A stretch of 61,739 bases of DNA from Longimicrobium sp. Its GTDB lineage: Bacteria; Gemmatimonadota; Gemmatimonadetes; Longimicrobiales; Longimicrobiaceae. Shown piece by piece: positions 1 through 61,739 of the stretch. The translations under genes were made by a program, and so were the position numbers. The stretch spans positions 1 through 61,739 of the forward strand of contig DASVTZ010000178.1 of NCBI GenBank assembly GCA_036387335.1, written 5' to 3'. How positions within the stretch are numbered: the first letter of the stretch is position 1; the number at the start of each line of letters is the position of its first letter. The notes below the pieces were generated by a model. It was not told the DNA's origin. It searched no databases and saw only the letters and a program-made list of their open reading frames with translations.

Positions 1-535
1 CATACCCGCGCGGGCCCCGTGCGAACCCGCGCCTGAACTGCTGGTCGTAGCCCTGCGGCGTGAATCTCTGCGCGTACCCCTGGCGGCTGAACTCGGACCC
101 GAAGCCGCCGGAGTAGCCGCCCTGGAAGCGCTCGTCCTGCCCCGCGAGGTCGTCGTCGGCGTGCCCGTACCCCGCGCTCGCGCCACCCTCCGCACCGATG
201 AAGGTGCCGCCGCCGAAGCCCTGCCCGTACCCGCCGCCGTACCCCTGGCCGCCCGAGTACCCTCCGTACCCCCCGCCGTACTCCGGACCCGAGTACGCGC
301 CGCCGTACCCTCCCCGCCCTCCGGAGTAGTACCCGCCCCCCTGTCCGAACTCGCCGGCATTCGACCCGACCTCGTCCCCGGCGAAGCTCTGCCCGCCGAA
401 CGGCTGTCCGCCCATCCCGCCGCGCCCGGTAGGCCGATACGCCTCGGGGTTGGCGCCGTACTGGTAGTCGTAGCTGTTGCGGTCGATGCCGCGCCCGAAC
501 CCGCGTCCACGGAACCCCCGATCGTATCCGCCCAT
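1..535 (-). CDS. Gly/Tyr-rich low-complexity protein, partial
   Basis: The frame opens with ATG at 535-533 and stays open to the left edge, so only the first 178 codons are present and the C-terminus is missing. A clear ribosome binding site, GGAGG, lies about 7 bases upstream. The first 40 residues are rich in Arg, Gly and Tyr. The middle (about residues 65-120) is almost pure Gly/Tyr/Ser with repeated GGYGG-type units. The visible end returns to Gln/Arg/Phe-rich sequence. No signal peptide, membrane segment or catalytic motif is visible. The composition resembles disordered, self-associating proteins. The frame, start and ribosome binding site make it a likely real gene, but its function is unknown. 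Confidence 0.6.
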   Translation of the reverse strand, partial: MGGYDRGFRGRGFGRGIDRNSYDYQYGANPEAYRPTGRGGMGGQPFGGQSFAGDEVGSNAGEFGQGGGYYSGGRGGYGGAYSGPEYGGGYGGYSGGQGYGGGYGQGFGGGTFIGAEGGASAGYGHADDDLAGQDERFQGGYSGGFGSEFSRQGYAQRFTPQGYDQQFRRGFARGPRGY

Positions 536-650
536 CCGTCTACCTCCGTTCGCGGTGCAGGTAGGGCCCGGTCCTCCCGCGCCCCCGATTCGGACCGGCG
601 GGATGGCGCGCAAGAGCCGTTCCGAGTCGGAGTGAAGCTTGGCGGCGGAC

Positions 651-2027
651 CTATGCCAGCTTCGCGATGTCGAGCCCAAGAACCGTCTCCCAGCGCGCAG
701 GATCCTCGGAGGGCACGAACTCCTCGACATAGCGGATGAGAGCCTCCACGAGCATGTCGATCTGGAACCCTACACTCTGCAGCTGATCGATCGCGTTCGC
801 CGGATTCCGCGTCCAGAGGAGCGCGCCAAGCACGTGGCGGGCAGAAACCTCTCCCGGCTCGGAATCACGGCTCACGCTGTCGCGTAGAGTGGCTGCCGAA
901 GATAGAGCGGCGTTCACGCTTGAACTCGGCCCAGCACAGGCCGCCGTATTCGGACTGAAATGAGACTGGTCAGGCGACGAGTGCGTGACCAGCCCCGCGA
1001 AGACCAGCGGCAACTCGGATGTCCACCGATGCAGATCCACGACGCTGCGTAGACAAGCTGCACTCCCACGCTCGTCGCGGTGCTTGGCTATGTCCAGAAA
1101 GCTCCAGAACAGAAGTGCGGGATGAAAACGCCCGAGCGACAGATGCGCAGCGTACGTGATGGCATGTCGAACGGGTTCGGAAAGTTCAGGCCACCCGTCG
1201 GGTAGTGGAACGAGGCGCGGCGGCACATGAGGCACTCGAGTCGACCAGCGTGCCCGTAATTCCGGCGAGTAGAAATCGACCAGACGGTCCGGCGAACCTT
1301 CTGCAAGCCTACTGCGGATGATCCGCAGCCGGGCGTCGATCTCGTTGAGTGGAGTATACCACTCATCGGTCGGCTCCCCAGTCCCGATCAACTCGGCGAA
1401 TGTTTCAGCGATAGCCCATTTTTCCTGCAGCGATGGAATCGGTTCGTAGGACTCTGGAAAGAGGAGATGAAGGAGCACGTGCCGCATACAGTGCTGCTCG
1501 GTGCCAGCGGCGTGATCCAAGATGATCGCATACGATCCCCCGACTGCCGCCCTGTTGTGGATATCCCTCTTGAGTTCACGAGCGAGATCGAGCAGGTGGA
1601 TCATCTCGCCCAGCAAGTCCGCTTCGTTCGTCCAGAGATCCGCGGCGCCGTAGCCAAGGTCCGAAGCCCAGCGACCATCAACGAGCTGCTCTCCCGACCA
1701 CGCCGAGATCGTCGCCACCATCGAGCGCTTCGCCTCCGCCGTGAGAGCGCGGTCGAACAGAAGCATCAACCAGAGTACTTCAGCCGCGAGTTGGGTCAAG
1801 TGCGCAGGCGCACCGTCCAATCGGCGGCGCAGATCGTTCAGGAATTCAGGTGTGCGCCGTTCGCCCTCTCGAGCGAGGTGGTCACGAAGTGCTCGTATGT
1901 TATCGGTGGTCCATAATATCTGCGCCGGGTGGAGGACGGACCGATCTCCCAACATGGACTGAATTTCCCAGTTCCACGCAGCGCTATGGATGGGTTCCGC
2001 GTTGAGTGCGTGCGGCATGAGCTCCAA
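651..2027 (-). CDS. McrB-N-like / Clp-N-like domain protein, orphan
   Basis: A 458-residue protein. Residues about 15-110 (ILWTTDNIRALRDHL, then LTQLAAEVLWLMLLF, then AKRSMVATISAW) look like the conserved N-terminal region that precedes the AAA+ motor in many McrB-like restriction ATPases. No Walker A or B motif follows. The C-terminal half (about 280-440) contains two helical stretches, one around HAITYAAHLSLGRFHPALLF and one around SARHVLGALLW, that resemble degenerate Clp N-terminal repeats. The gene stands alone, is convergent toward the left-edge gene and divergent from dnaX. It uses visibly more A/T than its neighbours, which suggests horizontal transfer. The domain reading is by eye; a role in defence is inference. 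Confidence 0.6.
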   Translation of the reverse strand: MELMPHALNAEPIHSAAWNWEIQSMLGDRSVLHPAQILWTTDNIRALRDHLAREGERRTPEFLNDLRRRLDGAPAHLTQLAAEVLWLMLLFDRALTAEAKRSMVATISAWSGEQLVDGRWASDLGYGAADLWTNEADLLGEMIHLLDLARELKRDIHNRAAVGGSYAIILDHAAGTEQHCMRHVLLHLLFPESYEPIPSLQEKWAIAETFAELIGTGEPTDEWYTPLNEIDARLRIIRSRLAEGSPDRLVDFYSPELRARWSTRVPHVPPRLVPLPDGWPELSEPVRHAITYAAHLSLGRFHPALLFWSFLDIAKHRDERGSAACLRSVVDLHRWTSELPLVFAGLVTHSSPDQSHFSPNTAACAGPSSSVNAALSSAATLRDSVSRDSEPGEVSARHVLGALLWTRNPANAIDQLQSVGFQIDMLVEALIRYVEEFVPSEDPARWETVLGLDIAKLA

Positions 2028-2243
2028 TCCCGGGTCCAGGGAAAATGTCGGAATACAACCTTAATCGATTACCTGCGCTCCCCGCCAGAGCCCGCTCTCG
2101 TGGCGGATGTATACATGCGCGCATCATCCTGTTCCGCGTCGCTCTGACACAGCCCCTGGGCCTCCGTGAAGGTTCAGCCGTTCGTGAACGATGCTCCGGA
2201 ATTACCGTAACGCAGAGGGAGCACAGCATTTAATACTTCTCCG

Positions 2244-2273
2244 TTGAACCACCGCCCCCCGTCGCGGTATATT
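2244..2273 (+). promoter_or_regulatory. sigma70-type promoter of dnaX
   Basis: TTGAAC at 2244-2249 and TATATT at 2268-2273 are separated by 18 bases, close to the vegetative consensus. The element lies about 50 bases upstream of the GTG chosen as the dnaX start. The TTG inside the -35 box would otherwise be read as an upstream start codon. Confidence 0.55.
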
Positions 2274-2324
2274 CCCCCGCGGCCGCGTCCGGCCGCCTCT
2301 CCGCACTCGAAGTCCAGGCCGCTC

Positions 2325-4289
2325 GTGTCACGCACCGCACTCGCCCGTACCTACCGGCCCCGCCACTTCCGCGAAGTGGCGACGCAGGAGCACGTCTCCG
2401 AAACGCTGCGCTCCGCCGTGCAGAAGGATCGCGTGGCGCACGCGTACCTCTTCTGCGGACCGCGCGGGGTGGGGAAGACGACGCTCGCCCGCGTCCTCGC
2501 CATGGCGCTCAACTGCCCGAATCGAGGGGAAGACGGCGAGCCGTGCGGCGTGTGCGACTCGTGCGTGCGGATCTGGGCCGGGCGCACCTCGCTGGACGTG
2601 GTGGAGATCGACGCGGCCTCCAACCGCGGCGTGGACGACGCGCGCGACCTCCGCGACCGCGCGATGTACGCCCCGGCCGAGGATCGCCACAAGATCTACA
2701 TCATAGACGAAGCGCACATGCTCACGCGCGAGGCGTGGAACGCGCTCCTCAAGATCCTGGAGGAGCCGCCCCCGCGCGTCATCTTCGTCTTCGCCACCAC
2801 CGAGCCGCAAAAGATCCAGCAGGCCGCGCCGCCCATCCTCTCGCGCTGCCAGCGCTTCGACTTTCACCGCATCGCCACGTCCGACCTCGTGGGGCGCCTG
2901 CGCGAGGTGCTGGACGCGGAGGGGCTCACGGCGGGCGACGACGTGCTCCTTCCCATCGCGCAGAAGGCCGACGGCGGGATGCGCGACGGGCTCTCGCTAC
3001 TGGACCAGGTGCTCTCCTTCACCGAGGGGACGCCGACCGCCGAGGACGTGCGGCGCGTGCTGGGGCTGGTGGGGACCGAGGTGTACCTGGAGCTGTTCGG
3101 CATCATCGCCGAGCGCAGGTCCGCCGACGTCTTCCGCTTCGTGGGGCGGATGCTGGACGAGGGGTACGACCTGGCCGAGTTCTACCGCGGCCTGGCCGAC
3201 TTCCTCCGCGCCCTGCTGATCACCCGGCTGGGCGGCGGCGAGGCGGAGTCGGTGCCGCAGTACCAGCGCGAGGCGGTGCGCGAGATGGCGGGCCGCTTCT
3301 CCCCCGGCGACCTGCTGCGCATGCTGTCGCAGGTGGCGGAGCTGGACGCGGACGGGCGCTTCCGGAAGAGCGGGGAGCAGCGGATCCTGATCGAGCTCCT
3401 CCTGCTGAGGTTCTCGTACCTGGAGAGCACGGTGGTGCTGGAGGACGTGCTGGCCGCGCTTGGCGGCGCCCCGGCGGGAGGCACGTCCCGGGGAAACGTC
3501 CAGGGCGGGCGGCCGGCCACTGAGCCCGCCGCCCGCCCCTCCGCCCCCGTAGCGCCACCGCCCGCCCCCGCTCCGCCGCCGCCCGCGCCCGAGCCCGTCG
3601 CGTACGTCCCGCCGGCACCCGCGCCGCGTGCACCCGAGCCAGCGCCCGCGCCTGCGCCCGTGATGCAGACGCCGGCCTACACGCCACCCGCGCCCGCCCC
3701 GGCGGAGCGCCCGGCCGTGCGCGAGCGGGCCGTGCCGCCCTGGGAGCGCGGCGCCGCGGCGGCGGCGACCGCGTCGGCGAACGGGCACCACGATGAGATG
3801 GACCTCCCGCCGATCCCGCTGCCGGACGAGGGGCGCGGGCCGTCGCCGTCCGCGTACAACCTGGAGCCGGTCGCCATCCCGGAGCCGGGGACCGCGGAGC
3901 TGGACCCGGCGCGGGTGAGGCGGGCCTGGGCATCGATGCTGCAGGAGGGAGACGGCGTTCCGGGCGGGATGAGCCTCTTCCTGCGCGCCGCCCGCTTCAC
4001 GGTGCACGGGAACCAGGTGCGAGTGGAGTTCCCCCCGGACTCGCCGGTGCTGGAGCGGATGGGGAGCGCCGCGTCGCGCAAGCCACTGGAGGAGGCCGTT
4101 TCGCGCAGGATGGGCGGCGCCGAGGTGAAGCTCGTGTTCAGCGTGGGTCAGACGGCCGCGGTGGAGGAATCGGGGGGCAGCCGCATCACCGCCGAGAGCG
4201 CCAAAAAGGACCGGCTGCGGCGGCTCGCGGAGGGGGAACCGACCCTTGCGGCGGCGGTACAAGCGTGGGACCTCGAGCTCGTCGAATGA
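2325..4289 (+). CDS. dnaX: DNA polymerase III subunit gamma/tau
   Basis: This is the clamp-loader ATPase of the replisome, which loads the beta clamp and couples the polymerase cores. From GTG 2325 it is 654 residues. Walker A GPRGVGKT is at 45-52, the four zinc cysteines are C64, C74, C77 and C80, DEAH is at 128-131, and an SRC sensor motif follows. A long Pro/Ala linker (roughly 390-480) leads to the tau-specific C-terminal domain. The frame is open upstream to TTG 2244, but that codon is part of a promoter -35 box. The family normally begins just before the ARTYRP motif, which follows GTG 2325 directly. It heads a dnaX-ybaB-recR cluster found in many bacteria. Confidence 0.95.
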   Translation: MSRTALARTYRPRHFREVATQEHVSETLRSAVQKDRVAHAYLFCGPRGVGKTTLARVLAMALNCPNRGEDGEPCGVCDSCVRIWAGRTSLDVVEIDAASNRGVDDARDLRDRAMYAPAEDRHKIYIIDEAHMLTREAWNALLKILEEPPPRVIFVFATTEPQKIQQAAPPILSRCQRFDFHRIATSDLVGRLREVLDAEGLTAGDDVLLPIAQKADGGMRDGLSLLDQVLSFTEGTPTAEDVRRVLGLVGTEVYLELFGIIAERRSADVFRFVGRMLDEGYDLAEFYRGLADFLRALLITRLGGGEAESVPQYQREAVREMAGRFSPGDLLRMLSQVAELDADGRFRKSGEQRILIELLLLRFSYLESTVVLEDVLAALGGAPAGGTSRGNVQGGRPATEPAARPSAPVAPPPAPAPPPPAPEPVAYVPPAPAPRAPEPAPAPAPVMQTPAYTPPAPAPAERPAVRERAVPPWERGAAAAATASANGHHDEMDLPPIPLPDEGRGPSPSAYNLEPVAIPEPGTAELDPARVRRAWASMLQEGDGVPGGMSLFLRAARFTVHGNQVRVEFPPDSPVLERMGSAASRKPLEEAVSRRMGGAEVKLVFSVGQTAAVEESGGSRITAESAKKDRLRRLAEGEPTLAAAVQAWDLELVE

Positions 4290-4362
4290 ACGCGCGTTCC
4301 GAGCCCGCCCGGCGGGAATTCGGAATGCGCTCGCATCTTTTTCTCCACCCGATGATGGTGAG

Positions 4363-4683
4363 ATGACCAACTTCCAGCAGATCCTCGAGATGGGCCAGCA
4401 GGTGCAGGCCCGCATCACGCAGCTCCAGACGGAGCTGGCGCAGAAGACCGTGTCCACCTCCAGCGGCGGCGGAATGGTGACCGCCACGGCGGACGGACGC
4501 GGCCGCATCCGCGCCATCAAGATCGACCCCACCGTGGTGCAGGCGGGCGACGTGGAGATGCTGGAGGACCTGGTGCTCGCCGCCGTGAGCGAGGCGCAGA
4601 CGCGCGCGCAGGAACTGTACGACGACGAGATGCGCCGCGTCTCGGGCGGCCTGTCGCTGCCGTTCCCCTTCCCGGGCACCTGA
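4363..4683 (+). CDS. ybaB: YbaB/EbfC family nucleoid-associated protein
   Basis: A 106-residue protein typical of the family in size. The N-terminal helix (LEMGQQVQARITQLQTELAQ) is followed by the conserved core with GGGMVTATADGRG and IKIDP, and a C-terminal helical region. The family forms a dimer of tweezer shape that binds DNA and is nearly always encoded between dnaX and recR, as here. ATG 4363 is preceded by GGTGAG. A longer reading from upstream is possible in the same frame but lacks family similarity. The stop lies 7 bases before recR, so the two genes are probably co-translated. Confidence 0.93.
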   Translation: MTNFQQILEMGQQVQARITQLQTELAQKTVSTSSGGGMVTATADGRGRIRAIKIDPTVVQAGDVEMLEDLVLAAVSEAQTRAQELYDDEMRRVSGGLSLPFPFPGT

Positions 4684-4690
4684 GGGGCGA

Positions 4691-5278
4691 TTGTCCGCCA
4701 TCGACGAGCTGGTGGGCGAGCTTGCGCGCCTTCCCGGAATCGGCAGGAAGACGGCGCTGCGGCTCGCCTTCCACCTGCTGAAGGCGCCCGAGGACGAGGC
4801 GCGCAAGCTGTCGCGCGCCATCCAGACGGTCCGCGAGCGTGTGCGCTCCTGCACGGAGTGCGGCAACCTCACCGAGCAGAGCCCCTGCGAGATCTGCCGC
4901 AGCACCCGCCGCGACGGCTCCACCCTGTGCGTGGTGGAGGAGGCCAGCGACATCATGGCCATCGAGCGGACCGGCGAGTACCGCGGCGTCTACCACGTCC
5001 TCGGCGGCCGCCTCTCCCCGCTCGACGGCGTGGGCCCGGCGGAGCTGAACGTCTCCCCGCTCCTCACCCGCGTGGGCGCCGGCGTCGTGCGCGAAGTCGT
5101 CCTCGCCACCAACCCGAGCGTCGAGGGCGAGGCCACGGCCCTCTACCTCAACAAGCTGATCGCCCCCCTCGGCGTCCGCGTCACCCGCATCGCCCGCGGC
5201 CTCCCCGTCGGCGGCGACCTGGAATACGCGGACGGCGTGACGATCGCGGAGGCGCTGAACGGAAGGCGGGAGTTGTAG
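4691..5278 (+). CDS. recR: Recombination mediator RecR
   Basis: A 195-residue protein of the RecFOR pathway, which with RecO helps load RecA onto gapped DNA. It shows the helix-hairpin-helix (LARLPGIGRKTALRLAFHLL) at residues about 12-31. A C4 zinc finger (CTECGN and CEIC) follows, then a Toprim domain starting at LCVVEEASDIMAIE. The C-terminal part carries NPSVEGEATALYL, also typical. The start is TTG 4691, with GAGGGGCGA directly upstream. It closes the dnaX-ybaB-recR operon and is followed by a repeat-rich spacer. Confidence 0.95.
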   Translation: MSAIDELVGELARLPGIGRKTALRLAFHLLKAPEDEARKLSRAIQTVRERVRSCTECGNLTEQSPCEICRSTRRDGSTLCVVEEASDIMAIERTGEYRGVYHVLGGRLSPLDGVGPAELNVSPLLTRVGAGVVREVVLATNPSVEGEATALYLNKLIAPLGVRVTRIARGLPVGGDLEYADGVTIAEALNGRREL

Positions 5279-5686
5279 CGCCCCCTCCTCCCGGCGCCCT
5301 CCCCCGCCTGCGGGGGCGCAGGGCGGGAGAGGGGGAGAATTCATGCCTCTGTCGCGGGTATCGCGGGCGGCGCCGGGTCATGGTGCCGCCTCATTTCTTT
5401 CCACTATCCAGAAAAGCCACAGAGAACACCTCCCGCGGTTCTTTCTGTGCCCTCTGTGGTCTCTGTGTGAGGCCGCAGTTGCGGTTCTCTCAGCGTCTCC
5501 GCGCCTCCGCGTGAGGCCAAAACGAACGCCCTCCGCCCACTACACGCCGTCTTCCCGCACCCCACTCCCCGCGGCGCGCCTTTCGCATGGAACCGCGCCC
5601 AGGGACGGAGTTTCGCTTTTCAACGCCGCCCCTTACTTTGTCGCCGGGCCGGGACGCCGGCTCGCCGCACAGACCTCACCGGGCCC
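5279..5686. repeat. Repeat-rich spacer after recR
   Basis: This 408-base stretch has no convincing gene. At 5298-5340 is a GC-rich repeat (CCCCCGCCTGCGGGGGCGCA core, then a GGGAGAGGGGGAG tail) that recurs at 30418-30462 and inverted at 41242-41289. At 5415-5516 lie two adjacent imperfect palindromes. The first has arms CCACAGAG at 5417-5424 and CTCTGTGG at 5452-5459. The second has a CCGCGTGAGG end. They belong to the same family as 26890-26962 and 37059-37142. The remainder up to the next gene shows nothing recognisable. Confidence 0.6.
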
Positions 5687-5992
5687 ATGGCAAGCAAGCG
5701 CATCCTCCAGACCACGGCCGTCACCCTGCTGGCCGTAGCCGCGGCCGCGGCCGTGGGCGTAATCCTGGTCCGCGACCAGATCAGCCGCCACCGCCGCGAC
5801 CTCTTCTCCCCGCACCCGCTCCGCCGCCTGGCCGCGCTCGAGTACATCGGCACCGAGACGGCGTCGGTGAACACGATCCTGCTCCTGCGCGACTACCTGG
5901 CGTGGGAGCCGCGCCCGCTGCTGCGGCGGCGGGCCACGGCGGTGCTGGCGCAGCTCGAGGAATCCCTTTCCGCCCGGTCGGAGGTCGCGTGA
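5687..5992 (+). CDS. Small membrane-anchored helical protein
   Basis: A 101-residue protein with one N-terminal membrane segment at about residues 9-27, rich in Ala and Val. A basic stretch and then helices follow (LRRLAALEYIG, TILLLRDYLAW, RRRATAVLAQL) that look like a single HEAT-type pair facing the cytoplasm. The stop TGA overlaps the ATG of the roadblock gene by one base (TGATG), so the two are probably translated together. By position it may anchor or regulate the roadblock/MglA switch; this is inference. I know no named family for it. Confidence 0.65.
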   Translation: MASKRILQTTAVTLLAVAAAAAVGVILVRDQISRHRRDLFSPHPLRRLAALEYIGTETASVNTILLLRDYLAWEPRPLLRRRATAVLAQLEESLSARSEVA

Positions 5993-6495
5993 TGGCGGTT
6001 GGGTCGTCGAGCTGGTCCCTTGCGGAAGCCGATTTCCACCGCATCGACCGGATGCTGCAGTCGTTCCTGTACGATTCCAACGCGCGCTGCGCGCTCCTGG
6101 TGGACCGCGCGGGGCAGCTGGTGACCACGTCGGGCGAGAAGCCGGAGTTCGACTCGGTGGCGTTCGCATCGCTGGCGGCGGCGGACTTCGCGGCCAACGA
6201 CCAGCTCGCCACCATGATCGGCGAGACGGAGTTCTCGTCGCTCTTCCACCAGGGCGAGCGCGAGTCCATGTACCTGGCGGACGTCGCCCGGCGCGTGATC
6301 CTGGTGGTCCTCTTCGACAACCGCACCACGCTGGGGATGATCCGTATCAAGGTGAAGGGAGTGGTGCGCGAGCTGAGCGAGGTGTTCCACGAGATCTTCG
6401 CGCGGAGCGGCACGGCGGCGGCAGCCGTGCACATGGAGGCAGGCTTCACCGACGAGGCGGAAGACGAGATCGACCGTCTCTTCGGCGACCTGTAA
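5992..6495 (+). CDS. Roadblock/LC7 domain protein, MglB-like
   Basis: A 167-residue protein of the roadblock/LC7 fold, whose MglB members act as GTPase-activating partners of MglA. Key stretches are CALLVDRAGQLVTTSGE, the Ala-rich AFASLAAADFAANDQLA helix and ILVVLFDNRTTLGMIR, all typical of roadblock domains. It carries about 45 residues of acidic tail beyond the domain. It lies 12 bases upstream of the MglA-type GTPase gene. Partnership with that GTPase is strongly suggested by adjacency, but a role in motility or polarity cannot be read from the sequence. Confidence 0.85.
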   Translation: MAVGSSSWSLAEADFHRIDRMLQSFLYDSNARCALLVDRAGQLVTTSGEKPEFDSVAFASLAAADFAANDQLATMIGETEFSSLFHQGERESMYLADVARRVILVVLFDNRTTLGMIRIKVKGVVRELSEVFHEIFARSGTAAAAVHMEAGFTDEAEDEIDRLFGDL

Positions 6496-6507
6496 GGAGG
6501 CGGCCCC

Positions 6508-7086
6508 ATGTCGATGATCAATTACGCCTCGCGCGAGATCAACTGCAAGATCGTCTATTACGGCCCCGGGCTGTGCGGCAAGACCACCAATCTGGAGTAC
6601 ATCTTCGAAAAGGTGGCGCCCAACACCCGCGGCAAGCTGATCTCGCTGGCCACGGAGACGGAGCGCACCCTCTTCTTCGACTTCCTGCCGGTGGATCTGG
6701 GGAGCATCCGCGGCTTCAAGACGCGCTTCCATCTCTATACGGTGCCGGGGCAGGTGTACTACAACGCCTCGCGCAAGCTGATCCTGAAGGGGGTGGACGG
6801 GGTGGTGTTCGTGGGCGACAGCCAGGTGGAGCGGCTGGACGCGAACGTGGAGTCGATGCACAACCTCTACGACAACCTCTCGGAGTACGGGCTGGACCTG
6901 CGGGAGATCCCGTTCGTCATCCAGTACAACAAGCGCGACCTCCCCAACATCTCGTCGATCCAGGAGCTACAGGAGCAGCTGAACCCCCAGATGGTGCCGT
7001 ACTACGAGGCGGTGGGGGTGCGCGGGATCGGTGTGTTCGACACGCTGAAGGCGGTCAGCAAGCTGGTCATCAAGTCCCTCAGCTGA
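6508..7086 (+). CDS. mglA: MglA-type small Ras-like GTPase
   Basis: A 192-residue cytoplasmic GTPase. The P-loop is GPGLCGKTT at 19-27, with the PGLCGKT form seen in bacterial MglA. The switch II region has VPGQ at 79-82 instead of the eukaryotic DxxG, another MglA feature. The base-binding NKRD is at 141-144. Members of the family control cell polarity and gliding or pilus reversal in Myxococcus and exist in many non-motile phyla. A strong AAGGAGGC ribosome binding site lies 7-14 bases upstream of ATG. It follows its putative GAP, the roadblock protein. Confidence 0.92.
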
Positions 7087-7093
7087 GGGTCCG

Positions 7094-7753
7094 ATGAGCG
7101 GCACGCTGAACCTCCCCAACTCGATCACGATCGGCCGCATCGCCCTGGCGCTGGTGGTGGGGCCGATGATCATGTACGACGGGTTCGCGATGCGGCTCGC
7201 GGCCTTCATCGTCTTCCTGGCCGCCGCCTTCTCGGACCTGTGGGATGGGCACCTGGCCCGCTCCCGCAACCTGATCACGGACTTCGGCAAGCTGATGGAC
7301 CCGCTGGCGGACAAGCTCCTGCTGGCCGCCACCTTTCTGCCGTTCTACCTGCTCTCGCACGGCTGGGAGCCCGCGACGCCCTTCCCCTGGTTCGGCCGCG
7401 TGCTGCCGGTGTGGGTGCTGGTGGTGATCTTTGGGCGCGAGCTCTTCATCACCGTCTTCCGGGGCTTCGCGGCCAGGCGCGGCGTAGTGCTGGCGGCGGG
7501 GAACGCGGGGAAGCTGAAGGCCGTCTTCCAGAACATCTTCGTGGGCGCGGCGATCTTCTGGTACGCCCTGCACTCCGCCGCGCGCGAGAAGGGGTGGATC
7601 GGGATGCCGAGCTGGGACGGGATGTGGGTGCCCTTCCACCGCTGGTTCGCCATCGTGACGCTGGCCATCGCGGTGATCCTGACGGTGTACTCGCTGGGCG
7701 TGTACCTGAACACATTCCGCACGCTGAACCTGTCGCGGAGGGAGGCTCCGTGA
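7094..7753 (+). CDS. pgsA: CDP-diacylglycerol-glycerol-3-phosphate 3-phosphatidyltransferase
   Basis: A 219-residue integral membrane protein that would make phosphatidylglycerol phosphate from CDP-diacylglycerol and glycerol 3-phosphate. The CDP-alcohol phosphotransferase signature is complete: D48, D51-G52, A55-R56, G65, D69 and D73. Around it are five or six hydrophobic segments. Substrate choice within the family is inferred from overall likeness to PgsA (LPNSITIGRIALA start, LMDPLADKLL). It follows mglA by 7 bases, and its stop overlaps the GTG start of the next gene (GTGA). Confidence 0.85.
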   Translation: MSGTLNLPNSITIGRIALALVVGPMIMYDGFAMRLAAFIVFLAAAFSDLWDGHLARSRNLITDFGKLMDPLADKLLLAATFLPFYLLSHGWEPATPFPWFGRVLPVWVLVVIFGRELFITVFRGFAARRGVVLAAGNAGKLKAVFQNIFVGAAIFWYALHSAAREKGWIGMPSWDGMWVPFHRWFAIVTLAIAVILTVYSLGVYLNTFRTLNLSRREAP

Positions 7754-8631
7754 CCCCGGCGGGGCTCCCCCCCGCCGCCGTATCCGCCTCGGTCCGCGCG
7801 GCGGATGGCATCCGCATCCACTACCTGACCTGGGCCGCCGCCCGCCCGCGCGCCGTCCTCCTCCTGTCGCACGGGCTGGGAGAGCACTCCGGCCGCTACG
7901 CCCCCTTCGCCGCCGCCCTGGTGGAGCGCGGCATCACCATGGCCGCCCTCGATCACCGCGGGCATGGGCGATCCTCCGGACAGCGCGGCCACGTCGATCG
8001 CTTCTCCCGCTTCGCCGAAGACTTCGAAGCCTTCCGCTCCGCCGTCGCCAAGAAGCTCCCCGCCGGTCTCCCCGTCTTCGTGCTGGGGCACTCGCTGGGC
8101 GGGCTGATCGTGATCCGCTGGCTCCAGGCGCACCGCGAAACGGGGGTGCGAGGCGTGATCCTCTCCGCGCCGCTGCTGGGCGTCGCGATCAAGGCGCCCG
8201 CGTGGAAGCTCGCCATCTCCGGCTTCCTTTCGCGCTGGCTGCCGAAGCTCCCCTTCACCAGCGGCGTGCACCCGGAGAAGCTCTCCACCGACGAGGCGTA
8301 CGTCCGCTCGTACCACGACGACCCGCTCGTCCACAGCCGCGTCACACCGCGCCTCTACACCGAGCTCCAGGCGGCCACCGTAGCCGCCTTCGCCGAGTGC
8401 TCCGTCCTGCGCGACCCCCCGACGCTCGTCCTGATCCCCGGCGACGACCAGATCGTGGACTCCGCCGCCGTCACGCGCTTCGCCGAATCGCTCCCCGGCG
8501 ACGTCACCATCCGCCACTACCCCGAGATGCGCCACGAGGTGCTCAACGAAGCCGACCGCGCGCGGCCCATCGGCGACGTGGTGGGGTGGGTGGAGGGGGC
8601 CCTCACCCCCCCAACCCCCCTCTCCCGATAA
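7750..8631 (+). CDS. Alpha/beta hydrolase, monoacylglycerol lipase / lysophospholipase type
   Basis: A 293-residue protein from GTG 7750, preceded by GGAGG and overlapping the pgsA stop by four bases. The oxyanion motif HGLGEHSGRY is at 41-50, the nucleophile elbow GHSLGG has Ser115, and the likely triad partners are Asp233 (PGDDQIVD) and His262 (MRHEVLNE). This matches the Hydrolase_4 family that cleaves monoacylglycerols or lysophospholipids. Adjacency to pgsA fits a lipid role. The last residues, ALTPPTPLSR and the stop, come from an intergenic repeat; the native end was probably shorter or different. Confidence 0.88.
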   Translation: MTPAGLPPAAVSASVRAADGIRIHYLTWAAARPRAVLLLSHGLGEHSGRYAPFAAALVERGITMAALDHRGHGRSSGQRGHVDRFSRFAEDFEAFRSAVAKKLPAGLPVFVLGHSLGGLIVIRWLQAHRETGVRGVILSAPLLGVAIKAPAWKLAISGFLSRWLPKLPFTSGVHPEKLSTDEAYVRSYHDDPLVHSRVTPRLYTELQAATVAAFAECSVLRDPPTLVLIPGDDQIVDSAAVTRFAESLPGDVTIRHYPEMRHEVLNEADRARPIGDVVGWVEGALTPPTPLSR

Positions 8632-8671
8632 CAGGAGAGGCTGGCGCCTCTGTTATCGAGAGAGGGGGGAG
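8603..8671 (+). repeat. GATAACA palindromic repeat, copy 1
   Basis: The element starts with CTCACCCCCCC and contains CCCTCTCCCGATAACAGGAG, a short spacer with GGCGCC, and CTGTTATCGAGAGAGGGGG. It is a long imperfect palindrome. Its left part codes for the C-terminal tail and stop of the hydrolase. The same element in inverted orientation lies at 8784-8850, and a relative is at 23261-23313. Confidence 0.7.
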
Positions 8672-8783
8672 TTTGTCGGCCAGCGGGGCGGAGGGTGGTG
8701 CCGGGGCGGGCACGGGCGGCCACGCGGGGCTGCCCCTACCAGGGATTTTCCGCGTCCCACATAGATCCCCGCGAGCGCCTCCC

Positions 8784-8850
8784 CCCTCTCTCGATAACAG
8801 AGGCGCCAGCCTCTCCTGTTATCGGGAGAGGGGGGCCGGGGGGGTGAGGG
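8784..8850 (-). repeat. GATAACA palindromic repeat, copy 2 (inverted)
   Basis: This is an inverted near-identical copy of 8603-8671. It codes for the last residues (ALTPPAPLSR) and stop of the glycosyltransferase on the minus strand. The two copies and the 110 bases between them could form a very large hairpin between the convergent genes and may act as a bidirectional terminator. The spacer between them also includes a fragment like the CACGCGGGGCTGCCCCTACC family. Confidence 0.7.
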
Positions 8851-9922
8851 CCTCCTCCGTCCGCTCCGCCGCGCGGTCCCACGTAAACCCCTGCGCGAAC
8901 TCCAGCGCGCCCGCGCCCAGACGCGCGACCTCCGCGGGGTCGCGTACCAGGCGCGCGAGGGCGGCGGCGAGGGCGCCGATGTCGCCGTGCGGGTACAGGA
9001 GGCCGGTCTGCTCGTGCACCACCGACTCGCGCAGCCCGGGCGAGTCGCTGGCGACGGAGGGGGTGCCGCAGGCGGCGGCCTCCATGTTGGTGATTCCCCA
9101 CCCCTCCTTGGGCGAGGCGAGCACGTTCGCCCAGCAGCTCCGCAGCAGCTCGCGCTTGCGCTCCTCCGTCACGAAGCCGGCGAACTCCACGCGGTCTCCC
9201 AATCCCAGCCGCTCCACCTCGGCGCGCAGGCGGGGCTCGTCGTCGCCGCGGCCGGCGATCACCAGGCGCGCGAGAGGGACGCGGGCAACGGCCTGGATCG
9301 CGTGGTCGATCCGCTTGTAGCGCTTGAGGCGGCCCACGTACAGGAACGTCGGCCGCAGCGTGCGCCCCACGGCCGGGTCGGGCGAGAAGAACTGCACGTC
9401 CACGCCGTTGTGGATGATGCGCATGTTTTCGCGCGGGAGGCCGCGGGCGGCGAGGTCGTCGGCGGTGCTCTCGGAGACGGCCTGCACGGGGACGCCGCGG
9501 TAGACGCGCGCAATGGGGCGCTCCATCAGCCAGGTGGCCGCCGCGAAGGGGACCGACGCCTCGCGGAACGCGGTGGAGCCGAACAGGTGGTGGACGAGGA
9601 GGACGAGCGGGCGGCGCACCCAGAGGGGCGTGTAGAGGGGCACCTTGTTGAGGTCCTCCACCACCACGTCCCACCCCTCGTTCGCCAGGTGGCGCAGGTA
9701 GTAGGGGCGCGCCGCCAGCGTGTACGAGTGGCGCCCGCCCACGCGGTGCACGTCGATCCCGTCGATCACCTCGCGGGCGGGCGCGCCGTCGTAGCCGGAC
9801 GCCAGAAGCGACACGCGGTGACCGCGTGCCGCCAGGCGTCCAAAGATCTCGTGGAGGTGCACCTCGGCCCCGCCGGCCTGCGGGTTGGTGCGGTCCTGCC
9901 AGTTGAGCACCAGCAGCTTCAC
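8819..9922 (-). CDS. Glycosyltransferase family 4 protein
   Basis: A 367-residue protein with the GT-B fold of retaining glycosyltransferases. The N-terminal half has the acceptor-side motif NPQAGGAEVHLHEIFGRLA. The C-terminal half has FLYVGRLKRYKRIDHAI and the nucleotide-sugar signature EGWGITNMEAAACGTP (E-x7-E). It probably transfers a sugar to a lipid or polysaccharide acceptor; the exact substrate cannot be read. It overlaps the nusB stop by four bases (ATGA) and is the last gene of the riboflavin operon. The tail ALTPPAPLSR is encoded by the inverted repeat, matching the tail of the convergent hydrolase. Confidence 0.85.
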   Translation of the reverse strand: MKLLVLNWQDRTNPQAGGAEVHLHEIFGRLAARGHRVSLLASGYDGAPAREVIDGIDVHRVGGRHSYTLAARPYYLRHLANEGWDVVVEDLNKVPLYTPLWVRRPLVLLVHHLFGSTAFREASVPFAAATWLMERPIARVYRGVPVQAVSESTADDLAARGLPRENMRIIHNGVDVQFFSPDPAVGRTLRPTFLYVGRLKRYKRIDHAIQAVARVPLARLVIAGRGDDEPRLRAEVERLGLGDRVEFAGFVTEERKRELLRSCWANVLASPKEGWGITNMEAAACGTPSVASDSPGLRESVVHEQTGLLYPHGDIGALAAALARLVRDPAEVARLGAGALEFAQGFTWDRAAERTEEALTPPAPLSR

Positions 9923-10356
9923 CGGGGGGCGCTCCCCTCCTCCGGGGCCACGCGGCGCATCACCGCGTCCAGCACGCCGTTCACGAAGCGCGGGCTCTCG
10001 TGCGTCCCGTACTTCTCCGCCAGCATCACCATCTCGCGGATGGTGATGCGCGGCGCCACGTCGTCCACGAAGAGCATCTCCGCCACGCCCAGGCGCAGGA
10101 TGTTGCGGTCGATCACCGAGAGGCGGCCCATCCGCCAGTTGGTGAGCGAGTCCTCCACCAGCCCGTCCACGCGGCGCAGGTTGCTGGACACGAGCCGCAC
10201 CAGCACCTCCGCGTACGGCCGGTTCTGCGCCGACACGTTGAGGGTGGAGAAGAGCTCCACCAGCACCCGCATCATCTCTTCGGGGATGGCGCCGCGGGCT
10301 TCCCAGGCGTACAGCGCCTGCAGCGCCCAGCCGCGTGCGCGGCTGCGGTTACGCAC
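9919..10356 (-). CDS. nusB: Transcription antitermination factor NusB
   Basis: A 145-residue, all-helical RNA-binding protein that with NusE (S10) recognises boxA in rRNA leaders and supports processive antitermination. The N-terminal [16 protein letters not shown] and the C-terminal half, with [25 protein letters not shown] and [10 protein letters not shown], are characteristic of the family. It overlaps ribH by 8 bases upstream and the glycosyltransferase by 4 bases downstream. The ribH-nusB order is common across bacteria. Confidence 0.93.
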
Positions 10357-10831
10357 CGGCGTCCTCCGCGTCCAGCCGTGCGAAGAGGTCCGCCATCTCG
10401 ATGGCCGCCGCCGCCGCGTCCCAACCCTTGTTCCCCGCCTTGGTGCCCGCCCGCTCGATCGCCTGCTCGATGGTGTCGGTGGTCAGCACGCCGTTGATCA
10501 CCGGCATCCCGTGCTGCTGCGCGACGGCCCCGGTGCCGCTGGCCGCGTGCCCCGCCACGTAGTCGAAGTGGGGCGTGGCGCCGCGGATCACGCAGCCAAG
10601 GGCGATCAGGGCGTCGAACCTCCCCGTGCGCGCCAGCCGGTCGAGCGCGGTGGGGATCTCCCACGCGCCGGGGACCCACGCCACCTCGATGTCGTCGTCC
10701 GACGCGCCGTGCCTCACCAGGCAGTCGCGGGCGCCGGCCAGCAGCGGCCGCGTGATCAGCTCGTTGAAGCGGGCCACGACGATCCCGAAGCGCCGCCCGT
10801 CTGCCCTGAGGTGCCCCTGATGCTCTTTCAT
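10349..10831 (-). CDS. ribH: 6,7-dimethyl-8-ribityllumazine synthase
   Basis: A 160-residue enzyme that condenses 5-amino-6-ribitylaminouracil with 3,4-dihydroxy-2-butanone 4-phosphate, the penultimate step of riboflavin synthesis. It shows [40 protein letters not shown] and the [11 protein letters not shown] segment, all active-site regions of the family. The ATG overlaps the ribBA stop as ATGA, and the 3' end overlaps nusB by 8 bases, implying translational coupling. The family forms 60-subunit capsids or pentamers. Confidence 0.95.
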
Positions 10832-12129
10832 GCCGGCTGTTCGTCCTGGCCGAGGATTGGTGGCTCCTCGCCCTCGTCGGGCGGGAGCTTCTCGCCGTCT
10901 TCGGGCGGGTGCTCCCCGTCCTCGTCGGGCGCGAAGAGGTGGCCCATCTTGTCGCGCTTGGTGTTCAGGTAGTCCGCGTTGTGCGGGTTCGGCTTCACCT
11001 CCAGCGGCACCTGCTCCGCAACGGAGAGGCCGTAGCCGTCCAGCCCCACGATCTTCTTGGGGTTGTTGGTCAGGAAGCGCACCGACGTCAGCCCCACGTC
11101 CAGCAGGATCTGCGCGCCGATCCCGTAGTCGCGCAGGTCCGGGCGGAAGCCGAGCGCCTCGTTGGCTTCCACCGTGTCCAGCCCCTGGTCCTGCAGGTTG
11201 TAGGCGCGCAGCTTGTTCACCAGCCCGATCCCCCGCCCTTCCTGGCGCAGGTACACGATCACGCCGTGCCCCTCGCCGCTGATCTGCTGCATGGCGGCGT
11301 CCAGCTGCTCGCCGCAGTCGCAGCGCAGCGAGTGGAAGACGTCGCCCGTGAGGCACTCCGAGTGCATCCGCACCAGCGTCCCCGCCCTTCCCTCCACGTC
11401 GCCCTTGATCATGGCGACGTGCTCGTGCTGGTCCACGTCGTTGCGGTACGCGATCATCCGCCACTCGCCGTAGGGCGTGGGGATGGTGGCCTCGGCCGCG
11501 CGGTGCACCAGCCGCTCGCGCTTGAGCCGGTACGCCACGATCTGCGCGACGGTGATGAACTTCATCCCGTGCAGCGCCGCGAACTCCTCCAGCTCCGGAC
11601 GGCGCGCCATGCTGCCGTCCTCGTTCATGATCTCGCAGATCACCCCGCCCGGCGGGAGGCCGGCCAGGCGCGCCAGGTCCACCGACGCCTCGGTCTGCCC
11701 CACGCGCCGCAGCACGCCGCCGGCGCGTGCACGAAGCGGAAAGACGTGCCCCGGCCGCCGCAGGTCGCTGGGCACGGTCGCCGGGTCCATGCACACCTGG
11801 ATCGTCTTGGCTCGGTCGCTGGCGCTGATCCCCGTCGTCACCCCGAACTTGTGCGCCGCATCGACGGACACGGTGAAGGCGGTGGTGAGCGCCTCCGTGT
11901 TGTTCTCGGTCATCTGGCGGAGGTCCAGCTCGTCCGCCCTTTCCGCCGTCAGCGCCAGGCAGATGAGGCCGCGCGCGTGCGTGGCCATGAAGTTGATGAT
12001 CTCGGGCGTCACGAGCGAGGCCGCGCACACGAGGTCGCCCTCGTTCTCGCGGTCCTCGTCGTCCGCCACGATGACCATCTTGCCGTCGCGTATGTCCTGA
12101 ATCGCGTCTTCGACGCGGGAGAAGCTCAT
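10828..12129 (-). CDS. ribBA: Bifunctional DHBP synthase / GTP cyclohydrolase II
   Basis: A 433-residue fusion that supplies both precursors of riboflavin. The N-terminal DHBP synthase half (about 1-200) has [22 protein letters not shown] and the [12 protein letters not shown] motif. The C-terminal GTP cyclohydrolase II half has the zinc site [25 protein letters not shown] and LTNNPKK. Both halves keep their catalytic residues, so both look active. After residue about 400 is an acidic, Pro-rich tail that is not part of either domain. It follows ribE after a 93-base spacer with an iterated repeat. Confidence 0.95.
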
Positions 12130-12149
12130 CTCAGAAAAGCCTTGAACAG

Positions 12150-12232
12150 AAGTGCGTTAGTGCGTTAGTGCGGAAGTGCGTTAGCGATCGCGCTGTACAA
12201 ACGCACTCACGCACTAACGCACTCACGCACCT
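12150..12232. repeat. Iterated GTGCGTTA repeat in the rib operon
   Basis: The left half reads AGTGCGTTAGTGCGTTAGTG with a further copy after GCGGA. After a GCGATCGC centre, the right half has ACGCACTCACGCACTAACGC and on, which is the reverse complement pattern. The whole forms an imperfect palindrome of about 80 bases between ribE and ribBA. The right edge extends into the ribE stop codon. A relative with AGTGCCAAGTGCC units lies at 48283-48313. Confidence 0.65.
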
Positions 12233-12870
12233 TCTCCATAACCCCATGCGCGCCGCACGTTCGCCGCCGCGCCGCCCGCGGGCGCGCCCAGCAGATGCCG
12301 AACGTACTTCCCGATCGTGTCGCCCTCCAGGTTCACCTCGTCGCCCACGCGCACGTCGGCCAGGTTGGTGTGGTCCCAGGTGTGGGGGATGATGGAGACC
12401 TGGCACACCCCCGGCGCGGGGACCTCGTTCACGGTCAGCGAGATGCCGTTGAGAGTGATGGAGCCGTGCAGCACCGTCACCGCCGCGACGTCCTCGGGCA
12501 GGGAGAAGTCGATCAGCACCAGCTCGCCGCGATGCTCGATGGAGGCGACGCGGCCGACGCCGTCCACGTGACCCTGCACGATGTGGCCGCCCAGCCGCGC
12601 GCCCAGCGCCATCGCCCGCTCCAGGTTCACGCGGCGCCCGCGCGTGAACCCGCCCAGCGTGGTGCGGCCGAGCGTCGTGCCCACGGCCTCCACGGTGAAG
12701 CCGTCGGGGCGGATCTCGGTGGCGGTCAGGCAGACGCCGTCCACCGCGATGCTGTCGCCCAGCCGCATCCCCTCCAGCACCGTCCCGCAGGCGATGTGGA
12801 AGATGCGCCCGCCGCGGTCCTCGCGCACGTCCGTCAGGGTGCCGATCTCTTCGATGATGCCGGTGAACAT
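12223..12870 (-). CDS. ribE: Riboflavin synthase, alpha subunit
   Basis: A 215-residue enzyme that dismutates two lumazine molecules into riboflavin and the ribitylaminouracil. It has the two tandem lumazine-binding barrels of the family: the first from MFTGIIEEIGTL with DSIAVDGVCLTAT, and the second from HIVQGHVDGVGRV with LNGISLTVNEV. ATG 12870 lies 8 bases after the ribD stop. The C-terminus (about 15 residues after GKYVRHLLG) is Ala/Gly-rich, and its stop falls at the edge of the iterated repeat. Confidence 0.95.
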   Translation of the reverse strand: MFTGIIEEIGTLTDVREDRGGRIFHIACGTVLEGMRLGDSIAVDGVCLTATEIRPDGFTVEAVGTTLGRTTLGGFTRGRRVNLERAMALGARLGGHIVQGHVDGVGRVASIEHRGELVLIDFSLPEDVAAVTVLHGSITLNGISLTVNEVPAPGVCQVSIIPHTWDHTNLADVRVGDEVNLEGDTIGKYVRHLLGAPAGGAAANVRRAWGYGEGA

Positions 12871-12878
12871 CTTCCCGA

Positions 12879-13958
12879 TTACCGCGCCAGTGTGATCAGC
12901 GTGTCCGCGCCGAAGCTCCGCGTGTCCAGCCGGCGCCAGCGGTGCGCCCGCGCGATGTCCGCGTTCTCCAGCCCCGCGAACGCGCCGAGGCCGCCCGGGC
13001 CCAGGAAGAGCGGCGCGTAGAACAGGTACAGACGGTCCACCACCCCCGCGCGCAGCATCTCGCTGGCCAGCGTCGCGCCGCCCTCCACGAAAAGCGAGCC
13101 GATGCCTGCATCGCGCAACGCCCGCAGCCCATCGTGCACGTTGCCGGCGCGCAGCACCCGCACGCCCCGGGTCTCCAGTCCCGCGGCGTGCTCGGCGGGC
13201 GGAACGGTGCCGGCGACCACCATCACCGGCACCTCGCGGGCCGTCGTGACGAGCGAGCTCTCCAGCGGCAGGCGCAGTCGGCGGTCGAACACCACCCGCA
13301 CCGGCGGCACCCGCGGCTCCACCTCGCCGCGCACGGTGAGCTTGGGGTCGTCCGCGAGCGCCGTGCCCGATCCCACCGCCACCGCGTCGAAGCCGGCGCG
13401 CAGGCGGTGCACCTCGTTGCGGGCTTCCTCTCCCGTGATCCACACCGAGCTTCCCGCGTGGTCGGCGATGCGCCCGTCCAGCGTCAGCGCCAGCTTCAGC
13501 GCCACGAACGGCCGCTCCGCGCCCGCCGGCGAGTGCGTGTGGAAGAAGACGGCGTTCTGGTCGCGCGCCTCCTCCGCCATCACCCCGTCGAGCACCTCCA
13601 CCCCCGCCGCGCGCAGCACCTCGCCCCCGCCCGCGGCCTTCGGATTGGGATCGGCGGCGGCAAACACCACGCGGCGGATGCCGGCGGCGAGGAGGGCACC
13701 GGTGCAGGGCGGCGTCTTGCCGTGGTGGCTGCACGGCTCCAGCGTCACGAAAGCGGTGGCGCCCCAGGCCGCCTCGCCGGCGGCCCGGAGCGCCTCGACC
13801 TCCGCGTGGGGACGTCCGTACTCCGTGTGCCATCCCTCGCCCACCCGCTCGCCGTCGCGGACGATGACGGCGCCCACCAGCGGGTTCGGCGCCACGCGCC
13901 CCCATCCGCGCCCCGCCAGCTCCAGGGCCCGCGCCATCCAGCGGGCGTCGTCGCTCAT
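12879..13958 (-). CDS. ribD: Riboflavin deaminase/reductase RibD
   Basis: A 359-residue bifunctional enzyme for the second and third steps of riboflavin synthesis. The N-terminal deaminase has the zinc site HAEVEAL and PCSHHGKTPPC. The C-terminal reductase starts near PFVALKLALTLDGRIA and ends with LFVEGGATLA and the terminal TLITLAR. It starts 4 bases after the outer-membrane protein gene, so it is read from the promoter of the long minus-strand unit. No FMN riboswitch was seen upstream. Confidence 0.95.
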   Translation of the reverse strand: MSDDARWMARALELAGRGWGRVAPNPLVGAVIVRDGERVGEGWHTEYGRPHAEVEALRAAGEAAWGATAFVTLEPCSHHGKTPPCTGALLAAGIRRVVFAAADPNPKAAGGGEVLRAAGVEVLDGVMAEEARDQNAVFFHTHSPAGAERPFVALKLALTLDGRIADHAGSSVWITGEEARNEVHRLRAGFDAVAVGSGTALADDPKLTVRGEVEPRVPPVRVVFDRRLRLPLESSLVTTAREVPVMVVAGTVPPAEHAAGLETRGVRVLRAGNVHDGLRALRDAGIGSLFVEGGATLASEMLRAGVVDRLYLFYAPLFLGPGGLGAFAGLENADIARAHRWRRLDTRSFGADTLITLAR

Positions 13959-13962
13959 CCGC

Positions 13963-15021
13963 TCAGAGCGACAGGCGCGCGCCGAGGCTGCCGAAGAACG
14001 TCCCCCGCTTCGGATCGAAGTCGCTCTGCGCCGGGAACCCGGCGATCGGATCCTGTCCCTGCATCCACCCCGCCTCGGCCACGATGGAGCCGACCAGCAG
14101 CGTGAACGACCCGTTCAGGAAGGCGGACCAGCGGTCGTTGTCCACCGCGACGTCGTTCAGCCGGTAGATGGTGGTCGGCGTGAACGCGAGTGGCGGCGGC
14201 CCCTGGAAGGCGATGTTGCCGTCCGTTTCGAAACGGTCGTACCCCACACCCCCCGTAAGGCCGAGCCCCAGGACACGCTTGCTGATCGCGGCGCGCGCGC
14301 TGACGTTCGTCAGTCCGAACTCGATCTCGCCGAAGTCGTCGTTGGGGCCGCCTGTGCACACGCGCCCGTTCGGCTCGCCCGGAAACGGCGCTTCCTCCCC
14401 CTCGCAGACGTCGCCGAACTGCAGGTCGCCCATCTTGCGGTACATCACGGACACCGAGACGCCCGGCGTGATGAACGACTCGCGCAGGAGCCCCACCCGC
14501 GCCCCCGCGCCCCAGGAGAACGGGTTCTTTTCGAGCCCTTCCACCCCCGCCAGCGACACGGGGAGGATGGTGGCGCTCCCGAGCAGGTCGATGGAACCGA
14601 AGCCGCCCACCATCGGCGCCAGGCTGACGCCGGGGAAGACGCCGATCGACACGTTGCCGCCCACGGCCGGCGCCGGAAAGGTGAACTCGTCCAGCCCCAC
14701 CTCGTCGCTCGTCGAGTTCTCCTCGCGGATGTCGGGGAGGTGCGCCAGCACCACGTTCAGCCGCAGCCCCGCGCTCACGCGGGGAAGAAGCCCCAGCCGC
14801 ACGCCGCCGGTGCTGGCCGTGCCCAGCGTCGGGTTGCCGCCCGCCATCAGGATGCCGAGCTGCGGCTGAGCCGCATCCACCGCCTGCGCCACCGCGGCGC
14901 AGCGGCTCCGCAGAGTCGCGTTGCCGCTGAACTGCTCGCCGCAGACCGTGTCGATGTCGTTCTGAGCCGCCAACGGCGCGGCGAAAGCAACCGCCAGGGC
15001 GGCCGCGAGGGTGCGCTTCAT
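13963..15021 (-). CDS. Predicted outer-membrane beta-barrel protein
   Basis: A 352-residue exported protein. Residues 1-20 form a signal peptide ending in PLAAQ, a typical cleavage site. The mature part alternates hydrophobic and polar residues in many Gly-rich strands. Two Cys pairs (C27/C41 and C204/C222) may form disulphides. The C-terminus GARLSL resembles an outer-membrane assembly signal but ends in Leu rather than Phe. GGAGG lies 4 bases before ATG. It sits between purM and ribD with gaps of 10 and 4 bases, an unusual place for such a gene. No substrate can be predicted. Confidence 0.75.
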   Translation of the reverse strand: MKRTLAAALAVAFAAPLAAQNDIDTVCGEQFSGNATLRSRCAAVAQAVDAAQPQLGILMAGGNPTLGTASTGGVRLGLLPRVSAGLRLNVVLAHLPDIREENSTSDEVGLDEFTFPAPAVGGNVSIGVFPGVSLAPMVGGFGSIDLLGSATILPVSLAGVEGLEKNPFSWGAGARVGLLRESFITPGVSVSVMYRKMGDLQFGDVCEGEEAPFPGEPNGRVCTGGPNDDFGEIEFGLTNVSARAAISKRVLGLGLTGGVGYDRFETDGNIAFQGPPPLAFTPTTIYRLNDVAVDNDRWSAFLNGSFTLLVGSIVAEAGWMQGQDPIAGFPAQSDFDPKRGTFFGSLGARLSL

Positions 15022-15031
15022 CGTACCTCCA

Positions 15032-16072
15032 TCACTCCAGTATCACGTTGCGTTCGCCGGGGACGATCTCCCCCGCGATCCAGGCCGCCTCGCCCGCCTC
15101 GTTCAATGCGCCGGCCACCTCGTCGGCATCCTCCGCCGCGACGACGGCCACCATCCCCACGCCCATGTTGAAAGCGCGGAACATCTCCATGCGCTCCACC
15201 CCGCCCTCGCGCTGCAGCACGCGGAACGCCGCCGGCACCTCCCACGACGCCGTGCGGATGCGCGCGGCCGTTGCCTCGGGCAGGATGCGCGGCACGTTGT
15301 CCGTCAGCCCGCCGCCCGTGATGTGCGCCAGCCCGCGCAGGACTCCGCGCTCCAGCAGAGGCGTCAGCGGCCGCAGGTAGGAGCGGTGCACGCGCAGCAG
15401 CACGTCGGCCACGCTGCCTTCTTCATCCGGAAACGCATCGTCCGGCGCCAACCCCATGCGGTCGAACAGGATACGCCTCGCCAGCGAATAGCCGTTGGTG
15501 TGCAGCCCGTTGGACGCGAGCGCCACGATCACGTCGCCAGCACGGATCGCGCGGCCGTCGAGCACGCGGTCCTCCTCCACCACGCCCACGATGGTGCCCG
15601 CCAGGTCGTACTCGCCGGGCGAGTACATGTCCGGCATCTCCGCCGTCTCGCCGCCGAGCAGCGCGCACCCGTTCTCGCGGCACCCGCGCGCCACGCCGGA
15701 CACGAGCTCCTCCACCACGCCCGGCTCCAACCGTCCGACGCCGACGTAGTCGAGGAAGAAGAGCGGCCGCGCCCCCTGCACCAGGATGTCGTTGACGCAG
15801 TGGTTGACGAGGTCCTCGCCCACCGTGCCGTGGCGGCCCGTGGTGAAGGCGACCTTGAGCTTCGTGCCCACGCCATCGGTGCTGGCCACCAGCACCGGCC
15901 GCCGCACGTCCGCCGGCACGCGAAAGAGGCCGCCGAAGGAGCCGAGCTCCGAGAGCGTGTCCGGCGTGGCGGTGGAGCGCACGAGCGCCGCCACCCCCTT
16001 CATGGCGTGCGCCGCCGCGTCGATGTCGCCGCCGGCGGCGCGGTACGACAGCCCCGGGGCGGTGTCAGACAC
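15032..16072 (-). CDS. purM: Phosphoribosylformylglycinamidine cyclo-ligase
   Basis: A 346-residue enzyme (AIR synthetase) that closes the imidazole ring in purine synthesis using ATP. Typical stretches are VLVASTDGVGTKLKVAF, VNDILVQGARPLFFLDY, GGETAEMPDMY and HITGGGLTDNVPRIL. Length matches the family. It overlaps the upstream kinase gene by 8 bases and is followed by the outer-membrane protein gene. Purine synthesis next to riboflavin synthesis makes sense because GTP is the riboflavin precursor, though no regulation is visible. Confidence 0.95.
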   Translation of the reverse strand: MSDTAPGLSYRAAGGDIDAAAHAMKGVAALVRSTATPDTLSELGSFGGLFRVPADVRRPVLVASTDGVGTKLKVAFTTGRHGTVGEDLVNHCVNDILVQGARPLFFLDYVGVGRLEPGVVEELVSGVARGCRENGCALLGGETAEMPDMYSPGEYDLAGTIVGVVEEDRVLDGRAIRAGDVIVALASNGLHTNGYSLARRILFDRMGLAPDDAFPDEEGSVADVLLRVHRSYLRPLTPLLERGVLRGLAHITGGGLTDNVPRILPEATAARIRTASWEVPAAFRVLQREGGVERMEMFRAFNMGVGMVAVVAAEDADEVAGALNEAGEAAWIAGEIVPGERNVILE

Positions 16073-16991
16073 CCGCGGGCACCGGAAGGTCGAACACCGT
16101 CATGTCGCGGAAGGCCCGCGCGCGCTCCTCGATCTCCTCCATCGTGAGGTCCTTGAAGCGCTCCACGGAGAACTTCTCCACCGCGAACGAGCCCAGCACC
16201 GAGCCATAGATCACCGCGCGGCGCAGGTCCGAGTCGTCGAGCGTGGTGCCGCAGCGCGCCAGGTGACCCATGAAGCCGCCCGCGAAGGCGTCGCCGGCCC
16301 CGGTGGGGTCGAACACCTCCTCCAGCGGGTAGCCCGGCGCGAAGAATACGCCGTTCGGGGTGAAGAGGATCGCCCCGTGCTCACCCTTTTTGATGATCAG
16401 GTAGCGCGGCCCGCGGTCCATGATCCAGCGGGCGGCGCGCGCCAGGTTGAAGTCGCCGGAGAGCTGCCGCGCCTCCCCGTCGTTCACCAGGAGCAGGTCG
16501 ACGCGCTTGAGGAGGTCCAGCAGGCGGTCGCGCTTGATGTCGATCCACAGGTTCATGGTGTCGCACGCCACGAAGCGCGGACGCCGCACCTGGTCCAGCA
16601 CGTTGATCTGCAGCTCGGGGTCGATGTTCCCCAGGAAGACCAGCTCCGTGTCGCGGAACCCTTCGGGGATCTTGGGCGCGAAGTCGGCGAACACCCCCAG
16701 CCGCGTCTCCAGCGTCTCGCGCGAGCTCAGGTCGAAGCTGTACACGCCGCTCCAGCGGAAGCTCTCGCCCTGCGCGCGCTCCACACCGGCGAGGTCCACC
16801 CCGCGCTCCTCCAGGAAGCGGAGCGCGTCCACCGGGTAGTCGTCGCCGACGACCCCCACCAGCTGCACGGGGGAAAAGAGCGACGACGCGGCCGAGAAGA
16901 AAGTGGCCGAGCCGCCCAGCGCGTCTTCCGCGCGGCCGAAGGGCGTCTCCACGGTGTCCAGTGCGACGCTTCCTACGACGAGAAGGGACAT
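16065..16991 (-). CDS. PfkB family sugar or nucleoside kinase
   Basis: A 308-residue kinase of the ribokinase fold. The N-terminal LLVVGSVALDTVETPFG and GGSATFFSAASSLF match the substrate side, and DPTGAGDAFAGGFMGHL is the C-terminal PfkB signature with the catalytic Asp in GAGD. The substrate is not clear. The ribokinase/adenosine-kinase branch is possible, and the position before purM would fit a nucleoside salvage role, but this is a guess. It is the first gene of the long minus-strand operon and overlaps purM by 8 bases. Confidence 0.85.
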   Translation of the reverse strand: MSLLVVGSVALDTVETPFGRAEDALGGSATFFSAASSLFSPVQLVGVVGDDYPVDALRFLEERGVDLAGVERAQGESFRWSGVYSFDLSSRETLETRLGVFADFAPKIPEGFRDTELVFLGNIDPELQINVLDQVRRPRFVACDTMNLWIDIKRDRLLDLLKRVDLLLVNDGEARQLSGDFNLARAARWIMDRGPRYLIIKKGEHGAILFTPNGVFFAPGYPLEEVFDPTGAGDAFAGGFMGHLARCGTTLDDSDLRRAVIYGSVLGSFAVEKFSVERFKDLTMEEIEERARAFRDMTVFDLPVPAGV

Positions 16992-17086
16992 GGGCTCAGG
17001 GGTCCGGTTAGGTTTCGTTGGAGCGGCGCGCCTGCGCGGCCGCTTCGGTTCTCTTGTCTACGGGCGTGGCGCGATGGGCGCGCACG

Positions 17087-17123
17087 GGCGCCGGGCGCGG
17101 CGCTCCGCACCCGGCCCGGCGCC
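17087..17123 (-). terminator. Hairpin downstream of fmdB
   Basis: GGCGCCGGGC at 17087-17096 pairs perfectly with GCCCGGCGCC at 17114-17123 across a 17-base loop, 13 bases after the fmdB stop on the minus strand. There is no T-run, so if it terminates it does so as a GC-only hairpin. Confidence 0.4.
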
Positions 17124-17136
17124 GCGCGGGCTTCGC

Positions 17137-17448
17137 CTACTCGCTCTTGGGCGCGGGCTTGGACTCGGCCGCCGGCTTCGACTCGCCGCCGCCCTTGGAT
17201 TCGCCCTTGGACTCCCCGCCCGACGACGAGCCGCCCTTGTCCGCGTCCGCCGCCTTCTTGTAGCTCTCGCCGCGGTAGTCGGTGATGTAGAAGCCGCTCC
17301 CCTTGAAGAGGAGCCCCGCCCCGCCGGAAAGCCGCCGCTGGGAGGCCGTTCCGCACTCGGGGCAGTCGGCCACCGGCTCTTCGGACATCTTCTGGAACTT
17401 CTCGAAGTCGTTGCCGCACTGCGGGCAGCGATACTCGTACGTTGGCAT
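17137..17448 (-). CDS. FmdB-type zinc ribbon protein
   Basis: A 103-residue protein. Residues 1-43 form the FmdB regulatory zinc ribbon (MPTYEYRCPQCGNDFE and CPECG), with four cysteines in two CxxC pairs. Next is the conserved LLFKGSGFYITDYR, where the family often ends. A 35-residue tail of Gly, Ser, Lys and Glu follows, of low complexity. The family is widespread and its function is poorly known. It stands alone between the minus-strand operon and the defence-like cassette. Confidence 0.88.
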   Translation of the reverse strand: MPTYEYRCPQCGNDFEKFQKMSEEPVADCPECGTASQRRLSGGAGLLFKGSGFYITDYRGESYKKAADADKGGSSSGGESKGESKGGGESKPAAESKPAPKSE

Positions 17449-17564
17449 ATGCCGCTATCGACCTGCTCGGATGGACGGACCCCGTTGCGGAGCCCCGGCA
17501 AAACGCGCGTAAGGTAAACCGTCGCCCCCCGCCCGGCAACCGAAGCCGGCTCCAATGAAGCGTT

Positions 17565-18223
17565 TCACCCCACGCGATCGCCCTCCGCCTCATCCACCAT
17601 CAGCCGCCGCAGCCACGCTACGAACCGCTGAGCCGCCGGCGCGTGGGCGTTCAGCGCACGCTGGCCGATCGCCTGCCCCATCGGCGAGCCGGGCGACTTC
17701 TGCCATGCGAGCCACGTGTGCATGTGCGCCTTGGAGCGGCGGCCAGCAGGAAATAGCCGATCTTGCTCTGGGAATCCACCGCTTCGCCGGCCCGCACCCA
17801 CAACGGATCGCCTGCAGGAACCAGCATTGCGGCGAAGTCTTCCAGCGCCCCCGGAGACGCATTATCGGGCATGATCCAGGCGCCGAACAGCGGGCGGTGG
17901 CGAACCCTGGGGACGATCACCCCGTTTGGGTTCAGCCGCTCCGGGATCTCACGATACCCTTCTTCGTCAAGAGTGCGCCGGATCGAGTCCCATCGAGCCT
18001 GCGCGTTTCCGTTCGCGTCTACTATGACGCCGAAGCGGTCCGCTCCAGGCGCCCTCAATCGCGTAAAGAACGTGTCGAGGATCTCGTCGATCCCATTCTT
18101 CGCCTGAACGTTGAACTTAGGAAGCTCATGCGCCGCGCAGAGACTCTGAGTTACGGCGCTATCGTCTTTGCCTTCGACCCACAGCAGTCCAGCCGTGCGG
18201 GTCACGCCGGAACCGGGCGACAT
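17565..18223 (-). pseudogene. DUF3226 Toprim-like protein, frameshifted
   Basis: From ATG 18223 the frame shows LLWVEGKDDSAVT (Toprim acidic motif, Glu17) and FGVIVDANGNAQARW (Asp69). That is the DUF3226 pattern, a Toprim-like nuclease family. After residue about 160 (IGYFLLAA) the frame leaves homology and stops at 17651. The expected C-terminal part, KAHMHTWLAWQKSPGSPMGQ and on to 17565, is in another frame. The total of 659 bases fits a single lost base near 17740, giving an ancestral 219 residues. The second acidic residue of the usual DxD is Asn71. The start overlaps the AAA ATPase stop (TGATG), so they form a pair. It may be inactive, or the shift may be a sequencing error. Confidence 0.75.
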
Positions 18224-19320
18224 CAGCGGACTTCAACCTGCTGATCGGCGGCGACAGCCACCTCCTCCTCGGTATAGCGCTCGGCGTAGATCTCCCCGTC
18301 AGCCTCTCGCTCCAGGCGGTAGAGCAGACCCCGGGCGCTGCTCTGATTCGCCGCAGCCTGGAATCCAACCACCGCGTCCCAACTGTGTGTGGTGGCAAAC
18401 ACCTGCACCCTAAGACGTTCCGCGAGGGTGAAGATCGCGCTCCAGACATCAGCCTGTACCGCGTGGTGGAGACCGTTCTCCACTTCGTCAATCAACAGCA
18501 CCCCGCCTTGAGCAGCGACAAGCGCGAGTGCGATTCCGAACACCCGGTTTGTACCGTCTCCCATGTTCGTGATTGGAACGGGGCGAGCCACGCCACGCAT
18601 CTGCATCAGGATTCGTCTCGCCTTTCCTCTCCCGAGCAGGTAGCAGCGCTCAAGGTCGGGCACAATGACACGAACCGCATCTTCCACGAGGCTGGCGTGA
18701 CCTGACTCAGCAGTGCGCTCCCAAAGCGCAGCGAGTGTCTCAATCCGAAGTCCCTGCGCGGGTATGAACTCGGCGCGAGAGCGTGCTTGAGGATGCCGCA
18801 GGATAGCCCCTCGAAGGAACATGCCCAGCGAGTAATCCTTCTTCTGCACGCCCTGTCTCAGCTGTACAAGCGGCGTGGAAGGCTCCGCAACAATTTCGTC
18901 TGACGGCACAAAATCCCCGTCCCCGCTCCTGTTGAGAGTCCACGGCAGGGTGAGCTCTAGTTGGTGGCTTGCCGCGTCTGTAGGCCCCAGGCGAATCGAC
19001 CCAGTCGAACCTGAGTACGTTCCATGAAAGAGTGAAGTGACCGCGTCGAACGCCATCGTGGCCTCGGCTACAACCGGAGCTATATCGTCAACGATGGCGG
19101 GAGTGGACAACCTGAGCCCGGATCGCTCACGAATGATTTCCGACAACGACGTGAGCGAGATCGAGTTCGCGTATAGACGCAAGCCTTCGAGCAATGACGT
19201 CTTGCCTGCGTTGTTGAAACCAACGAAGAGGTTCACCCGCTCCAACTGAGGCAGCCGCAGGTGGCGGATAGCGCGATACCCTTCGATCTCAAAGCTGCGA
19301 AGCGGGAGGTTGTTCTCCAT
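18223..19320 (-). CDS. AAA ATPase of OLD/PARIS type
   Basis: A 365-residue ABC-like ATPase. Walker A GFNNAGKT is at 34-41 in the GxNxxGK form seen in OLD and RecF-like ATPases. A signature-like TNMGDGTNR is at 251-259, Walker B VLLIDEVEN is around 274-282, and the switch His312 is in FATTHS. The middle (about 60-200) is variable and lacks a coiled coil. It sits 12 bases after an acyl-CoA mutase gene and is fused in overlap to a DUF3226 Toprim gene. ATPase plus Toprim effector is the layout of OLD, Gabija-like and PARIS anti-phage systems. Base composition is visibly more A/T-rich than the flanks. A defence role is inference. Confidence 0.82.
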   Translation of the reverse strand: MENNLPLRSFEIEGYRAIRHLRLPQLERVNLFVGFNNAGKTSLLEGLRLYANSISLTSLSEIIRERSGLRLSTPAIVDDIAPVVAEATMAFDAVTSLFHGTYSGSTGSIRLGPTDAASHQLELTLPWTLNRSGDGDFVPSDEIVAEPSTPLVQLRQGVQKKDYSLGMFLRGAILRHPQARSRAEFIPAQGLRIETLAALWERTAESGHASLVEDAVRVIVPDLERCYLLGRGKARRILMQMRGVARPVPITNMGDGTNRVFGIALALVAAQGGVLLIDEVENGLHHAVQADVWSAIFTLAERLRVQVFATTHSWDAVVGFQAAANQSSARGLLYRLEREADGEIYAERYTEEEVAVAADQQVEVR

Positions 19321-19332
19321 TGACGGCGCGCC

Positions 19333-21018
<1,686 letters not shown>

Positions 21019-21129
21019 CTCGGGAGCCGCGTAGGTCTCGATCGCCGCGGGCACCGCGCCCGCCTCTGGATCTGCACGGGCAAAGATAACGCCCACAGGC
21101 GGATTTGCTACCCGTGCACGTCGTCGCCG

Positions 21130-21795
21130 CTACAGGCCTTCCAGGAGGCCGAAGAGGAACTCCAGGATGCTGCCGATCACCTCGAACACCGCACCCGCCG
21201 CATCCGCACCCGCCTCGATCAGCGAGACGGCGCCCTCAAAGACTCCTCCCGCCGCATCGGGGATCGCGTCGAACGCGTTGCCCAGCTCCAACCCGCTCCC
21301 GATGTCCGCGCCGTCGAGGTCGATGTAAGGGATGTCCCACACGCCCACGCCGTGCGACTGCTGACTCACCGCCGGGAGCTGCGAGCTCCAGATGGCGCGG
21401 AGCTGGTCGTTGTCGAACCAGGCGCCTCGGCAGCTGCGGCAGACGTCGAGGCGCAGGCCGGTGCTGGTCTCGCGCTCCATCGGACGGTCGCACACGGGGC
21501 AGTCGATCACGTTCTTGTGACCGCACCCGTCGCACACGGCGGCGGCGCGCTGGATGCGGGCCTCGCAACCACGGCACGCCATGCGCTGGTGGCCGCGCAG
21601 GAGCGGAACATGGGTCCGCAGCTTCCGCGGGGTGCCCAGGCGCTGCAGCTCGTCCGCCTCGCCGTGATCGAACCACACGCCGCCGCAGCGCGGGCAGTGG
21701 TCGATCTCGAGCGGGGAGTCGTCGGCGATGCGCTTCGTGGCCAGGCGCACGCCCAGGCAGACGGGGCACTCCAGCCGAAGGGGGCGCTCAGGCAT
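21130..21795 (-). CDS. Protein with two TFIIB-type zinc ribbons
   Basis: A 221-residue protein. The first ribbon is CPVC with CPRCGGVWFDHGEADEL and the second is CPVC with CRSCRGAWFDNDQLRAI, the zf-TFIIB pattern. Between them is an extra four-Cys unit (CRGCEARIQ and CDGCGH). The last 70 residues are hydrophobic and Ala/Gly-rich with a strongly apolar end (VIGSILEFLFGLLEGL) that could lie in or on a membrane. It overlaps the preceding membrane protein gene by 8 bases, so they probably act together. The function is unknown. Confidence 0.75.
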   Translation of the reverse strand: MPERPLRLECPVCLGVRLATKRIADDSPLEIDHCPRCGGVWFDHGEADELQRLGTPRKLRTHVPLLRGHQRMACRGCEARIQRAAAVCDGCGHKNVIDCPVCDRPMERETSTGLRLDVCRSCRGAWFDNDQLRAIWSSQLPAVSQQSHGVGVWDIPYIDLDGADIGSGLELGNAFDAIPDAAGGVFEGAVSLIEAGADAAGAVFEVIGSILEFLFGLLEGL

Positions 21796-22240
21796 CGAGG
21801 ACGTCCCTGGCGGACTCCTTTCCGCCCAGGTAGCGCACGTCGTAGAAGCTGTAGACGAGCACGCCGTCGCCGGTGATCTGCACCTCAGCCTGGTTGCGCA
21901 GCGCCATCGCGTCCAGCCACTCCTTGGCCTCCTCCGGCGAGGTGCCGAGCTCGATGGCGACTTCGACGGCCGCCAGCCTGCCGCCGTGCTCCCGCGCCAG
22001 CCGCAGGATCTCCGCCTCGGTGCCCTGCCGCCGAAGCTGCTCCTTCCGCGTGGTGAGGCGCGCACGCTCCGCGTAGTGCCCGCGCGCCAGCAGCAGTGCG
22101 CCCGCCGCGGGAAGCCCCACCGTCAGCAGCAGCGCGCCGAGGGTCGCGGGCGCCGCGAGTGCGGCGTTGGAGTTGAGGAACCCGAAGAACATGATGATCG
22201 CCAGCACTCCGAGAGCGATCGCCGCGCCGATTCTGGACAT
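21788..22240 (-). CDS. Membrane protein with winged-helix-like cytoplasmic domain
   Basis: From ATG 22240 it is 150 residues. Two hydrophobic helices at about 5-25 and 31-51 are followed by a charged region (RLTTRKEQLRRQGTEAEILRLAREHGG). A compact helical part with VEVAIELGTSPEEAKEWLDAM then looks like a small winged-helix unit, ending with VYSFYDVRYLGG. A GTG at 22276 could add 12 residues, but no ribosome binding site supports either start. It precedes the zinc-ribbon gene with 8 bases of overlap. No named family was recognised with certainty. Confidence 0.65.
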   Translation of the reverse strand: MSRIGAAIALGVLAIIMFFGFLNSNAALAAPATLGALLLTVGLPAAGALLLARGHYAERARLTTRKEQLRRQGTEAEILRLAREHGGRLAAVEVAIELGTSPEEAKEWLDAMALRNQAEVQITGDGVLVYSFYDVRYLGGKESARDVLDA

Positions 22241-22392
22241 CGTGGGATGAGGGTCCCGGTGAGTGGAACGTTGCACCGAAGAGACTACGGGTGAGGCGGG
22301 CCCTGGTTCCAGCGCCCTAAGTTAACGCCGGTTGATGGGAATGGATTCTGCCGCCGCGATCCCGGACCACACATCTTACCCCAAGGAGGAGA

Positions 22393-23169
22393 ATGGCGGA
22401 GTATCCCACGCCGCAGGACGTGCTCGACCGGGTCGTGGAGCGGCTCCGCAGGGAGGAGCCGGCGCTGCAGGCCCTGCTGCTCGGCGGAAGCTTCGCGCGT
22501 GGCGAGGGCGACGAGTACAGCGACATCGACCTGACGGGACGGACCGCGGGCGAGCCTCGGGTTGAATATCGCACGTGGTTCTATCCCACGTCAGCGGGCC
22601 GAATGGTCCACGTGTCGATCGAGGTGGAATTGCTCGCGCCGCCGGTACCGCAAGCGCCGGCTTCCTGGTCGCTCGGGTTCCCCGTTCTCGAGCCGCAGAG
22701 GTACGTCTGGAGCACGCCGGCCGCGGTCAAGGTGCTGGGGGCTGATCCCAGCCTCCACTTTCCGGGAGGCCCACCGGAGTTCGGGGATTTCGTCGAGCTC
22801 CACATGAAGATCAGGCGCGCGGCCGAGCGGCGGGACCATCCCCAGCTTCGATGGGCCGCCCGGCTGCTGGCGGAGTACGCGCCGCCGCTCCTGCGGCCCT
22901 TCAACGACGAGGTCGTGGTGCGGACGCCGCTCGAAGCGTTCGCGGCCGCGTTGAGCCTCGCGAACGCGCCGGAACACTACCGGGAGGACTTCGAGACGTG
23001 CGCCGGGTTCGCCCCCGCGACGGACGCAGAGATCGCCGCCGCGGCCGCCCGGCTGGCGCGGGAGATGGTGACGTACTTACGCGAACGCGCTCCTGAAACC
23101 GCCCCCGAGCCGCACAGCCTCGAAGAAGCCCTCCGCAACGGCGCACTTGAGCGCTACATGGGCTTCTGA
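22393..23169 (+). CDS. Nucleotidyltransferase domain protein
   Basis: A 258-residue protein. LLLGGSFARGEGDEYSDIDL at 28-47 is the polymerase-beta type nucleotidyltransferase signature (GS...DxD), as in aminoglycoside nucleotidyltransferases and MNT-like proteins. The C-terminal two thirds is helical with many Arg and Glu residues. A strong ribosome binding site, AAGGAGGAGA, lies directly upstream of ATG. It is a lone gene on the plus strand with no HEPN partner beside it. The substrate is unknown; a drug- or protein-modifying role are both possible. Confidence 0.8.
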   Translation: MAEYPTPQDVLDRVVERLRREEPALQALLLGGSFARGEGDEYSDIDLTGRTAGEPRVEYRTWFYPTSAGRMVHVSIEVELLAPPVPQAPASWSLGFPVLEPQRYVWSTPAAVKVLGADPSLHFPGGPPEFGDFVELHMKIRRAAERRDHPQLRWAARLLAEYAPPLLRPFNDEVVVRTPLEAFAAALSLANAPEHYREDFETCAGFAPATDAEIAAAAARLAREMVTYLRERAPETAPEPHSLEEALRNGALERYMGF

Positions 23170-23611
23170 CACTACGCCTCGAAGAAGCTCTTCAGCCGCT
23201 CGGCGTCCCTCAGGGCTGCAAGCCGGGGTTGGCCCTCACCCCCGCTCGTTCCTCGCTGCCCCCTCTCCCGATAACAGGAGAGGGCTGCGCCCTCGCCGTT
23301 ATCGAGAGAGGGGGCGTGAACCGCGCAAATGCTCGTAGGGGCGCGATTTATCGCGCCCGTGCCCGCCGCCGCACCGCCTCCTGCCCACGATACCGATGCC
23401 GGTAGGGGCAGACCTGCGTGTCTGCCCTCCCCCGCCCCGCGCCGCCCCCGCAACGTACACCCAACCCCGTAGGGGCTGCCCCACGTGGCTGCCCGTGCCC
23501 GCCCCCGCTCCGCCCCAGGCCATGCGCACCTACGCCCGCCAAAAGCCCCTCCCCCGCGGTTTGGGGGAGGGGCCGCGAGGAACGAGCGGGGGAGGGGGCC
23601 TTCGCCCCCCC
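23170..23611. repeat. Composite repeat cassette
   Basis: There is no gene in these 442 bases. In order: a GATAACA palindrome relative at 23261-23313; GTAGGGGCGCGATTTATCGC from 23335; GTAGGGGCAGACCTGCGTGT from 23402; GTAGGGGCTGCCCCACGTGG from 23469; and a palindrome with CCCCTCCCCC and GGGGGAGGGG at 23547-23573 followed by a CGAGGAACGAGCGGGGG edge. The same modules, in the same order, recur at 48450-48620 and 61553-61739. The modules are spaced by short GC-rich, poorly conserved sequence. Confidence 0.75.
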
Positions 23612-26083
23612 TCACGGACTCCCGATCGGCGTCCCAGGCGGCAGCGGCAGGGGCTGCGTGGGCTCGGTGGGCGGCGCGGCGCGCTCCAGGAAGCGGCGGA
23701 TCTCGCGGGCGGCGTGCTCGTCGTGGGCACGCTGCGCCACGTCGCCGGCGCGGCGGGCGCGGAGACGGTCGGCCAGGCGCGAAAGGTGAAGCTCCGCCGT
23801 TGCGCGCGCCTGCGGCACCGCCATCCGGTCGGCGGCGAGGGCGATCAGGCGGTCGAGCACCGCGCGCTGGGCCACGCGGCGCAGGGCGGCATCGCGCGGG
23901 TTCGATGACGCGGGCGCACCCCAGGTGCCATCCACCAGACGCCCGATCACCTCGTCCAGTGAGGGGGCCGCGGGGTTGCGGGCGTGGAAGGAGACCAGCC
24001 GCGCCGCCCGCTCCCGGTGCAGCACGCCGTTGGCGATGCTCGCGGAGAGTCCCTCAGCCGCCGCCAGCGGATCGAACGCGCCGCCGCCCGGTGACGCGAA
24101 CGACTGTGCGTTCCCCGAGTAGCCGAACGGCGGCGGCGGGATCAGCGCCGCGACGCGCTCGGGGATCGCCAGCTCCTCCGGCTGCATCGCGCGGACGAGG
24201 AGATCGAGGGCGCGCCGCTGCTCCGCGGGGTCGTGGATGGTGGCCGGCACCTGCGCGTCGCCGGCCAGCGCAAAGGTGTACTCCAGCCCGCCGATCGACT
24301 TGATGGCGGCCTCCAGCGCGTAGCGGTGATGCAGGTATACGGGCGCCAGCCGCTGGCTCAGAAGGTACATCGGCTCGCCGGGGCGGATGGCGGCGGTGTT
24401 GAAGCGGTCCAGGAGGAAACGCCGCACCTCCATCGTCCGCCGCAGCTCCGCGATGCGGTCCGGGCCGTTGGCCCAGCGCGTGACGCCGGGCATCATCCCC
24501 GCCTCGTCCGCGTCGCGGTCGCCCATGAAGCGCAGGCCGCGGCGCATCCCCTCGGCCATGATGTCGCGCAGCCCGCGCGCCTCGTCCTCGGGCGTGGCGA
24601 AGGGGGTGTAGGCGTAGCGGATGGCGAGCGTGTCGTACGCGCCCGGCCCGGCGCGGTAGGCGCGCGACAGGTCGATGCGGCCGTTGCGCAGTTCGATCAG
24701 CGGCCCCGGGTAGTCCATCACCGACGCGCGGCCGTAGGTGGAGGCCGTGAAGTTGTGCGCTAACCCCAGCGTGTGCCCGATCTCGTGCGCCACGTGCTGC
24801 CTTCGCCGCGCCAGCGCGAACGCCTCTCCATCGTCTCCGCCCAGGCTCGCCACCCAGTCGCCCACCGGCTCCACCACCGTCGGCAGGGTGCCGGCGAAGA
24901 TGTTGTAGTCGGTCAGCGAGCGGTACGAGTCCATGCGCACGGCGGCCTTGATGATCTCGCCGGTGCGCGGGTCGGTGAAGGAGGGGCCGATGGAAAATCC
25001 CGGATCGGTGCGGTGCACCCACTGCACCACCGAGTAGCGCGCGTCCATCGGGTCGGCGCCCTCGGGAAGGTCCATCACCTGGAAAGCGTTGATGAACCCC
25101 GCCGCCTCGAACACCCGGTTCCACCAGCTCGCGCCCTCGCGAAAGGCCGTGCGGTACGGCTCGGGGATGCCGGGATCGAGGTAGTACACGATCGGCCGCA
25201 CCGCCTCGGACCTCGCGGCGGAGGGATCCTTTTTCTCCAGCCTCCATCGCGTGATCCACCGCTGCTGAAAGGCGCGGTCGAGCGGCTGGCTGAAGTCGAA
25301 GAAGGTGAGCGGGAAGAAGCCGATGCGCGGGTCAAACGCGCGCGGGCGGTAGCCGGGCGGCGGGAGCTCGACGAAAGAGTGGTGCTGCCGCAGCGACAGC
25401 GAGCGCCCGTCCGGTGTGTGGCGGACGATCTCGGGCCCCGGGTTGTCGCTGGCCCAGGTGAGGAGCGACTCGATCTCGGTGTTCGTGGGGAACGACTTCG
25501 TGCGCGGCAGATAGATGGTGCTCCGCTCGCGGTCCATCCTGAACTCCCCCTGCCCCGCTCTCCGGATCTGCCCCGCGACGCCGAACGCGTCCTGGAGGAA
25601 GAAGTCGGTCGCGTCGATCAGGATGCGCCCGCCCTCTTCGGCCACCACCGGGAACGCGCCGCGCACCGAAGTGGGGAACGACTCCGCCACCGCTCGTTGC
25701 TCCGCCGCGCTCCCACTGACCGCGCGGAAACCGGTGTTCTGCTCCACCAGGAGGAGCTTCGGCCCGTGCCTCTCGAAGCGCACCACCACGCCGTCGCCGA
25801 TCGTCCCGCGGTCCAGCCCCAGCGCGTTGGAGCCGATGCCGGTCGCGAGCGAGTTGAGGTAGAGGAAGTCCTCCCCCACGCGCCGCACCTCCAGCATCAG
25901 CTTCCCCGTCTTCGCGTCCGTGTACAGGGGGAAGTAGCCGTCCTGGCGCGCCATCCCCGCCACACGCTGCGCGAAGGAGCTCTGGGCGGGCGCGCTGGGT
26001 GCGGGCCCGGTGGCCGGCCTTGCGGCGGGAGACGAGCACGCCGCGAGGGCGCACGCCGCGGCGACAAAGATGGATTTGTTCAT
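23612..26083 (-). CDS. Metzincin zinc metalloprotease lipoprotein
   Basis: From ATG 26083 it is 823 residues. The signal peptide ends in the lipobox LAAC (Cys18), so it is likely a lipoprotein. The catalytic centre HEIGHTLGLAH has His433, Glu434, His437 and His443, the long zinc motif of metzincins, followed by a SVMDYPGP Met-turn. The N-terminal 250 residues (GKLMLEVRRVGEDFLYLNSL, RTKSFPTNTEIESLLTW) resemble the DUF5117/DUF5118 propeptide region of large bacterial metalloproteases. It probably acts in the periplasm or on the cell surface. A longer frame upstream has no signal sequence and is rejected. Confidence 0.85.
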   Translation of the reverse strand: MNKSIFVAAACALAACSSPAARPATGPAPSAPAQSSFAQRVAGMARQDGYFPLYTDAKTGKLMLEVRRVGEDFLYLNSLATGIGSNALGLDRGTIGDGVVVRFERHGPKLLLVEQNTGFRAVSGSAAEQRAVAESFPTSVRGAFPVVAEEGGRILIDATDFFLQDAFGVAGQIRRAGQGEFRMDRERSTIYLPRTKSFPTNTEIESLLTWASDNPGPEIVRHTPDGRSLSLRQHHSFVELPPPGYRPRAFDPRIGFFPLTFFDFSQPLDRAFQQRWITRWRLEKKDPSAARSEAVRPIVYYLDPGIPEPYRTAFREGASWWNRVFEAAGFINAFQVMDLPEGADPMDARYSVVQWVHRTDPGFSIGPSFTDPRTGEIIKAAVRMDSYRSLTDYNIFAGTLPTVVEPVGDWVASLGGDDGEAFALARRRQHVAHEIGHTLGLAHNFTASTYGRASVMDYPGPLIELRNGRIDLSRAYRAGPGAYDTLAIRYAYTPFATPEDEARGLRDIMAEGMRRGLRFMGDRDADEAGMMPGVTRWANGPDRIAELRRTMEVRRFLLDRFNTAAIRPGEPMYLLSQRLAPVYLHHRYALEAAIKSIGGLEYTFALAGDAQVPATIHDPAEQRRALDLLVRAMQPEELAIPERVAALIPPPPFGYSGNAQSFASPGGGAFDPLAAAEGLSASIANGVLHRERAARLVSFHARNPAAPSLDEVIGRLVDGTWGAPASSNPRDAALRRVAQRAVLDRLIALAADRMAVPQARATAELHLSRLADRLRARRAGDVAQRAHDEHAAREIRRFLERAAPPTEPTQPLPLPPGTPIGSP

Positions 26084-26138
26084 GCGAACCAGGCGGAGGA
26101 GAAGGCGGACGGAGTACGCGGGCAAGATAATGCGCGGA

Positions 26139-26858
26139 TCACCCGGCAGCATCATCCCGCCGGGTGGCCGCGCCATAGGCCACCGCCGCCACGGCGAGCC
26201 CCGCCATTCCGCCCACCGCCGCGTACCCCAGCGCCACCACGGGGCCGGCGTGCAGGCGGCGCGCACCGTTCAGCATCGCGGTGAGCGCGGCGAACGCCAC
26301 CATCGCGCCGGCCACACGCAGCGCCGCTTTCCGCTCGCCCGGAGCATACCGCCGCGCCTCGGCGGGGTGGCTTCGCACCCACGCGCGCACCCAGAACGCG
26401 ATCACTACCGCGCCCACCAGCGTGGAAACGTGCTGCAGCACGTGATATACGGGCACGCCCGCCACCATCTCGCGCAGCAGCGGCGAATCGACGGCCAGGT
26501 CCGCGCTTCCGTGCGTGACGGAGTCCCACAGCACGTGCGTCACCGCACCCGCCAGCACCGCCACGGCCGACGCGAGCCATCCATGGCGCGGCGCGGGCGA
26601 GCGCAGTCCCCCGGGGAGGTGCCGCATGGCCGTGGGGCGCACCAGCGCGCGGAACACGGCGCACGCCACCAGGCCGACCGGAAGGCAGAACAGGAAGAGG
26701 CCGAGCGGCGTGTGCCCGAAGCGGCCGTACACCCGCAATCTCAGGATGTATTCGAAGTCCGGCGCCATCGTACCCAGCACCAGCGCGTCCAGCGGCAGCC
26801 GCGGCGCCACACGCCTCACCAGCCACGCGGCCGCGGGATGCGAAACGGTCAGCGGCAA
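26139..26858 (-). CDS. DUF4184 family membrane protein
   Basis: A membrane protein with about six hydrophobic segments. The start region LPLTVSHPAAAWL and the stretch LPLDALVLGTMAPDFEYIL match DUF4184, a family of unknown function with conserved His/Asp in the membrane. Later GAVTHVLWDSVTHG keeps another His/Asp pair typical of the family (residues about 110-125). The TTG at 26858, just after GGGGGA, begins 3 codons before the conserved SHPAA. A TTG at 26885 is also possible and would add 9 residues. It is separated from the BCCP gene by a palindrome. Confidence 0.7.
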   Translation of the reverse strand: MPLTVSHPAAAWLVRRVAPRLPLDALVLGTMAPDFEYILRLRVYGRFGHTPLGLFLFCLPVGLVACAVFRALVRPTAMRHLPGGLRSPAPRHGWLASAVAVLAGAVTHVLWDSVTHGSADLAVDSPLLREMVAGVPVYHVLQHVSTLVGAVVIAFWVRAWVRSHPAEARRYAPGERKAALRVAGAMVAFAALTAMLNGARRLHAGPVVALGYAAVGGMAGLAVAAVAYGAATRRDDAAG

Positions 26859-26889
26859 CGGTCCCCCAGTTCCGGATAGTAACAACTGG

Positions 26890-26962
26890 TCTCACGCGGA
26901 GGCGCGGAGACACGGAGAGAACTTCGCGTGCTCTCTCAGCGGCTCCGCGCCGCCGCGTGAGA
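26890..26962. repeat. CACGCGG palindromic repeat
   Basis: TCTCACGCGG at 26890-26899 is the exact reverse complement of CCGCGTGAGA at 26953-26962, with further pairing inside (CGCGGAG and CTCCGCG). It lies between the BCCP gene and the DUF4184 gene and could stop transcription, although no T-run follows. Its relatives are at 5415-5516 and 37059-37142. Confidence 0.6.
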
Positions 26963-26975
26963 CTGCTGTTAGGAT

Positions 26976-27473
26976 CTATTCGAGGACGATCAGCGTGGCG
27001 CCTTTGTCCACCGTCTGCCGCTCCTGCACCGCGATCTTGGCGACGACACCGTCCGCGGGCGCCTTGAGCTCGTTCTCCATCTTCATCGCTTCCACGATGA
27101 TGACGCCCTGCCCCGCCTTGACCGCCTGCCCCACCTCCACCTCGATCTTGACCACCATGCCGGGCATCGGCGCCACGATCTCCTTGCTCGCCTCGTCCTC
27201 GGTCGCGCCGGTCATCTCGCGGATGGCGCGGGTGCGCTCGTCCACGGCGTCGGCGGCGAAGCGTCGGCCGCCCATCGTGATCTGCCAGCGCCCCTTGCGG
27301 TCGCCGGCGTGCGCGGTGAGGGTGTGCGAGCGCCCGCCCGCGATCAGGCTGCGCACGGGGGTGCCGGGGAGGTGCGCGAGCTGCGCGTGCACGGGAGTAC
27401 CGTCCACCATGGGCGTCGCGCCGGTGAGGTCCACCTCCAGCGTGCGGTCGCCGATCGTCACGAAGTAGCGCAT
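26976..27473 (-). CDS. Biotin carboxyl carrier domain protein
   Basis: A 165-residue protein. Residues 95-165 form the biotinyl domain with EAMKMEN and Lys131 as biotin attachment site. The first 90 residues are a short beta-rich linker domain like that in acyl-CoA carboxylase alpha subunits. It works with the biotin carboxylase encoded two genes upstream and the carboxyltransferase at 35408. The separate carrier protein indicates a three-part acyl-CoA carboxylase, probably for propionyl- or acetyl-CoA. It is biotinylated by the BirA-type ligase at 45444. Confidence 0.9.
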   Translation of the reverse strand: MRYFVTIGDRTLEVDLTGATPMVDGTPVHAQLAHLPGTPVRSLIAGGRSHTLTAHAGDRKGRWQITMGGRRFAADAVDERTRAIREMTGATEDEASKEIVAPMPGMVVKIEVEVGQAVKAGQGVIIVEAMKMENELKAPADGVVAKIAVQERQTVDKGATLIVLE

Positions 27474-27474
27474 G

Positions 27475-28800
27475 TCAGCTCGGGTCAGCGTTGGACCGCA
27501 GCTCCGCCACGCTCTCCACGTGCGCGGTCTGCGGAAAAAGGTCGAAGGAGCGGATCCTCACCAGCGTGTACGCGGACGACAGCCTCTTCAGGTCGCGCGC
27601 CAGCGTCGCCGGGTTGCACGAGACGTAGAGGATGCGCTCCGCACGCGCCGCCACGAGCGCATCCGCCACCTCCGCCGCGATGCCGGCGCGGGGCGGGTTC
27701 AGGATGACGAGATCGGCGGGGAGGTGCTGGCGGATCAGCTCCTCGACAGGCCCCTCCACGAACTCGGCGCCGGGCGGGGCGGCCGCGATCGCCGCCTCCA
27801 CCGCCTGTGGGTCCAGTTCGATGCCGACTACATGGGCGCCGTCCCGTGCGAAGCGGCGGGCGTGGAGGCCCACGCCGCAGTACGCATCCACCACGCGCAG
27901 CCCCGCGACGTCGCCCGCGCGCTCCAGGACGTGCGCCTCCAGCAGCGCGGCGGCCTCGCGGTTCACCTGCAGGAAGGCGGTGCCGCTCAGCTCCACCGTC
28001 TCGTCGCCCCACGTCTCCGGCAGCCCCGGCGAGCCCGCGATCAGCTCCGGCGACGCCTCGCGCGGCCGGTGCCAGACGGCGACCAGGCCGGGGACGCGCT
28101 CCATCAGCTCGTCGGGCCGGCCGGGGGTGAAGCCGCCCTCCACCAGCAGCGACACCTCACCGCTCGCCGTCGCGCGCAGCGTGAGCCGCAGCCGCTCGCC
28201 GGAGGGAAGGAGTCGCGCGTCGGGGCCCCAGTTGGCGCGGATGGCGTCCCACACACGGGCGATCGGCTCCTCGGGGAGGAGGCACGAGCCCTCGATGTCC
28301 ACCACCTCGTCCGGCTCGCCCAGGCCGTGGAAGCCGGCCTCCACCCGCCCGTTCTCCCGCCGCCGCAGGGCGAAGGAGACGCGATTGCGGTAGCGGAACT
28401 CGCGCGGCGAGGGCACCACCTCGGGCGGCTCCGTCGGCACCCCGCCGATGCGCGTGAGGGCGTCCGCGACGATGCGGGCCTTGGCGCGGAGCTGCGCATC
28501 GTACGGCATGTGCTCCAGCGTGCACCCGCCGCAGCGCGCGTAGTGCGGGCACGGCGCATCCCGCCGCTCGGGCGACGGTTCCAGCACGCGCAGAAGGCGG
28601 CCGCGCGCCCAACGGTCGCGCTTCTCGGTCAGCGCGACCTCGGCCAGGTCGCCGGGGGCGGTGCGGTGCACGAAGACGACGCGCCCGTCCGGGAGCCGCC
28701 CCACCCCTTCCCCGCCCCCCGCGATGGAGTCGATGCGCACCCGCACCGGCCGCGGCGGCTCGCGGCGCGCGACCGGCCGCCTCGCCCGCGGACCCTTCAA
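27475..28800 (-). CDS. 23S rRNA (uracil-5-)-methyltransferase, RlmD family
   Basis: From TTG 28800 it is 441 residues. An N-terminal TRAM domain (VRIDSIAGGGEGVGRLPDGR) is followed by the 4Fe-4S site CPHYARCGGC with a fourth Cys in EGSC. The SAM-binding VVDAYCGVGLHA, NPPRAG and the catalytic SCNPATLARDL come next. These are all marks of RumA/RlmD/RlmC enzymes; the exact target uridine is not known. TTG overlaps the upstream carboxylase stop as TTGA and has GGAGACGGGG before it, which is why this start was chosen. It is sandwiched inside the carboxylase operon. Confidence 0.88.
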   Translation of the reverse strand: MKGPRARRPVARREPPRPVRVRIDSIAGGGEGVGRLPDGRVVFVHRTAPGDLAEVALTEKRDRWARGRLLRVLEPSPERRDAPCPHYARCGGCTLEHMPYDAQLRAKARIVADALTRIGGVPTEPPEVVPSPREFRYRNRVSFALRRRENGRVEAGFHGLGEPDEVVDIEGSCLLPEEPIARVWDAIRANWGPDARLLPSGERLRLTLRATASGEVSLLVEGGFTPGRPDELMERVPGLVAVWHRPREASPELIAGSPGLPETWGDETVELSGTAFLQVNREAAALLEAHVLERAGDVAGLRVVDAYCGVGLHARRFARDGAHVVGIELDPQAVEAAIAAAPPGAEFVEGPVEELIRQHLPADLVILNPPRAGIAAEVADALVAARAERILYVSCNPATLARDLKRLSSAYTLVRIRSFDLFPQTAHVESVAELRSNADPS

Positions 28801-30302
28801 CCCCGTCTCCAGCCCGCGCGGCTCTTCCACGCACTCCCGCCGCCCGTGGAGGTGGACCCCTGTGGGCGCGGAACCGAGCGCTGATTGCGGCGCTCCTCCT
28901 CCAGCAGCGCGGCGGCGAGAGCGGCGGCGCGGATCAGCTCCTCGTCCGTGCTCTCGCCCAGCAGCTCGGCCTCGTGCTTCTCCAGGTACTTGATGTCGAG
29001 ACGGCCGGCGCGGAAGTCCGCCTCGTCCATCACGCGCAGGTGGAAGGGGACGCTGGTGTCCACGCCCTCCAGCCGCAACTCCAGCAGCGCCCGCTTCATC
29101 CGGTCGATCGCCTCGATGCGGGTGGGCGCGTGGACGATCAGCTTGGCGAGCATGGGATCGTAGAAGAGCCCCACCTCCACCCCCGTCGCGATGCCGCCGT
29201 CCCAGCGCACGCCCGGCCCGGAGGGGAGCGTCAGGTTCCCGATGCGGCCCGTCGATGGCAGGAAGTTGTTGGCGGGGTCCTCGGAGGTGATGCGGCACTC
29301 GATGGCGTGCCCGTTCCAGGTGATGTCGTCCTGGGTGAAGGGGAGCGCCTCGCCCGCCGCCACGCGGATCTGCCACTGCACCAGGTCCACCCCCGTCACC
29401 AGCTCGGTTACGGGGTGCTCCACCTGGATGCGCGTGTTCATCTCAAGGAAGTAGAACTCGCCGTTCTGGTAGAGGCACTCCACCGTGCCGGCGCCCTCGT
29501 AGCTCACCGCGCGCGCCGCCGCGACGGCCATCTCCCCCATCGCGCGGCGCTCGTCCGGCGTGAGGACGGCGCTGGGGGCTTCCTCGATCAGCTTCTGGTG
29601 GCGGCGCTGGATGGAGCACTCGCGCTCGCCCAGGTGCAGCGTGTTGCCGTGGCGGTCGGCCAGGAGCTGGATCTCGATGTGGCGCGGCCCCTCCAGGTAC
29701 TTCTCCACGTACACGGAGCGGTCGCCGAACGCGGACTGCGCCTCGTTGCCGGCGGCCTCGAAGGCGCGCTCGATCTCGTCCTCGCTGGCCACGATGCGCA
29801 TCCCCTTCCCGCCTCCACCCGCCGCCGCCTTGAGGAGCACCGGATAGCCGATCTCCCCCGCCACCGTGCGCGCCTCCGCCGCGTCGCGCAGCGCCTCTTT
29901 GGTGCCGGGCACGACGGGGACGCCGGCGTCGATCATCCGCGAACGCGCCGCCGTCTTGTCGCCCATCGCGGTGACCGCCTCGGGCGAGGGGCCGATGAAG
30001 ACGAGCCCCGCGTCGCGCACCGCCTGGATGAACGGGGCGCGCTCGCTGAGGAAGCCGTAGCCGGGGTGGATCGCCTCGGCGCCGCACGCCTTCGCCACCT
30101 CGATCAGCACGTCCGCGCGCAGGTAGCTCTGCGCGGAGGGCGGCGGGCCGATCAGGTACGCCTCGTCGGCGGCGAGCACGTGGGGGGCCAGGCGGTCTGC
30201 CTCGGAGTAGACCGCCACGGCCTCGATGCCCAGCTCGTGCGCGGCGCGGATCACGCGCAGTGCGATCTCACCGCGGTTGGCTACCAGGATCTTCTTGAAC
30301 AC
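28797..30302 (-). CDS. Acyl-CoA carboxylase, biotin carboxylase subunit
   Basis: A 501-residue ATP-grasp enzyme that carboxylates biotin on the carrier protein using bicarbonate and ATP. Features are the N-terminal KKILVANRGEIALRVIRAA, the ATP loop AAAGGGGKGMRIV, EKYLEGPRHIEIQ, FLEMNTRIQVEHPVTE and the C-terminal domain. It ends with about 40 residues of Ala-rich and low-complexity sequence beyond the family end. GTG 30302 begins directly before the conserved FKKILVANRGE. The next gene's TTG overlaps its stop. It could serve acetyl- or propionyl-CoA; the mutase nearby favours propionyl-CoA. Confidence 0.93.
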   Translation of the reverse strand: MFKKILVANRGEIALRVIRAAHELGIEAVAVYSEADRLAPHVLAADEAYLIGPPPSAQSYLRADVLIEVAKACGAEAIHPGYGFLSERAPFIQAVRDAGLVFIGPSPEAVTAMGDKTAARSRMIDAGVPVVPGTKEALRDAAEARTVAGEIGYPVLLKAAAGGGGKGMRIVASEDEIERAFEAAGNEAQSAFGDRSVYVEKYLEGPRHIEIQLLADRHGNTLHLGERECSIQRRHQKLIEEAPSAVLTPDERRAMGEMAVAAARAVSYEGAGTVECLYQNGEFYFLEMNTRIQVEHPVTELVTGVDLVQWQIRVAAGEALPFTQDDITWNGHAIECRITSEDPANNFLPSTGRIGNLTLPSGPGVRWDGGIATGVEVGLFYDPMLAKLIVHAPTRIEAIDRMKRALLELRLEGVDTSVPFHLRVMDEADFRAGRLDIKYLEKHEAELLGESTDEELIRAAALAAALLEEERRNQRSVPRPQGSTSTGGGSAWKSRAGWRRG

Positions 30303-30410
30303 GCGTTCCGGAGGTGCTCGGTTCGGCCCCGCGCGCGCGGGGCGTTTCGTGGTGCGCGACAGCGCGGCAAGGTACAGCGCCCGCACTGGTTCCGCGAGCC
30401 GCCCCTTCCC

Positions 30411-30508
30411 CCCGGCCCCCTCCCCCGCCCGCGGGGGCGCAGGGCGGGCGAGGGGGAGAACTCCGCTCGCCGCGCCAAACCCGTGGGGGCGCGATTGATC
30501 GCGCCCGT
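30411..30508. repeat. Repeat pair before the biotin carboxylase gene
   Basis: At 30418-30462 is the CCCCCGCCCGCGGGGGCGCA repeat also seen at 5298 and 41242. At 30482-30508 is a GTGGGGGCGCGATTGATCGC copy of the GCGCGAT palindrome. They lie in the 227-base spacer upstream of the carboxylase start (minus strand) and after the RDD gene's end. No promoter was recognised in the spacer. Confidence 0.6.
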
Positions 30509-30529
30509 CCGTCGCACCGGCGCGACCAG

Positions 30530-31183
30530 TCAGCGGTAGAGGACCAGCGTTCCCGCGATCTTGTCGTGCAGCGCCTGTTTGCGCGAGGAGAGTCCCGCCA
30601 TCACGTACCCGATCCCCAGCGTCCAGCCGGACACGAACTCGGCGAGGCAGCGCCCCGTCGCGTGGTCGAAGGTGATGCGCCGCCCCTGCAGGTCGGTGAC
30701 CTGGATCCCCACCGCGCGCTTGCCGATCGTCGCCTGCCATGGGGACGCGTGGAACGCGGACCGGTAGGCCAGGTGCACGAACACGGTCAGGGCGAGCGAC
30801 GCCAGGTTCACCCAGAGATCCGCCGCCGGGTCGCCCGTTCTTTCCTCGATGAGAAGGCTTCGGAGGTATTTGAGCGGGATTAGGAGGACCATGGAGTCGA
30901 TCAGGATGGCGGCGAAGCGAATCCAGAACCCGGCGAACCGCGTCACCGTCGCCGTCCTCGCCAGCGGCGCCTGGTAGCCCGGCGGCCGCGGCAAGCTGGA
31001 GAGCGCGAGCCCCGGAAGGCCGCGGATCTCGATCCACTGCGGCGCGCCCGGATACCAGGCCCAGTCGCCCGGCGAGAACCGCCCCTCCCCCACCAGGTCC
31101 CTCACCTGGTCCATCGTGTATGGGCCGCTGCGGTCGCCGCCGCGGCCGAGATAGATCTCGTGAGGAGTGGCCTGAGTGTCCAT
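30530..31183 (-). CDS. RDD family membrane protein with GYF-like domain
   Basis: A 217-residue protein. Residues about 8-58 (YLGRGGDRSGPYTMDQVRDL and WAWYPGAPQWIEI) form a GYF_2-type domain, often a peptide-binding module at the cytoplasmic side. Then come three membrane helices of the RDD domain, beginning RFAGFWIRFAAILIDS, with GKRAVGIQVTD as its second motif. RDD proteins are often linked to ion or solute exchange, but this one is uncharacterised. It is followed by the DinB gene on the same strand, which ends 6 bases upstream of its ATG. Confidence 0.85.
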   Translation of the reverse strand: MDTQATPHEIYLGRGGDRSGPYTMDQVRDLVGEGRFSPGDWAWYPGAPQWIEIRGLPGLALSSLPRPPGYQAPLARTATVTRFAGFWIRFAAILIDSMVLLIPLKYLRSLLIEERTGDPAADLWVNLASLALTVFVHLAYRSAFHASPWQATIGKRAVGIQVTDLQGRRITFDHATGRCLAEFVSGWTLGIGYVMAGLSSRKQALHDKIAGTLVLYR

Positions 31184-31189
31184 GGATGC

Positions 31190-31723
31190 TCAGGCGAGGG
31201 AGTAGCGGGTGCGCAGGATCTCCAGGTGGTGCGCCACGTGCCCGGCGATGATGTACGCCAGCGCCCGCGCCGTGATCGGCGCCTCGCTCGCGGTCCCCAC
31301 GCGGCCGGCCGCCTCGGCGTCGAAGCCGCGCAGCAGGAGCAGGCTGGCGCGGCGCACCGTCTCCCACTCCTCCACGAGCGAAGGGAGCGGGCGCGCGTCG
31401 AAGCCCGCGGTCGCCACGAAGCTGTTCTCGTCGAATCCCGGCAGCGGCGTGGTGTCGCCCCGTGCGATGCGGAGCGCGCGGTACGCCATGATGCGCTCCG
31501 TGTCCGCCAGGTGACCGGCGACCTCCTTGACGCTCCACTTCCCGGGCGCGTACCGGAACATCGCCTCCTCCTCGGAAAGGCCGCGCAGCAGACCCGACAC
31601 CTCCTGGATCTGCGCCTCCAGCCGCCTCAGCAGGTCGCCCTGCGACGCAAGCGCGACGTAGCCGGCATAAAAGGACGCGTATTCGCCTTCAGCGGGGGGC
31701 GAAAAGGTGGCGGTGATCTCCAA
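31190..31723 (-). CDS. DinB family metal-dependent protein
   Basis: From TTG 31723 it is 177 residues. It has the four-helix bundle of DinB/YfiT proteins with metal-binding His residues in EVAGHLADTE (first) and AGHVAHHLEILR (second and third). DinB-like proteins are often thiol-S-transferases that use bacillithiol or mycothiol. The bshA gene in this window makes a bacillithiol-linked role plausible. TTG was chosen because AGGAG lies 8 bases upstream. An upstream in-frame extension lacks similarity. Confidence 0.8.
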   Translation of the reverse strand: MEITATFSPPAEGEYASFYAGYVALASQGDLLRRLEAQIQEVSGLLRGLSEEEAMFRYAPGKWSVKEVAGHLADTERIMAYRALRIARGDTTPLPGFDENSFVATAGFDARPLPSLVEEWETVRRASLLLLRGFDAEAAGRVGTASEAPITARALAYIIAGHVAHHLEILRTRYSLA

Positions 31724-31869
31724 GGACGGGCTCCTGATAATCGTGGGGCAGAGGGGCTGCGCAGGTGAAACTACGGATGCCCGCGCTGTGCTGCCAGCCG
31801 GGGCGCGCAAGCACGGGAGTTGCGCGGGTCCGCGCGCATCGTACGACGCACTCCAACGCCGGCACCGCC

Positions 31870-32052
31870 ATGAAGAACGACTACCAGGATCCACCCATCA
31901 ACACCCGGCGTGGCCGCGTGAGCACCTGGATCGCGCTCCTCCTGATCGCGCTGGTGCTGGGCTTCATCATCTGGTTCTCCGTGGCCCACTGGGGCCCCGG
32001 CGATGCGCGCCACGAAGCGTTCGCACGCCCAGCGGCTGGGGTGACGGCGTGA
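31870..32052 (+). CDS. Small single-pass membrane protein
   Basis: A 60-residue protein with a basic N-terminus (NTRRGRV), one membrane helix at about 20-40 (WIALLLIALVLGFIIWFS) and a short polar tail. The stop TGA overlaps the ATG of the serine hydrolase gene by one base, so they are probably coupled. No known family was recognised. The ribosome binding site is weak. Confidence 0.55.
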   Translation: MKNDYQDPPINTRRGRVSTWIALLLIALVLGFIIWFSVAHWGPGDARHEAFARPAAGVTA

Positions 32053-33320
32053 TGCGCAGCCATTCACCCGTGCCGTCCATCCGCCGCCTCGCGCTCGTCC
32101 TCCTCCTCCTGGCCGGCGCGCCACAGGGAGCCGCCCTCGCGCAGCGCCCCGCCGCGCAGCCGCGCAACGCCTACTATCCCGGCCCCGGCGACGACTGGCA
32201 GCGGCGCACGCCCGCGCAGGCCGGGCTGGACTCGGCGCGGCTCCAGGAAGCGGTGCGCTTCGCCATCGCCAGCGAGTCGAAGGCTCCGCGCGACCTGGAG
32301 CTCGCCCACTACCAGACCTTCGGACGCGAGCCGTTCGGCGAGGCGGTGGGCCCCTTCCAGCCGCGTGGCGACCCCACGGGGATGATCATCCGCAACGGCT
32401 ACATCGTGGCCGAATGGGGCGATCCGTACCGCGTGGACATGACCTTCAGCGTCACCAAGAGCTTCCTCTCGAGCGTGGTGGGCGTGGCGTTCGACCGCGG
32501 GCTGATCCGCGACCTGCGCGCACCCGTGTGGCGCTCCATGGCCCCGGTGATGGTGATCCCTGCCGGCGGCGCGCGCCACGATGCAGGCATGGGCGCGGGC
32601 ACGCCGCTGCGCCCCTTCGACACGCCGCACAACCGCCGCATCACCTGGGACGACCTCCTGCGCCAGACGAGCGACTGGGAGGGGACGCTCTGGGGCAAGC
32701 CGGAGTGGGCGGACCGTCCCAGCCAGACGCCGTCCGAGTGGCTCACGCGCCCGCGCAAGGACCCCGGCACCGCCTACGAGTACAACGACGTGCGCGTGAA
32801 CGTCCTGGCGCTCGCCGCGCTCAACGTGCTGCGCCGCCCCCTGCCGCAGGTGCTGCGCGAGGAGGTGATGGACCCCATCGGCGCGTCGCCGTCGTGGCGC
32901 TGGACGGGGTATGAGAACTCGTGGGTGCTGATGGACGGGGTGGCGGTGCAGTCGGTGAGCGGCGGGGGGCACTGGGGCGGCGGGATGTTCATCAGCGCGC
33001 GGGACATGGCGCGCTTTGGCTACCTGACGCTGCGCCGCGGCCGCTGGCGCGACCGCCAGATCCTCTCGGAGGAGTGGGTGCGGATGGCGCTCACCCCCAC
33101 CGCGCCGGAGCCGGGCTACGGCTTCATGAACTGGTTCCTGAACACCGACCGCAAGCGCCTCCCCAGCGCCCCCGCGTCGGCCTTCATGCACCTGGGCAAC
33201 GGCACCAACGTCATTTACGTAGACCCCGAGAACGACCTCGTCATCGTCGCCCGCTGGATCGAGCAAAACGCCATCGACGGCATCGTCCAGCGCGTGCTCG
33301 CGGCCCGCACCGCGCGGTAG
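32052..33320 (+). CDS. Serine hydrolase, beta-lactamase/EstB family
   Basis: A 422-residue exported enzyme with a signal peptide ending about residue 31 (LAQ). The SxxK motif is Ser133-Val-Thr-Lys136, Y244-N-D246 stands in the place of YxN, and HLGNG near the C-terminus takes the place of the KTG/HTG loop. This matches the large class C-like serine hydrolase family, which includes esterases and D-amino acid peptidases as well as true beta-lactamases. No sign points to antibiotic hydrolysis. It overlaps a small membrane protein gene and is followed by a terminator. Confidence 0.88.
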   Translation: MRSHSPVPSIRRLALVLLLLAGAPQGAALAQRPAAQPRNAYYPGPGDDWQRRTPAQAGLDSARLQEAVRFAIASESKAPRDLELAHYQTFGREPFGEAVGPFQPRGDPTGMIIRNGYIVAEWGDPYRVDMTFSVTKSFLSSVVGVAFDRGLIRDLRAPVWRSMAPVMVIPAGGARHDAGMGAGTPLRPFDTPHNRRITWDDLLRQTSDWEGTLWGKPEWADRPSQTPSEWLTRPRKDPGTAYEYNDVRVNVLALAALNVLRRPLPQVLREEVMDPIGASPSWRWTGYENSWVLMDGVAVQSVSGGGHWGGGMFISARDMARFGYLTLRRGRWRDRQILSEEWVRMALTPTAPEPGYGFMNWFLNTDRKRLPSAPASAFMHLGNGTNVIYVDPENDLVIVARWIEQNAIDGIVQRVLAARTAR

Positions 33321-33329
33321 CCAAACGAA

Positions 33330-33361
33330 GAGAGGGCGCGAAAATCTCTCCGCGCCCTCTC
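33330..33361 (+). terminator. Terminator of the serine hydrolase gene
   Basis: GAGAGGGCGCG at 33330-33340 pairs perfectly with CGCGCCCTCTC at 33351-33361 across a 10-base loop. It is 10 bases after the stop and ends the plus-strand unit. Only a weak T-rich stretch follows. Confidence 0.65.
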
Positions 33362-33391
33362 CGTTGCATCCAGACCCCCTCCCTTCTTCGC

Positions 33392-33580
33392 TTACTCACC
33401 CGGCCGGGGATAGACCACCCGGTCGTCCACCTTCTTCCGGTTCCCCGCGAGATCGGCGGCGCCAAACATGATGTCGTTCACCCCGGCCGCCAGCAGGATC
33501 GTGAGCCTCGTCCCGTACGCCCGCTGTGCGGTGATCATATATGATGCGGCAAGTACCTGTTCAAACCACAAAGCATCGGC
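33392..33580 (-). CDS. Short reading frame, possible C-terminal gene remnant
   Basis: An ATG at 33538 opens a 48-residue frame ending at 33392. In the same frame the reading stays open upstream to the stop codon of the next gene at 33581-33583. The sequence has LTILLAAGVNDIMFGAADLAGNRKK, reminiscent of the last strand of a bacterial Ig-like domain (G-N-x-I..A.D.AGN). It may be the tail of a larger exported protein lost by rearrangement at the edge of this AT-richer island. A real small gene is also possible. Confidence 0.3.
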   Translation of the reverse strand, partial: ADALWFEQVLAASYMITAQRAYGTRLTILLAAGVNDIMFGAADLAGNRKKVDDRVVYPRPGE

Positions 33581-33883
33581 CTACTCCTCGCGCCAACTGG
33601 TGGCGAGCTCGCCAGCAGCGCGTTCCAACGCATCGCCCAGCAGGCGCTCGTATTCATCGATGATAGCAAAGCGGTCCAGCTCCCGCCCCGCGATATCGCA
33701 AGCGACGTTGAACGGCTCGTCATGGTACACCATCTCGTCAGGGCTCGGCAGAGGAGACTGCGCGATCCGGTGCCGAAAGGCTGCAACTCCGCTCATCGCT
33801 TCCTCGTGCGTGAACCCGTGGTAGCGGACCAGGCACTCGATGGTCGCGAGCCAGAAGGCGTCTACTTCAAGTTCCGGGATCAT
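33581..33883 (-). CDS. Small acidic protein beside a DUF3990 toxin gene
   Basis: A 100-residue, acidic and helical protein. It starts 17 bases inside the end of the DUF3990 gene, so the two are translated from one message. It shows VDAFWLATIECLVRYHGFTH and a YHDEPFNVACDIAG stretch, but no family I can name with confidence. By position, size and charge it is a candidate antitoxin. The region uses more A/T than its surroundings. Confidence 0.6.
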   Translation of the reverse strand: MIPELEVDAFWLATIECLVRYHGFTHEEAMSGVAAFRHRIAQSPLPSPDEMVYHDEPFNVACDIAGRELDRFAIIDEYERLLGDALERAAGELATSWREE

Positions 33884-34397
33884 AGCAGCTCCAGGGCACG
33901 CTGTTCAGGACCTGCTCTGCCGCGCCGGTATGGAAGCAGATCTGGTCCATGTTCTCGTACGCGCTTCTCAGGTGGTAGTTCCTGGAAACGGGACCCGCGA
34001 CCACGTCGTACATCGTGCGTTGGCCGCCGCGGCGCGCATGCGTTTTCGCGCCGCGCCGGCAATGAAAAACGAAGCTCCAGAAGTCATCCGCGCCCTCGTC
34101 GCCCCGCACGAAGAACAGGCACTCGAGCGAAGCGAGGTCGTCGCGACTCACCCCAGCGAAGGCGACGACTGGCTTGTCCTTGCGACCTGCGGCGAGACGA
34201 GTTGCCCACCTCATCGCTTGATCGCGATCCAGCGTCGCATAGAAGCCGCGTCCGAAATCAGTACCGTCACGCCCGCGGCCGACCTGAACTCCGTCGCGCG
34301 CGATCTCCAGGTACCGCGTGAAGAGCGTGCCGTGGTACAGTACGAGTGGATCGTTCCGCCACCGTGGCGGCGGGTCCGGCGTGTGTCGAATCATCAA
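33867..34397 (-). CDS. DUF3990 protein, predicted ADP-ribosyltransferase toxin
   Basis: A 176-residue protein. LVLYHGTLFTRYLEIARDG at 18-36 and GTDFGRGFYATLDRDQAMRW at 45-64 are the two conserved blocks of DUF3990, a family predicted to have an ADP-ribosyltransferase fold (His in YHGT, then a second motif with FGRGFY). A Glu that would complete the active site was not assigned. The gene overlaps the following small gene by 17 bases, like many toxin/antitoxin pairs, though the usual partner of the family is a DUF3791 protein. Two start codons (34397 and 34394) adjoin. Confidence 0.75.
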   Translation of the reverse strand: MMIRHTPDPPPRWRNDPLVLYHGTLFTRYLEIARDGVQVGRGRDGTDFGRGFYATLDRDQAMRWATRLAAGRKDKPVVAFAGVSRDDLASLECLFFVRGDEGADDFWSFVFHCRRGAKTHARRGGQRTMYDVVAGPVSRNYHLRSAYENMDQICFHTGAAEQVLNSVPWSCYDPGT

Positions 34398-34703
34398 GGT
34401 AGCCTGGCTGCGCGTAGTTCACGTTCTCACGCCGCCACGCGCGAGTTGCGTACCATTTTCCCTTGATTTTACGCGAGCGTCCCTAAACGAGCCGTAGCGC
34501 TCCATTGGGTCTTCCGCTGCCCGGATCTTGCCCTTCTTCGGACTGCCCGTGCCCGAACGGCGCGCCCACACTGGAGCACTTTCCGCAGGCCATTAGGAGC
34601 GTGACGAGGCCGGATCGTGCCGGAGATCTCGCCTTGGTCGCTGACAAGAAAAAAAAGAGACACCGGGAGAAGCTCCCGGTGTCTCCTTCTCTCTGCGCAA
34701 GGC
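34398..34703. other. Spacer between toxin-like and SRPBCC genes
   Basis: About 250 bases of AT-richer spacer upstream of the DUF3990 gene. Apart from the terminator at 34649-34685 I see no gene. A TAAAAT stretch upstream of the DUF3990 start could be a -10 box, but no -35 box fits. Confidence 0.4.
34649..34685 (-). terminator. Rho-independent terminator of the carboxyltransferase operon
   Basis: GAGACACCGGGAG at 34657-34669 pairs perfectly with CTCCCGGTGTCTC at 34673-34685. On the minus strand the hairpin is followed by eight Ts (As at 34649-34656 on the given strand). It is a canonical terminator 18 bases after the SRPBCC gene. Confidence 0.9.
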
Positions 34704-35407
34704 TCATCGAGCGAGGAGCGCCTTCAAGCTCTCGAGCGCCGCGCCCCACGAAGCCTTCAACGCGGCCGCCTCTTCCTCGGACGGGATGCCGCGGTGGTCG
34801 ATGCTGACGCTGCTCTTGGTGTCGCCCTTGGACTCGAAGCGCACGTCGATGGGCATGTCGGCCCAGCGGGCGCGAAGCGATTTGCCGGGGGTGGTGCCGC
34901 GGACGGTAACGGGGTGGTCGCCGAGCCACCGGCGGCGCATGTCGTCGTCCGTCCAGGCGGCGAAGAGGGTGTCGAGCGGGACGCCGATCGTCTTGCTGGC
35001 GTAGGCGCGGTAGCCGTCCGCCGGGGGGCCGGCCTTCGCGACGCGCTCCGCGGCTGGGTGCGACTGGTGCGCCACCGCGGCCAGCAGCAGCTCGCGAACG
35101 GCCGGGCTCTCCAACACGGCCGGCGAGTCGACCTTGACGTGCCGCCCCATCTTGCCGGTTCCCTCCAGCAGCCCCGCGGGGTCCGGCAGGTCGGCGCCGG
35201 CAAGATGGAGATTGATCCGCGCGCGGAGCGGCATCACCGCCACCACCATGTCGCCCATGCGCGGGCCGGTGCTGAACATGATGTTCTTCCACCCCGGATG
35301 CACCTTGACCACGGCGTCCGGGAGCACGGCGCGCACCAGGTCGCAGGCGCGCAGGGCGAGATCGCGCACCTCGGGCGAGTAGCCCGCCAGCAGCTCGTCG
35401 ATGGTCA

Positions 35408-35408
<1 letters not shown>
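34704..35408 (-). CDS. DUF1801 and SRPBCC (AHSA1-type) fusion protein
   Basis: A 234-residue protein. The first 110 residues (MTIDELLAGYSPEVRDLALR, VKVHPGWKNIMFS) resemble DUF1801/DUF5655, a beta-sheet family of unknown role. The second half (LDTLFAAWTDDDMRRRWLGD to the end) is an SRPBCC/AHSA1-like lipid-binding fold. ATG overlaps the carboxyltransferase stop by one base (TGATG), and a strong terminator follows, so it is the last gene of that operon. A function cannot be assigned. Confidence 0.75.
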
Positions 35409-36958
<1,550 letters not shown>

Positions 36959-37058
36959 CGCGCGCCGCCCGTGGTGTGCGTGTGAGGTATCCCCGCAATT
37001 CGGCGGGCAATCTACCACGCCGGTGCCGGGCTCGCACGGGTCACGAACAACGAACAGC

Positions 37059-37142
37059 CTCACACAGAGAGCACGGAGGGAACTGAAAGCCACAGAGAAA
37101 ACCTTGTGCGGTTCTCTCTGTGGCTCCGTGTCTCTGTGTGAG
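37059..37142. repeat. CACAGAG palindromic repeat upstream of carboxyltransferase
   Basis: CTCACACAGAG at 37059-37069 is the exact reverse complement of CTCTGTGTGAG at 37132-37142. Inside are arms CCACAGAGA (37090-37098) and TCTCTGTGG (37115-37123). It sits between the carboxyltransferase start and the first subtilisin gene end and belongs to the family of 5415-5516 and 26890-26962. Confidence 0.65.
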
Positions 37143-37169
37143 CCCCTATTTACGCGGGCCGGATGCGCC

Positions 37170-38651
37170 TCAGATGGGCTCCCACATGCCGCCGGGGCAC
37201 TCCACCGCCTGCCACTTTTCAGTGCCCGAGCCGCCGCTGTCCAGCACGGTCACGTACACGTCCACCCAGGTGCCGTGGAGGGTCTGCGGGCACTGCACCG
37301 ACCCGTACGTGTCGTAGCCGGACGCATTGATCCAGGTGTACTCGTAGCCACTGCCCGTGCCGCCCGACGCGGAAGCGCTGCAGTCCACCATCCCGCCGCC
37401 GACGTACCCGCAGGAGAGATACGCCGTGGGAGCGCCGGTCTGCGGGAAGGCGGGTGGCGGCGAGTAGCCCGTGAGCGTGGAGTTGACCACGCGGTTGTTG
37501 GGTGCTCCCGTGCCGGCGCCCATCACCACGTTGACGGCCCCCGAGTTCAGGATCGCCGCCGACACGGTGGCCGGCGAGGCGGTGGGGTTGCCCTGCAGGT
37601 ACAGGGCGGCGACCCCCGCCACGTGCGGCGAGGCCATGGAGGTGCCGTTGAGCGTCATCGTCGCCGAGGTGCTGGTGTACCAGGCCGACGTTACGCTCGA
37701 GCCGGGCGCGTACAGGTCCACGCAGCGCCCGTAGTTGGAGAAGAACGACCGCTCGTCGCCCGACGCGGATGCGGCGACGGTGAGCGCCCCCGCCACCCGC
37801 GCGGGCGAGTACAGGCACGCATCGCCGCGATCGTTGCCCGCCGCGACGGCGTAGACCACGCCGGCGCTGATGGAGTTGGCTACCGCGTTGTCGATGGCCG
37901 TGCTGGCGCCCCCGCCCAGCGACATGTTCGCCACGGCCGGCTTCACGTGGTACTGCGTGACCCAGTCCACGCCCGCCACGACGCCGCTGGTGGTGCCCGA
38001 GCCGTTGCAGCCCAGTACGCGTACGGAGATCACGCTGGCGCTCTTTGCCACGCCGTACGTGCTCCCCGCCGCGGTGCCGGCGACGTGCGTACCGTGGCCA
38101 TTGCAGTCGGATCCGTTGCCGCCGAGCGCGTCGTAGCCCGCGGACGCGCGGCCGCCGAACTGCCCGTGATCGAAGCGGATGCCCGTATCCAGCACGTAGA
38201 TGCGCACGCCGCTGCCGGTGGCCGTGTAGTTGTAGTTGCCGTCCACCGTCTGGTCGATGCGGTCCAGCCCCCACGGCGCGCCGTACTGCGTGGTGCTCGC
38301 CTTCACGATCCCGTCCTCCTCCACGAACTTGACCTGCGGGTTGCGGCGCAGCGCTTCGACGGCGGCGGGGCGCAGGGTGGCCGCGAAGCCGCGGAGGGCG
38401 TGGGTGTACGTGTGATGCAGCGTGCCGCCGTGCTCCGCCACCAGCCGCGCCGCAAGCCCGGGCGCGTCCCGCGTATCGTCGCGGAACACGACGATGTACC
38501 GGTCGCTGACCCGCTGCGACGGCGCCGCCGCGTGCAGCGGCGCGATGCCTGTGGCGGGCAGGGGCGTGGTGGTGGGCGCGTCGGCACACCCCGCCGCCAC
38601 GGCAACCGCCGCCAGCAGGGCCGGGAGGGGACCAAACGTCGAGTATCGCAT
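37170..38651 (-). CDS. S8 family subtilisin-like lipoprotein, copy 1
   Basis: A 493-residue protein. The signal peptide ends in AVAAGC, a possible lipobox. An I9-type inhibitor prodomain (RYIVVFRDD) precedes the catalytic domain with Asp (VLDTGIR), His ([10 protein letters not shown]) and Ser ([14 protein letters not shown]). Beyond about residue 400 is a Ser/Gly/Cys-rich C-terminal domain of about 90 residues with [13 protein letters not shown]. It lies directly before a paralogue in tandem. Cell-surface or periplasmic protein degradation is likely. Confidence 0.9.
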
Positions 38652-38981
38652 GCTTCACATCCTTTCGCATGGTGGTGTAAGGGTGGTCAGGATGACCGGG
38701 TATTTAGACTACAAGTGGCGTTTTCAGGCAGTGCAAGTGGGGTCCGGATCCTCGCGCAACGCTGGAGTTCACCCAGCCGGAGAGCGGTGGAACGCACAGA
38801 ATGCCGTTCTCACGGAAAGTACGTCCGCAGGCGTAAAATAGGCGGCGGTCGCGAGGCCACAGTCCCTCGGAAGCGTAGCCCGCGCAGGCCAGCCCAGCCT
38901 CAGCTCGCCGGCGCGATCGGGGTGCGGGGCATCTCGCTCCACACCCCCTCGCCAATCATTCCGTGGCGAACGGACGGCGCG
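38652..38981. other. 330-base spacer between the two protease genes
   Basis: No gene, RNA or repeat was recognised. Only the weak promoter at 38708-38736 and the AAGGA ribosome binding site of the downstream protease stand out. Confidence 0.45.
38708..38736 (-). promoter_or_regulatory. Possible promoter of protease copy 1
   Basis: On the minus strand TTGCAC (38736-38731) and TGTAGT (38713-38708) are 17 bases apart, about 57 bases upstream of ATG. The -10 match is poor. Confidence 0.3.
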
Positions 38982-40472
38982 TCAGCAGGACCGCGAAATC
39001 GAGAAGTAGGCCGAATTGCCGTTGCTGTCCGTCACGGTTCCGTAGGAGCTCATATACCCACTGGTATAGTAGGGATACGAGCCATTCTTGTTGCACGTGA
39101 CGTACGCCTTGCTGACTCCGCCCTGGTCGTAGTACTCCCCCCCGTACGCCCAGGTGAAGCTGTACCCGGTGCCGCTGCCGCCGCTGGCCGTGACGGTGCA
39201 GCTGTACGTGGTGTAGGAGTACATGTCGCAGCCGACGACCGTGGCCGTCAGCGGGCTCGGCGGCGGCGGCGGTGGGGTCGTGAGCAGCGAGTTCAACAGG
39301 AGGTTGGGCGAGCCGGTGCCGATGTTCGTCAGCTTGTTGGTGTACGCCGCGTTGATGATGGCCGACGCAACCGTGGCGGGGGCCGCCGTGGGGTTGCCCT
39401 CCAGGTAGAGCGCGGCCACGCCTGCTACGTGCGGCGACGCCATCGAGGTGCCGCTGATGGTGTTGGTGGCCGTGCTGCTGGTGTACCACGCGGAGGTGAT
39501 GTCGGTGCCCGGCGCGAAGAGGTCCAGGCAGGTGCCGTAGTTGGAGGTGGCCGCCCGCGCGTCGGACGAGGTGGAGTTGCCCACCGTGAGCGCCGCCGCC
39601 ACCCGCGCCGGCGAGTAGTTGCAGGCGTCCGCGCCGTCGTTGCCCGCCGCCACGGCGTACGTCACGCCCGCCGCGATCGAGTTGTTCACCGCGTCGTCCA
39701 CCGCCTGGTAGGCGCCGCCGCCCAGCGACATGTTGGCGACGGCGGGCTTCACGTGGTTCTGCGTCACCCAGTCCACTCCGGCGATCACGGCGCTCCAGCT
39801 GCCGGACCCGTTGCAGTCGAGCACGCGCACGCCGACCAGCGTCACGCCCTTGGCCACGCCGTAGGTGCTGCCGCCCGCCGTGCCGGCCACGTGCGTTCCG
39901 TGCCCGTTGCAGTCCTGCCCGGTGCCGCCGTACGCATCGTACCCGGCCGATGCGCGCCCGCCGAACTCCACGTGATCGGTGCGGATCCCCGTGTCGATGA
40001 CGTAGACCCGCACGCCCGCGCCCGTCGCCGTGTAGGTGTAGGTGCCGTTCAGCGGCAGGTTCGGCTGGTCGATGCGGTCCAGCCCCCAGGGTGCGTTGCT
40101 CTGCGTGGTGTTGATGGTCGCGATCCCGTCTTCCTGCACGTACCTCACCTGCGGGTTGCGCCGCAGCGCCTCGACGGCCGCAGCCGGAAGGGTGGCCGCG
40201 AAGCCGGTCAGGGCGCGCGAGTAGGTGTAGTGCAGCTCGCCGCCGTGCGCGGCCAGCACCTGCCGCGCCGCCCCGGCCGCGTCCGACCCCGGATGGAACA
40301 CCACGATGTACCGTCCGCGAATCGCCGCACCGGGCGTCGCCGAGAACACCGGCGCCATCCGGGATTCGGGTTTCACCCCGGACGCGTCCGGCCCCACCGG
40401 TCCATCGGAGCACGCGGACACTCCGGTGGCGGCGATCAGGGCGGAAAATACTGCCAATGCTCTCGCTCTCAC
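38982..40472 (-). CDS. S8 family subtilisin-like lipoprotein, copy 2
   Basis: A 496-residue protein with the lipobox VSAC (Cys21), prodomain [11 protein letters not shown] and the same catalytic motifs as copy 1 ([31 protein letters not shown]). The two catalytic domains are very similar, including the pair APWGLDRID and [10 protein letters not shown], which indicates a tandem duplication. The C-terminal domain differs: it is Tyr/Ser/Gly-rich after a stretch of Pro (PPPPPP) and carries other Cys positions. GTG 40472 is preceded by AGGAGGAG. The promoter at 40528-40556 is clear. Confidence 0.92.
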
Positions 40473-40527
40473 GATGGTCTCTCCTCCTGACGGGTGAAGA
40501 AAAGTGTCGCACGCTGGCGCATTTCGA

Positions 40528-40556
40528 TCTTAAAATTGATCGTCCGCAATTACAAG
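40528..40556 (-). promoter_or_regulatory. Promoter of protease copy 2
   Basis: On the minus strand TTGTAA (40556-40551) and TAAGAT (40533-40528) are spaced by 17 bases, about 55 bases upstream of the GTG start. This is a good vegetative-type promoter. Confidence 0.5.
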
Positions 40557-40631
40557 AGCATCGGTGCACACTTTCATCAGCCCTCCCGCCGTTCTCTTCT
40601 TGCTCCCTTGTGAACCCGCTTTCGGCCGCCG

Positions 40632-41075
40632 TCAGGGATTCGGCCTGAAGGTGATCGGGAGCTCCATGCTGACGCGCACCGGCACTCCGTTCACCTGGGC
40701 GGGGTTGAAGCGCATGGCCCGCGCGACGTTGAGAGCAGCGTCGTTGAACAGCGCATCACTGCTCCGCACGACCACGATGGACGAGGTGCGCCCGTCCCTC
40801 TCGACGACCATTCGGAGCTGAACGGTGCCCTCCAGTCCCGCGTCGCGCTGCACGCCTCCGTAGTTCTGCTCCAGGGCCCGCGCTACGGAGGTGGTGTTGG
40901 CCAGCCTCGGCTTCACCGTCACCTGTTCTACGTCGTACACGCGAGTCGTATCGGCCGGAACTCCCGACGCGGCAGCAGCGGGGCTCGGCGGCGCGCTCCC
41001 GCCGCCCGACGCGCACGCGGTGAGCAGCAGGGCGCAGCAGACGACCACCAGCGGTGAGGCGACGATCTTCATCAT
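40632..41075 (-). CDS. TonB-domain lipoprotein
   Basis: From ATG 41075 it is 147 residues. The signal peptide ends in LLLTAC, a lipobox. After a Pro/Ala linker, the C-terminal 75 residues form a TonB-like domain (GLEGTVQLRMVVERDGRTSS, ALNVARAMRFNPAQVNG). It lacks the N-terminal membrane helix that TonB uses to contact ExbB/ExbD, so it is probably not a true energy transducer but a relative tethered by lipid. A second ATG at 41072 adjoins. The spacer downstream has a repeat. Confidence 0.78.
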   Translation of the reverse strand: MMKIVASPLVVVCCALLLTACASGGGSAPPSPAAAASGVPADTTRVYDVEQVTVKPRLANTTSVARALEQNYGGVQRDAGLEGTVQLRMVVERDGRTSSIVVVRSSDALFNDAALNVARAMRFNPAQVNGVPVRVSMELPITFRPNP

Positions 41076-41205
41076 TTCAGCTGTCGAAAGGCGCAGGCGC
41101 GAGGACGAGTACCCTCCAATTTGATGCGCCGGGTGTTTCCCCGCAAACCCAGCCTGGACGGTGGACGCGCACGACAAGCCCACCGACGACGGAGCGGCGG
41201 CGCAC

Positions 41206-41289
41206 GGGCGCGATGAATCGCGCCCCTACCGGTCCTGTGCCGTTCTCCCCCTCACCCGCCCTGCGCCCCCGCAGGCGGGGGAGGGGGCC
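41206..41289. repeat. Inverted copies of two repeat families
   Basis: At 41206-41229 is the reverse complement of the GTAGGGGCGCGATTCATCGC module, and at 41242-41289 the reverse complement of the CCCCCGCCTGCGGGGGCGCA repeat also found at 5298 and 30418. They lie in the 294-base spacer between rpsA and the TonB-domain gene. Confidence 0.65.
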
Positions 41290-41304
41290 GGGGGGAGGGG
41301 GCCA

Positions 41305-41340
41305 GCAAAAAAGGGGTGCGGAGCCGAAGCCCCGCACCCC
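41305..41340 (-). terminator. Rho-independent terminator of rpsA
   Basis: GGGGTGCGG at 41313-41321 pairs with CCGCACCCC at 41332-41340. On the minus strand six Ts follow the hairpin. It begins 29 bases after the rpsA stop. Confidence 0.85.
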
Positions 41341-41369
41341 CTCGTGCGTCCAGCAAAAGAACCGAAAGC

Positions 41370-43250
41370 TTACTCGGTCTCTTCCGCGTCCGTCGCCACC
41401 GGCTCAACCGCGACGTCGCCGCCGGCTTCGCTGGTGGTCTCCTCGGCGCCCTCGGTGCTCTCCGCGGTCTCGTCGCGGACCGGCAGCACGGGCTGCCCGC
41501 CCTCGAACTTCGGAACGCGGGTCACTTCCAGGACGATGCGGCGGTTGGGCGCGTCGACTTCGGTGACGCGCATCTCCAGCTCGTCGCCCTCGGCGAAGAC
41601 GTCGGCCGGGTTCTGCAGGCCGGTGACGCCCAGCTGCGACACGGGGACGAAGCCCTCGATGTCGTCGCCCAGGTCCACCGCCACGCCCTTGTCCTGCAGA
41701 CGCGACACGGTGCCGTTGATCTCCTGGCCGGCGTAGAAGCGCTGCGCCAGCTCGTCCCACGGATCCTCGATGGTCTGCTTGAGGCCAAGCGAGATGCGCT
41801 TGTTCTCGGCGTCCACACCCAGGATCACCACGTCCACGTCGTCGCCCTTCTTCACGACCTCGGACGGGTGCTGGATCCGCTTCGTCCAGCTCATGTCGGA
41901 GATGTGCACCAGGCCGTCGATGCCGGGCTCGATCTCCACGAAGGCGCCGAACGAGGTGAGGTTGCGGACCTTGCCGCTGAGGCGCGTGCCCACCGGGTAC
42001 TTCACCGGCAGCGCGTGCCACGGATCTTCCTCGATCTGCTTCATGCCCAGGGAGATCTTCTCGCCCTCGACGTCCACCTTCAGGATCACGGCCTCGATCT
42101 CGTCACCCAGCGACACGATCTTCGACGGGTGGCGGACGTTGCGCGTCCAGCTCATCTCGCTGATGTGCACCAGGCCCTCGACACCCTTCTCCAGCTCCAC
42201 GAAGGCGCCGTAGTTGGTGATGGAGACCACGCGGCCGCGCACGCGGGCGCCGACCGGGTACTTCTTGTCGACGTCCTTCCAGGGGTACGCCTGGAGCTGC
42301 TTGAGGCCGAGCGAAAGGCGCTCGCGCTCCCAGTCGATGTCGAGCACCTTGACTTCGAGCTCGGCGCCGATCGACACCACCTCGGTCGGATGGCCGACGC
42401 GGCCCCACGACATGTCGGTGATGTGCAGCAGGCCGTCCATGCCGCCCAGGTCGATGAAGGCACCGAAGTCGGTGATGTTCTTCACCACGCCCATGCGCAC
42501 CTGGCCCACCTCGAGCTCCTTCTTGAGCCGGTCGCGCTTGATCTCGCGGTCGGCCTCGAGGAGCACGCGGCGCGACACCACGATGTTGCGGCGGCGCTTG
42601 TTCAGCTTGATAATCCGGAAGTCGTACGTCTCCCCGATCAGGTCCTCGATGTTCGGCACGCGGCGCAGGGCGATCTGCGAGCCCGGCAGGAACGCGTCCA
42701 CGCCCATCAGGTCGACGGTGACGCCGCCCTTGATCTTGCGCGTGAGCATGCCGGCGACCGCCTCATTGTTCTCGTAGGCGACGCGGATCTGCTCCCACAC
42801 GCGGAGGAAGTCGGCCTTCTTCTTGGAAAGCACGACGACGCCGTCTTCGTCTTCCAGGTTCTCCAGGAAGACTTCGACCTCGTCGCCGATCTGGAGCGAG
42901 TCGGGGTCCTTGAACTCGTCGCGGCCCACCGCGCCCTCGCTCTTGAAGCCGAGGTCGAGGATGACGGCCTTGTCGGTCACGCGCAGGACGCGCGCCTTGA
43001 CGATCTCACCCTCTTCGATGTTGGTGAGGGTGTCGCCGTACATCTCCAGCATCGCCTCGTACTCCTCGTCGGAGTACTCCTCTTCGTCGTAGAGGTCGGC
43101 GCGGATGTTGAGCGAGCGGGCACGGTCCGCCACCTGCTGGACCGTAAGGGTGCTGAAGCCTTTCACGAAGTTGCCTACGGCGGTGGCGAGGCCGCCGCTG
43201 TTCTCGTCTTCGTCCGGCTGGTACTGCTCGGGCTGGGTCTGGTCGGCCAT
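41370..43250 (-). CDS. rpsA: 30S ribosomal protein S1
   Basis: A 626-residue protein with six S1 RNA-binding repeats. They begin about GEIVKARVLRVTDKAVILDL (residue 80) and include four very similar units containing GLLHITDMSW, GLVHISEMSWTR, GLVHISDMSWTK and related forms. Acidic extensions at the N-terminus (about 75 residues, with a 20-residue amphipathic helix) and C-terminus (about 45 residues, EET-rich) flank the domains. The protein binds mRNA leaders and helps translation start. It lies downstream of cmk, an order often conserved. A palindrome precedes it. Confidence 0.95.
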   Translation of the reverse strand: MADQTQPEQYQPDEDENSGGLATAVGNFVKGFSTLTVQQVADRARSLNIRADLYDEEEYSDEEYEAMLEMYGDTLTNIEEGEIVKARVLRVTDKAVILDLGFKSEGAVGRDEFKDPDSLQIGDEVEVFLENLEDEDGVVVLSKKKADFLRVWEQIRVAYENNEAVAGMLTRKIKGGVTVDLMGVDAFLPGSQIALRRVPNIEDLIGETYDFRIIKLNKRRRNIVVSRRVLLEADREIKRDRLKKELEVGQVRMGVVKNITDFGAFIDLGGMDGLLHITDMSWGRVGHPTEVVSIGAELEVKVLDIDWERERLSLGLKQLQAYPWKDVDKKYPVGARVRGRVVSITNYGAFVELEKGVEGLVHISEMSWTRNVRHPSKIVSLGDEIEAVILKVDVEGEKISLGMKQIEEDPWHALPVKYPVGTRLSGKVRNLTSFGAFVEIEPGIDGLVHISDMSWTKRIQHPSEVVKKGDDVDVVILGVDAENKRISLGLKQTIEDPWDELAQRFYAGQEINGTVSRLQDKGVAVDLGDDIEGFVPVSQLGVTGLQNPADVFAEGDELEMRVTEVDAPNRRIVLEVTRVPKFEGGQPVLPVRDETAESTEGAEETTSEAGGDVAVEPVATDAEETE

Positions 43251-43323
43251 GTGTGGCTGGGTCCCTTCCGGCCGGCTCCTGGAAACGCGCGGGGCGGCGG
43301 AGTGTTGGGGGTGATGGAGGATC

Positions 43324-43372
43324 GGGGCGGAAAATTCCCCGGAAAACAGGAAAAGATACGGTTTTCCGCCCC
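43324..43372 (-). promoter_or_regulatory. Palindrome in the rpsA leader
   Basis: GGGGCGGAAAA at 43324-43334 is the exact reverse complement of TTTTCCGCCCC at 43362-43372. The two flank about 27 bases containing GGAAAACAGGAAAA. It starts 5 bases after the cmk stop and ends 73 bases before the rpsA start on the minus strand. It may be a terminator for cmk or a leader structure for S1 autoregulation; S1 is known to regulate its own mRNA in other bacteria. Confidence 0.45.
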
Positions 43373-43377
43373 TTCGG

Positions 43378-44082
43378 TCAACCCCCGGCCCTCTCTTTCG
43401 CCAGCTTCACCACGGCCTCCACCTGCTCCTCGAAGCTGAGCGCGGTGGTGTCGATCCTCACCGCGTCCGCCGCCTCCGCCAGCGGCGCCACCGCCCGCCC
43501 GGAGTCGATCTCGTCGCGGCCCACCAGGCGGGCCGCTTCCGCGCGTACGGTTTCGTCCGAGAAGTCGCTGCTTCCCTGCTCTCTCAGACGCCGCCGCGCG
43601 CGTTCTTCGGGGTCCGCCACCAGGTACGCCTTGAGCTCGGCATCGGGAAAGACGACGGTGCCGATGTCGCGCCCGTCCGCCACCAGACCGCCGCGCGCCC
43701 CCGCCTCGCGCAGGGCGTCCATCAGCCACTCGCGCACCGCGGGCACGGCGGCCATGCGCGAGACGTGCGCGTTTACTTCCGGCGTGCGGATCGCCTCCGA
43801 CACGTCCCACCCGCCGACGGTCAGCGTGTAGCTGCGGCCCTCCGGCGCGCCGTGCACGTCCAGCGCGTCGAGCTGCTCGGGGGTGAGCGCCGTCCACTCG
43901 TCGGCGGGGATGCTGGCGCGCAAGGCGGCCCAGGTGAGCGCGCGGTAGAAGGCCCCCGAGTCCAGGTGCCGGTAGCCCAGCCGCTCGGCCACGGCGCGCG
44001 CGGTGGAGCTCTTGCCGGAGCCTGCGGGGCCGTCCAGCGCGATGATGATCCCGTCCGGGCGGTTGAGCTTCTGGTGCGTCAC
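43378..44082 (-). CDS. cmk: Cytidylate kinase
   Basis: A 234-residue kinase that phosphorylates CMP and dCMP. The P-loop GPAGSGKSS, the YRHLDSGAFYRALTWAAL segment, ADGRDIGTVVFPDAELK and the EQGSSDFSDETV region are typical. GTG 44082 overlaps the aroA stop as GTGA. The order aroA-cmk-rpsA is common in bacteria. The gene ends 127 bases before rpsA, with a palindrome between. Confidence 0.93.
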   Translation of the reverse strand: MTHQKLNRPDGIIIALDGPAGSGKSSTARAVAERLGYRHLDSGAFYRALTWAALRASIPADEWTALTPEQLDALDVHGAPEGRSYTLTVGGWDVSEAIRTPEVNAHVSRMAAVPAVREWLMDALREAGARGGLVADGRDIGTVVFPDAELKAYLVADPEERARRRLREQGSSDFSDETVRAEAARLVGRDEIDSGRAVAPLAEAADAVRIDTTALSFEEQVEAVVKLAKERAGG

Positions 44083-45377
44083 TGGTTGCCTCCCGTCAGC
44101 TCCTGCAGGCGGTCGAAGAAGCCGGGGAAGCTGACGGCGGCGCACTCGCGGTCGTCGATCTCCACCTCGTTCCCCGGCAGCGCGCCGAGCACGCCGAACG
44201 CCATCGCGATCCTGTGGTCGCCGTACGTCTTGATCTTTCCGACGAGTGGCTTGTCGGAGCCGCGCACCACCAGCCCGTCGTCCAGCTCCTCCGCCTCGGC
44301 GCCGAGCGCGCGCAGGTTGCCGGCGATGGCGGCGATGCGGTCCGTCTCCTTCACCCGCAGCTCGCCGGCGCCCGTGATGCGCGTCTCCCCCTCCGCGCGC
44401 GCGGCGAGGACCGCCAGGATGGGGATCTCGTCCACCGCCGCGGGCACCTCCTCGCCGCCGACGGAGGTGCCGCGCAGGGTGGAGGGGCGCACCACCAGGT
44501 CCGCGACGAGCTCGCCGCCCTCCGTGCGCTCATTGGTGCGCTCGATCTGCGCGCCCATGCGCTCGGCGATGGTGAGGAAGCCGGTCCGCGTCGGGTTCAC
44601 GCCGACGCCGCGGATCACCAGCTCGCCGTCGTCCGCCATCACCGCGAGCGCAACGAGGAACGCGGCGGAGGATGGGTCGCCCGGCACGCGCAGGTCGAGC
44701 GCGCCGAGCGGCCTCCGGTGCGCGGGCACGGCGACGCGCCATCCGCCCTCCACCGGCGATGCCTGCACGCTCACGCCGAGTGCGGCCAGCATGCGCTCCG
44801 TGTGGTCGCGCGACAGGTGCGGCTCCGTGACGCTGACTGGGACGCCAGCGGTGAGGCCCGCGAGCAGGATCGCGCTCTTGACCTGCGCGCTCGCGGTGGG
44901 CGAGGTGTAGTCCAGCGAGCGCAGCGGCCCGCCGACGGTCTCGATGGGGAGGCGGTCCGGCGCGCCGGCTTCGTTGAAGTGCGCGCCCATGCGCTGCAGC
45001 GGCGTCGTCACGCGTCGCATCGGCCGACCGCGCAGCGACTCGTCTCCGGTCAGCGTCGCGGCAAAGGGGCGCGAGGCGAGGATGCCCATCATCAGCCGCG
45101 CCGTCGTCCCGCTGTTGCCGCAGTCCAGCTCCGCCGTCGGCCGCCGCCACTCGCCCACGCCGTGCCCCGTCACGCGGATCTCCGAGCCATCCTCGGGAAT
45201 ATCAGGGATGGCACAGCCCAGCGCGCGCAGCACGGACGCGGTGCTCCGGCAGTCCTCGCCCGGCAGCAGGCCCGAGAGGCGGCTCTCACCGTGCGCCAGC
45301 GCCGCGAACATCAGCGCGCGGTGGGTGATGGACTTGTCGCCGGGAACGTGCGTGTCCCCGTGGATCTGCAGCTTCAT
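44079..45377 (-). CDS. aroA: 3-phosphoshikimate 1-carboxyvinyltransferase (EPSP synthase)
   Basis: From ATG 45377 it is 432 residues. It joins shikimate 3-phosphate and phosphoenolpyruvate in the shikimate pathway. The active-site stretches are GDKSITHRALMFAALA, LDCGNSGTTARLMMG, SLRGRPMRRVTTPL, SPTASAQVKSAILLAGL and the C-terminal KETDRIAA and GDHRIAMAF. A longer start at 45410 lacks family support. It overlaps cmk by four bases. The ribosome binding site is weak, and the gene may be transcribed from a promoter between it and birA. Confidence 0.94.
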   Translation of the reverse strand: MKLQIHGDTHVPGDKSITHRALMFAALAHGESRLSGLLPGEDCRSTASVLRALGCAIPDIPEDGSEIRVTGHGVGEWRRPTAELDCGNSGTTARLMMGILASRPFAATLTGDESLRGRPMRRVTTPLQRMGAHFNEAGAPDRLPIETVGGPLRSLDYTSPTASAQVKSAILLAGLTAGVPVSVTEPHLSRDHTERMLAALGVSVQASPVEGGWRVAVPAHRRPLGALDLRVPGDPSSAAFLVALAVMADDGELVIRGVGVNPTRTGFLTIAERMGAQIERTNERTEGGELVADLVVRPSTLRGTSVGGEEVPAAVDEIPILAVLAARAEGETRITGAGELRVKETDRIAAIAGNLRALGAEAEELDDGLVVRGSDKPLVGKIKTYGDHRIAMAFGVLGALPGNEVEIDDRECAAVSFPGFFDRLQELTGGNQ

Positions 45378-45443
45378 CGTGCGCCCTTGGGTGGCGGTTT
45401 GGAGCTGCAAGGTACCCGGCCGTGCGCGGGTGCCGCAACGGCG

Positions 45444-46238
45444 TCAGGCGAGCCGCACGGTCCCGGAGCGGATGGTGCGCAGCACGCCCGCGTCGGAGCG
45501 GACGAGGAGGGCGCCGGCGGGGCTGATCCCCAGCGCCGTGCCGGTGACGGGGGTGGCGCCGGTGACGACCACTGCCCTGCCCTCCAGCGCATCGCGGGCG
45601 CGCAGGGCATCCAGCAGGGCGCCGCCGAGCTGCGCGGGTGGGTTGCCGGCCAGGCGCAGGATGGCGCGCACGACCGAGCCCGCCACCTCCGCGCGCGGCG
45701 GCGCCCAGCCGGCGCTGATGCGGAGCGACGTCGCCGTATCCCGCAGCTCAGGCGGAAAATCGTCGCCGGAGTGGCCGCAGTTGATCCCGATCCCAGCCAC
45801 GACGGCGCCGGGGCGGTCCGCCTCCCAGGCGCCCTCGCACAGGATGCCGGCGACCTTGCGGCCGGCCAGGTGCACGTCGTTGGGCCATTTCACCTGCGCG
45901 CGCACGGGGCGTACGAACTCGTCGATCGCCTCGGCCGCGGCGAGGCCCACCAAGATCGGGAGCAGCCCCGGCGCGGGAAGGGCGGCGGGGCGCAGCACGA
46001 CCGTCATCCAGATCCCCAGCCCCGGCGGCGATGCCCACTCCTTGCCGCCGCGGCCCCGCCCCGCGAGCTGCTCCTCCGCCACGACCACCGTCCCCGCGGG
46101 GGCGCCGGCATCGGCCAGGGCGCGCGCTGCATCGTTGGTGGAGCCAACCGTCTGGAACAGGTGCACGGTCGGGACCCCCCAGCGCGCCGCCAGCTCCGCC
46201 GCGGTGGCGCCCTCCCACCGCTCCGCGCGCTGGTTCAC
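45444..46238 (-). CDS. birA: Biotin-acetyl-CoA-carboxylase ligase
   Basis: A 264-residue ligase that activates biotin as biotinyl-AMP and attaches it to the carrier Lys. GRGRGGKEW is the adenylate-binding loop, and KWPNDVHLAGRKVAGIL and VVAGIGINCG follow. The N-terminal helix-turn-helix of the E. coli repressor is absent, so this is a ligase without DNA-binding domain. The C-terminal small domain is present. It overlaps nadC by four bases (ATGA). Its substrate here is the BCCP at 26976. Confidence 0.92.
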   Translation of the reverse strand: MNQRAERWEGATAAELAARWGVPTVHLFQTVGSTNDAARALADAGAPAGTVVVAEEQLAGRGRGGKEWASPPGLGIWMTVVLRPAALPAPGLLPILVGLAAAEAIDEFVRPVRAQVKWPNDVHLAGRKVAGILCEGAWEADRPGAVVAGIGINCGHSGDDFPPELRDTATSLRISAGWAPPRAEVAGSVVRAILRLAGNPPAQLGGALLDALRARDALEGRAVVVTGATPVTGTALGISPAGALLVRSDAGVLRTIRSGTVRLA

Positions 46239-47089
46239 CCGTCCAGCGCGCGCAGCTGGAGCGAGAGGTCCAGCGCGGGCGCGGAGTGCGTCAGCGCGCC
46301 CACCGAGATGAAATCCACGCCAGTCTCCGCCGCGGCGAGGATGGTGTCCAGCGTGATCCCGCCGGACGCCTCCGTCTCCGGGCGCGGGTCGGAGGCGCGG
46401 ACCAGATCCACGGCCTGGCGCATGAGAGCGGGCGGCATGTTGTCGAACATGATGCGGTCGGCGCCGGTCGCGAGCGCCTCGCGCACCTCTTCCAGGTTCG
46501 TCGTTTCCACCTCGACGGCGAGGCCGCGGTCGTTGCGGGTGCGCACCGCATCGACCGCCGCCGTGATCCCGCCCGCCGCGGCAATGTGGTTGTCCTTGAT
46601 CATCACCATGTCGTGCAGCCCGTGGCGGTGGTTAGCGCCGCCCCCGGCGAGCACGGCCGCCTTCTCCAGCGCGCGCATCCCCGGCGTCGTCTTGCGCGTG
46701 TCGATGACGCGCGCACCCGTCCCCGCCACCGCCCCCACGTAGCGCCGCGTGACCGTGGCCACGCCCGAGAGGCGCTGCATGAAGTTGAGCGCCGTCCGTT
46801 CTGCCGTCAGGATCGAGCGCGCCGAGCCGGTGACGCGCATCGCCAGATCGCCCGGCTCCAGCGCGGTGCCGTCGGGCGCGGCGACCTCCACCTCGAGCGA
46901 CGGATCGACGCGGCGAAAGACCTCGGCCGCCACCTCCGAGCCCGCGACCACGCCTGGCGCCTTGGCGACGATGCGGGCCTCTGCTCGGCGCCCCTCCGGC
47001 ACCGTCCAGAGCGTGGTGAAGTCGCCCGGCCCGACGTCCTCGTCGAGGGCGGCCTGGATCAGCGAGAGCGCTTCGGCGGAAAGCGGCAT
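46235..47089 (-). CDS. nadC: Nicotinate-nucleotide pyrophosphorylase (carboxylating)
   Basis: A 284-residue enzyme that turns quinolinate and phosphoribosyl pyrophosphate into nicotinate mononucleotide. TERTALNFMQRLSGVAT, IDTRKTTPGMRALEKAAV, GGGANHRHGLHDMVMIKDNH and SGGITLD are characteristic. It starts at ATG 47089, soon after the bshA stop, and overlaps birA. The other de novo NAD genes (nadA and nadB) are not in the window. Confidence 0.95.
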   Translation of the reverse strand: MPLSAEALSLIQAALDEDVGPGDFTTLWTVPEGRRAEARIVAKAPGVVAGSEVAAEVFRRVDPSLEVEVAAPDGTALEPGDLAMRVTGSARSILTAERTALNFMQRLSGVATVTRRYVGAVAGTGARVIDTRKTTPGMRALEKAAVLAGGGANHRHGLHDMVMIKDNHIAAAGGITAAVDAVRTRNDRGLAVEVETTNLEEVREALATGADRIMFDNMPPALMRQAVDLVRASDPRPETEASGGITLDTILAAAETGVDFISVGALTHSAPALDLSLQLRALDG

Positions 47090-47109
47090 CGTGTTGGCTG
47101 TGTGGGTAT

Positions 47110-48276
47110 TTACGCGCTGGCGGCGTGCGCCACGGGCTCGGTGTGCGCCCCGCGCCCCAGGATGCGCTCGTAGTAGCGCTCGTACTGCGGAATGATCACG
47201 TCCACGCCGAACCGCTCCACGGCGCAGCGGCGCGCCTCCGCGCTCATCGTCCTCCACCGCTTCCCGTCGCGCAGGATCGACGCGCCCGCCTCCGCCATCG
47301 CCTCCACCGCGCCGACCGGCGCGACGTAGCCGGTGATGCCGTCCTCGATCAGGTCCGGCAGCCCGCCCGCGTTCGAGGCGATGACCGGAACGCCGCTCGC
47401 CATCGCCTCCAGCGCCACGAGGCCGAACGACTCGCTGCTCGAGGGGAGGAGGAGGAGGTCGGCACACGCCAGGAGCTCGGCCACCGAATCCTGCTTCCCT
47501 AGAAAGAGCACGCGGTCGGTGACGCCCTGCTGCGCCGCTTCGTCGGCCGCCTCGGGCCGGTCGGGGCCGTCGCCGATCAGCACCAGGCGCGAAGGCACCT
47601 CCTTCGCCATGCGCGCAAAGATCCTGATGACGTCACGCACCCGCTTGACCGGGCGGAAGTTGGAGACGTGCACCACCATCTTCTCACCGTCGCGCAGGAA
47701 CGACTGCTTGTGGCAGGGGAGCTTGCCGCGGTCGTAGAGCTTGGGGTCCACGAAGTTGGGGACCACCTCGATCCTGTCCGCCGGCACCCCGAACGCGGCG
47801 ACCGTCTCGCGCTTCAGGTAGTCGGAGACGGCGGTGATCCCGTCGGAGCGCAGGATGGAGAAGCGGGTGATCTCGCCGAACGACCTCTCCTGCCCCACCA
47901 GCGTGATGTCGGTGCCGTGCAGCGTGGTGACGAGGCGCAGCGGGTGGCTGTGCCCCAGCATCTCCTTGGCGATCCACGCGGAGGTCGCGTGGGGGATGGC
48001 GTAGTGCACGTGCAGCAGATCGAGGCCGTGGCTGAGCGTGACCTCGTGCATCATCGCCGCCAGCGACAGCGAGTAGTTGTTGTGCTCAAACAGCGGGTAG
48101 CGGCTCATCTCCACTTCGTGGAAGAAGACCCGCTCCATGAAGTGCGGGAGCCGGAAGGGCTGCGCGTACGAGATGAAGTGGATCTGGTGCCCGCGCCGCG
48201 CCAGCTCGATCCCCAGCTCCGTGGCGATGGCCCCGGACCCGCCGTAGGTCGGATAGCAGGTGATGCCGATTTTCAT
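47110..48276 (-). CDS. bshA: N-acetyl-alpha-D-glucosaminyl L-malate synthase
   Basis: A 388-residue GT4-type glycosyltransferase. The start MKIGITCYPTYGGSGAIATE, HVHYAIPHATSAWIA, TTLHGTDITLVGQ and the nucleotide-sugar site ESFGLVALEAMASGVP match BshA, the first enzyme of bacillithiol synthesis. BshB and BshC are not visible in this window. It indicates that the organism may use bacillithiol as its low-molecular-weight thiol. A longer upstream frame runs into repeats and was rejected. nadC follows after 20 bases. Confidence 0.92.
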   Translation of the reverse strand: MKIGITCYPTYGGSGAIATELGIELARRGHQIHFISYAQPFRLPHFMERVFFHEVEMSRYPLFEHNNYSLSLAAMMHEVTLSHGLDLLHVHYAIPHATSAWIAKEMLGHSHPLRLVTTLHGTDITLVGQERSFGEITRFSILRSDGITAVSDYLKRETVAAFGVPADRIEVVPNFVDPKLYDRGKLPCHKQSFLRDGEKMVVHVSNFRPVKRVRDVIRIFARMAKEVPSRLVLIGDGPDRPEAADEAAQQGVTDRVLFLGKQDSVAELLACADLLLLPSSSESFGLVALEAMASGVPVIASNAGGLPDLIEDGITGYVAPVGAVEAMAEAGASILRDGKRWRTMSAEARRCAVERFGVDVIIPQYERYYERILGRGAHTEPVAHAASA

Positions 48277-48640
48277 AAAAGCAGTGCCAAGTGCCAAGTG
48301 CTCAGTGCCCAGTTGTGCCGATGCCCCTCCCTGCCCAGGCGAGTGAACTCGCGGCAACAACAGCACAAAGTCCGCCTGCGCGGACTCCGCGAGAAGATCC
48401 GGGTTCGGGGCGCGATTCACCGCGCCCACACCCGCCCCCCGCCGAATCCGTAGGGGCGCGATTCATCGCGCCCGTGCCCTCCCCCGCACCGCCCCCGCCA
48501 TCGCGCACACCGACGCCCGTAGGGGCAGACCTGCGTGTCTGCCCACCCTCGCCCCCACCCCGACGCCCGCCCCTCGCACACAAATCCCGTAGGGGCGGCC
48601 CCGCGTGGCCGCCCGTGCCCTCCCCCGCACCGCCGCCGGC
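48277..48640. repeat. Composite repeat cassette between miaA and bshA
   Basis: 364 bases without a gene. It begins with AGTGCCAAGTGCCAAGTGCT units at 48283-48313. Next is CGAGTGAACTCGCGGCAACA and a hairpin AGTCCGCCTGCGCGGACT (48340-48387), identical to 51426-51473. Then come GTAGGGGCGCGATTCATCGC at 48450, GTAGGGGCAGACCTGCGTGT at 48519 and GTAGGGGCGGCCCCGCGTGG at 48589. The order of the last three matches 23335-23500 and the last two match 61553-61656. Confidence 0.78.
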
Positions 48641-49579
48641 CTACCCCGCCCCCACCCTCTCCCCCCACGCGGAAACGATTACGTCCGCCAGTTCCGCACG
48701 CGGCCGCGTCGCATCCAGCCAAACCGCCCCCGGCGGCAACTGCGTGCGGTACCAGGTGAGCTGCCTGCGCGTGTAGTCGCGCGTGTTCTTGCGGGCCAGC
48801 TCCAGCGCATCCTCAAGCGACCGCTCGCCGCGAAGGAACGGCATCAGCTCCGCGTAACCGTGCGCGTTCAGCCCGGGCGCCGCTTCGCCGTAGCGGGCCA
48901 CCAGCGCGCGCACCTCCTCCACCAGCCCCGCCTCCGCCATCTCCGTCATGCGCCGGTTGATCCCCGCGTACAGCAAATCGCGCGGCACCTCGAGGACCAC
49001 GGGGAGCACCTCCATCGGGGGCGCTTCCGGGGGGGAGTTGCGCTGCCACCAGGTGAGCGAGCGGCCCGTGAGCAGCGCCACCTCCAACGCCCGCATCAGC
49101 CGCTGCCGCCCGCCGCCGCGGCTCAGCCTCTCCGCCGCCTCCGGGTCGTGCGGCGCAAGCCAGCGGAGGAGCTCGGCGTCGTCCATCCGCTCCATCATGC
49201 GGGTTACCCGCGCGCGCGCCGCCGGGTCCAGCACCGGCTCGCCGAAGATGGGGTGCGTGAGGGCGCGCAGAAAGAACCCGGTCCCCCCCACCAGCATCGG
49301 CACGCGGCCGCGCGCGCGGATCTCGGCCACCTTCTCACGCGCATACCGTGCCCAGCGCCCGGCGCCGAAGCGCTCCGACGGCTCCACCAGGTCGATCCCC
49401 CAGTGCGGGATCTCGCCGCGCTCCGCAAGAGTCGGCTTGGCGGTGCCGATGTCCATCCCGCGGAACACCGAGCGCGAGTCCATCGACACGATCTCGCCGT
49501 CGAGCCGCCGCGCGACCTCGATGGAGAGCGCCGTCTTCCCCGAGCCCGTGGGCCCAGTGATGGCCAGCGCCTCCGTCAC
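48641..49579 (-). CDS. miaA: tRNA dimethylallyltransferase MiaA
   Basis: A 312-residue enzyme that adds a prenyl group to A37 of tRNAs reading UNN codons. GPTGSGKTALSIEVARRL is the P-loop region, followed by SMDSRSVFRGMDIGTAKPT and LVGGTGFFLRALTHPI. The C-terminal helical part has NTRDYTRRQLTWYR. GTG 49579 overlaps the mutL stop as GTGA. The gene ends at the edge of the repeat cassette, and its last residues may be repeat-derived. Confidence 0.93.
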   Translation of the reverse strand: MTEALAITGPTGSGKTALSIEVARRLDGEIVSMDSRSVFRGMDIGTAKPTLAERGEIPHWGIDLVEPSERFGAGRWARYAREKVAEIRARGRVPMLVGGTGFFLRALTHPIFGEPVLDPAARARVTRMMERMDDAELLRWLAPHDPEAAERLSRGGGRQRLMRALEVALLTGRSLTWWQRNSPPEAPPMEVLPVVLEVPRDLLYAGINRRMTEMAEAGLVEEVRALVARYGEAAPGLNAHGYAELMPFLRGERSLEDALELARKNTRDYTRRQLTWYRTQLPPGAVWLDATRPRAELADVIVSAWGERVGAG

Positions 49580-51336
49580 CCGCTCCTCCCGAACCTCCGG
49601 TGCAGCTCCGTCAGCGAGAGCTGGACCACGGTGGGGCGCCCGTGGATGTCGTGGTACGGCAGCTCGGTGGCGAAGAGGCGGTCGAAGAGCTCGCTCATCT
49701 CGCGCTGCGACAGCTTCTGCCCGGCCTTGATGGCGCCCTTGCACGCCATCGACAGGGCAATGCGCTGGTGCTGCGTCCGCGCGGAGTCCACCAGCGGCGA
49801 TCCCTCGGTCAGCTCCGCCACCATCTCGCGCAGGCAGCGCTCCGCGTCGAAGTACGGGTGCGGCGTGGGGACGGAGTGGACGATCACCGAGCGCCCGCCG
49901 AACGGCTCCACCTGGAAGCCGGCGCCCTCCAGCAGCCCCGTGATCTGCTCCACCAGCGCGTACTCCGCGGGGGAGAGTCGCAGGGTGAGGGGAAAGAGAA
50001 GGCGCTGGCTGGAGAACTGCCGCGTTCCGAAGCCGCCCACGATCTCCTCGTACAGCACCCGCTCGTGCGCCGAGTGCTGGTCCACCAGCACGAGCCCCGT
50101 GCGCGTCTCCGCGATGATGTAGGTGTTGTGCACCTGCCACATCACCGGCGCGGATCCCAGCATCTCCCCCAGCGTCTCCGGCGCCGCGGGCGTGCTGGAC
50201 GGCTGCGCGGAGCCCGTGACGAAGAGCGTCATCTGCGGCTCCGCGACGGGTTCCGGCTCGCGCACGGACGTGACCCCCGCCTGCGCCGTCGGCTCGTACA
50301 CCGTCTGCGGATCGGGCGCGGCGCGCGCGCCGATGCTGGGCGTGCTGTCCAGACCGGCGAGGGCGGCGCGGATCCCTTCCTCCAGGATGCGCTCCACGGC
50401 CGGACGGTCGCGGAAGCGGACGTCGGCCTTGGCGGGGTGCACGTTGACGTCCACCTCGCCGTCCGGCACCTCGAAGAAGAGGAAGAGGGAGGGATAGACG
50501 CCGTGCGGGATCGTGGTGCGGTACGCCCGGTCCGCCGCGCGGATCAGCGCGCGGTCGCCGAACGACCTTCCGTTGACGAAGAGGTAGGTGCGGCGGTTGG
50601 CGGGGCGCGCGTCGTCCGGCCGCTGGATGAGCCCCGTGAGCGTGATCCCGCCGCCGCGGTGCGCCACCGAGATCATCTCGTCCGCCGACTCGTTGCCCCA
50701 GATCGCCGCCACCCGCTCCGCCACGCTGGACGCGACGGGAAGGTTGAGCGGGTCACGCCCGCCCATGTCGAGCGTGTACGCCACCGCGGGCGTAGCCAGC
50801 GCGAGCGTCGTCACCACCTCGCCGACGGCGCGGTTCTCGGCGGCGCTGGAGCGGAGGAACTTGGCGCGCGCGGGAACGTTGAAGAACAGGCTCCGCACCG
50901 ACACCGTGGTCCCGGTCCGTCTTGCGCACTCCTCCACGGCCGCGAGCTGCCCGGCCGTCACCACCACGCGCGTGCCGTCGCCATCGCGCTCCGCCGTCTC
51001 CAGCACCACCCGCGACACCGACGCGATCGACGGAAGCGCCTCGCCGCGAAACCCGAGGGTGCGGATGGCGGCCAGGTCCGCCTCCGTCCTCACCTTGCTG
51101 GTGGCGTGGCGGTCGACGGCGAGGAGGGCGTCCTCGCGCCCCATCCCCCACCCGTCGTCCGCCACGCGGATCTCCGTCTTGCCCCCGTTGCGGATCACCA
51201 CGTCCACGCGCGACGCGCCGGCATCGAGCGCGTTCTCCATCAGCTCCTTGACGACGGACGCGGGCCGCTCCACCACCTCCCCGGCGGCGATCTGGTTCGC
51301 GAGCTTCTCGGGGAGGATGTGGATCCGGCGCGGCAT
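49576..51336 (-). CDS. mutL: DNA mismatch repair protein MutL
   Basis: A 586-residue protein. The N-terminal GHKL ATPase has MENALDAGASRVDV, DDGWGMGREDA, RHATSKV and LGFRGEALPSIASV. The C-terminal domain has DQHSAHERVLYEE in place of the canonical DQHAAHERxxYE, with A changed to S, and ACKGAIKAG and HDIHGRPT near the end. The Cys of the usual CPHGRP is missing. The endonuclease site of MutL may thus be kept or weakened. The start is at ATG 51336; its mismatch partner MutS is not in the window. miaA overlaps its stop. Confidence 0.93.
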   Translation of the reverse strand: MPRRIHILPEKLANQIAAGEVVERPASVVKELMENALDAGASRVDVVIRNGGKTEIRVADDGWGMGREDALLAVDRHATSKVRTEADLAAIRTLGFRGEALPSIASVSRVVLETAERDGDGTRVVVTAGQLAAVEECARRTGTTVSVRSLFFNVPARAKFLRSSAAENRAVGEVVTTLALATPAVAYTLDMGGRDPLNLPVASSVAERVAAIWGNESADEMISVAHRGGGITLTGLIQRPDDARPANRRTYLFVNGRSFGDRALIRAADRAYRTTIPHGVYPSLFLFFEVPDGEVDVNVHPAKADVRFRDRPAVERILEEGIRAALAGLDSTPSIGARAAPDPQTVYEPTAQAGVTSVREPEPVAEPQMTLFVTGSAQPSSTPAAPETLGEMLGSAPVMWQVHNTYIIAETRTGLVLVDQHSAHERVLYEEIVGGFGTRQFSSQRLLFPLTLRLSPAEYALVEQITGLLEGAGFQVEPFGGRSVIVHSVPTPHPYFDAERCLREMVAELTEGSPLVDSARTQHQRIALSMACKGAIKAGQKLSQREMSELFDRLFATELPYHDIHGRPTVVQLSLTELHRRFGRSG

Positions 51337-51420
51337 TCGGGCTTCTTTCGGGGTGGATTCGGGTGGGGAAAGTACAGGCGGGGGTGGCGGGGGACAAGGT
51401 GGGGTTTGGCCAGGTGCGGC

Positions 51421-51735
51421 CCGGGCGAGTGAACTCGCGGCAACAACAGCACAAAGTCCGCCTGCGCGGACTCGCGGGCGGGATTCGCGCCGGGCGTGCG
51501 GTGCCGGCGCGTGCGAGAGGCCGGCACCGCCGGTCCAGGAGCGAATGAATTCGCGGCTGGAACCGCGCGAAATCCGCCTTCGCGGATTGGCTGCAGCGCT
51601 CGAGACCGCTTCAGCGGTCTTCGCGTAGTTCCAGTCGGGGGATTCATTTCATCCCCCGGTGCCAGCGACGGCCCACCCACCCCACAAAACCTGCGAAGGC
51701 AGGTTTCCCGCCGTTGTTGCAGCGGTTTCAACCGC
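51421..51735. repeat. Array of short perfect hairpins
   Basis: In the 391-base spacer between mutL and tatD lie several different palindromes with 2-7-base loops: AGTCCGCCTGCGCGGACT (51455-51472), AATCCGCCTTCGCGGATT (51571-51588), AGACCGCTTCAGCGGTCT (51603-51620), a GGGGGAT...ATCCCCC hairpin (51637-51657), AAACCTGCGAAGGCAGGTTT (51687-51706) and GCGGTTTCAACCGC (51722-51735). Sequence 51426-51473 repeats 48340-48387. No gene is visible. Confidence 0.75.
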
Positions 51736-52522
51736 CGGTCTCAGGTTTATCCGCCGGTCCCCCCACCCCGAACAACGCCCGCGCATTCGCCGTCGTCCGC
51801 GCCGCGAACTCCTCCGGATCCTCGCCGCGCAGCATGGCGGCCACCCGGGCGGTGTGGGCGACGAAGGCGGGCTCGTTGGTCTTGCCGCGGTGCGGGACGG
51901 GGGCGAGGTACGGCGCGTCCGTCTCCACCAGGATGCGGTCGGCGGGGACGCGGCGGAGGAGGTCGGCGGCGGCGAAGTTCTTGAACGTCACCATCCCGCT
52001 GAACGACGCGTACCAGCCGAGCGCCAGCGCGTCCTCCAGCAGATCCGCGCCGCTCGAAAAGGAGTGCAGCACGCCGCGCGTCCCCGCCCCGCCCTCGCGC
52101 AGCAGGGCGCGCAGGTCCTCGTCCGCCTCGCGCGCGTGGACGATGACGGGGAGCCCCGTCTCGCGGCCCAGCGCAAGGTGGCGCAGAAAGGATGCGCGCT
52201 GCACGTCGCGCGGGGCGAAGTCGTAGTGGTAGTCCAGCCCCGCCTCGCCGATGGCGACGACGCGCGGATGGTCGAGAAGGGCGCGGACGGCGGCGAATGC
52301 CTCATCCGTAGCCGTCGAGGCGGCGTGCGGGTGGATGCCGGCCGTGGCGTAGACGCCCGGGAAGCGTTCCGCCAGCGCCACCACCACGCGCGCGTCCTCC
52401 ACGCCCGTGGCGATGGCGACGATGGTCTCCACCGCCGCCGCACGCGCGCGCTCCACGACTCCGTCCACGTCCGCAAGGAGGCGCTCGTCCGCCAGGTGGG
52501 CATGCGTGTCGATCAACATCAT
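51728..52522 (-). CDS. tatD: TatD family metal-dependent hydrolase
   Basis: A 264-residue TIM-barrel deoxyribonuclease-like protein. It has the metal-binding pattern DTHAHLADE, AIGEAGLDYHYD, PVIVHAREADEDL, GVLHSFSSGADL and VETDAPYLAPVPHRG. Members are linked to DNA quality control or 3'-5' exonuclease activity. The last bases overlap a GCGGTTTCAACCGC repeat. It lies downstream of secDF, with a strong hairpin between. Confidence 0.92.
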   Translation of the reverse strand: MMLIDTHAHLADERLLADVDGVVERARAAAVETIVAIATGVEDARVVVALAERFPGVYATAGIHPHAASTATDEAFAAVRALLDHPRVVAIGEAGLDYHYDFAPRDVQRASFLRHLALGRETGLPVIVHAREADEDLRALLREGGAGTRGVLHSFSSGADLLEDALALGWYASFSGMVTFKNFAAADLLRRVPADRILVETDAPYLAPVPHRGKTNEPAFVAHTARVAAMLRGEDPEEFAARTTANARALFGVGGPADKPETGG

Positions 52523-52542
52523 CCGTCCGCCGTAAAAGGAAA

Positions 52543-52575
52543 GCGGGCCGCCGCGGATGATCCGCGGCGGCCCGC
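52543..52575 (-). terminator. Terminator after secF
   Basis: GCGGGCCGCCGCGGAT pairs with ATCCGCGGCGGCCCGC across a single-base centre (52543-52575). On the minus strand the hairpin is followed by TTCCTTTTAC. It begins 24 bases after the secF stop. Confidence 0.85.
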
Positions 52576-52598
52576 CAGGGTGCTTCGTCCAGCCAGCG

Positions 52599-53591
52599 TC
52601 AGACCCTGACCCGCTCCGCCGCTTCCCGGCTGCGCGAGGTGGAATGGGCCGCCTGCTCGCGCTTCGGCTCCTTGCGAGGCCAGCGGCGCTGGATCTCGTA
52701 CAGCACGGGCGAGGCGACGAAGACCGACGAGAAGGTACCGATCGAGATCCCCACCACCATCACCAGCGCGAACGGGTAGATCACCGGGCCGCCGAAGAAG
52801 AGGAGCGCCAGCAGGGTCGCCAGCACCGTGCCCACCGTAAGGATGGTGCGCGGGAGCGTCTCGTTGATCGCCTTGTCCAGGATGGCGATGAACGTGCGGC
52901 CGCCGCGGGGCTTCTGCAGGTCCTCGCGAACGCGGTCGAACACGATGATCGTGTCGTGCATCGAGTAGCCCACCACCGTCAGCACGGCCGCCACCGTCCC
53001 CAGCGACACCTCCGTGCGGGTGAGCGCCAGGAAGCCGAGGGTGATGACGATGTCGTGCGCCGTGGCGATGATCGCCGCGAGGCTGAAGCGCCACTCGAAG
53101 CGGATCCACAGGTAGATCAGGGTGACCGCGAACGACAGGAGGATCGCCCAGAGCGCGTTCCTCTGCAGCTCGGCGCCGGCGCGCGGGCCCACCGCCTCCG
53201 TGCGGGCGATGGTCACGTTCTCCGCGCCGAAGCGGGCACCCATCGCCTGCCGCACCCGGCTCTGCGCGTCACGCCCGGCTTCCTGCGAAAAGGAGCGCGA
53301 CGGGGTGCGGATCTCGAACTCGTTGGCGCCGCCGAACTGGGTGATCTCCCAGTCGCTGTGGCCGGCCGCCACGGCCGCCGCGCGCACGTCCTCCGCGTGC
53401 GCGGCCTGCTTGAACCGCACCTGCACCACGGTGCCGCCGGTGAAGTCGATCCCGTAGTTGAGCCACGCGCGCCCGGCCGCGGTGTGCGCGGCCATGGCGC
53501 CGATCCCCACCAGGAGCATCAGTGCCGTGGCGAGGTACGCACGCTTCCGCCACTCAAGGAAGGGGTAGCTGGCGTTCTGGAAGAATCGCAT
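52599..53591 (-). CDS. secF: Protein translocase subunit SecF
   Basis: A 330-residue membrane protein with six helices and a periplasmic domain between helices 1 and 2 (NYGIDFTGGTVVQVRF to about residue 130). The typical helix-4/5 motifs GYSMHDTIIVFDRVREDL and NETLPRTILT are present. It works with SecD, and with YajC, to pull proteins through SecYEG using the proton motive force. It lies 14 bases downstream of secD. A basic tail of about 30 residues ends the protein. Confidence 0.95.
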   Translation of the reverse strand: MRFFQNASYPFLEWRKRAYLATALMLLVGIGAMAAHTAAGRAWLNYGIDFTGGTVVQVRFKQAAHAEDVRAAAVAAGHSDWEITQFGGANEFEIRTPSRSFSQEAGRDAQSRVRQAMGARFGAENVTIARTEAVGPRAGAELQRNALWAILLSFAVTLIYLWIRFEWRFSLAAIIATAHDIVITLGFLALTRTEVSLGTVAAVLTVVGYSMHDTIIVFDRVREDLQKPRGGRTFIAILDKAINETLPRTILTVGTVLATLLALLFFGGPVIYPFALVMVVGISIGTFSSVFVASPVLYEIQRRWPRKEPKREQAAHSTSRSREAAERVRV

Positions 53592-53605
53592 CGTCTTCGC
53601 TCCCC

Positions 53606-55273
53606 TTAGATCGAAAGCTTCTGCGTAGCCGCCGACTGACGCCCGAGGTCGAGCATCATCAGCGTCCGCGTGGTGAAGATCGCGGTGAACATCGAGGCCA
53701 CCACGCCGAGTGCCAGCGTCACCGCGAAGCCGCGGATGGGGCCGGTGCCCGTGTAGAACAGGATTGCCGAGGTGATCAGGGTGGTCACGGCCGAGTCGAT
53801 GATCGCCCGCAGCGCGTGGTGGAACCCTTCGTTGATCGCCGTCTTGGTGTTGCGCCCCGCGTCCAGCTCCTCGCGGATGCGCTCGAAGATCAGCACGTTG
53901 GCGTCCACCGCCATCCCCACCGAGAGGATCAGTCCCGCGATCCCGGGGAAGGTCAGCGTGGCGTCCAGCGCGGCGAGCATCCCCAGGGTAAGGAGAACGT
54001 AGATGGCGAGCGCCACCACCGAGAGGAAGCCGGAGCGCTTGTACACGCCCACCATGATGAGCACCACCGCCACGATCCCCACGATGCCGGCGATGATCCC
54101 GTGGTTGATGGAGTCGGCGCCGAGCGAGGGGCCCACGCTGCGCTCTTCCACGATGCGCAGCGGCACCGGAAGGGCGCCGGCACGGAGCACCAGCGCGAGC
54201 TCGGAGGCGTCCTCCAGCTTGGCGCTCCCCATGTCGATCTGCCCGTGCGAGCCGATCTGGCCGCGGATGCTGGGCGCCGTGTAGACGCGGTCGTCCAGCA
54301 CGATCGCCATCTGCTCGTTGATGTGCGCGCCGGTCGCCTTCTCGAACTTGCGGCCCGCCGCGCGGCTCAGCTCGAAGCTCACCACGGGGCGGCCGAACTG
54401 GTCGCCCTGCGCCTGCGCGTTCTGCAGGTTCTCGCCGGTCATGATCGCCGCGTTGTCCACGAACCAGAGCGTGCGGTACTCCGGGTTCTCCTCCGCCTCG
54501 GGAACGGCCCACAGCATCGTGGTGCCGCGCGGCAGGGCGCGCTGCACCTCGGGGTGGCGCAGCCAGCGGGCGACCTGCGCCGTGTCCGACGTCTTCACCG
54601 CGAGCGCGCCGGGCTCGCCGGGGGCCAGCTTGGAGCTGAACGGGGTGCCCGCGGCCGCGGCGTCGGGCTTGTCGCCCTTGGCTCCGGTGGTGTTCGCGGC
54701 GACCGCCGTGCTGTCGCCGGCGCTGTCGGGGCGGGCGCTGTCCGCCTTGGGCGCCGTCTGCAGGATCCCGCCGACCGGGTTCGCGGGAGCCTCGGCGGCG
54801 CCGGGCTTCGACGCGTCGGGGAACGCGCGGGCGACCGCGGCGTCCAGGCGCGGCAGGGCGCCCTGCAGCTCGGTGAGCGGCCGGACGATCTGGAACTCCA
54901 GGAACGCGGTCTTCTGGAGGACTTCCTTGGCGCGGCTCTGGTCCTGGAGCCCCGGAAGCTCCACGATGATGCGGTCGTTGCCGGCCTTCTGCACCACCGG
55001 CTCGGTGGTGCCCAGCTCGTCGACGCGCATGCGAACCACCTTCAGCGCACGCTCCACGGCGTCCGCGCGCTCCGACGGAGCGAGCTTGGCGCGGGAATCA
55101 TCCAGCTCCAGGGCGTAGTGGCTCCCGCCCTGGAGGTCCAGGCCGAGGGTGACAATCTGCCCGATGCGCTTGCCGGTCGTGTCCTCCCGCAAGTAGTTGC
55201 GGTACAGGAAGAACGAGCTGGCCGCGATGGCCAGGAGGATGAGCGCCACGCGGGCTCTTAGCGTCTGAAACAT
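53606..55273 (-). CDS. secD: Protein translocase subunit SecD
   Basis: A 555-residue membrane protein. The first membrane helix is at about 8-26 and the periplasmic part begins at GLDLQGGSHYALELDD. The C-terminal membrane domain has GMAVDANVLIFERIREEL, typical of SecD. Between residues about 150 and 225 is an Ala/Pro/Asp-rich insert of low complexity, not part of the family core. It lies upstream of secF, in the usual order. The gene has no clear promoter in the 225 bases upstream. Confidence 0.95.
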   Translation of the reverse strand: MFQTLRARVALILLAIAASSFFLYRNYLREDTTGKRIGQIVTLGLDLQGGSHYALELDDSRAKLAPSERADAVERALKVVRMRVDELGTTEPVVQKAGNDRIIVELPGLQDQSRAKEVLQKTAFLEFQIVRPLTELQGALPRLDAAVARAFPDASKPGAAEAPANPVGGILQTAPKADSARPDSAGDSTAVAANTTGAKGDKPDAAAAGTPFSSKLAPGEPGALAVKTSDTAQVARWLRHPEVQRALPRGTTMLWAVPEAEENPEYRTLWFVDNAAIMTGENLQNAQAQGDQFGRPVVSFELSRAAGRKFEKATGAHINEQMAIVLDDRVYTAPSIRGQIGSHGQIDMGSAKLEDASELALVLRAGALPVPLRIVEERSVGPSLGADSINHGIIAGIVGIVAVVLIMVGVYKRSGFLSVVALAIYVLLTLGMLAALDATLTFPGIAGLILSVGMAVDANVLIFERIREELDAGRNTKTAINEGFHHALRAIIDSAVTTLITSAILFYTGTGPIRGFAVTLALGVVASMFTAIFTTRTLMMLDLGRQSAATQKLSI

Positions 55274-55498
55274 CGGAGAGTACGGACTCCCGGAGGGGGG
55301 TTGGAGGAAACGCCGGTAACCATGGAAGCGATTGTCGCGCGAGAAGTTGCAAAACTAACCCCCGCCGCGCTCCCCCGTCAACCTGCGACGGCGGCGCGCG
55401 GCGGTAGGGCCGGTGCTCACAACGCGTTGCCAGCGGCACGATTAACCCCGCGCGGCATCGGTACACGCGCCGCCGCGCAAGGGTCCCGCCGGGGCGAT

Positions 55499-57094
55499 CT
55501 ACCCGCGGCGGCCGGTGTTGATGACGTTGATCTTGCGCACGCGCACCGGCGGGCACCCGTGCGACACCGCGTTGGACTGCGACGGCTGTCCCTTGCCGTC
55601 GTTGAAGGAGCCGCCCACGAAGTAGCTGCTACGTCCGCCGATGCCGTCCACCGCGTTCCAGAACTCGGGCGTCCTCATCTGGTACGCCACGTCCTTGAGC
55701 ATGCCGCCGACCTTGCCGTTCTTGATCTCGTGGAAGGTCTGCCCGCCGAACTGCGCGTTGTAGCGCTGCTGGTCGATGGAGTACGAGCCGCGCCCCTCAA
55801 TCAGAATGCCGTCCTGCACGCCGCCCACCAGCTCGTCCAGCGTGACGTCGCGCTCGGGGTTAGGCATCAGGTTGACGTTGGGCATGCGCTGGAACTGCAC
55901 GTCGCTCCAGCTCTGCGCGTACGAGTTGCCGTGGCTGCGCACCGGCTTCCCCTGCTGCCGGTACCAGTCCGCCAGCAGCGGCGCCTGCTCGCGCGTCGTC
56001 TGCAGGTCGTTGAGGATGCCGTTCTTGACGATCAGGTACTCGTCCGGCCGCACGCCTTCGTCGTCGTACCCCACCGTGGCCAGCGAGCCGGGGGCGCTGC
56101 GCTCCGCCTGGATGTTGAAGTTGGCGGGCCCGTAGCGGAACTTCCCCAGGAAGTCCTGGATGGGGCTGATGAACGACGTCCCCGCGAAGTTGGCCTCGTA
56201 CCCCATGATGCGGTCCAGCTCGGTGGGGTGCGCGATCGACTCGTGGATGGTGAGGAAGAGGTGCGAGGGGAGGAGCACCAGGTCGAAGCGCCCCGGCTCC
56301 ACCGGCCTCGCGGAAAGCTTCTTGACGGCGTCCTCCGCCCAGCGCGATGCGTTCTCCGCCAGCCGCGATGCGCGCACGTGCTCGTACCCCAGCCCCATCG
56401 GCTGCACGTCGGTGGACATGCGCGTCTGGAAGTCCGATCCATCGGCCGACACCGCCGTTACGTTCATCTGCGGATACGACCGGAAGATCGTCTGCGTGAT
56501 GTACGATCCGTCCGTGTTGGCGTACGTCTTTTCTTCGCGGAGGAAGAAGACGGACGACGTGACGAAGCGCGCGCCCTGCACTCGGAGCGCGGCCTCATTG
56601 GCGCCCAGCAGCAGCGCCACCTTTTCCTCGATGGCGATGTCGAACGGGTCGGTCTGGATCGGCGAGCGCCAGGTGACGTCGCGATGCACCTCCGCGGGGG
56701 CGAGCTCCACGGGGCGGCGCAGGGTGGCCGCGCTGGCCCGCGCCTGCGACGCCGCCGACCGCGCCACCCGCTCCACCTCCTCCAGCGTCAGGTCGCGCGA
56801 CGCGGCGAACCCCCACGCCCCGTTCACCAGCGCCCGCACCCCGAACCCGAACGTCTCCCCGTCGTCGAAGCCGGTAATGCGCCGCTCGCGCGTGGCGATC
56901 GACTGGCTGCGGTTGCGGGTGATGCGCACGTCCGCGTAGCTCGCGCCGGCCCTGCGCGCCGCATCCAGCGCGCGCCCGGTGAGCGCCTTGTAGTCCGGGT
57001 CATCGTGCAGCTGCCCCGCGGCGCGGAGCTGCGACGGCGCGAGCGCCAGCGCGGCGCCCCCTGCGCTGCGGAGGAGGAACTCTCTGCGTTTCAT
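55499..57094 (-). CDS. TldD/PmbA family metalloprotease, Tat-exported
   Basis: A 531-residue protein. The N-terminus MKRREFLLRSAGGAALALAP is a twin-arginine (Tat) signal, so it is exported folded. The core has SYADVRITRNRSQSI and HESIAHPTELDRIMG; HESIAH is a variant of the HExxxH zinc site of TldD. The C-terminal domain includes IEGRGSYSIDQQRYNAQFGG. TldD acts with TldE (PmbA), and no second gene of the family is seen next to it. Export distinguishes it from cytoplasmic TldD. Confidence 0.88.
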   Translation of the reverse strand: MKRREFLLRSAGGAALALAPSQLRAAGQLHDDPDYKALTGRALDAARRAGASYADVRITRNRSQSIATRERRITGFDDGETFGFGVRALVNGAWGFAASRDLTLEEVERVARSAASQARASAATLRRPVELAPAEVHRDVTWRSPIQTDPFDIAIEEKVALLLGANEAALRVQGARFVTSSVFFLREEKTYANTDGSYITQTIFRSYPQMNVTAVSADGSDFQTRMSTDVQPMGLGYEHVRASRLAENASRWAEDAVKKLSARPVEPGRFDLVLLPSHLFLTIHESIAHPTELDRIMGYEANFAGTSFISPIQDFLGKFRYGPANFNIQAERSAPGSLATVGYDDEGVRPDEYLIVKNGILNDLQTTREQAPLLADWYRQQGKPVRSHGNSYAQSWSDVQFQRMPNVNLMPNPERDVTLDELVGGVQDGILIEGRGSYSIDQQRYNAQFGGQTFHEIKNGKVGGMLKDVAYQMRTPEFWNAVDGIGGRSSYFVGGSFNDGKGQPSQSNAVSHGCPPVRVRKINVINTGRRG

Positions 57095-57176
57095 GCGCGG
57101 AGCGTGGGTGCGGGGATCGTCTGGGATGTGCCGGATGATACCGCACCCGCCCTCCGTCAGCAACGGGGGGCGCGCC

Positions 57177-58103
57177 TCACGCGATGGCCACCTGGAAGTC
57201 GAAGCCCGTCCCTCCCCCGGCTGGCTCCTCGTCCCGCTCCATAGCATCCACGGTGGCGGCGGAGGGCACCTTCCCGGGCAGGAACGCCAGGCTCAGCACG
57301 TACCCCAGCACCGAGCTTCCGCCGTAGCCCACGAGCGGCGTGGGATAGTTGCCGAGCGCCGCGGCCAGCACCATCCCCAGCCACGCGACCGCGAACACGG
57401 CGCAGGCGTCGCCGCCGCGCGCGTCCAGCTTCCGCCCCGCGAGCGCCGGGACGGCGAGCAGGAGCGCGCCGCCCACGACGGCCACCCCCGCCAGCGGATG
57501 GACGCCGAACGACGTGTAGAGGATCCGGTCCACGTACGGCACCGCGGGCAGCGTGTCCGGGCGAACCACCGTCACCGCGAACCCCGCAACGGCGGCCCCG
57601 AGCGCCGCCAGCACCTCCTTGTCCGCCCTGCGCACCGCGAGCACCGCCAGCGATGCCGCGAGCACGGCCGACATCGCGCGGTCGGGCTGCGCCGCGAGCG
57701 CCACCGCGGCCACGATCATTCCCACCGTGGAGAGGACGTCCCGCCTGCGCGCGAACGCCACCAGCATCGACGGGAGGAGGATGAGGCTCATCTGAAGCGA
57801 CAGGCCTCCGACCCGGAACCAGCGGGAGGCACCCTCCACCGACGGGCCGAAGAGCGCCGTCGCGAGCAGCACCCCGCTGAAAGCCAGCACCACCACGGGC
57901 GGCATCATGCGCGCCTCCCCGGCAGCGGGGCGCAGCAGTCCCATGAACGCGAGCCCCATCAGCAGCGCCAGCACGTTGACGGCCAGGTAGAGCGACGGCG
58001 CGCCGGCGGCGGCCATGTACGCCATCCCCAGACCGGTGGCCGCGATGGCGCACGCGACCCCGGCGGCGCGCGGGTTCTCCAGCAGCGAATCCAGCTTCGG
58101 CAT
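57177..58103 (-). CDS. FtsW/RodA-like membrane protein
   Basis: A 308-residue protein with about eight to nine hydrophobic segments. EGASRWFRVGGLSLQMSLIL resembles the region of SEDS proteins with GAxRWI, and GNYPTPLVGYGGSSVLGYVL resembles the C-terminal PxPFxSYGGSS. SEDS proteins polymerise glycan strands of peptidoglycan and are usually longer (about 370-400 residues with ten helices). Here several parts seem shortened. Whether it is an active glycosyltransferase is uncertain. A short tail of about 35 residues ends the protein. Confidence 0.65.
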   Translation of the reverse strand: MPKLDSLLENPRAAGVACAIAATGLGMAYMAAAGAPSLYLAVNVLALLMGLAFMGLLRPAAGEARMMPPVVVLAFSGVLLATALFGPSVEGASRWFRVGGLSLQMSLILLPSMLVAFARRRDVLSTVGMIVAAVALAAQPDRAMSAVLAASLAVLAVRRADKEVLAALGAAVAGFAVTVVRPDTLPAVPYVDRILYTSFGVHPLAGVAVVGGALLLAVPALAGRKLDARGGDACAVFAVAWLGMVLAAALGNYPTPLVGYGGSSVLGYVLSLAFLPGKVPSAATVDAMERDEEPAGGGTGFDFQVAIA

Positions 58104-58187
58104 GTACTCTCCAGGAAGGATGGGGTGCGGTTCGGCCGTGACGAGCTCAGGGCCGGGGTCGGGGCGCCTGCGCGCCCACGGTTTTCA

Positions 58188-60878
58188 TCAGGCCGAGCGG
58201 AGCGCCTCGGCGGGATCGACGGCGGCGGCGCGGCGCGCGGGGAGCCAGCTCGCGACGAACGCGACGCCGAGGAGTGTGAGGGCGGTGAGGCCGAGCACCC
58301 ACGGGTCGGTCGCGCTCACGTCGTACAGCAGCCCGCGCAGCAGCCGCGTGAACGCGACCGCGCACGCCACGCCGATCGCCACGCCGACGGCGGCGAGGCG
58401 CAGGCCCCCGAGCGACACGGCGCGGCTCACGTCGGCGGGGCGGGCGCCGAGGGCCATGCGCACGCCGATCTCGCGCCGCCGCACGCTCACCCCGTACGCC
58501 ACCACGCCATACAGCCCCACCGCGCCCAGCGTCAGCGCCACGCCGCTGGCCACGCCGAGCAGCACCACGAGCGCGCGCGCGGGCGCCGACGCACGACTCA
58601 CCACATCGTCGAGCGTCCCCTCGTCGAAGGTCGGGAGCGCCGGGTCCAGCTCGCGCACGATGTGGCGGATGGCCCCGACCGTGGCGGCGGCGCGACCCGG
58701 CTCGGTGCGGGCGAGGAGCGCGACCAGGTACGGCGCGGTCGCGCTGTCCGCCCTCACCACGGGCAGGTACACGACGTCGTCGGCGGGCTTGTCGAGCGCC
58801 TCGTAGTGCACGTCCCCGGCCTCGCCCACCACCGTGCGCCACGCGCCGCCCGCCGTGCGGATGCGCTTGCCGACCGGGTTCTCGCCCCTCCAGTACCGCA
58901 CCGCGAAGGCCCGGCTCACGATCGCCTCGCCCGCGGCCCCCGCGTCGTCCATTGTCCCAAAGGTGCGGCCGCGCAGGAGCGGGATGCGGGCGGTGGCGAA
59001 GAAGTGGCTGTCGACCGTGACGGCGCCGTGCGTGACGCCCGCGGCCGGGGCCGGCAGCGGGCGATCTTCCACCTCGATCTCCGCGGTCCAGCGGTCGGTG
59101 CCCAGCGGCACCCGGTCGGTGACCGCCGCGTCGCGCACGCCGGGCACCGCGCGCACCCTAGCCAGCGCCTCCTGCATGAAAGCCGCTCTCGACGCGCCCG
59201 TCCCGTACTTCGCCAGCGGAAGGAGCACCCGCGAGACGGCGACGTCATCCGCCACGAAGCCGGGCGTGACCGCGTTCAGCCGCATCAGGCTGCGCGTCAT
59301 GAGCCCCGACGACGCCACGAGCACCAGCGCCACCGCCGTCTGCGCGACGACGAGCGCGTTGCGCGCGCGCTGGCGCCCCACGTCGCCGGCGGGCCCCCGC
59401 CCCGCTTCCCGCAGCACGGTGGCGATCTCCACGCGACGAGCACGCAGCAGCGGCAGGAGGCTCACGCACAGCGCGCACAGCACCGTGGCGCCGAGCGCAA
59501 AGGCCAGCGTGCGCCAATCCAACGCGACCTCGTGGAGGCGAGGCACCTGCCACGCGCCTCCCGCCCGCACCACGGCCCGCAGCGCTGCGGCGGCCAGCAG
59601 CGATCCGAGCGCACCGCCGAGCGCGCTGAGCAGCACCGACTCGGCCAGCGCCTGCGTCATCAGGCTGCGCGCGGGCGCACCCAGCGCGCCGCGCACGGCC
59701 AGCTCCACCTGCGCGTGCTCGGCGCGCACCAGGAAGAGCCCCGCCACGTTGGCGCACGCAACCACGAGCACGAGGAGCACGCTCGCCAGCAGCATCCAGA
59801 CGAGCCCCGCCGCGCGCCCCACGATGGCGTCGCGGAGCGACTCGACCCGCGGCACCACGTGCGCCTGCGCCAGGACGGACGCGGCGGGGTCGCCGGGGAA
59901 CTCGCCGGGGAGTAGCGCGAGCACGCGGGCCAGATCGGCGCGCGCCCCGGCCGAGGAGACGCCGTCGCGCAGCCGCCCCACGCCCACGAACCGGAAGCGC
60001 GCCGCCTCAGTGCCGATTGGATCGAGCGTGAGCGGGATCCAGAGGTCCACGCCGTTCGCCGGGTACGCGAAGCGCGGGGGCATGACTCCGACGATGGTGC
60101 GCGGCACCTCGTTGACCATAATCCGCCGCCCAATCACCCCGTGGTCGCCGTGGTACCGCTCGCGCCAGAGCCGGTCGGAAAGCAGGACGACGCGCGCCGC
60201 GCCCTCGCGATCTTCGCCGGGCCTGAAGCCCCTCCCCAGCGCCGGCCGCACCCCCAGCACGTCCAGCAGGTTCGCCGTGACCCGCGCGATGCGGGCGCGT
60301 CCCGGCGTCTCTCCCGGCGCGGAGGGCTCGATGTTGGCGTCCACGTTGTCCGCCCACCACGCGGCGATGCCGTCGAACGCGGCCGCGTGCCGTTGGTACA
60401 GCATCACCGTTGCGTCGGACTGGTCGACGTTGGAACGGCCGGCGAGGCTCGCGGTGTGGGTGAGCCGCACGAGCCGGTCCGATTTCGGGTACGGCAGCGG
60501 CTTTAGGAGCACGGCATCCACCAGGCTGAACGCCGCCGTCGTCGCGCCGATCCCGAGCGCCAGCACCAGCACCGCGGCGGCCACGAAGCCGGGTGCCCGC
60601 CGGAGCCGCCGCGCCGCCACGCGCAGGTCGTGGAGCAGCGACTCCAGCGCCATGGTGCCGCGCGCGCGGCGGCTCGCTTCCTTTACGCGGTCCAGGTGCC
60701 CGAACTCGGCGCGCGCACGGCGCAGCGCGTCCTGGCGCGAGAGCCCGGCGCGCTCGTGCCGCTCGGCCTCGCGCTCGATGTGGAAGTGCAGCTCCGCGTC
60801 AAGCTCGCGCTCGAGCCGGTCGCGGTCCAGCAGCGCGCGCATGCGGTAGCGCACGTCGCTCCAGAACTCGCTCAGCAT
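58188..60878 (-). CDS. Duplicated MacB-type ABC permease (ADOP family)
   Basis: An 896-residue membrane protein. Residues 1-70 hold the soluble amphipathic start ([20 protein letters not shown]) seen in the ADOP family. Next comes a first MacB core-periplasmic domain (about 100-330), four helices, a second periplasmic domain and a C-terminal FtsX-like part ending [18 protein letters not shown]. Such proteins lack their own ATPase partner nearby and are very common in Acidobacteria and Gemmatimonadota. It starts 5 bases after the PadR gene, so PadR probably controls it. Confidence 0.9.
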
Positions 60879-60883
60879 CCCGG

Positions 60884-61216
60884 TCAGCCCATCTCGAGGA
60901 CCAGCGACACGGCGCTCGTGAGCCGCGCCCACGCGTGCGCCTCCGCATCCAACTGCCTGCGGCCGGAGCGGGTGAGTTCGTAGAACTTGGCCCTGCGGTT
61001 GTTCTCCGACGTGCCCCACGCGGCGGCGATCCACCCGCGCCGCTCCAGCCGGTGCAGCGCCGGATAGAGCGACCCCTGCGGCACCTGCAGCGCCTCCCTC
61101 GACACCTGCCGGATGCGCTCCGAAATCGCCCACCCGTGCATCGGCTCCACCGAGATGGCCTTCAGGATGAGCAGGTCCAGCGTCCCCTGCGGCAGGTCGA
61201 TCCGATCGTCGGTCAT
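60884..61216 (-). CDS. PadR family transcriptional regulator
   Basis: A 110-residue regulator with a winged-helix domain. The start [15 protein letters not shown], the helix [13 protein letters not shown], the [20 protein letters not shown] wing region and the C-terminal helix are typical of short PadR proteins. The family usually represses its neighbours, here the permease directly downstream. Two TCTACA elements, about 30 bases apart, lie in the upstream 50 bases (minus strand) and might be operator half-sites. Confidence 0.92.
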
Positions 61217-61739
61217 GGCGTCCCTGTAGAGGTCGCGTATAGGATGCGGACTCTCTTGTAGAAGCGCAAGGGAAGTGGACTGGACAGGCGCTGCGAAGCT
61301 GGCAGGCGGATTAGAAGTGATGTGAAGTGCGCGGTGCAGTGGGTTAAATAGCAGTTATTTAGCCGATGTGGGTGATAACTCGGATGAGGGGGAGCGGCGC
61401 TGGTCGAGGGCCCTCACCCCCCCGGCCCCCCTCTCCCAAACTGCTGGGAGAGGGGGGAGATCGCCGTCATCCGCGCGCCGCCTGCGCGACGCTAAACGCG
61501 TGTCATCGCGCCCACCTCCGCCCCGCCGTGCCTCCGCCTTTCGCACCGATGCCGTAGGGGCAGACCTGCGTGTCTGCCCACCCCTGCCGCGCCCCGGACC
61601 TTCGCCCCCCGCACCCCGAACCCCGTAGGGGCCGCCCCACGTGGCTGCCCGTGCCCGCCCCGGCGCCGCCCCATGACACCGCACGCGAATGCACACGAAA
61701 CGCCCCTCCCCCAGGCGGTTTGGGGGGAGGGGCCGCGAG
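61217..61739. repeat. Composite repeat cassette at right edge
   Basis: 523 bases without a gene. The first 150 bases hold the PadR upstream region and a TAAATAGCAGTTATTTA palindrome near 61347. At 61408-61460 a relative of the GATAACA repeat has CTCTCCCAAACTGCTGGGAG in place of the centre. GTAGGGGCAGACCTGCGTGT is at 61553 and GTAGGGGCCGCCCCACGTGG at 61624. The last element, with CCCCTCCCCC and GGGGGGAGGGGCCGCGAG at 61705-61739, matches 23547-23580. The cassette is cut by the window edge. Confidence 0.75.

Follow-up and report, generated by a model that had tools for sequence, protein, structure and literature searches.

The array of short hairpins between mutL and tatD in Longimicrobium sp. 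(positions 51421-51735 of the window, the whole 61,739-nt stretch of DNA that was analysed) is most probably, at a probability of roughly 0.8, a fourfold composite of a REP/REPIN-like mobile repeat, dispersed and non-autonomous, which also forms the ends of transposase elements and whose likely mover is a transposase of the TnpA-Y1 subclass 1.2 type.

The tatD-mutL spacer holding the array spans 51337-51727 (391 nt) in the ORF table, between mutL (49576-51336) and tatD (51728-52522), both on the minus strand. The array consists of four copies of one 48-nt two-hairpin unit, with eight conserved hairpins in all, the unit register being taken from a covariance model, R1. Each unit is laid out as a hairpin with a TGAA loop, 1-2 bases, an 8-nt linker motif (GCAACAAC in type A, GCTGGAAC in type B), about 7 bases, and a second hairpin, with loops such as CTTC, CTGC and TGAA. 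Unit A-left (51425-51472, plus strand; R1 73.4 bits, E 1.8e-21) comprises the hairpin GCGAGTGAACTCGC (51425-51438), the motif GCAACAAC (51440-51447) and the hairpin AGTCCGCCTGCGCGGACT (51455-51472). Unit B-left (51541-51588, plus strand), formed by the hairpin GCGAATGAATTCGC (51541-51554), the motif GCTGGAAC (51556-51563) and the hairpin AATCCGCCTTCGCGGATT (51571-51588), reaches 46.2 bits (E 6.2e-13) although R1 was built without any GCTGGAAC unit. On the minus strand, unit B-right (51603-51658; R1 18.0 bits on 51603-51630) contains the hairpin AGACCGCTTCAGCGGTCT (51603-51620), the motif GTTCCAGT (51628-51635) and the hairpin CGGGGGATTCATTTCATCCCCCG (51636-51658), and its sequence matches both ends of a transposase element of the same genome, L059. 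Unit A-right (51688-51735, minus strand; R1 64.7 bits, E 9.7e-19), which overlaps the 3' end of tatD, contains the hairpin AACCTGCGAAGGCAGGTT (51688-51705), the motif GTTGTTGC (51713-51720) and the hairpin GCGGTTTCAACCGC (51722-51735). The order A+, B+, B-, A-, with the B-type pair enclosed by the A-type pair, arranges the eight hairpins as a nested palindrome; in the outer pair the two A motifs are fully complementary, and the two B motifs are so at 7 of 8 positions. A solo A-left copy, identical to 51425-51472 over 48 nt, lies in the miaA-bshA spacer (48339-48386, plus strand).

Two smaller observations concern the same spacer. The tatD stop codon (TGA, 51728-51730, minus strand) falls at the TGAA loop of A-right, so that the reading frame is terminated by the repeat, and homology to the TatD proteins of relatives stops about 6 to 13 residues before the end of tatD. 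An 11-bp perfect stem, GCGGTGCCGGC / GCCGGCACCGC, occupies 51498-51530 between A-left and B-left, outside the conserved unit.

Hairpins are commoner in G+C-rich DNA such as this spacer, but their origin by chance can be given virtually no weight here. Counting exact stems of at least 6 bp with loops of 3-8, five hairpins are present in 51421-51735, a number reached by 2 of 1000 dinucleotide shuffles, and only 2 of the 585 sliding 315-nt windows across the whole 61.7 kb hold five or more: the array, and one at 48301 that contains another copy of the array's unit. At 51425-51438, 51541-51554 and 51722-51735, the covariance model and direct reading recognised a further three conserved hairpins, whose stems of 5-6 bp enclose a TGAA/TTCA loop. 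When 51421-51740 was folded as single-stranded DNA, z was -6.0, with 0 of 100 shuffles as stable, and the centroid of the predicted fold pairs the outer GCAACAAC with GTTGTTGC. The array given in the preliminary description, together with the form xxCCGC...GCGGxx common to several of its stems, is real and beyond chance, with five hairpins by the strict rule and eight conserved in four units; that description overlooked the hairpins with TGAA loops and the linker motif, and also that the units are inverted and dispersed.

The 315-nt stretch has 51 matches in its own genome, which, with the reversed-pattern control and the covariation given below, refute a chance origin. R1 was built from 52 units picked by the 8-mer GCAACAAC, pairing not being required, and in the source genome it matched 150 of 150 scored candidates; since every candidate matched, the resulting figure of at least 150 copies is a floor. 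The units sit in both orientations at these places (at least 150), and the pattern TGAANNCGCNGCWRSAAC occurs 169 times in the genome, against 0 for its reversed control. All 5 bp of the first hairpin are paired at 75 of 82 GCAACAAC anchors, and all 7 bp of the second at 68, while among 149 control-word anchors at least 4 of 5 first-hairpin pairs were found in 2 and at least 6 of 7 second-hairpin pairs in 1. The outer border of the unit is sharp, about 3 bases before the TGAA hairpin (CCG or CAGG), and copies in the source genome share little beyond it.

At E <=0.001, R1 has matches in every one of the 10 genus genomes and in 6 of 11 other members of the family Longimicrobiaceae (genomes G010, G011, G013, G014, G015 and G018); the other families of the order, represented by 30 genomes (12 + 18), gave matches in none. 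Forty newly sampled stretches of the source genome, of which 20 rank at the top of the R1 hits and 20 belong mostly to the class below, usually hold one to three recognised units per place, full four-unit arrays being a minority; the array beside mutL is accordingly one of several composites. The arrangement met most often in these stretches is A-right followed by B-right in the same direction. In genome G005, minimal inverted pairs are numerous, their starts lying about 76 bp from each other, as in REPINs. Separately, overlapping matches about 100 bp apart at G009:C2:602007-602465 point to A and B units arrayed in tandem.

The stems of the units vary under compensation. Among 51 distinct units the share of paired cells is 91.3%, against 80.0 in shuffled alignments; cells changed on both sides number 77, against 23.8 +/- 3.6, and the covariation score is 0.355 against 0.156, neither value being reached in 500 shuffles. 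With the partner shifted by 1 to 3 columns, 4 to 9 both-side changed cells remain. Two further measures, namely the number of further pair types (13 against 15.0 shuffled) and of pairs with both-side change (7 against 5.3, reached by 47 of 500 shuffles), are respectively not above and not clearly above the shuffles. For 83 distinct units from other phyla there are 158 both-side changed cells against 38.5 shuffled, in an alignment (A5, the only one counted of the fitted alignments A3 and A5) that is biased towards the model, having been fitted to it. A further alignment, A1, was used neither for counts nor for the model, because MAFFT had misaligned its GGGGG-stem class. As the unit sequences were fetched for their resemblance to the window element or as flanks of transposase genes, they are related and not independent. 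The view that a constant shape with different stems reflects paired compensatory change is borne out on the 51 units as well as on the 83 from other phyla. Cells changed on one side only (wobble) number 12, against 77 changed on both; this scarcity may fit pairing in DNA rather than in RNA, and is only suggestive.

The strong fold, the covariation of the stems, and the position of the array between two genes on the same strand would also suit a cis-acting structured RNA, or a protein-binding array, of the mutL-tatD spacer that is kept for regulating these genes. This reading, put forward in the preliminary description, is very unlikely: at least 150 copies lie at unrelated places, in both orientations, the window contains 0 matches to Rfam families at gathering score, and the few wobble changes are, suggestively, against RNA pairing. 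The orthologous spacers of relatives point the same way. Genome G006 (TatD 94% identical) has a 305-nt spacer with A-left, B-left and B-right and no A-right; G004 (TatD 92%) has a 328-nt spacer with A-right, B-right and a divergent left part, and no A-left; and G005 (TatD 85%) has a 75-nt spacer with no unit. Two close relatives thus have a changed array and a third has none, which speaks against a mutL-tatD-specific role. There is likewise no unit in G007 and G003. The spacer of G009 holds two different units, no readable spacer was obtained for G008 and G001, and G002 gave no tatD. The solo unit of the miaA-bshA spacer is missing from the same spacer in the three nearest relatives (G006, G004 and G005), that of G006 and G004 being otherwise alignable to the source genome, and units occupy this spacer in 3 of 10 genomes (the source genome, G003 and G001). 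The unit missing from the miaA-bshA spacer of G006 and G004, and the empty tatD-mutL spacer of G005, are insertion polymorphisms that favour mobility of the unit. A locus-specific regulatory RNA was rejected for the dispersal together with the changed or empty spacers of relatives. Protein binding does not stand as a property of a mutL-tatD array, and may hold in another form, with an HUH transposase acting on folded DNA as the likely partner.

Host use offers a further account, in which the array would be a cluster of intrinsic terminators or mRNA stabilisers whose repeats are kept for that purpose. REP elements are described as often lying downstream of genes, where they may act in mRNA (PMC3733652), and hairpin clusters have been proposed as terminators (PMC8355165). 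Yet the array itself contains a single terminator-like site (a 501-nt scan gave two, against 0.6 expected), and inverted units around transposase genes are left unexplained, making this account improbable; a terminator role can be a secondary use of the repeats.

The association of the units with transposase genes is seen first in the source genome, which has two Y1_Tnp genes, L058 and L059. L059 is intact, encodes 139 aa and has an inverted copy of the type B right unit at either end, one side detected by R1 and the other by reading, while L058 (G000:C169:5970-6308) carries an in-frame TAG and likewise has units at its flanks. A type-A transposase was not found in this genome. In the sister species G005 and G006, a transposase gene (L068 and L073) is flanked by the A-left unit of the window. 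Across 21 genomes there are 30 Y1_Tnp loci. In 22 of these (21 of 26 in the genus) R1 units lie no more than 400 bp away on either side and are always inverted, a count that is partly circular because 11 of the 30 loci gave rows to R1. Such units on both sides are missing in the other eight (L059, L061, L062, L074, L080, L082, L083 and L084). Four further loci comprise two with units on both sides and two (L230 and L233) without an R1 unit.

Units and Y1_Tnp genes also co-occur at the level of genomes: 13 of the 21 family genomes have both, three have units alone (G004, G010 and G018, of which G004 and G010 are incomplete), five have neither, and none has Y1_Tnp alone (Fisher one-sided 0.003, ignoring kinship). 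Y1_Tnp matches per genome range from 0 to 6 in 21 genomes, and from 0 to 2 in 9. In genomes G003 and G008, the Y1 transposases of L086 (1165-1857) and L078 (1243-1857) run on into a C-terminal antitoxin-like domain matching TIGR02574, and PF09720 in L086, possibly a fusion or a read-on frame.

The transposase has a Y1_Tnp match of 80.9 bits and weak sequence matches to solved transposases, including that of ISHp608. Residues Y114, Q118, H121, H122, W94, Q95, D54, H55 and H57 are invariant in 22 of 22 aligned proteins, as are the motifs D-H-x-H, W-Q and Y-x3-Q-x2-HH, with A as the middle HUH residue in L059 and L064. Judged on sequence, the signature Y-x3-Q-x2-HH is the mark of subclass 1.2 and not of 1.1, and it is given as that of subclass 1.2 by Quentin and others 2018 (PMC6006769). 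The short, single-domain HUH proteins described there share with those found here DHxH (here DH[IV]H), WQ, the tyrosine signature, a low copy number per genome and an occurrence in Cyanobacteria. They differ in that the REP column of the study reads 'no' for subclass 1.2, which is described as generally without the typical terminal IS200 structures, whereas most of the genes here are bracketed by a dispersed two-hairpin inverted repeat; Gemmatimonadota are not named in the main text of PMC6006769. The REP-associated profile NF047646 (cut-off 80) gives 21.2 bits for L059, which fails it, and no match is listed for L068.

That the genes and repeats are ordinary IS200/IS605 elements with their non-autonomous derivatives is an unlikely explanation. 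In its favour, L059 (69.6) and L068 (70.2) score above the cut-off of 55 of the IS200/IS605 profile NF033573, as does a further match at 59.8, with L078 just under it at 54.9. The ends of IS200/IS605 elements are not known to be inverted repeats. Those found here are inverted copies of one two-hairpin unit, without the non-inverted, asymmetric arrangement, and all 22 aligned proteins carry the published mark of subclass 1.2. The published ends of IS200/IS605 elements have small subterminal hairpins (PMC6006769).

Beyond the family, a protein-alignment scan of genome contigs yielded at least 80 relatives of the transposase. Among the matches listed, these are largely from Cyanobacteria, Chloroflexi and Planctomycetes, with further relatives in Armatimonadota, Verrucomicrobia, Acidobacteria and more. 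Flanking inverted repeats were found among the listed matches in 59 of 80 loci at E <0.01 and in 50 of 80 at E <1e-6, while controls shifted by 1000 bp gave 0 of 72 and 4 of 68, none at <1e-6. At the listed loci there are 130 R1 matches at E <=0.01, 97 of them within 200 bp of the gene; R1 units lie on both sides in 30 of the 80, and face each other as inverted repeats in 25. One of these, L114, comes from AVDCRST_MAG68, which is identical with G005 by its match coordinates, so that the independent inverted loci listed number 24 of 79. This flank test is free of the circularity that affects the count of 22 of 30. Thirteen other genomes were searched whole, of which 11 have 20 to 76 R1 matches (138 in one) and two have none.

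The signature Y-x3-Q-x2-HH is present in 74 of the 80 relatives among the matches listed, and 56 of those 74 have inverted repeats. The listed Planctomycete, Verrucomicrobial and Acidobacterial relatives have inverted repeats and seldom R1 matches, and the two-hairpin unit is therefore not claimed for them. For Gemmatimonadota, Cyanobacteria, Chloroflexi and Armatimonadota, it seems on balance that the two-hairpin inverted repeat is an unrecognised substrate of subclass 1.2 HUH transposases, forming one system that reads shape, loop and linker. If so, the letters of the stems would be nearly free, and each genome would consequently give rise to families of compensated stems, and to nested composites, peculiar to itself.

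The units are best read as mobile repeats of REP or TIR type with two hairpins, and two known systems resemble them closely. In TIRtrons, or TIRYTs (Di Nocera and others 2013, PMC3733652), a Y1 gene is described as lying between long inverted repeats, which also occur alone, in dimers or in groups, some of these TIRs being called double palindromic; here too, a Y1 gene lies between long inverted repeats of a dispersed family. The 26 published TIRYTs are, by contrast, assigned to subclasses 2.1, 2.2 and 2.5, and not 1.2 (PMC6006769). The motif GGGGWSAS, common to some but not all published TIRs (PMC3733652), was not seen on reading the unit consensus. REPINs and their RAYT transposases, as described in PMC3116915 and PMC8266576, similarly have short palindromic units in inverted pairs, with hundreds of mostly intergenic copies and one or a few transposase genes. 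Two inverted units are the mobile form of REPINs; inverted pairs are frequent here, and either these or the solo units that occur too may be the form that moves. The present units differ in having two hairpins each, no general GTAG foot (some B-right copies read CGTAGTTCCAG, and A-type consensus units are without GTAG), and a transposase without Y-x3-NP.

Units of about 50 bp with two hairpins, set in inverted pairs as in REPINs, also make up the terminal inverted repeats of small elements that encode a single-domain Y1 HUH transposase with the signature Y-x3-Q-x2-HH. In the mechanism proposed for these mobile repeats, the transposase would recognise the folded unit (TGAA-loop hairpin, linker motif and second hairpin) when the region becomes single-stranded, nick it by way of a phosphotyrosine close to the foot of the TGAA hairpin with its sharp border, and move the segment bounded by two inverted units; the units would presumably also be replicated. 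As pairing and loop would matter more than stem letters, the stems are proposed to drift by compensatory change, and drift of this kind in separate subfamilies would account for different stems with one shape.

A link of subclass 1.2 transposases to such repeats was not found reported in the literature searched. A subclass described in 2018 as without repeats and transposon properties appears to own a dispersed, structure-conserved family of DNA, which would give a concrete substrate for asking how an HUH enzyme recognises folded DNA by its shape, and the natural compensated stem variants would form a ready-made mutational scan. It would also explain a class of hairpin repeats that abound in Gemmatimonadota, Cyanobacteria and Chloroflexi and are mistakable for regulatory RNA.

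A second repeat was noted in the window. The sequence CCGTAGGGGC occurs six times, against 0.24 expected, at sites that include 48448-48596 and 61552-61632; three copies at about 70-nt spacing lie in the miaA-bshA spacer, adjoining hairpins, and these repeats look like a separate, GTAG-tagged REP family.
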